NCBI RefSeq assembly: GCF_021531595.1
Contig: NZ_JADYUD010000017.1
Coordinates: forward strand, 1-40,258
Reading direction: 5' to 3'
From: Fusobacterium perfoetens
Lineage (GTDB): Bacteria; Fusobacteriota; Fusobacteriia; Fusobacteriales; Fusobacteriaceae
Length of the DNA: 40,258 bases
Shown: one piece after another, positions 1-40,258 of the stretch
How positions within the stretch are numbered: the stretch's first letter is position 1
Layout of the letters: the number at the start of each line of letters is the position of its first letter
Made by a program: the position numbers and the translations under genes
The notes under the pieces: generated by a model
The model's input: the letters and a program-made list of their open reading frames with translations, nothing else
What the model was told of the DNA's origin: nothing
Database searches by the model: none

Positions 1-33
1 ATTGTTGTGGTGACTATATTATACAAAAAAGAG

Positions 34-79
34 AGCTGAGTAAAACATTTTTTTTAAAATGTTACTCAGCTTTTTTTAT
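34..79 (+). terminator. Rho-independent terminator
   Basis: AGCTGAGTA at 34-42 pairs with TACTCAGCT at 63-71. A shorter inner A/T stem follows, and a run of seven T comes directly after the hairpin. It ends transcription entering from left of the window, so the HTH gene after it starts a new unit. Confidence 0.85.
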
Positions 80-96
80 TTAAGAAAAAAAAGTTA

Positions 97-125
97 TTGA
101 CTATAACTAAAAATAGTTATATAAT
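97..125 (+). promoter_or_regulatory. Sigma70 promoter with palindromic operator in its spacer
   Basis: TTGACT (97-102) and TATAAT (120-125) are separated by 17 bp. The spacer carries the inverted repeat ATAACTAAAAATAGTTAT (103-120). A repressor bound there would block RNA polymerase. A near-identical copy (one base different) lies at 394-411, after the HTH gene, which suggests the HTH protein controls its own synthesis. The -35 and -10 boxes are seen directly. Autoregulation is inferred. Confidence 0.75.
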
Positions 126-153
126 AATAATTGAAATTGTAAAGGAGGATATA

Positions 154-375
154 ATGAAAGAAGAACTCGTAGAAGTACAAAAAAAAATAGGTCAAGAATT
201 TTTGCTAAAAATTGATACCTATAAAAGAAATAATCATCTTTCATACACTGATATTGCAGATATCGTAGGAATAGATAAATTCTATTTTGCAAATTTAAGA
301 AATAAAATAAAAAAAAATAAGACAGTACCAACTGATAAGGTAATTAAGAAATTTAGTAAAATTATTACCTTTTAA
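154..375 (+). CDS. Small helix-turn-helix regulator (73 aa)
   Basis: I chose the ATG at 154 because AAAGGAGGA precedes it; a longer reading upstream has no ribosome site and would start in the promoter. The protein has a charged N-terminus and a helix-turn-helix-like stretch (about residues 28-55, LSYTDIADIVGIDKFYFANL) with a Lys-rich second half. No enzymatic motif is present. It is probably a DNA-binding repressor of the small Xre type, since its promoter contains an 18-bp palindrome that is repeated just after the gene. It is much shorter than a typical CI repressor. Its family was not recognised with certainty. Confidence 0.7.
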   Translation: MKEELVEVQKKIGQEFLLKIDTYKRNNHLSYTDIADIVGIDKFYFANLRNKIKKNKTVPTDKVIKKFSKIITF

Positions 376-393
376 TTTTTTTTGTTCTTTTAA

Positions 394-411
394 ATAACTA
401 AAAACAGTTAT
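394..411 (+). promoter_or_regulatory. Second copy of the HTH operator palindrome
   Basis: ATAACTAAAAACAGTTAT differs from the 103-120 palindrome by one base. A perfect 10-bp palindrome ACTGTACAGT follows at 414-423. It is a likely second binding site for the 73-aa HTH protein, possibly controlling expression of the tRNA that follows. Confidence 0.5.
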
Positions 412-425
412 TAACTGTACAGTAA

Positions 426-481
426 AAGCGACTGGGTTTCCGAATGGAAGTAGGCAATAGCTTAGAATTCCTTTGTCGCTT
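426..481 (+). ncRNA. Possible structured RNA upstream of tRNA-Ser
   Basis: AAGCGAC (426-432) can pair perfectly with GTCGCTT (475-481). The enclosed 42 nt contain a smaller TTCC/GGAA hairpin (438-449). The closing stem has the length of a tRNA acceptor stem, but there is no D or T arm. It ends 4 nt before the tRNA. It may be a leader or processing structure; low certainty. Confidence 0.25.
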
Positions 482-485
482 ATGT

Positions 486-570
486 GGAAGCATAGCATAA
501 TGGTAATGCAGCACTTTGCTAAAGTGCCGAGGTAAAACTCTTACAGGTTCAAATCCTGTTGCTTCCGCCA
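486..570 (+). tRNA. tRNA-Ser (anticodon GCT)
   Basis: The full cloverleaf is visible. The acceptor GGAAGCA (486-492) pairs with TGCTTCC (560-566). The D arm is GCAT/ATGC. The anticodon stem GCACT/AGTGC closes the loop TTGCTAA with anticodon GCT at 518-520. A 15-nt variable region contains a GAG/CTC pairing, as expected for serine tRNA. The T arm is ACAGG/CCTGT with loop TTCAAAT. The CCA end is encoded (568-570). It reads AGC and AGU codons. It lies inside phage-type DNA, so it is either phage-encoded or a host gene at the prophage edge. Confidence 0.88.
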
Positions 571-590
571 TAAAAAAGGTGGTGAGAACA

Positions 591-779
591 TTGGAAAAAG
601 AAAAAAACAAAAAAATAAATAATGTGGTAATAGAAGCAGGAGCAGTAATTTTGAATGGTGTTCTGATAGACCTTGTATGGAACTATGAATTCACAAAAAA
701 AATAACCTCTGGAAGAGAAGAGGCTATTTTAAAACTAGAAATAATTATAGACGGTGATGCTGTTCTAAAAGGGTTTTAG
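591..779 (+). CDS. Small hydrophobic protein of unknown function (62 aa)
   Basis: The TTG at 591 follows AAAGGTGGTGAG at a normal distance. Any start further upstream would lie inside the tRNA. The N-terminus is Lys/Glu-rich (residues 1-10). A hydrophobic stretch follows (about 13-28, VIEAGAVILNGVLIDLVW), then a mixed C-terminus. Its 3' end overlaps the convergent DUF2513 gene by about 35 bp. I do not recognise a family. It could be a membrane-associated peptide like the other small phage proteins here. Confidence 0.5.
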   Translation: MEKEKNKKINNVVIEAGAVILNGVLIDLVWNYEFTKKITSGREEAILKLEIIIDGDAVLKGF

Positions 780-1122
780 TAATTATATCAGAAGCAATAT
801 CTTTTAAAATTTCTAATGATAAACTTCCTATTTTAGAAGCTATATTTTTAGTTTTGTTCCATGTAGTAATAGAACGAATATTTGCTAAAAAAGAATGCCC
901 TTTTGGAGTTAAATCATAAATTTTAAATGAATAAGTTTTATATTCACCGTCAACATATTGGAATTTTATACACTGTTCTAAATGATAAAAAAATTCATCT
1001 TTTGAATATTTATCACAATAGTTTTTATAATTTTTCCAGTTAATATATAAGGCTCTTCCGTACTCTATTTTTGCTTCAAGCAATAAGAGTATATCCCTTA
1101 TACAGTCTGGATTTAAAATCAT
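745..1122 (-). CDS. DUF2513 family protein (125 aa)
   Basis: The protein starts MILNPDCIRDILLLLE and contains a central D-L-T-x-K-G-H-x-F-L-x-N-I-R motif (about residues 70-83), followed by the C-terminal SKIGSLSLEILKDIASDII helix. This order is typical of DUF2513 phage and prophage proteins, which look like winged-helix DNA-binding proteins; the biochemical role is unknown. The start is supported by AAAGGAGG just upstream on the minus strand. A TATAAT-like box (ATTATA on the plus strand at 1164-1169) could serve as its promoter. Being antisense to the early genes, it may belong to lysogeny control. That role is inferred. Confidence 0.8.
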   Translation of the reverse strand: MILNPDCIRDILLLLEAKIEYGRALYINWKNYKNYCDKYSKDEFFYHLEQCIKFQYVDGEYKTYSFKIYDLTPKGHSFLANIRSITTWNKTKNIASKIGSLSLEILKDIASDIITKTLLEQHHRL

Positions 1123-1281
1123 AGTTTAAACCTCCTTTCTTTATGTAGTTATCTCACAAATATATTATATAACAAAGGAGTTTTAAAAATAAATATCATG
1201 GTAGTGACGACCAGAAACAGTCAGAAGTGAACCTATATAATTTTTCCGCCAGTGGTGTTTAATAATAAGCACCACACAAAT

Positions 1282-1354
1282 GGGAATGCAGTTTAAATGG
1301 ATAAACACCTAACCTTTGTATTAGGAGATTTCAGTTCAAGTCTGAACATTCCCA
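1282..1354 (+). tRNA. tRNA-like RNA with 8-nt anticodon loop
   Basis: The acceptor GGGAATG (1282-1288) pairs with CATTCCC (1347-1353). The D arm is GTTT/AAAC with a GG-containing loop. The anticodon stem CCTAA/TTAGG (1308-1312, 1321-1325) is perfect. The variable region has 4 nt. The T arm is TTCAG/CTGAA with loop TTCAAGT. The anticodon loop is CCTTTGTA, eight bases instead of seven. If U33 is the T at 1315 the anticodon would be TTG (Gln). No CCA is encoded. The cloverleaf is clear. Whether it is charged or used in translation is unknown. Confidence 0.65.
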
Positions 1355-1365
1355 GTATGATATAG

Positions 1366-1408
1366 ACTATATTGCACCTCTTAACAATGTGGAACATGAT
1401 ATAGTCGC
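1366..1408 (+). repeat. Hairpin with 8-bp stem and ATGATATAG direct repeats
   Basis: GACTATAT (from about 1366) can pair with ATATAGTC (ending about 1408) around a loop of roughly 26 nt. ATGATATAG occurs at about 1357 and again about 1396, so alternative pairings exist. It lies between the two tRNA-like RNAs and may be a processing site. The function is not known. Confidence 0.3.
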
Positions 1409-1465
1409 TAAAAATTTTAGTTATCGTCTCTAAAAAAAAGACGAGAGTGTTACATAATTGAGGTA

Positions 1466-1490
1466 AGGTGGCACTTCTCCCTGTGCCACA
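1466..1490 (+). repeat. GTGGCAC/GTGCCAC hairpin
   Basis: A perfect 7-bp stem with an 8-nt loop (TTCTCCCT) sits just before the second tRNA-like RNA. No T run follows, so it is not a normal terminator. It looks like part of the structured RNA region. Confidence 0.35.
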
Positions 1491-1495
1491 CTTAT

Positions 1496-1579
1496 GGGAA
1501 TGTGTCTGAGGTCAGCAGTTCGTGGTGAACTTTAAGAAGTCTACTATACGACAATCAAGTTCAAGTCTTGGCATTCCCT
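1496..1579 (+). tRNA. tRNA-like RNA with disrupted anticodon arm
   Basis: The acceptor GGGAATG (1496-1502) pairs with CATTCCC (1572-1578). The T arm TCAAG/CTTGG with loop TTCAAGT is normal, and a short CTG/CAG D stem with AGGTCAG loop is present. The middle does not form a 7-nt anticodon loop. The best fit is a TCGT/ACGA stem (1520-1523, 1548-1551) closing about 24 nt that contain their own ACTT/AAGT hairpin. The acceptor is identical to that of the RNA at 1282, suggesting a common origin. It may be a degenerate or decoy tRNA. Confidence 0.45.
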
Positions 1580-1680
1580 TTTATTTTTCATTTTCACCTC
1601 CTTTGAAAATGATTTTATATTTCATACTTTGTATTATTTTAATTTGAGTTTTAAGGCTTTCTCTAAAAAAGCCTACAAAA

Positions 1681-1708
1681 TACGCGTATTTACGCGTAAG
1701 ATACGCGT
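1681..1708 (+). repeat. Three phased TACGCGT repeats
   Basis: TACGCGT starts at 1681, 1691 and 1702. Spacings of 10 and 11 bp place the copies on one DNA face. The first two extend to the palindrome TACGCGTA. They lie directly upstream of the replication initiator leader in otherwise A/T-rich DNA, so they are good candidates for initiator or repressor binding sites. Confidence 0.6.
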
Positions 1709-1717
1709 TTTTATTTT

Positions 1718-1810
1718 ATATCTGCTCATCATGTCAGAGCCACTAACTCAGATATGATGGGTGGATACAAACTAAAAATACAGGAGTTAGTGGCATAACT
1801 CCTAAAGGAG
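1718..1810 (+). promoter_or_regulatory. Structured 5' leader of the replication initiator with competing stems
   Basis: GCCACTAACTC (1739-1749) pairs perfectly with GAGTTAGTGGC (1784-1794). The same segment can instead form the local hairpin GGAGTTA (1783-1789) with TAACTCC (1796-1802). The freed CTCC (1799-1802) can pair with GGAG (1807-1810), which is the ribosome site of the next gene. ATATCTG (1718-1724) also pairs with CAGATAT (1749-1755). The pairings are mutually exclusive, so the leader could switch translation on and off. The ligand or trigger is unknown. Confidence 0.5.
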
Positions 1811-1818
1811 AAGATGAC

Positions 1819-2667
1819 ATGAGTAATAGAATAAAAGCTAGAGAATTAAATGGCATAGTTTATTATCAAATACCTAAATGGCTTATGGATTTATTTATTG
1901 ACGGCAAAATATCATCAGGTGCTTTTAAAACTTATGCACTTATGTATGAAAGATTAAGAATGTCTGCAAAAAATAATTGGATTGATAATGATGGAGATGT
2001 TTATATCAAATACTCTTATGATGAACTTATAGAAGATTTAAAATGTAACAGCAGAACAACTGTTTCAAATAATCTTAAAGAATTACAAGAACTAGATATA
2101 GTAGATAAAGTGAAATGTTTTAGTTCAAGCAATATTTATTATCTTAAAGTTAAAAGTACAGAAGATTGCACTAGTACAAATAATTACACTAGTACAGAAA
2201 CTTGTACTAGTACAAAAAAGTGTACTGACAGTAGTACAGAAGATTGGACTACAGTAGTACAGAAAACTTGTACGACTAGTAGTACAGAAAACTTGTACGC
2301 TAGTAAGAATAACTTTAAAAAGAATAACGATAGTAAGAATGATGTTCCTCTTAACGAGGAATCAGTCAATCGTGCTAAGAATTTAGTTGAATTACAAAAC
2401 ATTGCTACAAACTCAACAGGTTTAAATAAAATACAAGTAGATGGAGTAATAAAACCTTATATTTATAAAGATATAGATTTAACTATTTTGATACAGAAAA
2501 TAAAAGAATCAGATTTTTTAATGGGCAAATGCAGTAATAAACCTACAATAGCACACTTTACACAACTTAGTATGCTTAATAAAATCTTAGCTGATTATTA
2601 TAAAAACAAGGTTAGTGTGACGGAACAGTCTACAAGTAAAGACCCTTCAAGAAAGAGATTGTGGTAA
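1819..2667 (+). CDS. Replication initiator protein (282 aa)
   Basis: The ATG at 1819 follows AAAGGAG with 8-nt spacing. Residues 1-115 resemble a winged-helix replication initiator: PKWLMDLFIDGKISSGAFKTYALMYERL, then a SYDELIEDLKCNSRTTVSNNLKEL helix-turn-helix. Residues about 116-165 are a low-complexity Ser/Thr/Cys linker encoded by ACTAGTACA-type DNA repeats. Residues about 180-282 form a helical C-terminal domain. The gene lies directly upstream of the DnaB helicase, the usual order for phage replication modules (lambda O/P-like or RepA/DnaB). It probably binds the repeats within its own gene and loads the helicase. The domain assignment is from pattern only. Confidence 0.7.
   Translation: MSNRIKARELNGIVYYQIPKWLMDLFIDGKISSGAFKTYALMYERLRMSAKNNWIDNDGDVYIKYSYDELIEDLKCNSRTTVSNNLKELQELDIVDKVKCFSSSNIYYLKVKSTEDCTSTNNYTSTETCTSTKKCTDSSTEDWTTVVQKTCTTSSTENLYASKNNFKKNNDSKNDVPLNEESVNRAKNLVELQNIATNSTGLNKIQVDGVIKPYIYKDIDLTILIQKIKESDFLMGKCSNKPTIAHFTQLSMLNKILADYYKNKVSVTEQSTSKDPSRKRLW
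2155..2299 (+). repeat. Iteron-like repeats inside the initiator gene, candidate origin
   Basis: ACTAGTACA recurs at about 2169, 2188 and 2205, with further AGTACAGAA copies at 2155 and 2232. A 20-bp unit TAGTACAGAAAACTTGTACG occurs twice, at 2255-2274 and 2280-2299. The palindrome TTGTACTAGTACAA lies near 2202. Phage lambda and many Gram-positive phages have their origin as iterons within the initiator gene. By analogy this is the likely replication origin. Confidence 0.55.
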
Positions 2668-2669
2668 AT

Positions 2670-4886
2670 ATGAAAAATAAACCTGAATACGATTTACTTT
2701 CTTATCTTGTTTTAAAAAATCAGTTTATAACAGATAAAGTTTTTAAGGAGATATATAATTATAAAAATTATTTTAGTTTAGAAGGGCAAAAGTTAGTAGA
2801 ACTTCTTAAAGACAAGAGGAAAAATAAAGAAGTTATAGACATAGAAATATTTTTAAATCTTTCTGAGGACTATACAAGAAAAGTATTAGACAATGGAGAT
2901 ATGGACATTGGAACAGAGTTTGCAACTAAGAGTTATAAAGAACTTCTTACAGAGTTAGAAAAAAATCACGCAAAAGATATAGCACAGAATATTATAAATT
3001 CTAACAATGTATCTGAAATAGCAGAGGGAATAGACAAACTAAAAACTGTTTTTACTAAAACTAAGCAAATAAATAAAATAAATCTAAAAGAAGCTTCACT
3101 TAAATTTTTTAAAAATATAGATAACTTAGATATGCAGAATAGTGTAAAAGCTAAAAATTGGTATAGATTTAACAAGGTTGTGAAACTATACAAGGGAGAT
3201 GTTACTGTTATAGCTGGTAGACCAGGATGTTTACCTGCAGGGACAGAAGTTTTAACAAAAAAAGGTTGGCTTGATATATCAAAATGGACTAATGAAGAAA
3301 TATTAGAAATAAATTATAAAACTAACACAAACCAAATTGATATAACAGGACAATTTGCAAAACCTCTTATGTATCACAAATATAACACAACTGAGTTTTA
3401 TAGAATGAAAAATAAAGTTGGAACAATGGATTTAGTAAGTTCAGTAGAACATAGACATCCACATATTTCAGAAAAAGGTTTTTGTAGGGAATTCACAACA
3501 AGAGAACTTTATAATTCTTGGATAAATAAAGAGGGTAATCCTCATATAATTAATATTCCAGAAACTTTTGAGTGGTTTGGAAGTGGCATAAATTACAGTG
3601 ATGAATATATTAGATTAAAAGTTGCAGTTTTTGCAGATGGAAGTTTTTTAAAAAGCAAAGGTAGTAAAAGATGTTATATAAATATAAAAAAAGATAGAAA
3701 AAAATTAAGATTAGAAGACCTTTTAGAAAAAAATAACTTAGATTACAGAGTAAAAGAGCATGCTGACGAATATAAAAGATATTCATTTTTAATGGATAAC
3801 AGAGATAAAGTTTTTAAATATGATTGGTTTTTAAAAACAAATAAACATCAAAGAGAAATTATAATGGATGAACTTAAATATTGGGATAGCTATATCTGTG
3901 GAGGTAATAGATTATTTACTTTTTCTACTGTTAATAAAGAAACTGCTGAAACTATACAGTTAATAGCAACTTCTTTAGGATACAGAGCAACTTTAAGAAT
4001 AGAAAAAAGAGAAAATAAATATAAAAATGACATTATATACAACCTTAATTTTTCTAAAGGAACAAAATATGGATGTAGAACTCTAAAAAAATCTGATGTT
4101 AATTCATTTGAAAAAGTTGAAGCAGGAAAATATATGTATTGTTTTACAACAAATACTGGTTTTTTCTTGATTAGACAAAATAATAAAATATATGTTACTG
4201 GAAATTCAGGTAAAACAACATTTGCATTATCTCTAGCTTTAGAGTTTGCTAAGAATGGGAGTAAAGGCTTATTTTTCTCACTAGAAATGGGAGAGGAACA
4301 AATAATAAACAGAATGATGTCTCAGCTTAGTCTTGTGCCTATAAATAAATTTCAGGACAGTTTTGAAGCTAAGAATTTAAGTAAAGAGGAACATGGCAGA
4401 ATTACAAATGCAGTTGAAGAAATGCAGAGACTTGCAGATAATCTTCAGATAATCTCAGGAAACTTTTCTAGTGATGACATTTTAGAAATTGCAGAAAATG
4501 ACAAGCCTGAATTTATAATAATTGACTATATGCAGTTATTAAGAGCAACAGAAGGTCGTGGAAGAGTTGAAGAAATAACTTACTTATCTATGGAGCTTAA
4601 AAGAATAGCTATGAAACTTCAAATTCCTATCATAGAACTTTGTCAGCTTTCAAGAGCAGTAGAGCAGAGGGGAGATAAAAAACCTATATTATCAGACCTT
4701 AGAGAATCAGGACAAATTGAACAGGACGCTAGTGTTGTAATAGGAATTTATAGAGAAGCATACTACAACGAAGAAGCAGACCCTGAGAGCATGGATTGTA
4801 TTATTTTAAAAAATAGAAATGGAAGCACAGGAACAATGCCTTTTAAATTTCTAGGTGCAGTACAAAAGGTTTATGAGGGGGTATAA
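2670..4886 (+). CDS. dnaB: DnaB-type replicative helicase precursor containing an intein
   Basis: This is a 5'-3' replicative helicase of the RecA-fold DnaB family. The ATG at 2670 is preferred over the GTG at 2661, which overlaps the previous stop. The helicase is split by an intein at residues 187-512. The flanks join to GRPG-SGKTTFALSLALEF, an intact Walker A. Walker B is FIIIDY with Asp near residue 619, followed by the DnaB-typical LSRAVEQRGDKKPILSDLRESG motif. After splicing the enzyme would be 412 aa, normal for phage DnaB. Without splicing the ATP site is broken, so activity depends on splicing. It follows the initiator by 2 bp and is probably co-translated with it. Confidence 0.9.
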   Translation: MKNKPEYDLLSYLVLKNQFITDKVFKEIYNYKNYFSLEGQKLVELLKDKRKNKEVIDIEIFLNLSEDYTRKVLDNGDMDIGTEFATKSYKELLTELEKNHAKDIAQNIINSNNVSEIAEGIDKLKTVFTKTKQINKINLKEASLKFFKNIDNLDMQNSVKAKNWYRFNKVVKLYKGDVTVIAGRPGCLPAGTEVLTKKGWLDISKWTNEEILEINYKTNTNQIDITGQFAKPLMYHKYNTTEFYRMKNKVGTMDLVSSVEHRHPHISEKGFCREFTTRELYNSWINKEGNPHIINIPETFEWFGSGINYSDEYIRLKVAVFADGSFLKSKGSKRCYINIKKDRKKLRLEDLLEKNNLDYRVKEHADEYKRYSFLMDNRDKVFKYDWFLKTNKHQREIIMDELKYWDSYICGGNRLFTFSTVNKETAETIQLIATSLGYRATLRIEKRENKYKNDIIYNLNFSKGTKYGCRTLKKSDVNSFEKVEAGKYMYCFTTNTGFFLIRQNNKIYVTGNSGKTTFALSLALEFAKNGSKGLFFSLEMGEEQIINRMMSQLSLVPINKFQDSFEAKNLSKEEHGRITNAVEEMQRLADNLQIISGNFSSDDILEIAENDKPEFIIIDYMQLLRATEGRGRVEEITYLSMELKRIAMKLQIPIIELCQLSRAVEQRGDKKPILSDLRESGQIEQDASVVIGIYREAYYNEEADPESMDCIILKNRNGSTGTMPFKFLGAVQKVYEGV
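3228..4205 (+). other. Intein with LAGLIDADG-type homing endonuclease, in the P-loop
   Basis: The intein spans 326 codons (Cys187 to Asn512 of the precursor). Splice block A is CLPAGTEVLTKKGW. Block B resembles SSVEHRHPH. The C-terminal blocks read GFFLIRQNNKIYVTGN, followed by Ser as the +1 nucleophile. The penultimate residue is Gly instead of the common His. A dodecapeptide motif LKVAVFADG (residues 316-324) and a later ELKYWDSYICGG segment mark a DOD homing endonuclease. The insertion at the ATP-binding loop is a known DnaB intein position. The catalytic residues look intact. Confidence 0.88.
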
Positions 4887-4888
4887 GA

Positions 4889-5104
4889 ATGAGACTAATA
4901 GAATTTGAGAGAATACCCGTACCACAAGAATTACAAGATATCTGCCATAAAGAAAAGGTTTATATGTTGCGATACTATATAAAACTAAATAGAAAACCTT
5001 TTAAACATGGACAAGTATTTATAAATAAAAATGATGTTTTAAAATTTTGTGAAAGAAATAAAATCACAATTGAGGAGTTAAAAAAAGTATGGAAGAAAAA
5101 TTAA
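4889..5104 (+). CDS. Hypothetical protein (71 aa)
   Basis: The ATG at 4889 follows GAGGGGG and lies 2 nt after the helicase stop, so it belongs to the same operon. The protein is small and basic, with a C-terminal part (INKNDVLKFCERNKITIEELKKVWKK) that looks like a short helix-turn-helix or helical hairpin. There is no transmembrane segment and no catalytic motif. Its place after dnaB suggests a replication accessory or regulator, but this is only context. Confidence 0.65.
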   Translation: MRLIEFERIPVPQELQDICHKEKVYMLRYYIKLNRKPFKHGQVFINKNDVLKFCERNKITIEELKKVWKKN

Positions 5105-5196
5105 TTGAATTACTTAAGCAAAAACAGAAATTAATGGATAAACCTACATGTATTTTAATAGACAGAATGAGATTAAGAAAGCTAAAAAGAAAATGA
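5089..5196 (+). CDS. Very small basic protein (35 aa)
   Basis: It starts inside the end of the previous gene (overlap 16 bp) with GAGGAG 12 nt upstream. It is Lys/Arg-rich with a Leu-heptad-like N-terminus (EEKLIELLKQKQKLMDK) and ends RMRLRKLKRK. It may be a nucleic-acid-binding peptide or only a translational linker. I cannot assign a function. Confidence 0.4.
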   Translation: MEEKLIELLKQKQKLMDKPTCILIDRMRLRKLKRK

Positions 5197-5261
5197 TAGC
5201 ACATTTAATATGCTTTTGTCTTGTAGGAATAGGTTTATATTTTGCAATAAGGGGGATTTAA
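5193..5261 (+). CDS. 22-aa membrane peptide
   Basis: ATG overlaps the stop of the preceding reading frame (ATGA), and its TAA overlaps the next ATG (TAATG). The sequence AHLICFCLVGIGLYFAIRGI is almost entirely a single membrane helix. Tight coupling on both sides supports translation, but the gene is very short and its role is unknown. Confidence 0.35.
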   Translation: MIAHLICFCLVGIGLYFAIRGI

Positions 5262-5395
5262 TGATTACTTTAGGACTTGTATTTTTATCAGCAAAATACA
5301 ATTTAGAATTTGAACTTTTATATCTTGGAACATTTATTTTAGATGGCTGTGTAATAGACGGAATAGTTGAAATTATAAAAACTATTATTAAATAA
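5261..5395 (+). CDS. Small hydrophobic protein (44 aa)
   Basis: The ATG at 5261 follows AAGGGGG and overlaps the previous stop. The protein is hydrophobic throughout (LGLVFLSAKY, LLYLGTFILDGCVIDGIVEI). It has a pattern similar to the 62-aa protein at 591 (VIEAGAVILNGVLIDLVW). They may be distant relatives. The function is unknown. Membrane association is likely. Confidence 0.5.
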   Translation: MITLGLVFLSAKYNLEFELLYLGTFILDGCVIDGIVEIIKTIIK

Positions 5396-5409
5396 AAAAG
5401 GTGGATTAA

Positions 5410-6174
5410 ATGCAGTATGTAATTGACATAGATAGAGAGAATAATCATATAAAGGTTTTAGTTCCCTCAGCAAAAGGAACTATTACAGAAGAAAAAGTAA
5501 AAAATTTCTTTGGAGTTCTTAAACAATCTACATGGGAAGTTGAGCCTGTACAAAGATTATCTTTGGATCAAATGAAAATGATATTTGCATTGTGCAGAGA
5601 TTATTCCGAGATAATAGGATATGAACCTGAAGAATTAAGAGAACTTCTAAAAGCTGAATTTTGTATAAAAAATTGTGTAGAAGATTTTTCATGTAGTCCT
5701 TACAAGAGAAATGCAGCTACTATGAAAATTGCAACTGATTTTATTCAATTTATTATTGAACATGCTTTAAATTTAACAGGTTGTACATTAAAAGTTGTAG
5801 AGGGACATGGTAAAAATAGAATTGTAAGGTCTGCAAGAGAGATAGTTCCTGATATAAGAAAATATGTTATAGCTTGTCTTATGAATAAGACTTGTGCAAT
5901 ATGTGGAGCTACAACAGAACAAAGAGAAATAGACCTACACCATTGGGATAGTGTAAATAGCATTGGGGGCTATGAACATGATGATGGATTGAAAACAAGG
6001 TTTATATCTTTATGTAGAGAACATCATACAGAGTTCCATAATATAGAAGCTAAAGCATTTTCTGAAAAATATCATATTGACGGAGTATGGCTTTCTGAAA
6101 ATATAGTTAAAAAATTAAAAAAAGATAAAGTTTATCCAAACCATTTTAAAGCATTTAAGGAGACGGCAGAATGA
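5410..6174 (+). CDS. Phage NinB/HNH-type nuclease (putative HNHc nuclease)
   Basis: This 254-aa protein has an N-terminal half (about 1-125) typical of phage proteins with a NinB-like recombination fold: RLSLDQMKMIFALCRDYSEIIG, then ELRELLKAEFCIKN. Its C-terminal HNH zinc-finger nuclease has CAICGATTEQREIDLHHWDSV followed by SLCREHHTEFHN. The Cys pair, the double His and the final H-x-x-x-H are all present, so the nuclease site looks complete. Such proteins occur in replication/recombination modules and are thought to process recombination intermediates. The ribosome site is AAAGGTGG. The next gene overlaps its stop by 4 bp. Confidence 0.75.
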   Translation: MQYVIDIDRENNHIKVLVPSAKGTITEEKVKNFFGVLKQSTWEVEPVQRLSLDQMKMIFALCRDYSEIIGYEPEELRELLKAEFCIKNCVEDFSCSPYKRNAATMKIATDFIQFIIEHALNLTGCTLKVVEGHGKNRIVRSAREIVPDIRKYVIACLMNKTCAICGATTEQREIDLHHWDSVNSIGGYEHDDGLKTRFISLCREHHTEFHNIEAKAFSEKYHIDGVWLSENIVKKLKKDKVYPNHFKAFKETAE

Positions 6175-6503
6175 GAAAATTAAAGTCAGAATTTATAAAA
6201 GACGAGCACAGAACACAACTTATGAAAGTATTTTACAACAGAATTCTTGACGGAGATGAGAAGAATTATGAGTTTATAGGTGTTTATGAATACAAGAATT
6301 ATGAGATATACTTTGACCATATTCCTGATAAAAAGAAAATCATTAAGCATATTACAATTAAAAATATAAAAGGCAAGGAAATAAGACAAGATGATTTAGA
6401 GCTTATAGCAAATCATTTTGTAGGAGATAACTATTCTGTTCAATACGGCTTGTTTGATAATAATATGGCTAGCATTTGGGAAGAAAAAGGAACTGTCAAC
6501 TAA
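6171..6503 (+). CDS. Hypothetical early protein (110 aa)
   Basis: ATG overlaps the stop of the nuclease gene (ATGA) and AAGGAGA lies upstream, so the two are coupled. The protein alternates charged and aromatic residues (EYKNYEIYFDHIPDKKK) and ends acidic. No known motif was seen. It is the last plus-strand gene before the noncoding island. Just after it, AACTGTCA and TGACAGTT form an 8-bp hairpin that spans the stop codon. Confidence 0.65.
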   Translation: MRKLKSEFIKDEHRTQLMKVFYNRILDGDEKNYEFIGVYEYKNYEIYFDHIPDKKKIIKHITIKNIKGKEIRQDDLELIANHFVGDNYSVQYGLFDNNMASIWEEKGTVN

Positions 6504-6513
6504 TGGCTGACAG
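6489..6513 (+). terminator. Hairpin at the end of the early operon (weak terminator)
   Basis: AACTGTCA pairs with TGACAGTT around a 9-nt loop that includes the stop codon. No T run follows, so it may only pause transcription or protect the 3' end. Confidence 0.35.
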
Positions 6514-6574
6514 TTCAAAATGACTATGTGAAAGTAAATAAAATTTATAAATATAATAATTATATAGTATAACG

Positions 6575-6605
6575 ACGGTTAGGTCAAATCATAAAACGGT
6601 TAGGT
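6575..6605 (+). repeat. Paired ACGGTTAGGT repeats
   Basis: ACGGTTAGGT occurs at 6575-6584 and 6596-6605, exactly 21 bp (two helical turns) apart. A third copy lies at 7124-7133. The pair sits at the left edge of the noncoding island and the third at its right edge, so they may be binding sites for one regulator. Confidence 0.55.
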
Positions 6606-6620
6606 GGAAACAAGAAATAT

Positions 6621-6642
6621 AAAAACGGCTCATAAGAGCCGT
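6621..6642 (-). terminator. Minus-strand terminator
   Basis: ACGGCTC and GAGCCGT form a 7-bp stem with a 4-nt loop. Read on the minus strand, the stem is followed by TTTTT. It lies just beyond the 42-aa minus-strand gene and would end the 5S-like transcript. Confidence 0.5.
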
Positions 6643-6657
6643 AAATATATTGGTGGT

Positions 6658-6786
6658 TTATTTATTTTTATAAAATAAACGCACATAGTAACATACCATT
6701 ACAAATTCTCTGGCAAAGATTAAGTAAGGTGTTACTAACTGAACGACTGGTAACCATTCAGCTAAAGTGTTGAAAAAAATGTGCAT
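6658..6786 (-). CDS. Small membrane protein on the minus strand (42 aa)
   Basis: The ATG has a perfect ribosome site, AAGGAGGTG, on the minus strand. The protein starts MHIFFNTLAEW, has a hydrophobic helix (LPVVQLVTPYLIF, about 12-24), a second nonpolar part and a basic end (FYKNK). It lies 30 nt downstream of the 5S-like RNA on the same strand and is followed by a terminator, so the two may share a transcript. The function is unknown. It resembles the other small single-helix peptides of this prophage only in general character. Confidence 0.5.
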   Translation of the reverse strand: MHIFFNTLAEWLPVVQLVTPYLIFAREFVMVCYYVRLFYKNK

Positions 6787-6816
6787 TATTCACCTCCTTG
6801 CAAAAGCTAAGGTGTA

Positions 6817-6934
6817 AAATAGCTAAATTCTTTTTCCCATTTAGCTCCCCAAACAGTATTAAGAACTATCTTAGGCTTGACTTCTAGGTTCGGTATGTAA
6901 CTAGGTATTTCTCCCTAAAGATATTAAACTATTT
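6817..6934 (-). rRNA. 5S rRNA-like RNA encoded by the prophage (118 nt)
   Basis: Read on the minus strand this is a 118-nt RNA that aligns to 5S rRNA with matching numbering. Helix I forms between AAATAGTT (1-8) and AGCTATTT (111-118, one wobble). Helix II pairs CTTTAGG with CCTAAG. Helix III is CTAG (31-34) with CTAG (48-51), as in E. coli CUGA/UCAG. Loop C carries CATACCGAAC (38-47), nearly identical to the universally conserved CAUGCCGAAC, followed by AGAAGTCAAGC. TACTGTTTGGGG near 77-88 corresponds to helix IV. Loop E and helix V are diverged. The 5' half, which holds the L5/L18 binding region in ribosomes, is best conserved. It is not in an rRNA operon. Confidence 0.8.
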
Positions 6935-6935
6935 A

Positions 6936-6967
6936 AGAAAAAAAGCTACCTTGCCAGTGGTAGCTTT
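6936..6967 (-). terminator. Terminator hairpin immediately 5' of the 5S-like RNA
   Basis: On the minus strand AAAGCTACC pairs with GGTAGCTTT (9 bp, 8-nt loop) and continues into TTTTTTTC. This is a classical terminator shape that ends about 2 nt before the 5S-like RNA. Either a short leader RNA ends here and readthrough is regulated, or the hairpin is a processing signal. Confidence 0.7.
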
Positions 6968-7038
6968 CTCAGGTGATACTAATGCAAATTTTTTAACACT
7001 TTTAAAATTTTAAGTCCATATTACCAGTACAGACTTTT

Positions 7039-7067
7039 ATAACACATTTTCAATAAATGTATAACAA
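7039..7067 (-). promoter_or_regulatory. Candidate minus-strand promoter for leader and 5S-like RNA
   Basis: On the minus strand TTGTTA (7062-7067) and TGTTAT (7039-7044) are 17 bp apart. Alternative boxes (TTGAAA, TATAAA) occur nearby in very A/T-rich DNA, so the exact promoter is uncertain. From here a leader of about 70-90 nt would reach the terminator hairpin. Confidence 0.35.
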
Positions 7068-7123
7068 AATTATATATTATATTTTCAAAAAAGTAAAGAA
7101 GAACATTAGAATTTTTTTAATAA

Positions 7124-7133
7124 ACGGTTAGGT
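7124..7133 (+). repeat. Third ACGGTTAGGT repeat
   Basis: This copy shares AAACGGTTAGGTGG (7122-7135) with the second copy at 6594-6607. It lies upstream of both the plus-strand gene at 7172 and the minus-strand 5S-like promoter region. Confidence 0.5.
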
Positions 7134-7171
7134 GGTAGTCAACTGATAGTTTACAACCACAGGAGGAAAAA

Positions 7172-7504
7172 ATGCAGAAAAGAAATAGAAATGAATGGAA
7201 GAAAATAGTTACATCTGTAAAAGAAGTTCTAGGAATAGACTATAAAACTAGAGATATATATAATACAAAAGACTTGCAAAGTGCTATAAGAGAAATGGCT
7301 TTTATATATGCAAAAGAGAATAGAGAAGATGATGTAGCATATAATGCAGAAATAAAATTCTTGCAGTCACAAATTATAGAACTACAAAAACAAGCTAAAA
7401 AATATAGAGACATAGCAGAAGAAACTACAAAGGCAAATAATAATCTTATAAATAAATATGAAAATCAAAAAAGCAAATCTTGGTTGCAAAAGTTATTAGG
7501 ATAG
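7172..7504 (+). CDS. Coiled-coil protein of unknown function (110 aa)
   Basis: The ATG follows AGGAGG with normal spacing. Residues about 55-95 (NAEIKFLQSQIIELQKQAKKYRD and on) form a long coiled coil. The C-terminus ends basic (KSKSWLQKLLG). It restarts the plus-strand early operon after the noncoding island. No catalytic motif was seen. Confidence 0.65.
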   Translation: MQKRNRNEWKKIVTSVKEVLGIDYKTRDIYNTKDLQSAIREMAFIYAKENREDDVAYNAEIKFLQSQIIELQKQAKKYRDIAEETTKANNNLINKYENQKSKSWLQKLLG

Positions 7505-7531
7505 AAAAATAGTGAATGAAGAGGAATACAG

Positions 7532-8083
7532 ATGAGAAAAATAAAACCTAAAATGACTAAAAAAGAAAAAATAGAGAATAAAAATAGAAAAGTAATAGAT
7601 AAAATTTTTAGACCTGTACATAATACAGAAATTATATTAGCAACTTTTATAGATTATCTACAAGAAGATAGAGATTTATATAACAATAAAGAGACTTATA
7701 TAAAACCTTATTTAAAAGGATATTTAACTTCTGTTATAAAGAAATTAAAAATCTTTATTCAATATGATGAGGTTATAAAACATAAAGGTTATAACAAAGT
7801 TAAAGACATTATAGAAAATAATTTTAAAGAAGAATTAAATTTAGATGTTAAATCTAGAAAAGAATTTTTTGAAAAAGAAAGTGAAGTTAATTGTAGATTA
7901 TTTAAAACTTATGCATGTGCTTTAACTTGTGTAGGAACAGTCCATGACATGTTTGTCAAAAGAGAAAAAAGTCCAGTCTATAATGAATATAAAGCACAAT
8001 TAAATAGTATATTAAAAGAGTTTAAGATATATGATAATTTTTGGCAAAATGAAGTTGAAAAAATATATGTAACAATAATCTAG
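7532..8083 (+). CDS. Hypothetical protein (183 aa)
   Basis: The start is supported by GAGGAA upstream. The protein is helical and Lys-rich, with a basic N-terminus (KIKPKMTKKEKIENKNRK) and scattered conserved-looking Cys (CRLFKTYACALTC, about 131-143). No family was recognised. It lies between a coiled-coil gene and a DUF3310 gene and is translated in the same direction. Confidence 0.6.
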   Translation: MRKIKPKMTKKEKIENKNRKVIDKIFRPVHNTEIILATFIDYLQEDRDLYNNKETYIKPYLKGYLTSVIKKLKIFIQYDEVIKHKGYNKVKDIIENNFKEELNLDVKSRKEFFEKESEVNCRLFKTYACALTCVGTVHDMFVKREKSPVYNEYKAQLNSILKEFKIYDNFWQNEVEKIYVTII

Positions 8084-8092
8084 GAGGAAAAA

Positions 8093-8431
8093 TTGGAAGC
8101 ATACAATTGTGAAGATTTAAAAAAAGATATATTATTACCAGATAAAAAAATAATAAATGATGAAGTAGAGAAAGAACTTCATAGTCATTATGAGAATACA
8201 GGAATAGAGCCTATTGACTTTATAATGGCAAATAAATACAGCTTTAATCAAGGAAATATAATTAAATATATTCATAGAGTAGGTAAGAAAGCTGGAGAAG
8301 AAAAAAAGGATATTATAAAAATTATAGATTATGCACTACTTACAGCCTATGAGAAAGGAATTGAAGTAGGAGAACAGGAACTACATAAAACAATTAACAA
8401 CAGAATAGAATGGATAGCAAAAAGAAAATAA
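8093..8431 (+). CDS. DUF3310 family phage protein (112 aa)
   Basis: The TTG start at 8093 follows TAGGAGGAAAAA. The core HYENTGIEPIDFIMANKYSFNQGNIIKYIHRVGKK is the characteristic DUF3310 pattern (HY...IEP-D-I....F--GN-IKY--R--KK). It is followed by a helix for dimerisation (DIIKIIDYALLTAYE). This family is common in early regions of phages. The structural fold resembles MazG-like nucleotide hydrolase helices, but the reaction is unproven. Confidence 0.8.
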   Translation: MEAYNCEDLKKDILLPDKKIINDEVEKELHSHYENTGIEPIDFIMANKYSFNQGNIIKYIHRVGKKAGEEKKDIIKIIDYALLTAYEKGIEVGEQELHKTINNRIEWIAKRK

Positions 8432-8444
8432 GGAGCTGAAAGCT

Positions 8445-8504
8445 GTGGAGATAATTTTACCGATATATATAAATACTAGTAAAAAGAAGTCAGTATATTT
8501 TTAA
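8445..8504 (+). pseudogene. Vestigial 5' end of a RusA-like gene
   Basis: The GTG at 8445 after AAGGAG reads VEIILPIYINTSKKKSVYF and stops. This closely matches the start of the intact resolvase at 9045 (LKLTIELPIYANTSKNKKV). The DNA is also alike over about 30 bp. The HNH homing endonuclease gene lies exactly between the remnant and the intact copy, so this is probably a footprint of that gene's insertion. Confidence 0.6.
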
Positions 8505-8545
8505 AATATTGTGAAGAAAATTTTCCGGAGTTAAAGGAGAAAATA

Positions 8546-9079
8546 ATGGATAATATTATAACTCAAAGTGAATTAAAAGAATTATTTGAATATAATCATA
8601 TGACAGGTATTTTTATAAGAAAAAAAAGAACAGCAATGAGGCAAAAAGTAGGAGAAATAGTTGGTGTTAATTGTAAAAAAGGTTATCTTAAATGTGGTAT
8701 ACACAATAAAGAATATTATTTACATAGATTAGCTTGGTTATATGTTTATGGATATTATCCAGATAAAATAGACCACATCAATCATAATAAGAAAGATAAT
8801 CGTATATCAAATTTAAGAGAAGTTGACAATACTGAAAATCTAAGAAATATGACAAGAAGTAAAGCTAATACTTCTGGAATTACAGGAGTTTCTTATTCAA
8901 AGAGAGAAAAAAAATGGGTATCTCAAATATGTTATGAGAATAAAAGAATTGGAAAAAGATTTAAAACCAAAGAAGAAGCTATAAAGCAAAGAGAAGAGTG
9001 GAATAGAATTTATAAATTTCATAAAAATCATGGGGGAGAAAAAATTGAAACTAACAATAGAATTACCAATATATGCTAA
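8546..9079 (+). CDS. HNH homing endonuclease with AP2-type DNA-binding domain (177 aa)
   Basis: Residues about 10-70 match the NUMOD-like start, and IDHINHNKKDNRISNLREV (about 75-93) is the HNH catalytic core. A C-terminal AP2-like segment follows (SGITGVSYSKREKKW, then GKRFKTKEEAI). These are free-standing, selfish endonucleases that copy themselves into alleles lacking them. The ATG follows AAAGGAG. Its 3' end overlaps the start of the RusA-like gene by about 35 bp in another frame, which suggests it inserted next to, and rebuilt, the start of that gene. Confidence 0.85.
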   Translation: MDNIITQSELKELFEYNHMTGIFIRKKRTAMRQKVGEIVGVNCKKGYLKCGIHNKEYYLHRLAWLYVYGYYPDKIDHINHNKKDNRISNLREVDNTENLRNMTRSKANTSGITGVSYSKREKKWVSQICYENKRIGKRFKTKEEAIKQREEWNRIYKFHKNHGGEKIETNNRITNIC

Positions 9080-9434
9080 CACAAGTAAAAATAAAAAAGT
9101 TCTCGTTAGTTTAAATTGGTTTAGAAATGCTCACTATGGAATTAAAGATAAAGTTAAGAAACAATATAATGAAATCGTTTTTGAGCAACTGAGAGGGACT
9201 AGAAAGCCTTTTGATAAGAGAATAGGAGTAAAGTATCAGCTGTGGTATAAAAGAGGCGATTGTGACCTTATGAATGTAGTTAGTGTATTAGATAAATTTC
9301 TACTAGACGCATTAGTTCAAGCAGGAATGATAAAAGATGATAATGTAAATAAATATATTTCTTGTCATGCAGAAGTAGGTGGAAAAGATAGTGAAAATCC
9401 TAGATTAATTTGTATTATAGAAGAGGTGGAATAA
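9045..9434 (+). CDS. rusA: RusA-like Holliday junction resolvase (129 aa)
   Basis: This is a dimeric endonuclease that cuts four-way DNA junctions, acting late in phage replication and recombination. Acidic catalytic residues of the family are visible: GDCDLMN (Asp72, Asp74, Asn77), LLDAL (Asp88) and IKDDN (Asp98, Asp99). The preferred start is the TTG at 9045, with GGGGAGA 6-7 nt upstream. An ATG at 9030 is in frame but has no ribosome site. The gene lies directly downstream of a homing endonuclease, and a partial copy of its own 5' end lies upstream of that endonuclease. Confidence 0.85.
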   Translation: MKLTIELPIYANTSKNKKVLVSLNWFRNAHYGIKDKVKKQYNEIVFEQLRGTRKPFDKRIGVKYQLWYKRGDCDLMNVVSVLDKFLLDALVQAGMIKDDNVNKYISCHAEVGGKDSENPRLICIIEEVE

Positions 9435-9542
9435 ATGATTTGGGTAGGAGTTTTAGCAGGGCTTATTATTATATTAGCACTTGGAATGGTTATTACTTGT
9501 TTTATTATAATTGATAAGAAGCTAGAAGAACTTGAAAAGTGA
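9435..9542 (+). CDS. Single-pass membrane peptide (35 aa)
   Basis: ATG directly abuts the RusA stop (TAAATG) with GAGGTGG upstream. The protein has one transmembrane helix (WVGVLAGLIIILALGMVITCFIII, about 3-26), followed by a short charged tail (DKKLEELEK). The function is unknown. Confidence 0.6.
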   Translation: MIWVGVLAGLIIILALGMVITCFIIIDKKLEELEK

Positions 9543-9554
9543 TACGGAGGAACA

Positions 9555-9743
9555 GTGATTATATTTAAATGTAGTAAATGTAAGGCATACCTTGGAAAAA
9601 TTGAGGATATGAACAAAATAGAACTCAAAGCTAAAAGAGGAGTAATTATAGAAAATAATTCTTTTATACTTAAATGCAAGTGTGGAGAGATTACTAAAAT
9701 AGATATGACACCATTTTTGAATAAAAATGTAAGTAAAAAATAA
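9555..9743 (+). CDS. Small zinc-ribbon protein, Com-like (62 aa)
   Basis: The GTG start follows ACGGAGG. Two CxxC-type pairs, CSKC (residues 5-8) and CKCG (about 42-45), frame a spacer of about 33 residues, so it should bind one zinc ion. It resembles Mu Com-type zinc-ribbon proteins, which regulate translation of mom, but no mom-like gene was found here. It ends the early operon and is followed by a good terminator. Confidence 0.6.
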   Translation: MIIFKCSKCKAYLGKIEDMNKIELKAKRGVIIENNSFILKCKCGEITKIDMTPFLNKNVSKK

Positions 9744-9774
9744 ATCTTTAGTATTAAATTACTAAGGATTTTTT
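9744..9774 (+). terminator. Rho-independent terminator of the early operon
   Basis: ATCTTTAGTA pairs with TACTAAGGAT (10 bp including one wobble) around a 6-nt loop and is followed by TTTTT. It closes the early region. Confidence 0.8.
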
Positions 9775-9804
9775 ATTTAACTACAATAAATATTAGGAAA
9801 AAAC

Positions 9805-9833
9805 TTGACATTGTACGCATACAATGTTATAAT
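9805..9833 (+). promoter_or_regulatory. Consensus promoter with palindromic operator in its spacer
   Basis: TTGACA (9805-9810) and TATAAT (9828-9833) are exactly 17 bp apart, a full consensus. ACATTGTACGCATACAATGT (9809-9828) is a 20-bp inverted repeat with 8-bp arms overlapping both boxes. It drives the two small membrane peptides and must be repressed by a dimeric protein in the lysogen. Confidence 0.85.
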
Positions 9834-9859
9834 ATATTCAAGAGGGGAGGAAAAACAAT

Positions 9860-9967
9860 ATGATTGACTTTCTAGGGAAGATTCTTGTGATAGTTGAAAC
9901 CATTAAATTGATTTATCAGATATTTAAATGGTTTCAAAATTTCATAAGGAGGCACAAAGGGCATTAA
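9860..9967 (+). CDS. Small hydrophobic peptide 1 (35 aa)
   Basis: The ATG at 9860 follows AGGGGAGG. The peptide has one amphipathic or membrane helix (FLGKILVIVETIKLIYQIFKWF, about 4-25) and a strongly basic tail ending RRHKGH. It resembles type I toxin peptides in size and layout, and shares the pattern V-E-T/S-x-K-L-x-Y-x-x-x-K-W with the next peptide. It has its own consensus promoter and operator. Toxin, holin-like or signalling roles are all possible; none is shown. Confidence 0.55.
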   Translation: MIDFLGKILVIVETIKLIYQIFKWFQNFIRRHKGH

Positions 9968-9974
9968 GCCCTTT
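9956..9974 (+). terminator. Hairpin between the two membrane peptides
   Basis: AAAGGGC pairs with GCCCTTT around ATTAA. The stop codon of peptide 1 lies in the loop. The following sequence is C/T-rich, not a T run, so this is probably an attenuator or stabiliser. Confidence 0.4.
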
Positions 9975-10012
9975 CCTCCCTTCCCCTCTAAATTATTTAG
10001 GAGGTGTTAAGT

Positions 10013-10132
10013 ATGAGCGATAAAATATGGCATGGACTTCTTATATTTGTTTTAGTGGGCAAAACAGTAGAATATTCATATAAACTATATAAGTGGTATG
10101 TAAATAAAAAAAATAAGAACTCTGAAAAATAG
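10013..10132 (+). CDS. Small hydrophobic peptide 2 (39 aa)
   Basis: The ATG at 10013 follows TAGGAGGTG. The helix HGLLIFVLVGKTVEYSYKLYKWYV (about 7-30) is followed by a Lys/Asn-rich tail. The KTVEYSYKLYKWY part parallels peptide 1, so the two are probable paralogues from one operon. The 3' end of the gene is inside a strong hairpin. The function is unknown. Confidence 0.55.
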   Translation: MSDKIWHGLLIFVLVGKTVEYSYKLYKWYVNKKNKNSEK

Positions 10133-10150
10133 ATTTCAAAGTTCTTATTT
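10111..10150 (+). terminator. Long hairpin at the end of the peptide operon
   Basis: AAATAAGAACT (10111-10121) pairs with AGTTCTTATTT (10140-10150), and the inner TGAAA pairs with TTTCA. The 3' arm ends T-rich. It overlaps the end of peptide 2 and probably terminates in both directions. Confidence 0.6.
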
Positions 10151-10216
10151 ATTGATTAACTTTCTAGGTACTTAAATTATAAGTTATTTTTCGTAAAAAG
10201 TCAATGGAGGGACAAA

Positions 10217-10390
10217 ATGGAAAATAGAAGAAAATTATCTTACAGAAAGCCTTCTAATAGAGGTGGAGGGCAATTTTCAATAAATATTCCAAAAGAATAT
10301 ATTGAAAAAATGAATATAACAGAGGAAGATAGAGAAGTTGTTATATCTTTTAATGAAAAAACAAAAGAAATTACTATTAAAAAAATTTAA
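10217..10390 (+). CDS. SpoVT/AbrB-like domain protein (57 aa)
   Basis: The ATG follows TGGAGGG. Residues about 18-57 (GQFSINIPKEYIEKMNITEEDREVVIS, then TKEITIKKI) show the swapped-hairpin AbrB pattern: short beta strand, I-P-x-E/Y helix, acidic turn, beta hairpin. Such proteins bind DNA as dimers and act as transition-state regulators or antitoxins. No toxin gene follows. It sits between the membrane peptides and the late operon, where it might regulate either. Confidence 0.6.
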   Translation: MENRRKLSYRKPSNRGGGQFSINIPKEYIEKMNITEEDREVVISFNEKTKEITIKKI

Positions 10391-10408
10391 AATAATATTA
10401 ACAAACTA

Positions 10409-10437
10409 TTGAAAATTAAAGAAAAAACATATATAAT
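10409..10437 (+). promoter_or_regulatory. Promoter of the late-operon leader
   Basis: TTGAAA (10409-10414) and TATAAT (10432-10437) are 17 bp apart. About 35 nt downstream of the start point is a strong terminator, so the promoter makes a short leader RNA unless termination is prevented. Confidence 0.6.
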
Positions 10438-10472
10438 ATAGATATAAAATTAAATACCAAAGGCTGTAACAC

Positions 10473-10530
10473 AAAGGCTAGAAATATACTCAAGTAAATT
10501 GGGTACTTTTCTAGCCTTTTTTATTTTTTT
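10473..10530 (+). terminator. Strong terminator in the leader before the terminase genes
   Basis: AAAGGCTAG (10473-10481) pairs with CTAGCCTTT (10511-10519), with an inner TACTCAA/TTGGGTA stem, and is followed by a long T-rich run. It separates the promoter from the packaging genes and suggests control of late genes by antitermination. Confidence 0.8.
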
Positions 10531-10553
10531 AAGACTAGGAGGTGTAAAAATGA

Positions 10554-11183
10554 GTGAATAAATATGAGTTAGCAGAAAAAGATTATAAAAACGGAATGAA
10601 GTACAAAGATATAGCTGATAAATATGGAGTAACCATTAACACTGTGAAGTCTTGGAAACAGAGATACAGTTGGACAAAAAAGAGTGCAGAAAAAAAAACG
10701 AGTGTATGCACACAAAATAAAAAAAGTATGCACACAAAAAAAGATATTCCAACCAAACAAAAGAAAGAAATAGCGAGAGTTATGATAGAAGAGGGTGCAA
10801 CTATAAGAGAAACCGCGGACAAAGTCGGACTTCCTAGAAGTACAGTAGGAGATATAAGTTCCAAAGAAAATCTTCAACAATCGCAGCTTAAATATCTAAA
10901 ATCATTCCATGAGGATATGAGAGAAAGGATAAAAACTAATAAACTAAAAAGGCTTTCTCTTAATGAAGAAGCTCTATATTCTGTTGAAGAAGAAATAAAT
11001 GCTGGAGAGGTTGGAAAAGCTACATTTGAAAAAATAAAACTTTCTGAAGAAATAGAGCAATCAATTTTTGAAGTGAACAGAATAGATAGATTAGAAAGGC
11101 TAGAACTTGAAAAGTTGAAAGTGATAAAACCTGATGAAGAAGATACAGAAGATAATATTCTTCAAATAGAGGTGTTGGACTAA
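10554..11183 (+). CDS. terS: Terminase small subunit (209 aa)
   Basis: This is the DNA-recognition subunit of the packaging motor. The N-terminal 45 residues (YELAEKDYKNGMKYKDIADKYGVTINTVKSW) match the phage terminase small-subunit DNA-binding domain, with WKQRYSW after it. A second HTH follows (GATIRETADKVGLPRSTVGDI, about 83-103), and a helical oligomerisation region fills the rest. The start is GTG at 10554. An ATG at 10550 is out of frame and stops after three codons, which is unusual next to a perfect AGGAGGTG. The gene overlaps the large subunit start by one base. Confidence 0.85.
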   Translation: MNKYELAEKDYKNGMKYKDIADKYGVTINTVKSWKQRYSWTKKSAEKKTSVCTQNKKSMHTKKDIPTKQKKEIARVMIEEGATIRETADKVGLPRSTVGDISSKENLQQSQLKYLKSFHEDMRERIKTNKLKRLSLNEEALYSVEEEINAGEVGKATFEKIKLSEEIEQSIFEVNRIDRLERLELEKLKVIKPDEEDTEDNILQIEVLD

Positions 11184-12496
11184 TGAAATTAAAAATAAAA
11201 AAACATTTCTATAAAGTATTAATGGACAATGATTTTGATATTCTTCTTATGATTGGCGGGTATGCAAGTGGAAAAAGTTTTACAGGATTTTTAAAAACAG
11301 CTTTACTTGCTACACAAGAGAAAAGAAAAATGTTAGTTGTCAGAAAAGTTTATTCAACTTTAAAAGATAGCTGTTTTGAAGATTTAAAAGAAGCCTTTGA
11401 TACTTTAGGAGTCAGCAACAGGTGGAAGTTAATAAAATCTCCATATGAAGCAGAAAATAAGAGAAATAGCTCTAAAATCATTTTTAGAGGAATGGACGAA
11501 TATAGAAAATTAAAATCTATAAAAAATATTGACTATATCTTAATTGAAGAAGCTGACGAATTGAGTATAGAAGATATAAAAGAACTTAGAAAAAGATTAA
11601 GAGTTCTTGGTATAAAAAAACATTTAGTTTTAATGTGTAACCCTGTTTCAAGATTATCTTCGATATATAGAATGTTCTTTACAGAAGAGGGATTTAACTT
11701 TGATGAAGAAGAACTTTATAAAAAAAGAACATTAACTAAAATTGACAGTATTACACTAGAGGACGGAACAAAAGAAAATTTTATTGTAAAAGTTCATCAT
11801 TCGACTTACAGGGACAATCCATTTCTTCCTGCAAGTTTTATTTATGAGTTGGAAAGTGAAAAAGACCCTCGTATTAAAAGAATTGCTAGAGACGGGAAAT
11901 TTGGAGCAGATGGAGATTTAGTTTTATATAATGCTGTATTTGAAGAAGATGTATATGAAAGATATGTTAAGGATAAACTTACTAAAAGGGACGAATACAG
12001 AGGTATTGACTGGGGGCATTCTATTTCATATACCTGTGGTTTGAAAATGGCAGTTAATAAAGTTCTAAATGAACTGTATGTATATTGGGAATATTATGAT
12101 AAAGGTAAAACTACACAAGAGTTAATGCAAGGGTTACAGCCTATGAAAGATAATAATATTTCAATTTATGCAGATAGTGCTTCATCTCAAACAATAGCAG
12201 ATTTTTATGATGAGGGATTTAACATTGACGGAGCAACAAAAGGAAAAGGCTCTGTTGAATACCACGAACAGCTGTTAAGAAGTTTTTCAAGGATTGTAAT
12301 TGATATAAATAGATGTCCAAACACTAAAAAAGAGGCTGAGGAATGTGTATATAAGAAAGATAAAAACGGAGAAATTCAAGCAGGAAAATATAATCTTGAT
12401 GCACACAGTTTTGACGCAATGAGTTATGGACTAGAAGAATATGATTTTATACCTTTAAAAAATAGACTTAGAAAGAAAAAATATATTGGTATTTAG
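11183..12496 (+). CDS. terL: Terminase large subunit, PBSX type (437 aa)
   Basis: This is the packaging ATPase and nuclease. Walker A is GGYASGKS at residues 25-32. Walker B with its catalytic Glu is YILIEEADEL (about 114-123). The C-terminal nuclease keeps the acidic residues of the RNase H-like fold: GIDWGHS (about 273), YADSASSQT (about 331) and DAHSFDAMSYGLE (about 405-417). Length and motif order are typical of terminase_3/XtmB proteins. The start codon overlaps the terS stop (TAATG). Confidence 0.92.
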   Translation: MKLKIKKHFYKVLMDNDFDILLMIGGYASGKSFTGFLKTALLATQEKRKMLVVRKVYSTLKDSCFEDLKEAFDTLGVSNRWKLIKSPYEAENKRNSSKIIFRGMDEYRKLKSIKNIDYILIEEADELSIEDIKELRKRLRVLGIKKHLVLMCNPVSRLSSIYRMFFTEEGFNFDEEELYKKRTLTKIDSITLEDGTKENFIVKVHHSTYRDNPFLPASFIYELESEKDPRIKRIARDGKFGADGDLVLYNAVFEEDVYERYVKDKLTKRDEYRGIDWGHSISYTCGLKMAVNKVLNELYVYWEYYDKGKTTQELMQGLQPMKDNNISIYADSASSQTIADFYDEGFNIDGATKGKGSVEYHEQLLRSFSRIVIDINRCPNTKKEAEECVYKKDKNGEIQAGKYNLDAHSFDAMSYGLEEYDFIPLKNRLRKKKYIGI

Positions 12497-12506
12497 GAGG
12501 TGAGAA

Positions 12507-14612
12507 ATGGCAAAAGAGAATAAAGATAAAAAAGAAATTATTACATCAGCAGTTATTAAATTATTTAGCGAAAGTTCTCCTGAAACTAATAAGATAACAG
12601 ATGAAACAATAGATAGGCTACTTTTAGATATTGATATTAGTTCAGCACTCAATAAGATTGAGAGAGAAGCAGCAGGAAGAGTATTAAGTGTTATAGCTGA
12701 AAATCCTGAAAATGACGAGCAAGCAAAAGAAATTAATCAAAGATTTTCAAATATAAAATTTAATAGAATTATAAATCATTTAATAACTGCAAGATATTAT
12801 GGATATAGTTGTTTTGAGATAGTTTACAATAAAGATTTTACTATTAATTCATTAGTACCTATTCCATATAAGTATATTACATATAAGACATCTGATAAAA
12901 AATGGGTATTAAGAATAGGAACAAATGAAACTGATTTAAACAGAGATAAATTCTTATTATGTATTCATAAATGGAATCCTGCACAACCAACAGGAAAAAC
13001 AATATTTGAAAGTTGCCAACAAGCATTTTTAGATAAAGAGATGTTCTCAAGACAATTAAGAGGACTAGCAGAAAAATATGGAGATACCATTATAGTATTC
13101 CCGTATAATGAAAACTTAGATGATAAAGAAGCTGCTGAAATTGGTAAAACAGTTTTAAATGCTAAAGGTAAAAATGCAATAGGTGTTCCTGTAAATAGAA
13201 ATCATTCTTTAAAAGACAGTTTTGAATTTATAAGATTATCAGATTTAGACCCAGAGATATATACAAAATTATATGCAGTAGAAAAAGAAAAACTTATTCA
13301 AAATCTTTTAGGCTCTACATTAACACTTGAATCAAGTAGTAAAAACGGAAAAGGTACTCAAGCTCTAGGAGAGATACATAAAGAGGGATTTGAACAAGTA
13401 GTACAGGAAGTATGTAATTTCTGTTCAGATAGCTTATATCAGTTAATACAGCTTGACAGTGAATATTTTGGATATGACGCAACTTTATTTACTTGGAAAC
13501 TTGAAAAAGTAGTTACTGAGGAGGAACAAGCTGAAATTGATAAAAAACAGCAAGAGTTTATTGGAATAAAACTAGATAATATCAATAAACTTTCAACAGC
13601 AGGTTATGAATTAGAAAATGAATATCTTGGAGAATACTTAGGTATAGATTATACAAAGATATTAAAAAAAACTAATTCAGTTATAAATATAAAAGAGTTT
13701 GCTGAAGAAGAAGATAAGAAATTATTTAATACTATTGAGGGGGCAAATACATTTAATGCTTATGTTCTTTCAAAATTAAATAAGTTTACAGAGAATATTT
13801 CACAACAAATTATTGAACAAGTAATGAATATAAAAGAAGGAGATGATTTTGTACTCAACTTAGATTATTCAATGCTTGAAGATGATTTAATAATTTCAAG
13901 AATAAAAGGTTTCAGCAATTCAAGATATACAACTTTTAATGAAGTTATAGAAGAATTTGACCCATTCAAAATGAAATTTGAGGAAGCTATAAAATCTTTC
14001 TTAGATAAAATGCCTGTATTATATGACACGATAGAAGAAGTGACAGAAGATGTCAGAGCAAATTTTGTATGGCTTAAGAAATCAAACGATTTAGAAATTA
14101 CTACAAGATTATTTGATAGCATGAAGAAATCACTTGAAAATGGAACTACATTTAAACAATGGATAAAAGATTGTGAAGAAGCTATTAATAAAGCAGGATT
14201 AGGTAAACAAGGTTATTACTTAGAGAATGTTTATAGAACTAATATGATGACACAATACAGCATAGGAAACTTTAAGCAGCAAATGGAAGTTGTAGAAGAT
14301 TATCCATATTGGGAATATTCAGCAATAGAAGACAATAGAACTTCTAATATATGCAGACAGCTTGACGGAGTTGTAAAAAGATATGATGATTCGTTTTGGA
14401 GTGCATACTATCCACCTAATCATTTTCATTGTCGTTCAACTGTAATTTCTCGTAATAAAGAGGAACTTAAGAAATACAATCTTAAAATCTCTAAAGATGT
14501 TTTTGAAGTAGATATAAAAGGATTTAAAGGTAATCCTGCTGAAAGCTACTGGAATAATATAAAAATGACGGCAGGAGAAAAAGGCAGACAAGGAACTTTT
14601 AAATGGGAGTAA
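12507..14612 (+). CDS. Portal protein fused to MuF-type head morphogenesis domain (701 aa)
   Basis: The ATG follows TAGGAGGTGAG. Residues about 1-430 are a Mu gp29-like (DUF935) portal, with the AARYYGYSCFEIVY-like region and the RLSDLDPEIY segment. The portal forms the dodecameric ring through which DNA passes. Residues about 540-700 match SPP1 gp7/Mu gpF head morphogenesis proteins: GKQGYYLENVYRTN, WEYSAIEDNRTSNICRQLDG and YYPPNHFHCRSTV (about 634-646). In Mu and PBSX-like phages these are normally two proteins, so this appears to be a natural fusion. No stop or frameshift separates the halves. Confidence 0.88.
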   Translation: MAKENKDKKEIITSAVIKLFSESSPETNKITDETIDRLLLDIDISSALNKIEREAAGRVLSVIAENPENDEQAKEINQRFSNIKFNRIINHLITARYYGYSCFEIVYNKDFTINSLVPIPYKYITYKTSDKKWVLRIGTNETDLNRDKFLLCIHKWNPAQPTGKTIFESCQQAFLDKEMFSRQLRGLAEKYGDTIIVFPYNENLDDKEAAEIGKTVLNAKGKNAIGVPVNRNHSLKDSFEFIRLSDLDPEIYTKLYAVEKEKLIQNLLGSTLTLESSSKNGKGTQALGEIHKEGFEQVVQEVCNFCSDSLYQLIQLDSEYFGYDATLFTWKLEKVVTEEEQAEIDKKQQEFIGIKLDNINKLSTAGYELENEYLGEYLGIDYTKILKKTNSVINIKEFAEEEDKKLFNTIEGANTFNAYVLSKLNKFTENISQQIIEQVMNIKEGDDFVLNLDYSMLEDDLIISRIKGFSNSRYTTFNEVIEEFDPFKMKFEEAIKSFLDKMPVLYDTIEEVTEDVRANFVWLKKSNDLEITTRLFDSMKKSLENGTTFKQWIKDCEEAINKAGLGKQGYYLENVYRTNMMTQYSIGNFKQQMEVVEDYPYWEYSAIEDNRTSNICRQLDGVVKRYDDSFWSAYYPPNHFHCRSTVISRNKEELKKYNLKISKDVFEVDIKGFKGNPAESYWNNIKMTAGEKGRQGTFKWE

Positions 14613-15121
14613 AAACATCAGGAACAGCTAAAAAGAAATTAAAAGAGATTTTAAAGAGATGTAAAAATCTTAAAGAGCCTATGACAAGAATATCAGTTGA
14701 TATGAAAAATGAAATCCGTGGAAATATTGACAGAGGACATAGTTTTGACGGGATAAAGTGGAAAAAATCTAAAAGAGCAAGCGAAGAAGGTGGTAAGACT
14801 TTAAAAGATACTGGCAGACTTTATAACTCTTTTAGAAATACAGCAGGTAGAAATTATGCAAGAGTTGGTACGAATGTTATATATGCAAGGACATTAAATC
14901 AGGGAGCAGATAAAGGCGAATTTGGAGAAGTTTCTTTCACTGTAAGACAGCACAGCAGGAGATTAAAGAAGTATAGAAAAAGAATTACAGTTAGAAGCTA
15001 TTCAAGAACAGCAAAAGTTCCTTGGGGAGATATTCAAGCATATAGATACATGGGTATTAACCAAGAAATGAAAAGAAAATACATAGCAATTTTAACAAAA
15101 TATATTATAAAAGGACGGTAA
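14603..15121 (+). CDS. Phage virion morphogenesis protein, Mu gpG-like (172 aa)
   Basis: The start overlaps the portal-MuF gene by 10 bp. The pattern I-R-G-N-I-D-R-G-x-S-F-D-G-I-K-W-K-K-S (about 35-55), then LKDTGRLYNSF and RVGTNVIYARTLNQG, is typical of phage virion morphogenesis proteins (tail completion/gpG family). They act in head-tail joining or tail completion. The protein is strongly basic, as is usual for the family. Confidence 0.85.
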   Translation: MGVKTSGTAKKKLKEILKRCKNLKEPMTRISVDMKNEIRGNIDRGHSFDGIKWKKSKRASEEGGKTLKDTGRLYNSFRNTAGRNYARVGTNVIYARTLNQGADKGEFGEVSFTVRQHSRRLKKYRKRITVRSYSRTAKVPWGDIQAYRYMGINQEMKRKYIAILTKYIIKGR

Positions 15122-15124
15122 AAA

Positions 15125-15382
15125 ATGAAAATTACAAATTTAAAATTTAGAGTACCAAAACAAAATGCAGGAAATCTTAAATCATATGTAGATATTACTT
15201 TTAATGATTGCTTAGTAATTCATAATGCAAAAGTAGTTGAAGGTAAAAATGGTTTAATAGTTTCTATGCCAGCAACTAAGATTAATAAAAAATTTGTAGA
15301 TATAGTTCACCCAATCACAGCAGAGTTTAGAAAATATATTACAGACGAAGTTGTGACAAAATATACAGAATTAAAAAAATAG
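15125..15382 (+). CDS. spoVG: SpoVG homologue (85 aa)
   Basis: The sequence follows SpoVG along its whole length: MKITNLKFRVP, then YVDITFNDCLVIHNAKVVEGKNGLIVSMP, then DIVHPITAEFRKYI. SpoVG is a small nucleic-acid-binding regulator in bacteria (septation, capsule and virulence control). A phage copy set within the head operon, between gpG and the protease, is unusual. It is in frame with its neighbours, with only 3 nt to the previous gene. It may regulate late mRNA or host genes. The family call is firm; the role is inferred. Confidence 0.85.
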   Translation: MKITNLKFRVPKQNAGNLKSYVDITFNDCLVIHNAKVVEGKNGLIVSMPATKINKKFVDIVHPITAEFRKYITDEVVTKYTELKK

Positions 15383-15400
15383 AAGAAAGGAGGAATGACA

Positions 15401-16384
15401 ATGCCTAAAATATTTAAAGCAGGAAATTATGGAAAAAAAGGTAACTATTCAACAGAAACTTTAAAGTCTTGGGTAGGAAAAGAATTTTCAATTACAGCGG
15501 GGCATGTAAATGATTGGATAAAAAATGGTTATCCAGTAACAGCTATTCCTATTGCAGGAAGTTGTAAAGTAACTGATGTAGATAGTGAGGGATATTTAAT
15601 TGGAGAGTTCTCTTATAACTCTTTCGGAGATAGTATAAAAGAACAATATCCTAATTTATCAATCGGAATAGGAGAAAATGGAGAACCTAATCATCTTGCT
15701 ATCTTAGGATATGCACCACCACATCTTAAAGATTTAGACCAATCTTTTAGTGAGTTTTCACAAGATTTAACAGCTATGGAAAATACAGAAACAATAGAAT
15801 TTGCAGAAGAAGATAATCAAAGCAAAATTGATGAGTTTGTAGAGTATTTAAAAGGAATAGATTCTACAAAAGTAAAATTGCAAAATTTATTTGATGTAAT
15901 GTGGGAAAAAGATAATGAGAAATATTATGCTGAAAAATTAAAAGAAGCAGGATATACAGTTGAAAAAACAACAGAGTTTTCAGCAGATACTTTAAAAACT
16001 ATTGCAGATACTCTAGGAATGATAGTTACTAATAAACCTGTAAATAACTTAACACCTGAAGAAATTTATACAAGAGCGAAAGCAGAGTTTACAAGAGAAG
16101 CAGAGAGAGAAGAAACAAAGAAAAATATAATTTCTAAGTTTCCACCAGTAATGCAAGGACTATTAGAATTTGCTATTGATAAAGCTTTTGAAGAAGCAGA
16201 ATATTCTAAAATAATTGAATTTTCTGAAGAAGAAAAAATGTCAATGGCTGATAAATTAAAAGAATTTTCTAAGGAAGAAAGTCCATTCAAACATTTATTT
16301 GAAAACATTACTAAAACAGCAGAGTTTACAGAAGAAAATGAAGAAAAAAATACAAAGACAAGAATAGGAGGATATTATGAGTAA
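15401..16384 (+). CDS. Mu I-like head maturation protease/scaffold (327 aa)
   Basis: The ATG at 15401 is chosen because AGGAGG is 7 nt upstream. An ATG at 15395 is only 1 nt from it. Residues about 1-120 (AGNYGKKGNYSTETLKSWVGKEF, then ITAGHVNDW and IPIAGSC, and EFSYNSFGDSIKEQYPNLSIGI) match the Mu-like prophage I protease, with the NHLAILGYAPPHL segment typical of its end. The rest is a Glu/Lys-rich scaffold (about 130-327). It should cleave itself and guide capsid assembly. Confidence 0.85.
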   Translation: MPKIFKAGNYGKKGNYSTETLKSWVGKEFSITAGHVNDWIKNGYPVTAIPIAGSCKVTDVDSEGYLIGEFSYNSFGDSIKEQYPNLSIGIGENGEPNHLAILGYAPPHLKDLDQSFSEFSQDLTAMENTETIEFAEEDNQSKIDEFVEYLKGIDSTKVKLQNLFDVMWEKDNEKYYAEKLKEAGYTVEKTTEFSADTLKTIADTLGMIVTNKPVNNLTPEEIYTRAKAEFTREAEREETKKNIISKFPPVMQGLLEFAIDKAFEEAEYSKIIEFSEEEKMSMADKLKEFSKEESPFKHLFENITKTAEFTEENEEKNTKTRIGGYYE

Positions 16385-16730
16385 TTTAGTTAAAAATGTT
16401 GCTGATTTTGATACAAAAGTTTATAAAATTTCAGGGCCTTTAGGTAAAAACTTTATGTTAAAACAGTCAGAAGGAAAAATTGAAATAGGGCAACTATTAT
16501 CATATGATGCAGAAAGTGGGAAACTAGTTAAATATGCAAAAACAGAAAAACCAGCTTTCACAATAGCATTATCAGAGGCAGATAGTACATCAGGAGATGT
16601 TCCTGTATTAGTTGCAGTACCAAATACAGTATTTAATTCAGCAGAAATTAAAGGTGCTACTTTAACAGATGATTTCAATGTAGTTAAAGAACTATGGGGA
16701 AATGGAATAACTTTAGAGGAGGTAAAATAA
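16377..16730 (+). CDS. Head decoration protein (117 aa)
   Basis: The start overlaps the protease gene by 8 bp and AGGAGG precedes it. The order of strands (NFMLKQSEGKIEIGQLLSYDAESGKLVKYA, then SGDVPVLVAVPNTVFNSAEIKGATL) matches gpD-like decoration proteins, which trimerise on the capsid surface and stabilise it. Its place immediately before the capsid gene agrees. Confidence 0.8.
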   Translation: MSNLVKNVADFDTKVYKISGPLGKNFMLKQSEGKIEIGQLLSYDAESGKLVKYAKTEKPAFTIALSEADSTSGDVPVLVAVPNTVFNSAEIKGATLTDDFNVVKELWGNGITLEEVK

Positions 16731-16731
16731 T

Positions 16732-17727
16732 ATGGCATTAACAAGAGAACAAGAAGCATGGGTTGGAGTATATGGAGAAATCCCTCATGTAGTAAACAGA
16801 TTTTTCACAAGAAGAATTAAAAGAGGAAAAATTCCTTATGTAACAAATATGACTACAATTAACTTTGAAGTAGTAAAAGAATTTGCAAGAAAAGCTAAGA
16901 TTTTACAAAGAGGATCAGAGTTCCCTACTGCAAAATTAAATGGAAGTGTAATTCAATCAGTTACACCTGAAATTATAAAAGATAGTTTTCCATTCTTTGC
17001 AGAAGACCAATTAAATAGACCTGTTGGTGCTCCTATCTATGTAAATGGTAAAAAAGTAGATAATAGAACTTATGAAAGAGATAGAAGAATCGCAGGATTA
17101 AAACAATCTATTGAAACAGTTCAAGAAGAAATTTCAGCAGGTGTTTTCTTAAAAGGAACTTATAAGTCTCCTGATACTCAAAATGAAGTTAAATATACAT
17201 TCCCAACAGAAACAAAAGTTAATAAAGCTGATGTTAAAGAATGGGCTATTTGGCTTACAAAACAATTAAACGAGTTCTCAAAAGATAGAAAAGTTTCTGC
17301 TTCTGAAATCTTAGTTGGAGAGAAAGTATTCTATGAAGTTCAAAAAGCATATAATACTTCTTCAAATAAGGTTATTCCTGCACAAGTAACAAGAGTTCAA
17401 ACAGAAGATGGAAACTATGAATTACATTTAAATGTATTTGGATTTGATTTAGTAATGATACCACAAGTTACAGGAACAGACGGAGCTTTAATTGATTGTT
17501 CTAAAAAAATTATTATGTATAATGATTTAGCTTTCTTACCTGCTTATGCTGGACTTGTAAATGTTAATAATGGTGTATCTACTATGGAAGCGATAGATGT
17601 TTTAATTAGAGAAACATCAGCAAGTGAAAAAACAGGAGAAGCAGAAACTCTTGGAGAATCAGGATACTGTCCTATCGTCGTAAATCCTTCTTTAATTAAA
17701 ATAATTGATATTCAAGATTTAGCATAA
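16732..17727 (+). CDS. Major capsid protein (331 aa)
   Basis: The ATG follows GGAGG. The sequence (VNRFFTRRIKRGKIPYVTNMT, RGSEFPTAKLNGSVIQSVTPEIIKDSFPF, then RDRRIAGLKQSIETVQEEISAGVFLKGTYK) matches the major capsid protein E/HK97-like family. The region is preferred-codon-rich as expected for a highly expressed gene. It is followed by a strong hairpin that may limit or protect downstream message. Confidence 0.9.
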   Translation: MALTREQEAWVGVYGEIPHVVNRFFTRRIKRGKIPYVTNMTTINFEVVKEFARKAKILQRGSEFPTAKLNGSVIQSVTPEIIKDSFPFFAEDQLNRPVGAPIYVNGKKVDNRTYERDRRIAGLKQSIETVQEEISAGVFLKGTYKSPDTQNEVKYTFPTETKVNKADVKEWAIWLTKQLNEFSKDRKVSASEILVGEKVFYEVQKAYNTSSNKVIPAQVTRVQTEDGNYELHLNVFGFDLVMIPQVTGTDGALIDCSKKIIMYNDLAFLPAYAGLVNVNNGVSTMEAIDVLIRETSASEKTGEAETLGESGYCPIVVNPSLIKIIDIQDLA

Positions 17728-17734
17728 TATTTTT

Positions 17735-17762
17735 AGAGGGGATTTACTCCCCTCTTCCTTTA
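17735..17762 (+). terminator. Hairpin after the capsid gene
   Basis: AGAGGGGA (17735-17742) pairs with TCCCCTCT (17748-17755), followed by a C/T-rich tail. It is probably a partial terminator that keeps capsid message high relative to tail genes. Confidence 0.6.
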
Positions 17763-17772
17763 AGGAGGAATA

Positions 17773-18165
17773 ATGGAAAATATAAAAATTCCTAAAATAA
17801 CGATTGAACATTTTGAAGAAGTCTATATTGAGCATGTCTCTGATGTGTTAAGAATTACAAAAGATGAATTTAAGAAAAAATTAGAAGATGACAGTATAAC
17901 ATCTTTGAATAAAAAAGCAGAAAGATTCATTACTACATATCTTAAAAATAGAATAGAAAGTCTTACAGAGGACAATTGGTATGCTTCTAAAGAGCTATAT
18001 ATTCAATGGAAATTATTTGAAGGTATAGAACTTGAAAGAGAAAGCCAAGATAAAAAAGAAAGTCTTTTAGAACTTTTAGAGTTATTTAAACAAGAAGTTA
18101 TGGAACTAGAAGAAGATAGTACAGACAAAAAGAAAAAAATAGCAAAAATCATTGTGGTTGGGTGA
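17773..18165 (+). CDS. Putative head-tail connector protein (130 aa)
   Basis: The ATG follows AAGGAGG. The protein is acidic and helical (KKAERFITTYLKNRIESLTEDNWYASKEL, WKLFEGIELE). It lies between capsid and the probable tail terminator, where Mu gp36/DUF1320-like connectors are found. No firm family match is claimed. Confidence 0.6.
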   Translation: MENIKIPKITIEHFEEVYIEHVSDVLRITKDEFKKKLEDDSITSLNKKAERFITTYLKNRIESLTEDNWYASKELYIQWKLFEGIELERESQDKKESLLELLELFKQEVMELEEDSTDKKKKIAKIIVVG

Positions 18166-18169
18166 TTAC

Positions 18170-18613
18170 ATGATTGCTAAGAGACTAGAATATTTTAAAA
18201 GATATTTTGAAGAAAAAAACAATAAATGGAGAGTTTTTTATAAAGAAGAACTTCCTGAAAATATTTCTCCAAAAACAATTTATTTTGTTATTACAGGCGA
18301 AGAAATAGTAAAAAAACAAAAAACAATAGATTTTTCAATTTTTTATATTATATCTAGGGAAAAAGATGGACTTCTTAATTTTAGAGATGAAATAAAAAAC
18401 TTTATAAAAAATGATTTATCTAAAGAATTTGAAACATCTAATTTCTTTTGTAATAGTGGGTATAGAATATCATATTCCATAGATGAGGAAAGAGATACTT
18501 TGAGAATTGCTGAAATTCAATGTACTTATGACAATACAAAAGGAATTTTAGATGATGAAAAGTTCATGGATATAGAAATATTAAATGACAGATACATTTT
18601 AAATGAAAAATAG
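18170..18613 (+). CDS. Putative tail terminator/head-tail joining protein (147 aa)
   Basis: ATG at 18170 is favoured, with GGTTGGGTGA upstream; a GTG start at 18152 would place the ribosome site inside the gene. The beginning overlaps nothing important. The protein has alternating strands (KTIYFVITGEE, TIDFSIFYIIS, DTLRIAEIQCTYD), and its position directly before the sheath gene is that of tail terminators. The function is inferred from order. Confidence 0.6.
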   Translation: MIAKRLEYFKRYFEEKNNKWRVFYKEELPENISPKTIYFVITGEEIVKKQKTIDFSIFYIISREKDGLLNFRDEIKNFIKNDLSKEFETSNFFCNSGYRISYSIDEERDTLRIAEIQCTYDNTKGILDDEKFMDIEILNDRYILNEK

Positions 18614-18622
18614 GAGGTAGAA

Positions 18623-19780
18623 ATGGCAGGATTAAACGGAAAATGTAAATTTCAGTTGGAATTTATAGAAAGAGCCGCCGTTGGAGTTTCTAAGAGTGTG
18701 AGAGGTGTTCTTGGTGTTATTTTGTTTGATACTACTAAGGAAAATTTCACTAAAAAAGAATACTATTCGGCAGTTGATATAGACGAAAAAGATTGGACAA
18801 AAGATAATTATACAGCTTTAAAAGCAATGGCATTTAGAGGAAATCCTTTTAAAGTTGTAGTATATAAGGCTACAAAAGAAAACTTCAAAGATGTTTTAAA
18901 GCAAATTGCTTTAGAAGAACCTAATTATCTTGTATGTCCATTTACGACAGGAGAAGATAAGCCTGAAACAGTAGTTTCTGACCTAGAAACATGGATAAAC
19001 TCTATAAGAAATATAGAAACAGTAAAACTTGGTAATAATACTTCTACAATAAAATTAATCGTAGCTTCATCAGCAAAACCTGATAAGCCTTGGATAATTG
19101 ACTATGATGTAAGACAAACAGCTCATACAATAGTAGATTTTGAAGAAAAAGCATATACAGCTCAAGAGTATACTTTATGTATTGGTTCTTTATGTGCAGG
19201 AGCTCCTTTAAATAGTTCTATAACTAATATGGAGCAATCTTGGTTAAAAGCATTTACAACAACAGTAGATGATGAAAACACAGCTATTGGAGAAGGAAAA
19301 TTACTTACATCTTTTGACGGAAGTAAATATGTAATTCTTAGAGGTGTAACATCATTTACAACTGCAACAGACAGTATGAATAGAAGTTTTACTAAAATAA
19401 GAAAAGTGGAAATCATGGATTTACATCAAAAAGATATTAGAAATACTTTTATAAACTCTTACAGAGGAAAATATCAAAATATCTATTCAAATAAATTGTT
19501 ATTCCTTGGAGCAGTTAATGCTTATCTTGCAACATTCCAAAAATCAGGACAGTTAGACCCTGCAAATGAAAATAGAATGAAAATAGATACAGAAGCTGTA
19601 AGAAATTGGATTATATCTAAAGGAACATATAAAGGAAAACCTATTACAGAAGAAGAAGCTAAAAAATTAACTGAGTATGATTTATGTAGAGCCAATACAG
19701 ATGATATTGTATTTGCATATATCCCAGACTATAAGCCAACAGATGTAATGGAAGATTTCCAAGGAGAAGCATATTTATAA
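18623..19780 (+). CDS. Contractile tail sheath protein (385 aa)
   Basis: The ATG follows TAGGAGG. The protein matches XkdK-like sheaths: it opens with a G-V-S-K-S-V-R-G-V-L-G-V motif and has TVKLIVASSAKPDKPWIIDYDV, GKLLTSFDGSKYVILRGVTSF (about 210-250), and a C-terminal LDPANENRMKIDTEAVRNWI handshake region. Sheath subunits contract during infection. Its presence proves a myovirus-type tail. Confidence 0.9.
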   Translation: MAGLNGKCKFQLEFIERAAVGVSKSVRGVLGVILFDTTKENFTKKEYYSAVDIDEKDWTKDNYTALKAMAFRGNPFKVVVYKATKENFKDVLKQIALEEPNYLVCPFTTGEDKPETVVSDLETWINSIRNIETVKLGNNTSTIKLIVASSAKPDKPWIIDYDVRQTAHTIVDFEEKAYTAQEYTLCIGSLCAGAPLNSSITNMEQSWLKAFTTTVDDENTAIGEGKLLTSFDGSKYVILRGVTSFTTATDSMNRSFTKIRKVEIMDLHQKDIRNTFINSYRGKYQNIYSNKLLFLGAVNAYLATFQKSGQLDPANENRMKIDTEAVRNWIISKGTYKGKPITEEEAKKLTEYDLCRANTDDIVFAYIPDYKPTDVMEDFQGEAYL

Positions 19781-19795
19781 AAGGAGGAGTAAAAA

Positions 19796-20245
19796 ATGGC
19801 AGATTTTGTTTTTAAAGAAACTGATGTCGTTTCAGGAAGCTTTGGTAAATGCTATATAAATGGCAGACACTGGGCTGAAATATCAGAATTTGAGGCTAAA
19901 TTAAAACTAGACAGTAAAGATGTTCTTTTAGCAGGTGGACAAAAAGGTAAAAAAAATACATCTTCATCAATAGAAATTAAAATTAAACTTCAAAAAGTAT
20001 TCTCTACTGAAATTGAATTACTTAAATCAGTTGTTTCAGGAATGTTAAATCCTATGACAACTATAAATGTACAGCTTGATGACCCTGAAGCAAGAGGAGC
20101 AGAAGCACTAGCTTTTAATGATTGTATATTTACAGGAGATATTGATTTAGGTTCATTTAAGAATGGAGAACTTACAGAAAGAGAATTTACTCTATCATGT
20201 GTACCTGACAGAATTGAAGTTCTTGAAAGTATAGCAGATGTATAA
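19796..20245 (+). CDS. Tail tube protein, XkdM-like (149 aa)
   Basis: The ATG follows AAGGAGG. The sequence has GSFGKCYINGRHWAEISEFEAKLKLDSKDVLLAGGQKGKKNT and ends with ELTEREFTLSCVPDRIEVLE. This is the XkdM/DUF2001 tail-tube fold. It forms the inner tube under the sheath. The next tail gene (chaperone) lies 2.8 kb away, because an accessory cassette lies between them. Confidence 0.88.
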   Translation: MADFVFKETDVVSGSFGKCYINGRHWAEISEFEAKLKLDSKDVLLAGGQKGKKNTSSSIEIKIKLQKVFSTEIELLKSVVSGMLNPMTTINVQLDDPEARGAEALAFNDCIFTGDIDLGSFKNGELTEREFTLSCVPDRIEVLESIADV

Positions 20246-20261
20246 CAAATAAATTGAAAAT

Positions 20262-20282
20262 TTGGACATTGGCAACTGAATA
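20262..20282 (+). repeat. Imperfect direct repeat, left copy (cassette boundary)
   Basis: The sequence TTGGACATTGGCAACTGAATA matches 22264-22284 at 19 of 21 positions. The copies flank the RHH/antirepressor genes and may mark an insertion or recombination boundary. Confidence 0.5.
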
Positions 20283-20300
20283 ACATCTGAGGAAAATTTG

Positions 20301-20320
20301 AATGTCTCATGTGGGACATT
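20301..20320 (+). repeat. AATGTCTC/GGGACATT hairpin
   Basis: An 8-bp stem with tetraloop ATGT downstream of the tube gene. It is not followed by a T run, so it probably stabilises the 3' end of tube mRNA. It contains a third partial GGACATTGG copy. Confidence 0.4.
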
Positions 20321-20448
20321 GGGATAAATCATATAAATAATTAAAGTTGATTTTTCAAAAAATAGAAATTTTCCATTATTTACATTGTGTACATAGTGTG
20401 GATAATAATTTTTTAGATATATGATATAGTAAAAATGAAAGGAGAAAC

Positions 20449-20586
20449 ATGAAAAACATAAAAGTAAGAAGATATAAAAGATATATCAAAAGGCAAATAA
20501 AAAAAGCACTCCAAGAAAAATACTTAGAGTGCAAAGTTTTAGAAAGTGTTACTTCTGATTTGACAAAAGCTCTTGATGATATTTAG
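20449..20586 (+). CDS. Small basic protein (45 aa)
   Basis: The ATG follows AAAGGAGAA. The N-terminal half is very basic (KNIKVRRYKRYIKRQIKK) and the rest is helical and neutral. Its last 38 bp overlap the convergent gene at 20549-20728. It is probably a nucleic-acid-binding or regulatory peptide; unknown family. Confidence 0.5.
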   Translation: MKNIKVRRYKRYIKRQIKKALQEKYLECKVLESVTSDLTKALDDI

Positions 20587-20728
20587 TAATCATTACTTTA
20601 CAAATTTTAGCTGATATTTCAATAAACTTTTTTTCAATTTCATAATTTTTATAATCAGGATTTAGTTTATTTGAAATTTCTTCAATAGCTTCTTGAGTAA
20701 TTTTTTCAAAATCAATATCTTTTTTCAT
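20549..20728 (-). CDS. Small helical protein on the minus strand (59 aa)
   Basis: The minus-strand ribosome site GGGAGGTGA precedes the ATG. The protein is helical and charged (DIDFEKITQEAIEEISNKLNP, EIEKKFIEISAKICKVMITKY). It faces away from the RHH gene at 20861, so the two share a regulatory gap. The 3' end overlaps the 45-aa gene. The function is unknown. The divergent layout suggests joint control by the RHH protein. Confidence 0.55.
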   Translation of the reverse strand: MKKDIDFEKITQEAIEEISNKLNPDYKNYEIEKKFIEISAKICKVMITKYHQELLSNQK

Positions 20729-20801
20729 ATAATCACCTCCCAGTCAATTATATCTTTTTTGAAATAGAAAAACAAAAAAGAAAAATTATTTAAAAAAATA
20801 G

Positions 20802-20840
20802 TTGACTTTCTGTACGGCTTAATATATAATTGTTGTACGG
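20802..20840 (+). promoter_or_regulatory. Promoter with two TGTACGG sites
   Basis: TTGACT (20802-20807) and TATAAT (20825-20830) are 17 bp apart. TGTACGG lies in the spacer (20811-20817) and again just after the -10 box (20834-20840). These direct repeats look like operator sites for the RHH protein encoded immediately downstream. Confidence 0.75.
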
Positions 20841-20860
20841 GCAGTAAGTGAGGTGATGAA

Positions 20861-21049
20861 ATGGAAACTGCTAAAAAGAAAACAGGAAGACCAAAGACTG
20901 AAAATCCTCGTAATAAAAGATTGGAAATTAGATTAACAGAAGATGAACTGCAAAAAATAAATAATTGTTCCAAGATTTTAGGGAAAACAAGAACAGATAC
21001 AATTCTTGAAGGAATAAGTAAGTTAGAAGTTGAACTGAATAAAAAATAG
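20861..21049 (+). CDS. Ribbon-helix-helix repressor (62 aa)
   Basis: The ATG follows GAGGTGATG. The N-terminus is basic (KKKTGRPKTENPRNK). Residues 23-58 have the RHH pattern: a short strand RLEIRLT, then EDELQKINNCSKILGKTRTDTILEGISKLE. It should bind DNA as a dimer through the strand. Paired TGTACGG repeats in its promoter suggest autoregulation. The downstream antirepressor may relieve it. Confidence 0.75.
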   Translation: METAKKKTGRPKTENPRNKRLEIRLTEDELQKINNCSKILGKTRTDTILEGISKLEVELNKK

Positions 21050-21138
21050 AGTGTTGCTCTCCCGCCAAGAAGTCCAACACTCTACACGACAACCAGAGGT
21101 TATCTGATAAATCCATTATATCATATATACTTCTGGTT
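21048..21138 (+). ncRNA. Two consecutive stem-loops between RHH and downstream gene
   Basis: AGAGTGTTG (21048-21056) pairs with CAACACTCT (21075-21083), starting within the RHH stop codon. AACCAGA (21091-21097) pairs with TCTGGTT (21132-21138). No T run follows either. They may be processing or attenuation elements, or a small RNA. No riboswitch class was recognised. Confidence 0.4.
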
Positions 21139-21168
21139 AGACAAGAAAATAACTAGGAGGAAAAGAAA

Positions 21169-21441
21169 ATGTCTACAAGAGAAAAAAATTTATTATTATT
21201 ATTTTTAGAGGTTAGTAAAACAGATAATGGTTGTACAAAGAAATGGGAAGAAGTAACAAAAAAACTTACAAAGCTTGCTTATAAACTTGGTATACAAGAC
21301 GGTACACCACAAAACAGAGATTTTATTGAACTTGAAAATGATATAACACAATTATTCCAAATGACAAAAGATATATACTTTAATTTTGGAACAACTGCAA
21401 AAGAAATTGTAGAAGAATATAGCCTTGAAGATGTAGCATAA
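21169..21441 (+). CDS. Hypothetical protein (90 aa)
   Basis: The ATG follows TAGGAGG. The protein is mainly helical (REKNLLLLFLEVSKTDN, KKWEEVTKKLTKLAYKLGIQD, LENDITQLFQMTKDIYFNFG). No recognised motif. It lies 11 bp before the antirepressor gene in the same operon, so it may belong to the same regulatory module. Confidence 0.6.
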   Translation: MSTREKNLLLLFLEVSKTDNGCTKKWEEVTKKLTKLAYKLGIQDGTPQNRDFIELENDITQLFQMTKDIYFNFGTTAKEIVEEYSLEDVA

Positions 21442-21452
21442 GGAGTGATATA

Positions 21453-22208
21453 ATGGAAAAAACATTACAAATAATAGAACAAAGAGAAGTTCTTGGAAAA
21501 GAATTTACAATATATGGAGATTTAGAAAATCCTCTTTTTAAAGCAACAGATATAGCTGAATGGATAGATTATGGAGTAAGTAATGTATCTAAAATGGTAA
21601 AAAATATTGATGATACTGAAAAAATTATCACTCGTACAAATAATACGAGTGCTACATTCTTAACAGAAGATGGACTTTATGAAGTCTTAATGCAGAGCAG
21701 AAAGCCAATAGCAAAGCAATTTAAAAAAGAAGTCAAAAAGATTTTAAAAACTATCAGACTTAATGGAATGTATGCTACGGATAAATTATTAGATAATCCT
21801 GATTTAGCAATTCAAGCATTTACAAAATTAAAAGAAGAGAGAGAAAGAAGATTACAGCTTGAACATGAAGCAGAAATAAATAAGCCAAAAGTCATTTTTG
21901 CAGAAGCTGTGGAAACTTCTAAAACTTCAATATTAATCGGAGAACTTGCCAAGCTGATAAAACAAAATGGTTATGATATAGGACAAAAAAGATTATTTGC
22001 TTGGTTAAGAGATAATGGATATTTAATAAAAATAAGTAAGAGAACAGACTATAATATGCCTACACAAAGAGCAATGGAAATGAATTTATTTGAAATTAAA
22101 GAAACAGCTATTACTCATTCAGACGGGCATATATCAATAAGCAAAACTGTAAAAGTAACAGGAAAAGGACAAATTTATTTTATAAATAAATTTAAAAATG
22201 TTGCATAG
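21453..22208 (+). CDS. Phage antirepressor, BRO-N plus KilAC domains (251 aa)
   Basis: The ATG follows AAGGAGTG. Residues about 10-105 match the BRO-N domain (NPLFKATDIAEWIDYGVSNVSKMV, LTEDGLYEVLMQSRKPIAKQFKKEVKKIL). Residues about 155-250 match the KilAC/ANT domain (TSILIGELAKLIKQNGYDIGQKRLFAWLRDNGYL, ending GKGQIYFINKF). Proteins with this layout bind and inactivate phage repressors or switch lytic genes on. The likely target is the RHH repressor or the lysogenic repressor; which one is unknown. A strong terminator follows. Confidence 0.9.
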   Translation: MEKTLQIIEQREVLGKEFTIYGDLENPLFKATDIAEWIDYGVSNVSKMVKNIDDTEKIITRTNNTSATFLTEDGLYEVLMQSRKPIAKQFKKEVKKILKTIRLNGMYATDKLLDNPDLAIQAFTKLKEERERRLQLEHEAEINKPKVIFAEAVETSKTSILIGELAKLIKQNGYDIGQKRLFAWLRDNGYLIKISKRTDYNMPTQRAMEMNLFEIKETAITHSDGHISISKTVKVTGKGQIYFINKFKNVA

Positions 22209-22226
22209 ATAATCAAGCATAATTTT

Positions 22227-22262
22227 AAATCCTCAGGTGATTATTCATTTGAGGATTTTTTT
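22227..22262 (+). terminator. Rho-independent terminator after the antirepressor
   Basis: AAATCCTCA pairs with TGAGGATTT and is followed by a long T run. It separates the antirepressor unit from the next gene. Confidence 0.85.
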
Positions 22263-22263
22263 A

Positions 22264-22284
22264 TTGGACATTGGAAATTGAATA
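22264..22284 (+). repeat. Imperfect direct repeat, right copy
   Basis: TTGGACATTGGAAATTGAATA matches the copy at 20262-20282 at 19 of 21 positions. The two copies lie exactly 2,002 bp apart and enclose the regulatory cassette. Confidence 0.5.
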
Positions 22285-22293
22285 GGTGTGATT
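22281..22293 (+). repeat. Inverted repeat flanking the SHOCT gene, left arm
   Basis: AATAGGTGTGATT is the exact reverse complement of AATCACACCTATT at 22984-22996, on the other side of the SHOCT gene. The right copy lies in a terminator, so the left one may be a remnant of a duplicated terminator. Confidence 0.55.
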
Positions 22294-22376
22294 TTAAATA
22301 TATTTATATCTTGATTTTTATATAGTTGTGTACTATCATTAAATTAATACTACAATTTAAACAACGGGGTGATTTT

Positions 22377-22973
22377 ATGGGAATAAAGATTTATAATCCT
22401 TTAAATGAAAATATAGTAGAAGTTGGAATAATAAAGGCAAAAGCTAAAATAATACAGGCAAAAAATTTTAATGGCATTCCTGAACCACTTACATACTATC
22501 CTGATAAAAAAATATTTTTTATAACAAAAGGAACACCAAAGTTTTTTGGAGATAAAGAGTTTTATTTATTTAATAAAGATACTATTGAAAGTTTAGTTAT
22601 AAAAGATGCAAGTCAGAAAATAGAAAAAAGTATTGTAAAAAGAGCTATTGTTGGTGGTCTGTTAGTTGGTGGAGCAGGAGCAATAGTTGGAGGAATGACT
22701 GGTTTAAAAGATAGTTATAAATATTTTAAACAAGTAATTATGAATGATAAATATAAATTTTCTTTTGAAGAAGATGAATATCTTAAAATAAAAGATTTCT
22801 TTGAGGAAGTATATAACGAATTGTCGGAAAGAGAAAAAGAGCTTGAAAATAAATCAGAAGTAAAAAGTGATCCTTTTGAAAATTTAAAAAAATTAAAAGA
22901 ACTTCTTGATTTAGGAATAATAACTCAAGATGAGTATAATAAAAAAAGAGAAGTCTTATTAAAACAAATATAA
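22377..22973 (+). CDS. SHOCT-domain membrane-associated protein (198 aa)
   Basis: ATG at 22377 follows CGGGGTGA; a longer start at 22326 has no ribosome site. Residues about 1-90 form a beta-rich domain. A Gly-rich hydrophobic stretch (AIVGGLLVGGAGAIVGGMTGL, about 97-117) probably enters the membrane. The C-terminus (PFENLKKLKELLDLGIITQDEYNKKREVLL, about 165-195) is a SHOCT domain. Prophages often carry such proteins as accessory genes. Superinfection exclusion is one possibility, but it is not proven here. It has its own terminator. Confidence 0.7.
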   Translation: MGIKIYNPLNENIVEVGIIKAKAKIIQAKNFNGIPEPLTYYPDKKIFFITKGTPKFFGDKEFYLFNKDTIESLVIKDASQKIEKSIVKRAIVGGLLVGGAGAIVGGMTGLKDSYKYFKQVIMNDKYKFSFEEDEYLKIKDFFEEVYNELSEREKELENKSEVKSDPFENLKKLKELLDLGIITQDEYNKKREVLLKQI

Positions 22974-22983
22974 ATATATCTAT

Positions 22984-23018
22984 AATCACACCTATTTAAT
23001 TAAAGGTGTGATTTTTTT
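22984..23018 (+). terminator. Rho-independent terminator after the SHOCT gene
   Basis: AATCACACCT pairs with AGGTGTGATT and is followed by a T run. The left arm is part of the inverted repeat shared with 22281-22293. Confidence 0.85.
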
Positions 23019-23041
23019 ATACAAAATTTTAGGAGGAAAGC

Positions 23042-23419
23042 ATGGATATTAAAAAACTTATAGAACAAGCAGAGGAATTAAAAAATAAAAAAGAAACAAG
23101 AACAAAAATAACTCTTGAAATTCCGAGATTTAAAGAACTTGGATTTGAAGATTATACTGTTGTCTTACAAAAACCTACTACAACTATTATTTTATCAGCT
23201 CAGGAACATGAAGATAAATATTATCAACTTTGCGAATGCATGATTACACCTGATTTATCAAATAAAGATGTTCAAAAAGCTTTTAAAGTAAATAATAAAT
23301 CTTCACTTTTAAGAAAAGTATTTACAGAAGAAGAAATAGAGGACATGATAATGCACTTAGGAAGATTAACAATAACACAGACTAAAGCTAGATTGGTTGC
23401 TGATATAAAAAACTTATAA
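23042..23419 (+). CDS. Tail assembly chaperone, XkdN-like, short form (125 aa)
   Basis: The ATG follows TAGGAGG. Features such as LEIPRFKELGFEDYTVVLQKPT, then CMITPDLSNKDVQKAF and LLRKVFTEEEIEDMIMHLGRLT, match XkdN-type tail assembly chaperones. They bind the tape measure during tail assembly. A slippery heptamer A-AAA-AAC at 23407-23413 close to the stop gives the longer product described next. Confidence 0.85.
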   Translation: MDIKKLIEQAEELKNKKETRTKITLEIPRFKELGFEDYTVVLQKPTTTIILSAQEHEDKYYQLCECMITPDLSNKDVQKAFKVNNKSSLLRKVFTEEEIEDMIMHLGRLTITQTKARLVADIKNL

Positions 23420-23577
23420 AAACTAATGATAATTTATATAGAATTTATCATTGGAGTTTAAAAGGGCAATCTATATTTAATAAGTCATTATCTGAAATGA
23501 ACAACATAGAGCAAGCATTTTTAGACGCTTGTTTTATGCTTGAGGTAGAAGAAAAGAAAGCTAATAAAAGGGGGTGA
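23042..23577 (+). CDS. Tail assembly chaperone, -1 frameshift form (178 aa)
   Basis: Ribosomes that slip back one base on A AAA AAC (23407-23413) continue as CTT ATA AAA to the TGA at 23575. They add 54 residues starting LIKTNDNLYRIYHWSLKGQ and ending KKANKRG. Downstream, AATGATAA (23425-23432) pairs with TTATCATT (23445-23452), a candidate stimulating hairpin 11 nt after the slip site. The arrangement matches the conserved G/GT frameshift of tail chaperones. The extension has no start of its own with a ribosome site, which supports frameshifting. Confidence 0.75.
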
Positions 23578-23581
23578 GTGA

Positions 23582-25720
23582 ATGGCAGAAAGAGAGTATA
23601 TAGAACTTGTAACCAAAGTTCAAGGTAAAGAAAATCTAGAGCAACTTGGTGATATATTTGAAGAACTTATACAAGAAGCAAGAAAAGCTGGAGTAAATGT
23701 AGATAAATTTGCTGATAAATTAAAAGAATTAGCTAATAAAACTAAAAATAGTTTACCTGTATATGATATGTTTATATCTAAAATGAAAAATATAGCAGGT
23801 ATAACAGCAGTTGGAATGGGAATGAAAAAATCAATAGACTTATTTACTTCCTTTGATGATGTGGCAAGAAGAGTTCAGGCAACAACAGGAGCAACAGCAG
23901 AAACAATGGAACTATTAAGATATCAAGCAAAACAATTAGGAGATACTACTTCATGGAGTGCAAGTGAAGCTGCAGAAGCCCAATTTGAATTTGCTAAGGC
24001 AGGATTTACAAGTAATGAAATTTTAGCAGCTACTTCAGGAATATTAGACATAGCGACAGCTTCACAATTAGGATTAGGAGAAGCTACAAGTATTACAGCA
24101 GGTGCTTTAAGAATGTTTAAATTAGACGCTTCTAAAAGTTCAACAGTTGGAGATATGCTAGCAAAGACAGCGAGTGCAACTACAACAGATGTAAGAGGAC
24201 TAGGAGAGTCTTTAAAATATGCAGGTGTTGACTCAAGGAACTTTGGAATGAATTTACAACAAACTTTAGGAATACTTGGAAAACTTGGTAATGAAATGCT
24301 AGCAGATGGAAGAGCAGGAACAAACTTACAATCTGTATTCTCAGCCTTACAAAATCAAGCAAAAGCTAAAATTTTAGTTAATGCAGGTGTAAATATTTCA
24401 CAAGATGGAAAATATAGAAACTTTTTAGATATTTTAAAAGATATTAAAAAAGCTACTTCAAGTATGGAAGAAGTTCAAGCAGGAACTTTAATTAATAATG
24501 TATTTGGAGAACAAGGCTCACAAGTAATAAAAAGACTTTTACAAGTCCCAGAGGAAGAATTACAAAGTCTTATTAAAGATATAGAAAACTCCCAAGGATT
24601 TGCAAAAAATATGGCAAACTTACTTAATAACGGAGTAGGTGGGGCTTTTAGAAATATGGGCTCAGCAGCAGAAGGACTAGGAATATCTTTAGGAGAATAT
24701 TTAGAACCGTCAGTAATTTCTTTAATAAATGGAGTTACTGAAATTATTAGTGTCGGGACAGGTTTTATTGATTGGTTAAATTCAGGTAGTTATATGGCAG
24801 ACACTATGAGTTTTGCGATAATAGGCTTAATAGCAGGATATGGAACTTATAAAGCATATTTAATAGGTGCTACTATTTGGGAAAAAATCCACGAGTCAAC
24901 TATCTATAAAAAGATAGCCGCCTTTAAATTCTCTTCAATGATTACAGCAATAGCAACAGGTGCACATCAACTTTATTCAGCAGTGTTAGGACTTTTAACA
25001 GGTCAAATTACTATTACAACAGCTGTTACATGGGGCTTAAATACAGCAATGGCAGTTTTAAGTGGACCAATAGGTTTAATTATAGCAGGAATTGTAGGAG
25101 CGGGAGCGGGATTTGCTTTCTTATATCAAAAATCGGATAGATTTAGGAAGTCAATAGAGCCTTTAATCAAATGGTTAAAAGAACTATGGGGTTGGGTTAA
25201 AAAATTCACTTTTGTAGGCGACGCTGTAAACATCGTTAAAGCAGGATTTGGAAAAGTAAAAGAATTTTTCAAAGCAGGAACTCAAGGAAAGACAGACGAG
25301 GACTACGAAAAAGAAATTGAGAAACATAAGAAAGAAGTTCAAGCAGGAATTGGAACATCACAAGAAACAGCAGTAGGTGCAGGAGTTAATACAGATTATT
25401 TATTTACAGGTGGAGCAAGTGGAAGTGGTGGTATAAAACATAATGGATATTACTTAAAAGGCTCAAAAGTTATTAATACATCACAAGGTAATATTTATAC
25501 AGGAAATTCAGAAGTAAGTGAAACTTCTACTCCACAGGAAACATCAGAACAACTTATAATAAATACATTACAATTAATTTCTACAAAATTAGAAACATTA
25601 AAAGAAATTTATGCAGAAATGAAAACTAAAAAGAATGGTAATACTTATATAGTAAATGATAAAGAAACAATAGCTTCAGATATTGTTGAAGACTTGGTTG
25701 TAATGTTAGGTAATATGTAG
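23582..25720 (+). CDS. Tape measure protein (712 aa)
   Basis: This protein sets tail length and helps eject DNA. It carries the TP901-type tape measure core (FDDVARRVQATTGATAETME, about 92-110; QLGDTTSWSASEAAEAQFEFAKAGFT; NLQQTLGILGKLGNEMLADGRAG). Two hydrophobic segments lie near 405-425 and 490-515. The C-terminal end is coiled and polar. It is the longest tail gene and lies between chaperone and baseplate genes, as expected. The start follows AGGGGGTGAGTG. Confidence 0.9.
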   Translation: MAEREYIELVTKVQGKENLEQLGDIFEELIQEARKAGVNVDKFADKLKELANKTKNSLPVYDMFISKMKNIAGITAVGMGMKKSIDLFTSFDDVARRVQATTGATAETMELLRYQAKQLGDTTSWSASEAAEAQFEFAKAGFTSNEILAATSGILDIATASQLGLGEATSITAGALRMFKLDASKSSTVGDMLAKTASATTTDVRGLGESLKYAGVDSRNFGMNLQQTLGILGKLGNEMLADGRAGTNLQSVFSALQNQAKAKILVNAGVNISQDGKYRNFLDILKDIKKATSSMEEVQAGTLINNVFGEQGSQVIKRLLQVPEEELQSLIKDIENSQGFAKNMANLLNNGVGGAFRNMGSAAEGLGISLGEYLEPSVISLINGVTEIISVGTGFIDWLNSGSYMADTMSFAIIGLIAGYGTYKAYLIGATIWEKIHESTIYKKIAAFKFSSMITAIATGAHQLYSAVLGLLTGQITITTAVTWGLNTAMAVLSGPIGLIIAGIVGAGAGFAFLYQKSDRFRKSIEPLIKWLKELWGWVKKFTFVGDAVNIVKAGFGKVKEFFKAGTQGKTDEDYEKEIEKHKKEVQAGIGTSQETAVGAGVNTDYLFTGGASGSGGIKHNGYYLKGSKVINTSQGNIYTGNSEVSETSTPQETSEQLIINTLQLISTKLETLKEIYAEMKTKKNGNTYIVNDKETIASDIVEDLVVMLGNM

Positions 25721-25723
25721 GAG

Positions 25724-26383
25724 GTGAGAATTATAGTAAATGAAGCACTAGAAAGATTGAAAAAGACAAGTATTCTAGCAAATGTTGACCCTAAAACACA
25801 ATTATCAGAGTGGGCAACTCAAAAAATAACAGGTGGAATTGCAAGTAATGTTAATTCACTTTTAGGTAAAACAGGACTTTTAAATAAAGTGTATGCTTTT
25901 TCAAAAATAATGAAAAATATACAAATATCAGTTGCAGAGGAAAGAAATGGTGTTGAATTATCTATATTCAAATTTCCTATTGTTCCTGCAAAGATAAATT
26001 TTACTGCAAATAATATAGAGCAATCAGTAGACACAATAGCAGGTAAAATAAATTACATTAAAGATACAGATTTTCATACAATTTCATTTTCTTCTTTTTT
26101 TCCGTCTGTATACTATCCTTTTTCATCAAATTATGAATTGTTTGGCATAGATTGTGCAAATACATTAGAGGAATTAAAATTAAAAAAATCTCCACTTAAA
26201 TTAGTTATCACAGGTATTGGTATTGTTCAAAAGGTATATATTACTAAATTTGAATACAATACAACATCTGAAGGAGATATTGAATTTACTATTGAGTTCA
26301 AAGAAGCAAAAGACCCAAGTATTTATGAGAACGAGTCAAAATTCTATTCATTTAAACCGTCTGCATTTAACTTGAGTAAGTAG
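25724..26383 (+). CDS. XkdP-like baseplate/tail protein (219 aa)
   Basis: The centre (GVELSIFKFPIVPAKINFTANNIEQSV, then FHTISFSSFFPSVYYPF) matches the N-terminal part of XkdP/LysM-type tail assembly proteins, but no LysM domain is present. The start is odd: TAGGAGG (25718-25724) overlaps the only GTG. No in-frame ATG is near; ATT (25730) or ATA (25733) lie at the proper distance. The true start may be non-canonical. It sits 3 nt after the tape measure stop. Confidence 0.75.
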   Translation: MRIIVNEALERLKKTSILANVDPKTQLSEWATQKITGGIASNVNSLLGKTGLLNKVYAFSKIMKNIQISVAEERNGVELSIFKFPIVPAKINFTANNIEQSVDTIAGKINYIKDTDFHTISFSSFFPSVYYPFSSNYELFGIDCANTLEELKLKKSPLKLVITGIGIVQKVYITKFEYNTTSEGDIEFTIEFKEAKDPSIYENESKFYSFKPSAFNLSK

Positions 26384-26392
26384 GTGGTAGGT

Positions 26393-27397
26393 ATGAAAAG
26401 AGTTTATTGTATAAAAAATACAGCAAGTCAGACAGTAGATATAACTAATATCGTAAAAGACGGTATGAAATTAAAAAAATCTATAAATGAATTTGCATGG
26501 ATTTTAGATTTACAGATAACAAGAAACAATATTTTTAATGATATAGAAATTGGAGATATTATTGTTATTAAACTAGATAATAAAGAAATATTCTCAGGAA
26601 TTATAATTTCAGGAGATATTACAAACTTCACATTTAAGGCAGTAGATTATGCTTGGTACTTTAATAAAAATGAAGAAATATATCAATTTGAAGATGTTGA
26701 AAGCTCTATTGTAGTAAGAAAGTTAATTGAAACTTTTGGTGGGAAAACAGGAAACATTGAAACTACAAATACAATGATAGATAAAATTTATTTTGGCAAA
26801 ACTCTAGGAGCAATCATCAAGGAGATTATAAAAAATATAAAGGACTTAGAAAATCAAGATTTTAGATTTTTTTATAGAGATACAAAATTCCATTTTGAAA
26901 GAAGTAAAAAAAATAAATTTCTAAGAAATCAGTACATACCTTTAGAGAGCTTGAGAGCTGTTTTAAACGATTATTCATTTAATGCTTTAAATTATATCAA
27001 AGAACCTAAGAGAACACATTCTATTGAGGAAATGCACAATTCTATCAAAGTTTATAAGACATCAGGAAAAGAATATATTCAAATGAGTGGAGCAAAAGAT
27101 AAAGGCAATATTGATAAATACGGTTTAATGCAGAAACTTGTATCTTATAAAGATAATGACCTTAATGGTGGAAATATTACAGCAGATAGTATTTTATCAC
27201 AAGAAAATAAAGTTAAGGAAACAATATCTCTTGAAATTCCAACTTTAAGTGAATTTATATTTGACGGAGAACTTTTAAAAATTAACTATGAGAATTATGG
27301 AATAAATGGAGTTTATGAAGTTGTAAGTATTACATATACTTTCAGTAATCATGAAACTATGTTTAATTGCACAATGCAATTAGAGAAGGTGAATTAA
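26393..27397 (+). CDS. XkdQ-like baseplate hub protein (334 aa)
   Basis: The ATG at 26393 follows TAGGTGG, 5 nt upstream. Features (VDITNIVKDGMKLKKSINEFAWILDLQITRN, FNDIEIGDIIVIKLDNKEIFSGIII, then ENYGINGVYEVVSITYTFSNHETMFN) match XkdQ/gpD-type baseplate hubs. The trimeric hub connects tube to baseplate and carries the spike. The order XkdP, XkdQ, XkdR is the same as in PBSX. Confidence 0.85.
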   Translation: MKRVYCIKNTASQTVDITNIVKDGMKLKKSINEFAWILDLQITRNNIFNDIEIGDIIVIKLDNKEIFSGIIISGDITNFTFKAVDYAWYFNKNEEIYQFEDVESSIVVRKLIETFGGKTGNIETTNTMIDKIYFGKTLGAIIKEIIKNIKDLENQDFRFFYRDTKFHFERSKKNKFLRNQYIPLESLRAVLNDYSFNALNYIKEPKRTHSIEEMHNSIKVYKTSGKEYIQMSGAKDKGNIDKYGLMQKLVSYKDNDLNGGNITADSILSQENKVKETISLEIPTLSEFIFDGELLKINYENYGINGVYEVVSITYTFSNHETMFNCTMQLEKVN

Positions 27398-27399
27398 TT

Positions 27400-27837
27400 A
27401 TGAATAAAACAGAAAAATATCACAAAAGCATTGTGAAATTGGCAGAAATCATAAAGAAGAGGGACAATCCTCTATGGCTTGGAGCAGTTACAGGAGAAGT
27501 CGTAAAAGCTCCTCCTGAATTAGAAGTTAAACTTGAAAATGGAATTATTATAAAAAATCATAAAATTATGATTAGTATAGAAAAAATTGTAGGTTATGAA
27601 AGAACATATTCTTTAAAAGGTAATATTTCTCAATATGATTTTGAGAATACAACAAGTTCTGAGCCTGTTTCTACACACCCTGCACATCCTATTAAGAAAT
27701 TATCAGGGAAAGGAACTTATTCAGCAGAGGGGACTATACAATGGACAGATACTTTAAAGGTAGGAGATAAAGTTCTAATGTTACCTACAAATAAAGAAGA
27801 ATATTTTTATTTAATAGATAGGGTGGTGAGATTATGA
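27400..27837 (+). CDS. XkdR-like baseplate protein, DUF2577 (145 aa)
   Basis: The ATG at 27400 follows GAAGGTGAA. The start MNKTEKYHKSIVKLAEIIKKRDNPLWLGAV... and the segment GKGTYSAEGTIQWTDTLKVGDKVLMLP are typical of the DUF2577/XkdR family of PBSX-like tails. It probably caps or builds the hub-spike region. It overlaps the next gene by 4 bp. Confidence 0.75.
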   Translation: MNKTEKYHKSIVKLAEIIKKRDNPLWLGAVTGEVVKAPPELEVKLENGIIIKNHKIMISIEKIVGYERTYSLKGNISQYDFENTTSSEPVSTHPAHPIKKLSGKGTYSAEGTIQWTDTLKVGDKVLMLPTNKEEYFYLIDRVVRL

Positions 27838-28310
27838 CATTGCCTATAAGCTATTTAAAAATTAATGATAATATAGCTGAAATTGAAGCAGAAAAAGAAA
27901 TTCAAGCAGAAGAAACTATAAAAGAAAAAGATGTTATCTTTGATTTTGATAAAGGAGAATTTGTATATAACGGACTAGAACCTAGCAGAACATATGACAA
28001 AATTGAAATTATAAAGCAATGGATAAAGAAGTTGTTTTACACTGAAAGAGATAGGTGGAACTGCTATATAAAAGATGTGGGATACCCTTTTGGTATAAAT
28101 CTTTATAAATATAGAGGGCAACAGCTATATCCTGATATGGACTTAATAGAGCTTATAAAAGATGATATTTACAATTCTTTATTAAATCATAAAGATATAA
28201 AAGAAGTACATTATCTGCAGCTTATACAAATAGATGACAAAATGTATTGCGGATTTATTATTGAACTTGAAGATACAGCCTTTGAGGTAGAGGAGGTGCT
28301 TAAAAATTAA
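27834..28310 (+). CDS. Baseplate wedge protein, XkdS/gpW-like, DUF2634 (158 aa)
   Basis: The ATG overlaps the previous stop (ATGA). The middle (GLEPSRTYDKIEIIKQWIKKLFYTERDRW and YPFGINLYKYRGQQLYPDMDLIELIKDDI) matches DUF2634/gp25-like wedge proteins. These start sheath polymerisation at the baseplate. It overlaps the J gene by one base. Confidence 0.82.
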   Translation: MTLPISYLKINDNIAEIEAEKEIQAEETIKEKDVIFDFDKGEFVYNGLEPSRTYDKIEIIKQWIKKLFYTERDRWNCYIKDVGYPFGINLYKYRGQQLYPDMDLIELIKDDIYNSLLNHKDIKEVHYLQLIQIDDKMYCGFIIELEDTAFEVEEVLKN

Positions 28311-29356
28311 TGGCAGAATTAGAAAGAATAAATAAAAAAGTTGAAGATATGGCAGAGATGATTTCTTATAATACCTCAAAAGGAAGTTTTGCAAGAGATA
28401 TAATAACATCTTGTGCGATTGAAATGGTAAAAGAAGAAGATGATTATTCTGAACAACTTGATAAAAGACTTATTGATACAGCAACAGGAACGGATTTAGA
28501 TGTTTCTTGTGCTGATAAGGCTATTACAAGAAAAGAAGCTGTTAAATCTACTGGGAAAGTTAAAATTACAGGAGTAAATGGAAGTATTATAAAAAAAGGA
28601 TATATTGTTATTAATTCATCTACTGCAACAGAATATGAAGTTATGGAAGAAAAAACAATAGAAAATATTTCTACAACAGTAAATATTCAATGCACAAAAG
28701 CAGGAGTAATAGGAAATTGTGAAGTAGGACAAATAAATAAGTTTGGACAAGAATACACTGGACTATCTCGTGTAGAAAACTTAGAAAATATAACAAATGG
28801 GAAAGATACAGAAACAGATGATGAACTAAGGACAAGAGCATTGAACTATATTAGAAAACCTCGTATTTCATGGAATCAATATGTATTTGAAGATAAGGCA
28901 AAGGAAGTTTCAGGAGTGGAGCATTCTCATTGTATTCCTAGATTTAATGGTGCAGGTACTGTAAAACTTGTTATTACTCAAAAAGATACAGAAACAGTTT
29001 CTGAAGAATTAAAAAAGAAAGTAAAAGATTATATTGATTTAGAAATAATCTCTGATATTGATATCACAGTTGAGGGAGTTGAAATTAATAAAGTTGATAT
29101 AGTTGTAAAAGGATCTATCAGTTCAGATTTTAATGATGAAGCTGCAAAAACAAAATTGACAGAAGTTTTAAATAATTTCTTCTTTGAAAATCTTTTCAAG
29201 GAGAAAATTTATTACTTTGATATTGTAGAAATAATTCAACATGCAGGTTGTATAACAAAAATTGGAGATGTTACAGTTGCAGGAACTAGAAACGATATAG
29301 TTTTAAATGAAAATAAATTATGTAAAGTAAAATCAATTACTTTGCAGAAATTATAG
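28310..29356 (+). CDS. Baseplate J-like protein, XkdT (348 aa)
   Basis: Typical features are the N-terminal LDKRLIDTATGTDLDVSCADKAITRKEA (about 42-70), an internal K-V-K-I-T-G repeat, and RPRISWNQYVFEDKAKEVSGVEHSHCIP-like region (about 180-215), followed by a gpJ C-terminal domain. Baseplate J proteins form the wedges. ATG overlaps the previous stop (TAATG). Confidence 0.9.
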   Translation: MAELERINKKVEDMAEMISYNTSKGSFARDIITSCAIEMVKEEDDYSEQLDKRLIDTATGTDLDVSCADKAITRKEAVKSTGKVKITGVNGSIIKKGYIVINSSTATEYEVMEEKTIENISTTVNIQCTKAGVIGNCEVGQINKFGQEYTGLSRVENLENITNGKDTETDDELRTRALNYIRKPRISWNQYVFEDKAKEVSGVEHSHCIPRFNGAGTVKLVITQKDTETVSEELKKKVKDYIDLEIISDIDITVEGVEINKVDIVVKGSISSDFNDEAAKTKLTEVLNNFFFENLFKEKIYYFDIVEIIQHAGCITKIGDVTVAGTRNDIVLNENKLCKVKSITLQKL

Positions 29357-29365
29357 GAGGATAGA

Positions 29366-29737
29366 ATGGCAGGACTTACACATAAAGGAGAAAATTTAAT
29401 AATAAATGACTATTTTAGAAAGAAAAATTTCTATCTAGGACTTTTAAAAGCCAATCCTACTGATAATGCTACAAATATTCAGGAAGTTACAGGAGCTTCA
29501 TATCAAAGGCAACAAATAATATTTGAAGAGCCTGTTAATGGGGAAACATATAATAGTAATGATATTAATTTCCCTGTTGCAACTGAAAACTGGGGTTGGA
29601 TAACTCATATAGGACTATTTACAGCACCAACAGGTGGAGAATTAATGGCTTATTCAGGACTAGACTATACAAAAGAAATAAGAGCGGCAGATATTTATAA
29701 AATACCTCAAGCATTCTTTATTTTTAAAGTAGACTAG
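29366..29737 (+). CDS. Tail fibre-associated/adaptor protein (123 aa)
   Basis: The ATG follows AGGAGGATAG. It has the pattern LTHKGENLIINDYFRKKNFYLGLLK, then EVTGASYQRQQI and DINFPVATENWGWITHIGLFTAPTGG, which is common in short phage tail-fibre or gp80-like proteins. It may connect the baseplate to the fibre. It is inserted between J and the YmfQ-like gene, an unusual place compared with PBSX. Confidence 0.65.
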   Translation: MAGLTHKGENLIINDYFRKKNFYLGLLKANPTDNATNIQEVTGASYQRQQIIFEEPVNGETYNSNDINFPVATENWGWITHIGLFTAPTGGELMAYSGLDYTKEIRAADIYKIPQAFFIFKVD

Positions 29738-29747
29738 GTGATGTTTT

Positions 29748-30437
29748 ATGTCAAAAATAGCTTTAAAAAAATATGTAGAAGAACAATTACAATTTGACCT
29801 AGAAAGTTATTTAGATGATATTGTTCATGATTTTGCTTTTAATACTCAAGATAAATTAATAGTTTCATCAGATGTAACAGCAAAGCAATTAATAACAGTA
29901 AAAAAAGATTTACTGGAATTAAAAGTTAAAACCATTATCACAGTCTTAGGTGTAGCAGCTTCAAAAGATTTTGTTGAAAGAATATTAAATAATCTTCCAA
30001 GCTATGAAAGAAAAGATTCTTTAATTGTAGAACTAGCAAAAGCAATTTCTAGGGAACTTCAAAAAATAGAACTTTTAAAAAGTGAATATATTTCTAGCTT
30101 ATCTATTACAACAGCAACAGCAATTTCTTTGAAAAGGCTTGAAAAAATATATGGTATTAATACAAATTATGAACTTGGAGTTAAATTAAGACAAAATATA
30201 TTAATTGCAAGAGAAATAACAAAGTACAGCACTTTTAATTTTGCTTATATATTAAAAATGTGTGAACTTTTTATTTTAGGAAATGTAATTGATGTAATAA
30301 ATGATAAGAAAAAGAAATCTGTAACAATTATTCTTGAAGATAATATTAATAATATTACAAGTCTACCTGATTTTTTAGAACATATAAAAGAATTTAGTCC
30401 AGCTTTTTATGAAATTACTGTAAAAAATAACTCTTAA
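29748..30437 (+). CDS. XkdU/YmfQ-like tail protein with N-terminal extension (229 aa)
   Basis: The ATG follows TAGGTGATG. The C-terminal half (ATAISLKRLEKIYGINTNYELGVKLRQNILIAR, then FNFAYILKMCELFILGNVIDVI) resembles DUF2313/YmfQ baseplate proteins located after gpJ. About 100 N-terminal residues are not typical of the family. It probably sits at the baseplate edge, where the fibre attaches. Confidence 0.65.
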   Translation: MSKIALKKYVEEQLQFDLESYLDDIVHDFAFNTQDKLIVSSDVTAKQLITVKKDLLELKVKTIITVLGVAASKDFVERILNNLPSYERKDSLIVELAKAISRELQKIELLKSEYISSLSITTATAISLKRLEKIYGINTNYELGVKLRQNILIAREITKYSTFNFAYILKMCELFILGNVIDVINDKKKKSVTIILEDNINNITSLPDFLEHIKEFSPAFYEITVKNNS

Positions 30438-30452
30438 AGGAGGTAAAAAAAT

Positions 30453-31364
30453 ATGAGTAAAGTAATTACTGATGAAAATCAATTAAATACAGAAGTTGAT
30501 GATTTAATAACTGAAGATTATGCTCTTGAAGTTTTAGGATTAAAAAATCCTGCTGACTTTAGAAAGTTTTCAAGGTCATTTATGAAATTATCTAAGATTG
30601 CAAAAGGTATAGAAAATGTATCAAATAAAGTTGCAAATAAAACAGAGTTAGGAAGAGTTAAAATAGGAGATAATCTTACTATAACAGAAGATGGTACATT
30701 GAGTGGAAATCCTGAATATACACATCCAGTAGGAGCAGGATATAAGCATATTCCTACAGGAGGAACAGTTGGACAAGTTTTAAAAAACAATGGAAATGGT
30801 AGTGCTGAATGGGGAAATTTGAGTTTAGAAAACTATTATACTAAACCTGAAATAGATACTAAATTTAAAAACTATTGTCCAATCTCGGTTGGAAGTATAG
30901 ATGTTCGTTATGATAATAAAAATCCTGCAGAGTTATATCCAAGCACGACTTGGGAACTTCTAACAACTGGAAAATATATACAAACTGGTAATACTCCACT
31001 TCAAACTGGTGGTAGTAATTCTGTAAGTATCCTTAAGGAAAATCTTCCAAACATTAAATTAAAAATAGATAGTGTGTCTGCTACTATAAAAAATCACTAT
31101 CATTTTATAGCTTATGGTGCTAGAAATGACGGAGCAGGAAATCTTACAAACACTAACTATTTAATAAAAGAATGTGCAAAAGGTGCTTATACAGACTCTT
31201 TTTTAAAAGGTGTTAGTAATGTAGCTAATGTAGGAAAAACATCAGACTCAGGTTCAGGGAGTACAAGTTCAATATCTCCAAGCACAGAAGTACTTGGAAA
31301 TGGCACACCTCTAACAATAGAACCTTCTTACATAACTCTAAAGTTTTGGAAAAGACTAACTTAA
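30453..31364 (+). CDS. Tail fibre protein, currently expressed form (303 aa)
   Basis: The ATG follows AAAGGAGG. The constant part is residues 1-136 (baseplate-attachment shaft). The C-terminal domain starts at a recombination-like site encoding TKFK. It then reads NYCPISVGSIDVRYDNKNPAELYPSTTWELL and ends ITLKFWKRLT, the gp10/collar-type receptor-binding end. Three silent versions of this C-terminal end lie downstream. The current form (type A) is therefore one of several host-range variants. The N-terminal part is joined seamlessly. Confidence 0.85.
   Translation: MSKVITDENQLNTEVDDLITEDYALEVLGLKNPADFRKFSRSFMKLSKIAKGIENVSNKVANKTELGRVKIGDNLTITEDGTLSGNPEYTHPVGAGYKHIPTGGTVGQVLKNNGNGSAEWGNLSLENYYTKPEIDTKFKNYCPISVGSIDVRYDNKNPAELYPSTTWELLTTGKYIQTGNTPLQTGGSNSVSILKENLPNIKLKIDSVSATIKNHYHFIAYGARNDGAGNLTNTNYLIKECAKGAYTDSFLKGVSNVANVGKTSDSGSGSTSSISPSTEVLGNGTPLTIEPSYITLKFWKRLT
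30859..30870 (+). repeat. Fibre-switching site 1 (plus orientation)
   Basis: CTAAATTTAAAA at the junction between the constant fibre shaft and the variable end. Four copies in total were found at cassette edges, two in each orientation. Confidence 0.65.
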
Positions 31365-31849
31365 TCTTTTCCATGCCTTTACTGTAATATGTTCGGGATT
31401 AATAGATAATGGTGTTCCACTACCCATTTGAGCAGTGTAGGGACTTGCAGAATTTGTACTACCTGTCCAAGAACGAGAAGCTTGGAATTCTATCTTTTCA
31501 CCACCAATTACAGCACCAGCACCTAAGTCTCCAACCCAACCAGTTCTTAATGCACGAAAAGCTCCTGATGTGTATTTATCAACTGATTGAATAGAAACAA
31601 ATGCACCGGTAATATCCATTGTACCCCTAGTTAAGTTAAAAGATTCTACTTGTAGCTTTTCTGCAGGTAAATTGGTTTTAGAGATATTTACACTATTACT
31701 TCCTGCTTGTATTAATGGAGTTGCTCCTGTCTTGATAAACTTATTGTCAGGTAGCAGTTCCCATGTTGTACTTGGATATAATTCAGCAGGATTTGAGGTA
31801 TTATACATGAACAGTATTCCTCCGATAGGAACAGGAACTAAGTTCAAAT
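31356..31849 (-). pseudogene. Silent tail fibre C-terminal cassette B1
   Basis: The reading frame encodes a complete alternative receptor-binding end (LVPVPIGGILFMYNTSNPAELYPSTTWELL, ending ITVKAWKRLS), without the shaft and without a proper start codon or ribosome site. It is convergent with the expressed end, overlapping it by 9 bp at the stop codons. It would be expressed after inversion of 30859-31861. It is intact, so it is a reserve cassette, not a decayed gene. Confidence 0.85.
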
Positions 31850-31861
31850 TTTTAAATTTAG
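31850..31861 (-). repeat. Fibre-switching site 2 (minus orientation)
   Basis: TTTTAAATTTAG on the plus strand is the inverse of site 1. Together the two sites enclose cassettes A1 and B1 (about 1.0 kb). Confidence 0.65.
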
Positions 31862-31895
31862 AAACTTTTATAGTAAAAAAATAAGGAGAATAATC

Positions 31896-32021
31896 ATGAA
31901 AAAAGTAATTAAAAAAAATTTACCTAAGAAAAAAATAAATGTAGAACATTTTACTTTAGTAAAACAAACCCATAATCAGACATCAACGATTTCACAGTAT
32001 CCTTCAATTAAATATTCATAA
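31896..32021 (+). CDS. Small basic protein (41 aa)
   Basis: The ATG at 31896 follows AAGGAGAA and lies directly beyond site 2. The N-terminus is very basic (KKVIKKNLPKKK). The 3' end overlaps the convergent DUF2441-like gene by 46 bp. It has no recognised family, and the coding assignment is tentative. Confidence 0.35.
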   Translation: MKKVIKKNLPKKKINVEHFTLVKQTHNQTSTISQYPSIKYS

Positions 32022-32527
32022 ATAGGAATAATATTAAGTTTTGGAAAGGCTTCCTTAAAGTCAATACCTGCAAGGTAATAAATATAATGGTCTTGATTAT
32101 ATGGTGGAGCTGTTCTTAAAAAATCTATCCAATTCATGTCGCATTTTATTATTTTAGCTTCTGGAGAAGGAATTATTTTCTTAATAGGAGAATTCCAGTT
32201 GTATTTAATTTTTATTAAATTTAAGGTTTCTAAATCAGCAACAGCAAAAATACAAGAAAATCTTGAAGGATAATCTTTATAATATGCTTGACGAATAAAC
32301 TCTATATTTGCTTCTATTGCTAAAAGATTATTATGTATAAATTTAGGTAAAATTTTATTGTTATAAAGGTCATTTTGTAATCGTGAAAGTTCAAGGCACG
32401 AGTTTATTCTAATTTCTTTATTTAAAGAAGTATCTATGTTTCTTATATTTTTCATTTCATCATGAATGTGTATATAGTAAAAAGATTGCATTTCTTCGTC
32501 TTGATTTAATATTTTTATTTTAATCAC
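31976..32527 (-). CDS. DUF2441-like accessory protein (183 aa), possible ADP-ribosyltransferase fold
   Basis: The minus-strand start follows GAGGTGATT. The pattern FYYIHIHDEM, then NLLAIEANIEFIRQAYYKDYPSRFSCIFAVADLE (about 68-101), and later KIIKCDMNWIDFLR resembles DUF2441 proteins. Their P-S-R-x-S-x-I-F region looks like a shifted ART/RES-type fold. It has its own promoter on the minus strand, opposite to all late genes, so it is probably expressed in the lysogen (a moron). The biochemical role is unknown and the fold is inferred. Confidence 0.5.
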   Translation of the reverse strand: MIKIKILNQDEEMQSFYYIHIHDEMKNIRNIDTSLNKEIRINSCLELSRLQNDLYNNKILPKFIHNNLLAIEANIEFIRQAYYKDYPSRFSCIFAVADLETLNLIKIKYNWNSPIKKIIPSPEAKIIKCDMNWIDFLRTAPPYNQDHYIYYLAGIDFKEAFPKLNIIPIYEYLIEGYCEIVDV

Positions 32528-32552
32528 CTCGTAAAAAAGTTATTTTAGAATA

Positions 32553-32581
32553 ATTATAACTTTTTGGGGAAACACAATCAA
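32553..32581 (-). promoter_or_regulatory. Promoter of the DUF2441-like gene
   Basis: On the minus strand TTGATT (32576-32581) and TATAAT (32553-32558) are 17 bp apart. It lies just upstream of the gene and opposite to late transcription. Confidence 0.7.
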
Positions 32582-32641
32582 ATATATGATAAATATTTTT
32601 TAATTTTAATATAATCAATTTTTTTAGAAAGGAGATATAAA

Positions 32642-33592
32642 ATGTTTTATTACTTAGATAAAAAAGAAATTTTAGAAAATCATTTACCGAAAATGTATTA
32701 TAAATCCGAAAATGCTTTAAACGAAGAAGAAAAAGAGGAATTATTAAAACAATGCAAAGAAAATTTTGGAAATATAACTTTAATAGAATATGAAGCAGAC
32801 TATCTTCCAAGCTATCTTTACATAGACGAGCAAGGAAAAGTTAAAGAATATATTCCTGTTTCTACTTTTGCAGAAGAAAGACTTTTAGATGAAACAGAAA
32901 CTATTTCCAAAGAGGATATATTTGGAGAAGAGGATAATAATAACTATGTTTACATAGATAAAGAAGAGTGCTTAAAAAATTATTCTCCTTGTGTATGCAG
33001 AGTTTCAAGAGGAAGAAGAATTTTAAATTATAAAGAACTTTACGGTGGAAAAGTTCTTGAATATATAGGCGAAAATATGGCTGACCTCCCAAATGAAGTT
33101 ATATATGATTCTGAAACAGACCTAGTAAGAGGAATGACAGAATATGAAAAAGTTAAGTATAACAAAAGAAAACTTGCTGAAAATGAAGTTGTTCTTGAGA
33201 AGAAAAAAGAAATTGTTACTATAAATGACGGACAATATGTAAATGAGAATGAAGAAATAATTACTGTTCCTAGATTAGAAGGACAAAATATTATTGTGCA
33301 AGAATGGGATAAGAAAAATCATGTATGGATTGATAAAACAACAAATTTAGATATAGTTCAATCGCAATATAGAGAATATGAAGGAATGGATACTCCTTCA
33401 ACTCTACAAGAAATGAAATTACAAGATGAAGCTTTAGCTACTGAATATCTAAATATGATGATAGAACTTAGAGGGCTTATTTATACATTAAGTGCTCAAG
33501 AAACTCAACCAGTTGGATATGCTGCAATTCATATTCCTGAACCTTCTAATAAATTAAAAGAATTTAAAAATAAATTTAAACTAACAAAATAA
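32642..33592 (+). CDS. Tail fibre-associated protein (316 aa), possible fibre assembly factor
   Basis: The ATG follows AAAGGAGAT. The protein is acidic in its first 100 residues and has a repeat-like YIDKEECLKNY segment near the middle, similar to its own start (YYLDKKEILENH). It ends with PEPSNKLKEFKNKFK, a motif shared with the following gene. Its position after the fibre suggests a fibre chaperone or accessory structural protein. No firm family was recognised. Confidence 0.55.
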   Translation: MFYYLDKKEILENHLPKMYYKSENALNEEEKEELLKQCKENFGNITLIEYEADYLPSYLYIDEQGKVKEYIPVSTFAEERLLDETETISKEDIFGEEDNNNYVYIDKEECLKNYSPCVCRVSRGRRILNYKELYGGKVLEYIGENMADLPNEVIYDSETDLVRGMTEYEKVKYNKRKLAENEVVLEKKKEIVTINDGQYVNENEEIITVPRLEGQNIIVQEWDKKNHVWIDKTTNLDIVQSQYREYEGMDTPSTLQEMKLQDEALATEYLNMMIELRGLIYTLSAQETQPVGYAAIHIPEPSNKLKEFKNKFKLTK

Positions 33593-33607
33593 AGGAGATG
33601 ATGTTTT

Positions 33608-33916
33608 ATGTTAAACAGAGCAGAATTAGAAATTATGAGAGAGATTTACGAAAGAGAAACAGGAATGCTAGATTTAAAAGAAAAATATGAGGCATACAAG
33701 AAACTTGATACACCTAGAAATTTTGAAAAAATGAAAAGAGAATGTGTGCTTGATGATTATTTGAAATTCATGGAAGATTGTGAAAACTTTTTTGAAAACG
33801 ATGCTTTAATAGTTGAAGATGTTTCTGAATACAAAATTGAAGCAAGAATAGAACTTCCTAAGCCTTCGGCAGCACTTGAGAAGTTTAAAAATAAATTTAA
33901 TAAGTTTTTTAATTAA
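33608..33916 (+). CDS. Small fibre-associated protein (102 aa)
   Basis: The ATG at 33608 follows AAAGGAGATG. The C-terminus (ELPKPSAALEKFKNKFNKFF) is related to that of the previous gene (PEPSNKLKEFKNKFK), suggesting a common binding partner. The rest is helical and charged. It lies just before the recombinase. The function is not known. Confidence 0.55.
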   Translation: MLNRAELEIMREIYERETGMLDLKEKYEAYKKLDTPRNFEKMKRECVLDDYLKFMEDCENFFENDALIVEDVSEYKIEARIELPKPSAALEKFKNKFNKFFN

Positions 33917-33928
33917 AAAATATATCTT

Positions 33929-33961
33929 CCTGATAATATAGGGTTAATTTATATTATCAGG
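33929..33961 (+). promoter_or_regulatory. Perfect 12-bp inverted repeat overlapping the recombinase ribosome site
   Basis: CCTGATAATATA (33929-33940) and TATATTATCAGG (33950-33961) are perfect complements with a 9-bp spacer. The right arm covers the start of the CAGGAGGA ribosome site. It could be a recombinase binding site (its size is right), a repressor operator, or an RNA hairpin that hides the ribosome site. Confidence 0.6.
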
Positions 33962-33969
33962 AGGATTTT

Positions 33970-34914
33970 ATGAAAAGAAACTTAGATTTATACAACGAAT
34001 ATTTAGAAAGCTGTTATGCAACTCACTATGAAACTAAAGATACCACTTATGTTACTTATAAGAGTTACATGACACAGTTTATTAAATATCTTAAAGAGTT
34101 TGAGAATGATAGATATTTGATAAGTAAAGATACTTTAAAAATTATTGTTCCTATCTTGGAGAGGTATATAAATTATTGCAGAGAAAAAGGTAATCATGCA
34201 CAGAATATTAAAAATAAGATTGTAGCTATATCAGCATTTTATCGTTGGTGTGTAAGAAGAGATAAAATTCAATATCATCCTTTCAATGACAAGATAGAAA
34301 GATTAAGAGTTACAGCACAAGACAAGGTAAGGAAAGAATATTATCTTACTTGGAAACAGATTTTTACAGTAGAAATACTTATGGGGCAAAGTAGAAAGTT
34401 TGATTTAAGAAGTAAGTTGTTGTGGCAATTATTCTTGGATAGTGGTTTTAGAATATCAGCAATTCATAGCTTGAAATTATCTCAGTTAGATATAGAAAAT
34501 TGCTGTTTTCACAATGTTAAAGAGAAAATGGGAAAGATTAGAACTCTATATTTTTACTCATCTACAAAGGATTTAATGCTTAAATATCTCACAGAAAGAA
34601 GTAAAAAAGGAGTGGATACAGACTATATTTTCTATATTAGGCATAATCACGAATGGAAACAAATGTCGCAGATAGCTATAAGAAAAAGAGTAAGAAAAAT
34701 GGGAGAACTTATTGGAATAAAAGGTTTATATCCTCATACTCTTAGAAAAACATCTATAAATAATGTGTCAAAGTTGCTTGATGTAAAAAGTGCAAGTGAA
34801 TTTGCAGGACATAATAGTACAGCAGTTACAGAAAATCATTATATTCAACATCAAAATGATGAAATACAAAGAGATAGAATACTTCTTATGAGGAAAAATG
34901 CAGGGCTAATTTAG
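33970..34914 (+). CDS. Tyrosine recombinase, candidate tail fibre invertase (314 aa)
   Basis: All catalytic residues are present: Arg161 (GFRISAI), a Lys in KEKMGKIRTL (184-193), His256 and Arg259 (HTLRKT), His281 (AGH) and Tyr291 (NHY). The first 110 residues form the SAM-like core-binding domain. It resembles XerC/D-type enzymes. The gene is surrounded by silent fibre cassettes, each flanked by CTAAATTTAAAA, and its stop lies 13 bp before switching site 3. This context makes a DNA-inversion role likely. It could also be the phage integrase, since no other was seen. Confidence 0.85.
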   Translation: MKRNLDLYNEYLESCYATHYETKDTTYVTYKSYMTQFIKYLKEFENDRYLISKDTLKIIVPILERYINYCREKGNHAQNIKNKIVAISAFYRWCVRRDKIQYHPFNDKIERLRVTAQDKVRKEYYLTWKQIFTVEILMGQSRKFDLRSKLLWQLFLDSGFRISAIHSLKLSQLDIENCCFHNVKEKMGKIRTLYFYSSTKDLMLKYLTERSKKGVDTDYIFYIRHNHEWKQMSQIAIRKRVRKMGELIGIKGLYPHTLRKTSINNVSKLLDVKSASEFAGHNSTAVTENHYIQHQNDEIQRDRILLMRKNAGLI

Positions 34915-34926
34915 TAAGAATAAGTA

Positions 34927-34938
34927 CTAAATTTAAAA
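34927..34938 (+). repeat. Fibre-switching site 3 (plus orientation)
   Basis: CTAAATTTAAAA starts 13 bp after the recombinase stop. It is followed by the B2 cassette, without any shaft region. Confidence 0.65.
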
Positions 34939-35432
34939 ATTTGAACTTAGTTCCTGTACCTGTTGGTGGTATTTTATTCATGTATAACACAAGTAATCCT
35001 GCTGAATTATACCCAAGTACGACTTGGGAACTGTTACCTGATAATAAGCTTTTAAAAACTGGAAGTACTCCATTACAGCAGAACGGAAGTAATTCTATCA
35101 AAATTGCTAAAGCTAATTTACCTGCTGAAAAATTACAAGTAGAAAAAACATCTGTATCAGGAATAAATCATTATCACTATATGATAAATACAGATACAAC
35201 AGGTTCTCTTACTATAACTGGGACAGGATATCTGGCAAAAGTTGGTTCGTTTGGTGGTTATGGTAACTATAATTTAGCTACAACATCAAGAACTCCAACA
35301 TTGAGTAAGACTTCTGATTCAGGAAGTGGCACATCTTATGTTTCTCCATATACTACTAATATGGGTAATGGTACTCCTATTTCTATCAATCCCGAACATA
35401 TTACAGTAAAAGCATGGAAGAGATTAAGTTAA
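34939..35432 (+). pseudogene. Silent tail fibre C-terminal cassette B2
   Basis: Encodes LVPVPVGGILFMYNTSNPAELYPSTTWELL and ends ITVKAWKRLS. It is close to B1 at the ends but different in the central receptor-contact part (about residues 60-130). It has no start of its own with a ribosome site. The apparent TTG is inside the repeated region. It is a complete, silent alternative end. Confidence 0.85.
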
Positions 35433-35923
35433 TCTTTTCCAAAACTTAAGTGTTATGTAGGCAGGTTGAATAGATAAAGCTGTACCACTTCCTAGTGCCT
35501 CTGTATATGGACTTGCAGAAGAAGAACCATTACCTGATTTAGAAGTTTTACCCACTGTTGCGACAGTAGAGTTCCCAGTTAAAATATATCTTTCGTAACC
35601 ACTATGTCCATTGTATCTAGCAAGATATGTGGCACTAGTTAATGAAGTAGCAGCTGTATTTCCGTTAACTGTACTAGTGTTAGCAATAAAGTGTTCGTGT
35701 TCTATGCCCGAGATAGAAAATTGGGCTACTTTTAGTTTAATGTTTGGAAGATTAGCCTTTGCAATACTTAAAGAATTACTTCCACCTGTACTTAAAGGAG
35801 TATTACCTGTTCTAATATACTTATCAGAAGTTACGAGTTCCCAAGTAGTACCACTGTAAAGTTCTGCAGGGTTTTTATTATCATAACGAACATCTATACT
35901 ACCAACAGATATCGGACAGAAAA
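35424..35923 (-). pseudogene. Silent tail fibre C-terminal cassette A2
   Basis: Read on the minus strand from site 4, it encodes a type A end: FCPISVGSIDVRYDNKNPAEL, then a Gly-rich centre different from the expressed A1, and the end ITLKFWKRLT-like. It is convergent with B2 and overlaps it by 9 bp at the stop codons, just as A1 overlaps B1. No start codon or ribosome site is present. It is probably expressed after DNA inversion. Confidence 0.82.
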
Positions 35924-35935
35924 TTTTAAATTTAG
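35924..35935 (-). repeat. Fibre-switching site 4 (minus orientation)
   Basis: TTTTAAATTTAG on the plus strand is the fourth copy, closing the second convergent pair (34927-35935, about 1.0 kb). Confidence 0.65.
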
Positions 35936-36041
35936 AAGCTATTTTTATAAATTTTTATTATGTATAAATCTTTGAGTAAATAAAAGAATGAAGTAATAAT
36001 TAAAAATTACAAACTATAATAAATAATTTTTGGAGGTAAAA

Positions 36042-36470
36042 ATGAGAAGTAAATACTTTAAAATACAAGAATTAGTGAGTGAAGCTGTATACAAAAAATA
36101 TGGCGATAAATCTTGGGAATTTATAGATACAAGACTAATAAAAGTTCTAGATTTATTAAGAGAACATTTTAATAGACCTATTACTGTAAATAATTGGCTA
36201 TGGGGTGGCAATCTACAGCAAAGAGGACTAAGAGCAAATAAAGACGAACTAGTAGCGAATAAAAAAGATTATTATGTTAGTCAACACTGTTTGGGAAAAG
36301 CAGTTGATTTTAATGTTAAAGGTCTCTCTGCACAAGAAGTATATAAAGAAATAGTAGATAATAAAGATAAGTTCTATTTAATATCTAGAATAGAGAATAT
36401 TAAAGATACTCCTACATGGGTACATATAGATTGTGCAAATGTAGACGGATTTAAAATATTTAATGCTTAG
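36042..36470 (+). CDS. Endolysin, M15-type D-Ala-D-Ala peptidase (142 aa)
   Basis: ATG at 36042 follows TGGAGG. The zinc-binding pattern SQHCLGKAVDF (His82, Asp89) and WVHID (His128) is that of peptidase M15A enzymes, which cut the peptide cross-links of peptidoglycan. There is no signal peptide, so it needs a holin to reach the wall. It opens the lysis module. Confidence 0.88.
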   Translation: MRSKYFKIQELVSEAVYKKYGDKSWEFIDTRLIKVLDLLREHFNRPITVNNWLWGGNLQQRGLRANKDELVANKKDYYVSQHCLGKAVDFNVKGLSAQEVYKEIVDNKDKFYLISRIENIKDTPTWVHIDCANVDGFKIFNA

Positions 36471-36483
36471 GAGGTAAAAGGGT

Positions 36484-36678
36484 ATGGGAAGTGTAGTTAT
36501 TAAATTTTTAAAGTTTTTCATAATAAAATATTTTGGAACAGCGACAGTAGAAAAAATAGTAATAATAGGCTTAAGAGAATTAGTAAAAAGGACAGACAGC
36601 AAGGTAGACGACCAAATATTCCATGCAGTATTTCATAATACTAAGGAATATTCAGAATGTACAGAATGTAACAAGTAG
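36484..36678 (+). CDS. Small lysis-module protein (64 aa)
   Basis: The ATG follows TAGGAGG. The N-terminal half is hydrophobic (SVVIKFLKFFIIKYFGTATVEKIVIIGL, about 3-30), and the C-terminus is polar with two close Cys (CTEC). Its place between endolysin and the TM/coiled-coil protein suggests a holin-like or lysis accessory function. No family recognised. Confidence 0.55.
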   Translation: MGSVVIKFLKFFIIKYFGTATVEKIVIIGLRELVKRTDSKVDDQIFHAVFHNTKEYSECTECNK

Positions 36679-36687
36679 GTGTTGCTT

Positions 36688-37008
36688 ATGAAAGAGTTTG
36701 TTAATAAAATAATTCCTGCTTTAATAACAGCTTTAATTGTAGCAGTAGTTACAACTTGGTTTACTAATGCAAAACAATTAGAAGAGAATAGAAGTGCAAT
36801 TATAAAAATAGCAGAAGATGTAGAAAAGATAGAAAAGTCTCATACAAGAAGATTAGAAAACTTAGAACACTCTAGGGAGACGATGCCTGACTATTATGTC
36901 ACTAGAAGAGAGTTCAATGTTATCGTGGGGGCTCTTGATGAGAAGATGAATAAAGTAGATAAGAATGTAGAAAAACTTTTAGATTTACAAATGAATAAAG
37001 AAAAATAA
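36688..37008 (+). CDS. Putative holin or XhlA-like lysis protein (106 aa)
   Basis: The ATG at 36688 follows TAGGTG. One N-terminal membrane helix (IIPALITALIVAVVTTWF, about 8-25) is followed by a long coiled coil. The overall pattern (one TM, coiled coil, basic C-terminus) resembles XhlA- or spanin-like proteins. It is the last gene of the prophage and ends before a strong terminator. The precise lysis role is inferred. Confidence 0.65.
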   Translation: MKEFVNKIIPALITALIVAVVTTWFTNAKQLEENRSAIIKIAEDVEKIEKSHTRRLENLEHSRETMPDYYVTRREFNVIVGALDEKMNKVDKNVEKLLDLQMNKEK

Positions 37009-37035
37009 AAGAGGGAATTATATCCCTCTTTTTAC
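37007..37035 (+). terminator. Terminator at the end of the late operon
   Basis: AAGAGGGA (37009-37016) pairs with TCCCTCTT (37023-37030), followed by TTT. It closes phage late transcription. Confidence 0.85.
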
Positions 37036-37584
37036 ACTTAGTGTTAATATTAATTGTTTGTGCTATTAATAAATGCTAATCACAAATTTAAACATTTAAA
37101 AACATAATATGTTATCATTTATATGTTATTATTTATATTTTATCTATCTTTAATATATTTATAGTTCATATTTTTTAAAATGTCAATAGGAAAATAAAAA
37201 AGCAGAAAGAAAAAATCTCTCTGCCTTTTCTAAGGTCATTTTTGAATGATAAGATGTTAAAATTATGTACGATTTTTGGTATAGCACACAAGTAGCACAC
37301 AACAATTATATTAAAACTTTTAATTTAAAAAAATTATGCTTATATTACTTATAATTTTTTTTTATATATAATAATGAAAAAATTGAATTTGATATTAATA
37401 AGAACAAGGGATATAATCCTATTATAACATTAAATTACAAAAAAAATGATTTTTTTTAATAAAAAGTGTATTAAAAAAATATAAAAAATATATAAAAAAT
37501 CTATAACTAAAAATTTTGGAATTGTGTAGGAGGTGGGGTTTTTTATTCCAAAATTGATGTAAAAAATAAAGGGGGAGTAAGTAA
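37036..37584. other. Noncoding junction between prophage and host genes
   Basis: No convincing gene. It contains a GCAGA/TCTGC hairpin (37202-37224) with a T run on the minus strand, a tandem repeat TAGCACACAA at 37282-37291 and 37293-37302, and long A/T-rich stretches. CTATAACTAAAAAT at 37501-37514 equals 101-114. The right attachment site may lie here, but no decisive core was found. Confidence 0.5.
37512..37555 (+). promoter_or_regulatory. Inverted repeat in the transporter 5' region
   Basis: AATTTTGGAAT (37512-37522) pairs perfectly with ATTCCAAAATT (37545-37555). The loop contains AGGAGGTGG without a start codon after it. It may be a regulator binding site or an mRNA hairpin controlling the transporter gene. 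Confidence 0.4.
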
Positions 37585-38976
37585 ATGAAAGAAAAGAAAA
37601 AAGGGATAAAGATTAATGCCTTTTGTTTGTTATTTTGTGTTATTATTATTTGTGCTTTAGCATCATATGTTATTACACCTGGAACATTTGATCGTCAAAT
37701 TGTTGATGGAAGAACTGTTGTTGTTCCTGGAAGTTATCATGTTATAGAAAAAGCGGCATTATCTCCGCTTGCTATATTCAATGCTATTCCAAATGGAATA
37801 ATTGGTGCAGCAAATATGGTTGTTCTTATTTTATTAGTTGGTGGATCAATAGAGGTTTACAATAAATCTGGAGCAATAAATGCTGGAATAGGTAAGTTAG
37901 TAAAATCAGTTGGTTCAAAAGGTGGACCTTTAGTTATAACAGTATTCTTTGCAGTTTTTGCTATTTTAGGTGGATTTCTTGGTTGGATAGAAGTTTGTAT
38001 TCCTTTTGCTCCGTTAATTATTCCTATACTTTTAGCATTAGGATATGACACTATTGTGGCTGTTTCAATTCTTGTTTTAGGTCTTATGGTTGGATTTGCA
38101 ATAGGACCAACAAATATTTATACAGTTGGAATAGCACATCAGGTATCTCAGCTTCCAATATTTTCAGGAATAAAATTAAGACTTATAGCTTATTTTGTCT
38201 TTACAGGAATAACACTTATATATATTTTAATGTATGCTGCAAAAATAAAAAAAGATCCTGAAAAAAGTTATATGAAAGGAATAGATGTTTCTGATTTAAA
38301 TGTAGACCTTTCAAAAAATGCAGAAATAACAAAAAGTCAGTCTATAGCACTTATAATTCTAGTTTTAACTTTTGTAGTTTCAGTTTATGGAATGCTTAAA
38401 TTAAAATGGTCAATAGTTGATATGACAGGAGTATTTTTACTTAGTGGAATTATTGCAGGATTTGTTACTAAGATGAGTGCTTCTGATATTGCAGATAGTT
38501 TTATAGAAGGTTCAAAAGGAGCAATGGGAGGAGCAATGATAGTTGGTGTTGCTCGTGGAGTTCAATGGATTTTGGAACAAGGAGGAATTATTGATCCGAT
38601 AATCAATGGATTATCACAGCTTCTTGATGGGCTTCCACCAATAGGATCAGCAATCGGTGTATTTATAGTAGTATCACTTTTAAATGCTTTAGTTCCATCA
38701 GGAAGTGGAAAAGCAATGGCTCTTATGCCTATTTTAATGCCACTTGCAGAGCTTATCGGAATTACTCGTCAAACAATGATACTTGCTTATCAGTTTGGAG
38801 ATGGAATTTCAAATATATTCTGGTTTACATATGGAGGACTTTTAATATTCCTTTCTTATGGAAAGATTCCTCTTGCTCGTTGGTATAAATTTGTAATGCC
38901 ATTGATTGCAGTAATGATTGTTTTAGCAATAATATTCTTATCTATTGCAGTAAAAATAGGATATGGTCCAGCATAA
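37585..38976 (+). CDS. YfcC-family membrane transporter (463 aa)
   Basis: The ATG follows AAAGGGGGAG. The protein is hydrophobic along its length with about 12 membrane helices. It contains the family features FGAIPNGIIGAANMVVLILLVGGSIEVYNKSGAINAG-like region, GFLGWIEVCIPFAPLIIPILLALGYD and LNALVPSGSGKAMALMPILMPLAELIGITRQ. YfcC/DcuC-type carriers move dicarboxylates, amino acids or peptides-derived compounds. Pairing with an amidohydrolase suggests uptake of N-acyl amino acids or peptides. It is a host gene adjacent to the prophage. Confidence 0.88.
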   Translation: MKEKKKGIKINAFCLLFCVIIICALASYVITPGTFDRQIVDGRTVVVPGSYHVIEKAALSPLAIFNAIPNGIIGAANMVVLILLVGGSIEVYNKSGAINAGIGKLVKSVGSKGGPLVITVFFAVFAILGGFLGWIEVCIPFAPLIIPILLALGYDTIVAVSILVLGLMVGFAIGPTNIYTVGIAHQVSQLPIFSGIKLRLIAYFVFTGITLIYILMYAAKIKKDPEKSYMKGIDVSDLNVDLSKNAEITKSQSIALIILVLTFVVSVYGMLKLKWSIVDMTGVFLLSGIIAGFVTKMSASDIADSFIEGSKGAMGGAMIVGVARGVQWILEQGGIIDPIINGLSQLLDGLPPIGSAIGVFIVVSLLNALVPSGSGKAMALMPILMPLAELIGITRQTMILAYQFGDGISNIFWFTYGGLLIFLSYGKIPLARWYKFVMPLIAVMIVLAIIFLSIAVKIGYGPA

Positions 38977-38994
38977 TATTGAGGAGAGAAGATA

Positions 38995-40155
38995 ATGATA
39001 AAAGAATTAGCAGAAAAGAATAAAGATTATGTCATAAAAATAAGAAGAGAGCTTCATATGAATCCAGGTCTTAGTTGGGAAGAATTTGAAGCTTCAAGAA
39101 TAATAAAAAGAGAACTTGAAAAAATGGGGATACCATTTAAAGAATGTGCAGGAACAGGAGTTGTAGTAGATATAAAAGGAGAGCATGAAGGAAAATGTAT
39201 TCTTTTAAGAGCAGATATGGATGCTCTGCCTGTAAAAGAATGTACAGAAGTAAATTATAAATCACAAAAAGATGGGGTAATGCATGCTTGTGGTCACGAT
39301 GGACATGTGGCTCAGTTACTTGGTGCTGTAAAAATTTTAAATGAAAACAGAGATAAAATAAAAGGAACTGTAAGATGCGTATTTCAGCCTGCTGAAGAAA
39401 TTGGGCAAGGAGCAGATAAGATGATAGAAGAGGGAGTTCTTGAAGGAGTAGATGGAGCTTTCGCAATTCATCTATGGTCAGATGTTCCTGTTGGAAAAGT
39501 TTCAGTTGAAGCAGGGCCAAGAATGGCATCAGCAGATAATTTTGAAATAAAAATAATAGGTAAAGGGGGACACGGTTCACTTCCTCAGCAATGTGTTGAT
39601 CCAGTTGTTACAGCTTCGGCTTTTGTAATGAATCTTCAAAGCCTTGTAAGCAGAGAGACAAATCCAAATGACTCTTTAGTAATAACAGTTGGAAAACTTC
39701 AGGCAGGAACAACTGCTAATGTAATTCCAGGTTATGCTGTGGTAGAGGGAACAGCAAGATGTTTTAATCCTGAGCTTAGAAAAGATATTCCTAAGAAAAT
39801 AGAAAGAATTTTAAAAGGAACAGCAGAAATGTATAGAGCTGAATATGAAATGAAATATATGTTTTATCCAGCTCCAGTAATAAATGATGAAAAATGTGCA
39901 GGAATTGCAAAAGAAAGTGTAAGAAAACTTCTTGGAGAAAATGGATTTTATTCTTTAGAAAAACTTACAACAGCAGAAGACTTCTCTGCATATTCAACAA
40001 GAGTTCCAGGAGTGCTGGCATTTGTAGGAGTAAAAAATCCAGAAAAACAATGTATGTATCCTCATCATCATGCTAAATTTAATATGGATGAAGATGGATT
40101 TGCCATTGGAACAGCATTGTATGTTCAATATGCTTTAGATTTTTTAAATAACTAA
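38995..40155 (+). CDS. M20 family amidohydrolase/carboxypeptidase (386 aa)
   Basis: The ATG follows GAGGAGAG. The metal-binding motif MHACGHDGH (Cys99, His101 and neighbours), ADMDALPVKE (about 73-82), FQPAEEIGQGA (about 130-140), a dimerisation domain (about 185-295) and the C-terminal YPHHHAKFNMDED identify an M20D amidohydrolase. It hydrolyses N-acyl amino acids, hippurate-type compounds or small peptides in the cytoplasm. It lies 18 bp after the transporter gene, so both form one operon: import followed by hydrolysis. The substrate is not deducible. Confidence 0.92.
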   Translation: MIKELAEKNKDYVIKIRRELHMNPGLSWEEFEASRIIKRELEKMGIPFKECAGTGVVVDIKGEHEGKCILLRADMDALPVKECTEVNYKSQKDGVMHACGHDGHVAQLLGAVKILNENRDKIKGTVRCVFQPAEEIGQGADKMIEEGVLEGVDGAFAIHLWSDVPVGKVSVEAGPRMASADNFEIKIIGKGGHGSLPQQCVDPVVTASAFVMNLQSLVSRETNPNDSLVITVGKLQAGTTANVIPGYAVVEGTARCFNPELRKDIPKKIERILKGTAEMYRAEYEMKYMFYPAPVINDEKCAGIAKESVRKLLGENGFYSLEKLTTAEDFSAYSTRVPGVLAFVGVKNPEKQCMYPHHHAKFNMDEDGFAIGTALYVQYALDFLNN

Positions 40156-40258
40156 TAAGTATAAAGAGAGAATGTAAGAGAGTGTAAATAATTTTGTGTA
40201 TTTATCATCTCTTGATTATTAATTTTTAAATTACTTTAAAGGCTGAAAGGAAATTAAA

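What the first reader, a model, noticed from the sequence alone, without database searches (positions are those of the whole stretch)
6817..6934. A prophage-encoded 5S rRNA-like RNA
The minus strand holds a 118-nt RNA whose positions match 5S rRNA numbering almost base for base over 31-60: helix III CTAG/CTAG, loop C with ATACCGAAC, then AGAAGTCAAGC. The 5' and 3' ends pair as helix I, and GGGG near 85 recalls helix IV. Loop E and the distal helices have diverged. It is a single gene inside a phage early region, not in an rRNA operon. 5S genes are not an expected phage component. It could enter host ribosomes, titrate L5/L18, or make specialised ribosomes during infection. The family resemblance is seen in sequence; all roles are inference.
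Basis: partly seen in the sequence, partly recalled or inferred. Interest (0 to 1): 0.94.

Follow-up and report, generated by a model that had tools for sequence, protein, structure and literature searches.

The report
Phage 5S rRNA-mimic leader cassette
A bacterial virus carries a diverged copy of 5S ribosomal RNA that is not part of a ribosomal gene set but sits between a transcription-stop signal and a tiny membrane-peptide gene, and the same three-part unit recurs in viruses of unrelated bacteria, which suggests viruses have reused a ribosome part as a control or processing device.

Summary
The minus strand at 6934-6816 matches Rfam 5S_rRNA end to end (49.3 bits; threshold 38), and a model built only from cellular 5S genes finds it too (56.5 bits). 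It is not a recent copy of the host gene: 59% identical overall, 75% in the helix II/III-loop C domain and 47% in the helix IV/V domain. Reading down the minus strand there is a candidate promoter, a leader, an intrinsic-terminator hairpin ending a few nt before the RNA, the 5S-like RNA, a strong ribosome-binding site, a 42-codon hydrophobic ORF and a second terminator. The same order occurs in a Leptotrichiaceae-like prophage, an IMG/VR tail-gene contig and two Sulfurovaceae elements. The upstream terminator is present in 5/5 cassettes against 1/116 cellular 5S genes. Across nine mobile-element copies 23 of 34 base pairs show compensatory change, so the fold is under selection. Most likely the 5S fold recruits host 5S-handling factors (uL18/uL5 or the maturation nuclease) to the message of a tiny membrane peptide; that step is inference. 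Entry into ribosomes is untested. Annotated precedent: a standalone 5S in Bacteroides LoVEphage. I found no paper describing such a cassette.

The parts
7069..7097 (-). candidate sigma-70 promoter TTTACT-17-TATAAT for the cassette
   Evidence: consensus scan, 10/12; 8 promoter-like sites found against 4.5 expected in the 901-base region, so weak
6969..7062 (-). leader RNA; weak sub-threshold similarity to anti-SD streptococcal csRNA (31.4 bits, gathering 57)
   Evidence: the leader of two Sulfurovaceae cassettes is conserved with the rest of the unit
6971..6976 (-). UCACCU, complementary to AGGUGA of the ORF's ribosome-binding site
   Evidence: minimum-energy fold pairs CACCU with AGGUG; not significant on its own against shuffled leaders, p 0.06
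6938..6968 (-). intrinsic-terminator-like hairpin GAAAGCUACC-N8-GGUAGCUUU with U tract, directly upstream of the 5S-like RNA
   Evidence: same place in 5/5 cassettes, 1/116 cellular 5S
6816..6934 (-). 5S rRNA-like RNA, 119 nt, beta domain preserved, gamma domain diverged
   Evidence: RF00001 49.3 bits; model R1 56.5 bits; covariation over nine mobile-element copies
6791..6799 (-). ribosome-binding site AAGGAGGTG
   Evidence: sequence
6658..6786 (-). 42-codon hydrophobic ORF MHIFFNTLAEWLPVVQLVTPYLIFAREFVMVCYYVRLFYKNK
   Evidence: no PHROG, Pfam or NCBIfam family
6625..6642 (-). terminator of the cassette ACGGCTC-TTAT-GAGCCGT TTTTAT

Best explanation
Shown: it is a 5S-rRNA-fold RNA domain inside a compact mobile-element unit: leader, terminator hairpin, 5S-like RNA, strong RBS, 21-42-codon hydrophobic ORF, terminator. 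Inferred: transcription starts upstream of the hairpin and only read-through RNA carries the 5S domain and ORF, because the few bases between U tract and 5S-like RNA leave no room for a promoter. In that read-through RNA the 5S domain is handled by the host as 5S rRNA: uL18 and uL5 bind its intact helix II-III / loop C part, and an L18-dependent 5S maturation nuclease (RNase M5 type) or other processing may cut at the helix I stalk. This couples stability, or release of the ORF from a leader that occludes its ribosome-binding site, to the state of host ribosome assembly. The peptide would then act on the membrane, as type I toxins or small lysis/exclusion peptides do. In the window the unit lies antisense to the phage's rightward genes, which suggests expression in the lysogen.
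For: Rfam and R1 matches. Five cassettes with the same order: window; L256, Leptotrichiaceae-like prophage; L197, IMG/VR tail contig; L352 and L353, Sulfurovaceae. Upstream terminator 5/5 against 1/116 cellular 5S genes, p 3e-8. RBS plus short hydrophobic ORF within 60 nt: 3/3 of the cassettes not found through the RBS pattern, against 1/146 controls once the window's own copy is discounted. 93% of cells paired, 23/34 pairs with changes on both sides, all nine helix I pairs compensated, 0/500 shuffles reach this. In the two Sulfurovaceae units the conserved block runs from about 160 nt upstream through leader, terminator and 5S and more weakly into the ORF, and drops outside. Leader lowers predicted RBS accessibility in 4 of 5 cassettes, window 0.27 to 0.01. 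uL18 is strictly required by RNase M5 in B. subtilis (PMC12774634). Fusobacteria lack bL25, the third 5S-binding protein (PMC10931766), which fits loss of the gamma domain in the Fusobacteriota copies.
Against: No transcript, processing or binding data. Forcing the 5S fold in silico hardly changes predicted RBS accessibility, so a simple fold-dependent RBS switch is not supported. Leader/RBS complementarity is not significant case by case: p 0.06, 0.02, 0.09, 0.96, 0.21. L352 and L353 were found with a pattern that required an RBS. The tiny ORFs match no known family and are not proven to be translated; the two Sulfurovaceae ORFs differ at codon positions 1, 2, 3 by 14, 8, 18 of 26, only a mild sign of coding selection. 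Other mobile 5S-like RNAs lack part of the unit: LoVEphage has no ORF, G054 has the ORF upstream, the two Bacteroidota-type copies have no terminator and the ORF 160-190 nt away. Whether the host has RNase M5 was not checked.
Confidence: 0.42

Rival explanations
1. Trans-acting 5S-like RNA: the phage makes a free 5S mimic that enters 50S subunits or soaks up uL5/uL18; the ORF is a separate gene in the same unit.
For: Best conservation is in the uL5/uL18-binding beta domain. LoVEphage carries a standalone 5S with its own terminator and no such ORF, which can only act in trans. Phages do target this site: PhiKZ014 clamps 5S rRNA on the host ribosome (PMC10914614).
Against: The terminator directly upstream and the RBS/ORF directly downstream in 5/5 cassettes are hard to explain for a free rRNA. 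The gamma domain is diverged or shortened in the Fusobacteriota copies. Cellular standalone 5S genes in this group have a promoter right at the 5S start; no promoter-like site lies in the gap here.
Confidence: 0.2
2. Type I toxin-antitoxin-like addiction or exclusion module: the leader ending at the terminator is a small antisense antitoxin for the RBS, the ORF is a membrane toxin, and the 5S-like fold only stabilises or processes the toxin message without binding ribosomal proteins.
For: Tiny hydrophobic ORFs with strong RBS in temperate-phage regulatory regions beside repressors and antirepressors; leader lowers RBS accessibility in 4/5; leader of the window has a weak csRNA match.
Against: No family match for the peptides; antisense pairing not significant; does not explain why a 5S fold with conserved loop C rather than any hairpin is kept.
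Confidence: 0.22
3. Decaying 5S pseudogene picked up from a host, with chance neighbours.
For: Low identity to the host gene and a scrambled gamma domain in the window copy.
Against: Compensatory changes in 23 of 34 pairs across nine copies; same neighbours in four other phage loci of at least two phyla.
Confidence: 0.08

Closest known systems
Bacterial 5S rRNA (Rfam RF00001)
   Same: full-length match above the curated threshold, three-domain layout, loop C / helix III sequence
   Different: not in an rRNA operon, no 23S nearby, gamma domain diverged, embedded in a terminator/ORF unit on a prophage
5S annotated in Bacteroides phage LoVEphage (OY731433.1, barrnap call; not mentioned in PMC8525569)
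   Same: phage-borne standalone 5S-like RNA on the strand opposite to its neighbours
   Different: followed directly by its own terminator, no tiny ORF, no upstream terminator; MW660583.1 annotates a CDS at the same place
Plant TFIIIA 5S-rRNA-mimic exon (Hammond et al. 2009, cited in PMC5972288)
   Same: 5S mimic inside a messenger that binds a 5S-binding ribosomal protein (L5) to control expression
   Different: eukaryotic, works by exon skipping; not a phage; binding shown there, only proposed here
E. coli rplY (bL25) leader and other ribosomal-protein leaders (PMC10931766, PMC7247131)
   Same: leader RNA read by a 5S-binding ribosomal protein to control translation
   Different: irregular hairpin in a ribosomal-protein gene, not a whole 5S fold; Fusobacteria lack bL25
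Prophage type I toxin-antitoxin units (e.g. yonT/SR6 on SPbeta, PMC5848175)
   Same: small (putative) membrane peptide with RNA control on a prophage
   Different: no 5S-like domain is known to me in any of them; toxicity and antisense RNA not shown here

Membership tests
5S rRNA family (RF00001) | covariance-model score above the gathering threshold over the full model | tested here: met
   49.3 bits against 38, model 1-120
5S rRNA family (RF00001) | 5S base pairs maintained by compensatory change | tested here: met
   93% paired cells, 23/34 pairs with change on both sides, 0/500 shuffles; alignment was fitted to the structure, and slid controls fall to 34-44%
Ribosomal 5S rRNA gene proper | linked to 16S/23S genes or near-identical to the host's other 5S copies | tested here: not met
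   no other rRNA match in the window; 59% identity to the host 5S
Ribosomal 5S rRNA gene proper | incorporated in 50S subunits | not testable with these tools
   needs ribosome fractionation
Ribosomal-protein leader / 5S mimic in a messenger | mimic lies in the 5' leader of a regulated ORF | tested here: inconclusive
   met by position: RBS and ORF 22-36 nt downstream in 5 cassettes; co-transcription and regulation not shown
Ribosomal-protein leader / 5S mimic in a messenger | ribosomal-protein binding changes expression | not testable with these tools
   needs binding and reporter assays
Ribosomal-protein leader / 5S mimic in a messenger | fold of the mimic changes RBS or terminator accessibility | tested here: inconclusive
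   predicted RBS accessibility unchanged by enforcing the 5S fold in 4 of 5 cassettes, raised in L352 without leader
Type I toxin-antitoxin module | short hydrophobic toxin ORF with RBS | tested here: met
   21-42 codons, max 15-residue hydropathy 1.57-2.85
Type I toxin-antitoxin module | antisense RNA antitoxin | tested here: inconclusive
   leader/RBS complementarity p 0.02-0.96 against shuffles
Type I toxin-antitoxin module | peptide is toxic and RNA neutralises it | not testable with these tools
   needs expression in a laboratory strain

The most novel reading that the evidence does not exclude
Temperate phages and other mobile elements in several bacterial phyla carry a dedicated cassette in which a whole 5S-rRNA mimic, sensed by host uL5/uL18 or the 5S maturation nuclease, gates expression of a tiny membrane effector: a sensor of host ribosome assembly tied to a lysis, exclusion or addiction peptide.
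Probability: 0.33. Interest if true: 0.92.

Novelty: new variant of a known kind. Interest (0 to 1): 0.8.

Why it matters
5S rRNA is thought of as a ribosome-only molecule whose exact role is still debated. A mobile, evolutionarily constrained 5S mimic outside rRNA operons, tied to a tiny membrane ORF, would show that phages read or exploit the 5S-uL5-uL18 assembly pathway, and gives a natural set of 5S variants to test which parts of 5S each protein and nuclease needs. It also shows that automatic 5S annotation hides a different class of element.

Tried and rejected
BLAST of the region against 50,697 phage records: no match. Relatives of the two flanking 110-aa proteins in IMG/VR: none. Search of the 42-aa peptide in 61 Fusobacteriaceae genomes: only itself. 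Exact DNA patterns in IMG/VR: none for the window-type or Fusobacteriota-type core. Other IMG/VR 5S matches rejected: L128 is a 5S next to an IS-type transposase gene, L171/L281/L282/L317 are chromosomal 5S/tRNA or rRNA flanks, L280 is inside a coding region. Plasmid hits in C. difficile, F. polymorphum and Pseudosulfitobacter are rRNA operons, and those in Aliarcobacter and Segatella carry what reads as 23S sequence just upstream. Census of Fusobacteriota genomes: only window, G089 and G054 stand out. Nearest isolate found by terminase, Funu2: no 5S-like RNA in the 21.8 kb examined. The idea that folding of the 5S domain directly frees or hides the RBS was modelled and not supported. The idea that helix I competes with a 3' terminator hairpin (AGCUAAAU/AUUUAGCU) was seen in the window only and dropped.

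Full report
1. Is it there? Yes. cmscan of the window against all of Rfam gives two hits above threshold: a tRNA and, at 6934-6816 on the minus strand, RF00001 5S_rRNA over the full model at 49.3 bits (threshold 38), E 1.9e-7. The host genome (G000, 2.06 Mb, 36 contigs; the window is the whole of contig C17) has one other 5S, C1:132178-132294, 79.6 bits. Flanks of that gene match Fusobacterium vincentii best in the plasmid collection, so the host is a Fusobacterium or close relative (inference). To avoid circularity I built a model from 22 cellular 5S sequences of the family without the phage copy; it finds the window RNA at 56.5 bits, E 1e-13, the host gene at 133 bits (that gene was in the training set).

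2. How far has it drifted? On model positions the window RNA is 59% identical to the host 5S overall, 75% in the beta domain (loop A, helix II, loop B, helix III, loop C) and 47% in the gamma domain. Of positions nearly invariant in cellular 5S it keeps 28/37 in beta and 16/33 in gamma. The beta domain is where uL5 and uL18 bind and the gamma domain carries loop E, the bL25 site (established knowledge). Fusobacteria lack bL25 (PMC10931766). Folded alone the RNA is no more stable than shuffles (z -0.28), so stability is not an argument either way.

3. Surroundings. No ORF of 50 aa or more on either strand lies in 6504-7171. On the minus strand, reading downstream: a promoter-like site 7097-7069, a leader, a hairpin with U tract 6968-6938, the 5S-like RNA starting a few bases below the tract's end, a ribosome-binding site 6799-6791, a 42-codon ORF 6786-6658 and a terminator 6642-6625. 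No promoter-like site lies between hairpin and 5S-like RNA, whereas several cellular standalone 5S genes in this group have TTGACA..TATTAT-type promoters right at their 5S start. The 42-aa peptide has no PHROG, Pfam or NCBIfam match.

4. Relatives. Searching Fusobacteriales genomes with the nearby HNHc_6/phrog_398 protein, fetching the prophage regions and scanning them with the model gave a second prophage-borne 5S-like RNA, L256:11443-11552 (65.2 bits), whose minimum-energy fold contains helices I, II and III of 5S. It too is preceded by a hairpin with U tract and followed by an RBS and a 21-codon ORF MSEITILVLALAIYKIIDKLK and a terminator. IMG/VR gave L197 (tape measure, antirepressor) with 5S-like RNA 7998-8112 (71.4 bits) and ORF MFHFIAYLFIALIYLALAINSYLK. 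A scan of GTDB contigs for 5S core + RBS + ATG gave 29 loci; most are true 5S or chance, but L352 and L353, both Sulfurovaceae, have the full unit beside a peptidase-S24 repressor (L352) or a replisome-organizer gene (L353).

5. Looser relatives. Standalone 5S-like RNAs with a hydrophobic short ORF further away occur on a Prevotella nigrescens conjugative plasmid (L372) and an IMG/VR contig with a Bacteroidota-like 5S (L322). A Fusobacteriota prophage (G054) has a small hydrophobic ORF upstream and a terminator downstream of a 35.3-bit copy. Bacteroides LoVEphage has a standalone 5S, annotated as such in OY731433.1 and overlapped by a CDS in MW660583.1. The LoVEphage paper does not mention it.

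6. Is it more than chance? A terminator-like hairpin within 60 nt upstream: 5/5 cassettes, 0/4 looser copies, 1/116 cellular 5S genes, p 3e-8 for the cassettes. RBS plus 15-60-codon hydrophobic ORF within 60 nt: 3/3 cassettes not chosen by RBS, 1/146 controls (one search lists two, one being the window's own locus L213), p 7e-6; counting all seven mobile copies not chosen by RBS, 3/7, p 2e-4. These tests were designed after seeing the pattern, so treat the p-values as descriptive. Base pairs: over nine mobile copies 93% of cells pair, 23 of 34 pairs have changes on both sides including all nine of helix I, no shuffle of 500 reaches this, and sliding partners drops pairing to 34-44%. The alignment was fitted to the structure, which favours it somewhat.

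7. What is the unit? Aligning the two Sulfurovaceae loci, identity is 36-46% outside and rises to 52-66% over the leader from about -160, 76% at the terminator, 74-84% over the 5S and 46-58% over the ORF. So leader and terminator belong to the unit.

8. Mechanism. Shown: the architecture and the selected fold. Inferred: read-through transcription, binding of uL18/uL5, processing. In four of five cassettes including the leader lowers predicted RBS accessibility (window 0.27 to 0.01; L256 0.72 to 0.26; L197 0.38 to 0.07; L353 0.57 to 0.31; L352 goes the other way) and enforcing the 5S fold hardly matters. That argues against a direct fold switch and leaves separation of leader and ORF, for example by cleavage at the 5S stalk, as the better guess. 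RNase M5 needs uL18 in B. subtilis (PMC12774634), so a 5S mimic could make cleavage depend on free uL18. Direct leader/RBS complementarity is suggestive only. In the window the unit runs against the phage's rightward genes.

9. Known or new? The RNA is a member of RF00001 by score but not a ribosomal 5S gene by context. The plant TFIIIA exon (PMC5972288) and ribosomal-protein leaders (PMC10931766, PMC7247131) are the nearest mechanisms; PhiKZ014 shows phages target 5S on the ribosome (PMC10914614). Literature searches for prophage or phage-encoded 5S-like RNA and 5S mimics returned no bacterial or phage example; the library holds open-licence papers only, so this is not proof of absence.

10. 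Verdict.

Noticed in passing
window 2661-4886 (+): DnaB-like helicase appears interrupted by a large insert (about residues 190-515, CLPAGTEVLTKKGW ... TGNSGKTT), which looks like an intein with an endonuclease domain.
   Followed up: no
window 31277-35511: Two pairs of long inverted repeats (218 nt at 79% and 186 nt at 77%) place similar tail-fibre-like ORFs (31356-31847 minus, 34941-35432 plus) on either side of a tyrosine recombinase (33970-34914): possibly an invertible tail-fibre cassette.
   Followed up: partly
window 6576, 6597, 7125: Three copies of CGGTTAGGT (0.01 expected); two as AAACGGTTAGGTGG flank the cassette, one lies in a strong minus-strand promoter (6587-6559): likely operator sites.
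   Followed up: no
window 6587-6490 (-): Strong promoter (11/12) followed within 45-70 nt by a strong terminator (6516-6490): a possible short RNA antisense to the end of the gene 6171-6503.
   Followed up: no
G000:C1:132178-132294 (L001) and L006, L007, L016, L017, L030, L079: The host genus seems to carry a standalone cellular 5S gene; the host copy has its own TTGACA promoter, and these copies differ from the contig-end (probably rRNA-operon) copies in helix I.
   Followed up: partly
L256:11730-11890: A second promoter/terminator-bounded short RNA of about 130 nt just downstream of the cassette (TTGACA ... TATAAT, then a hairpin with U tract).
   Followed up: no
L373 (OY731433.1 57700-57805) / L380 (MW660583.1 36303-36446): The same LoVEphage stretch is annotated as 5S rRNA in one record and overlapped by a DUF2724 protein in the other.
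   Followed up: partly
window 486-570 (+): tRNA-Ser(GCT) near the left end of the contig, phage-borne or the attachment site.
   Followed up: no
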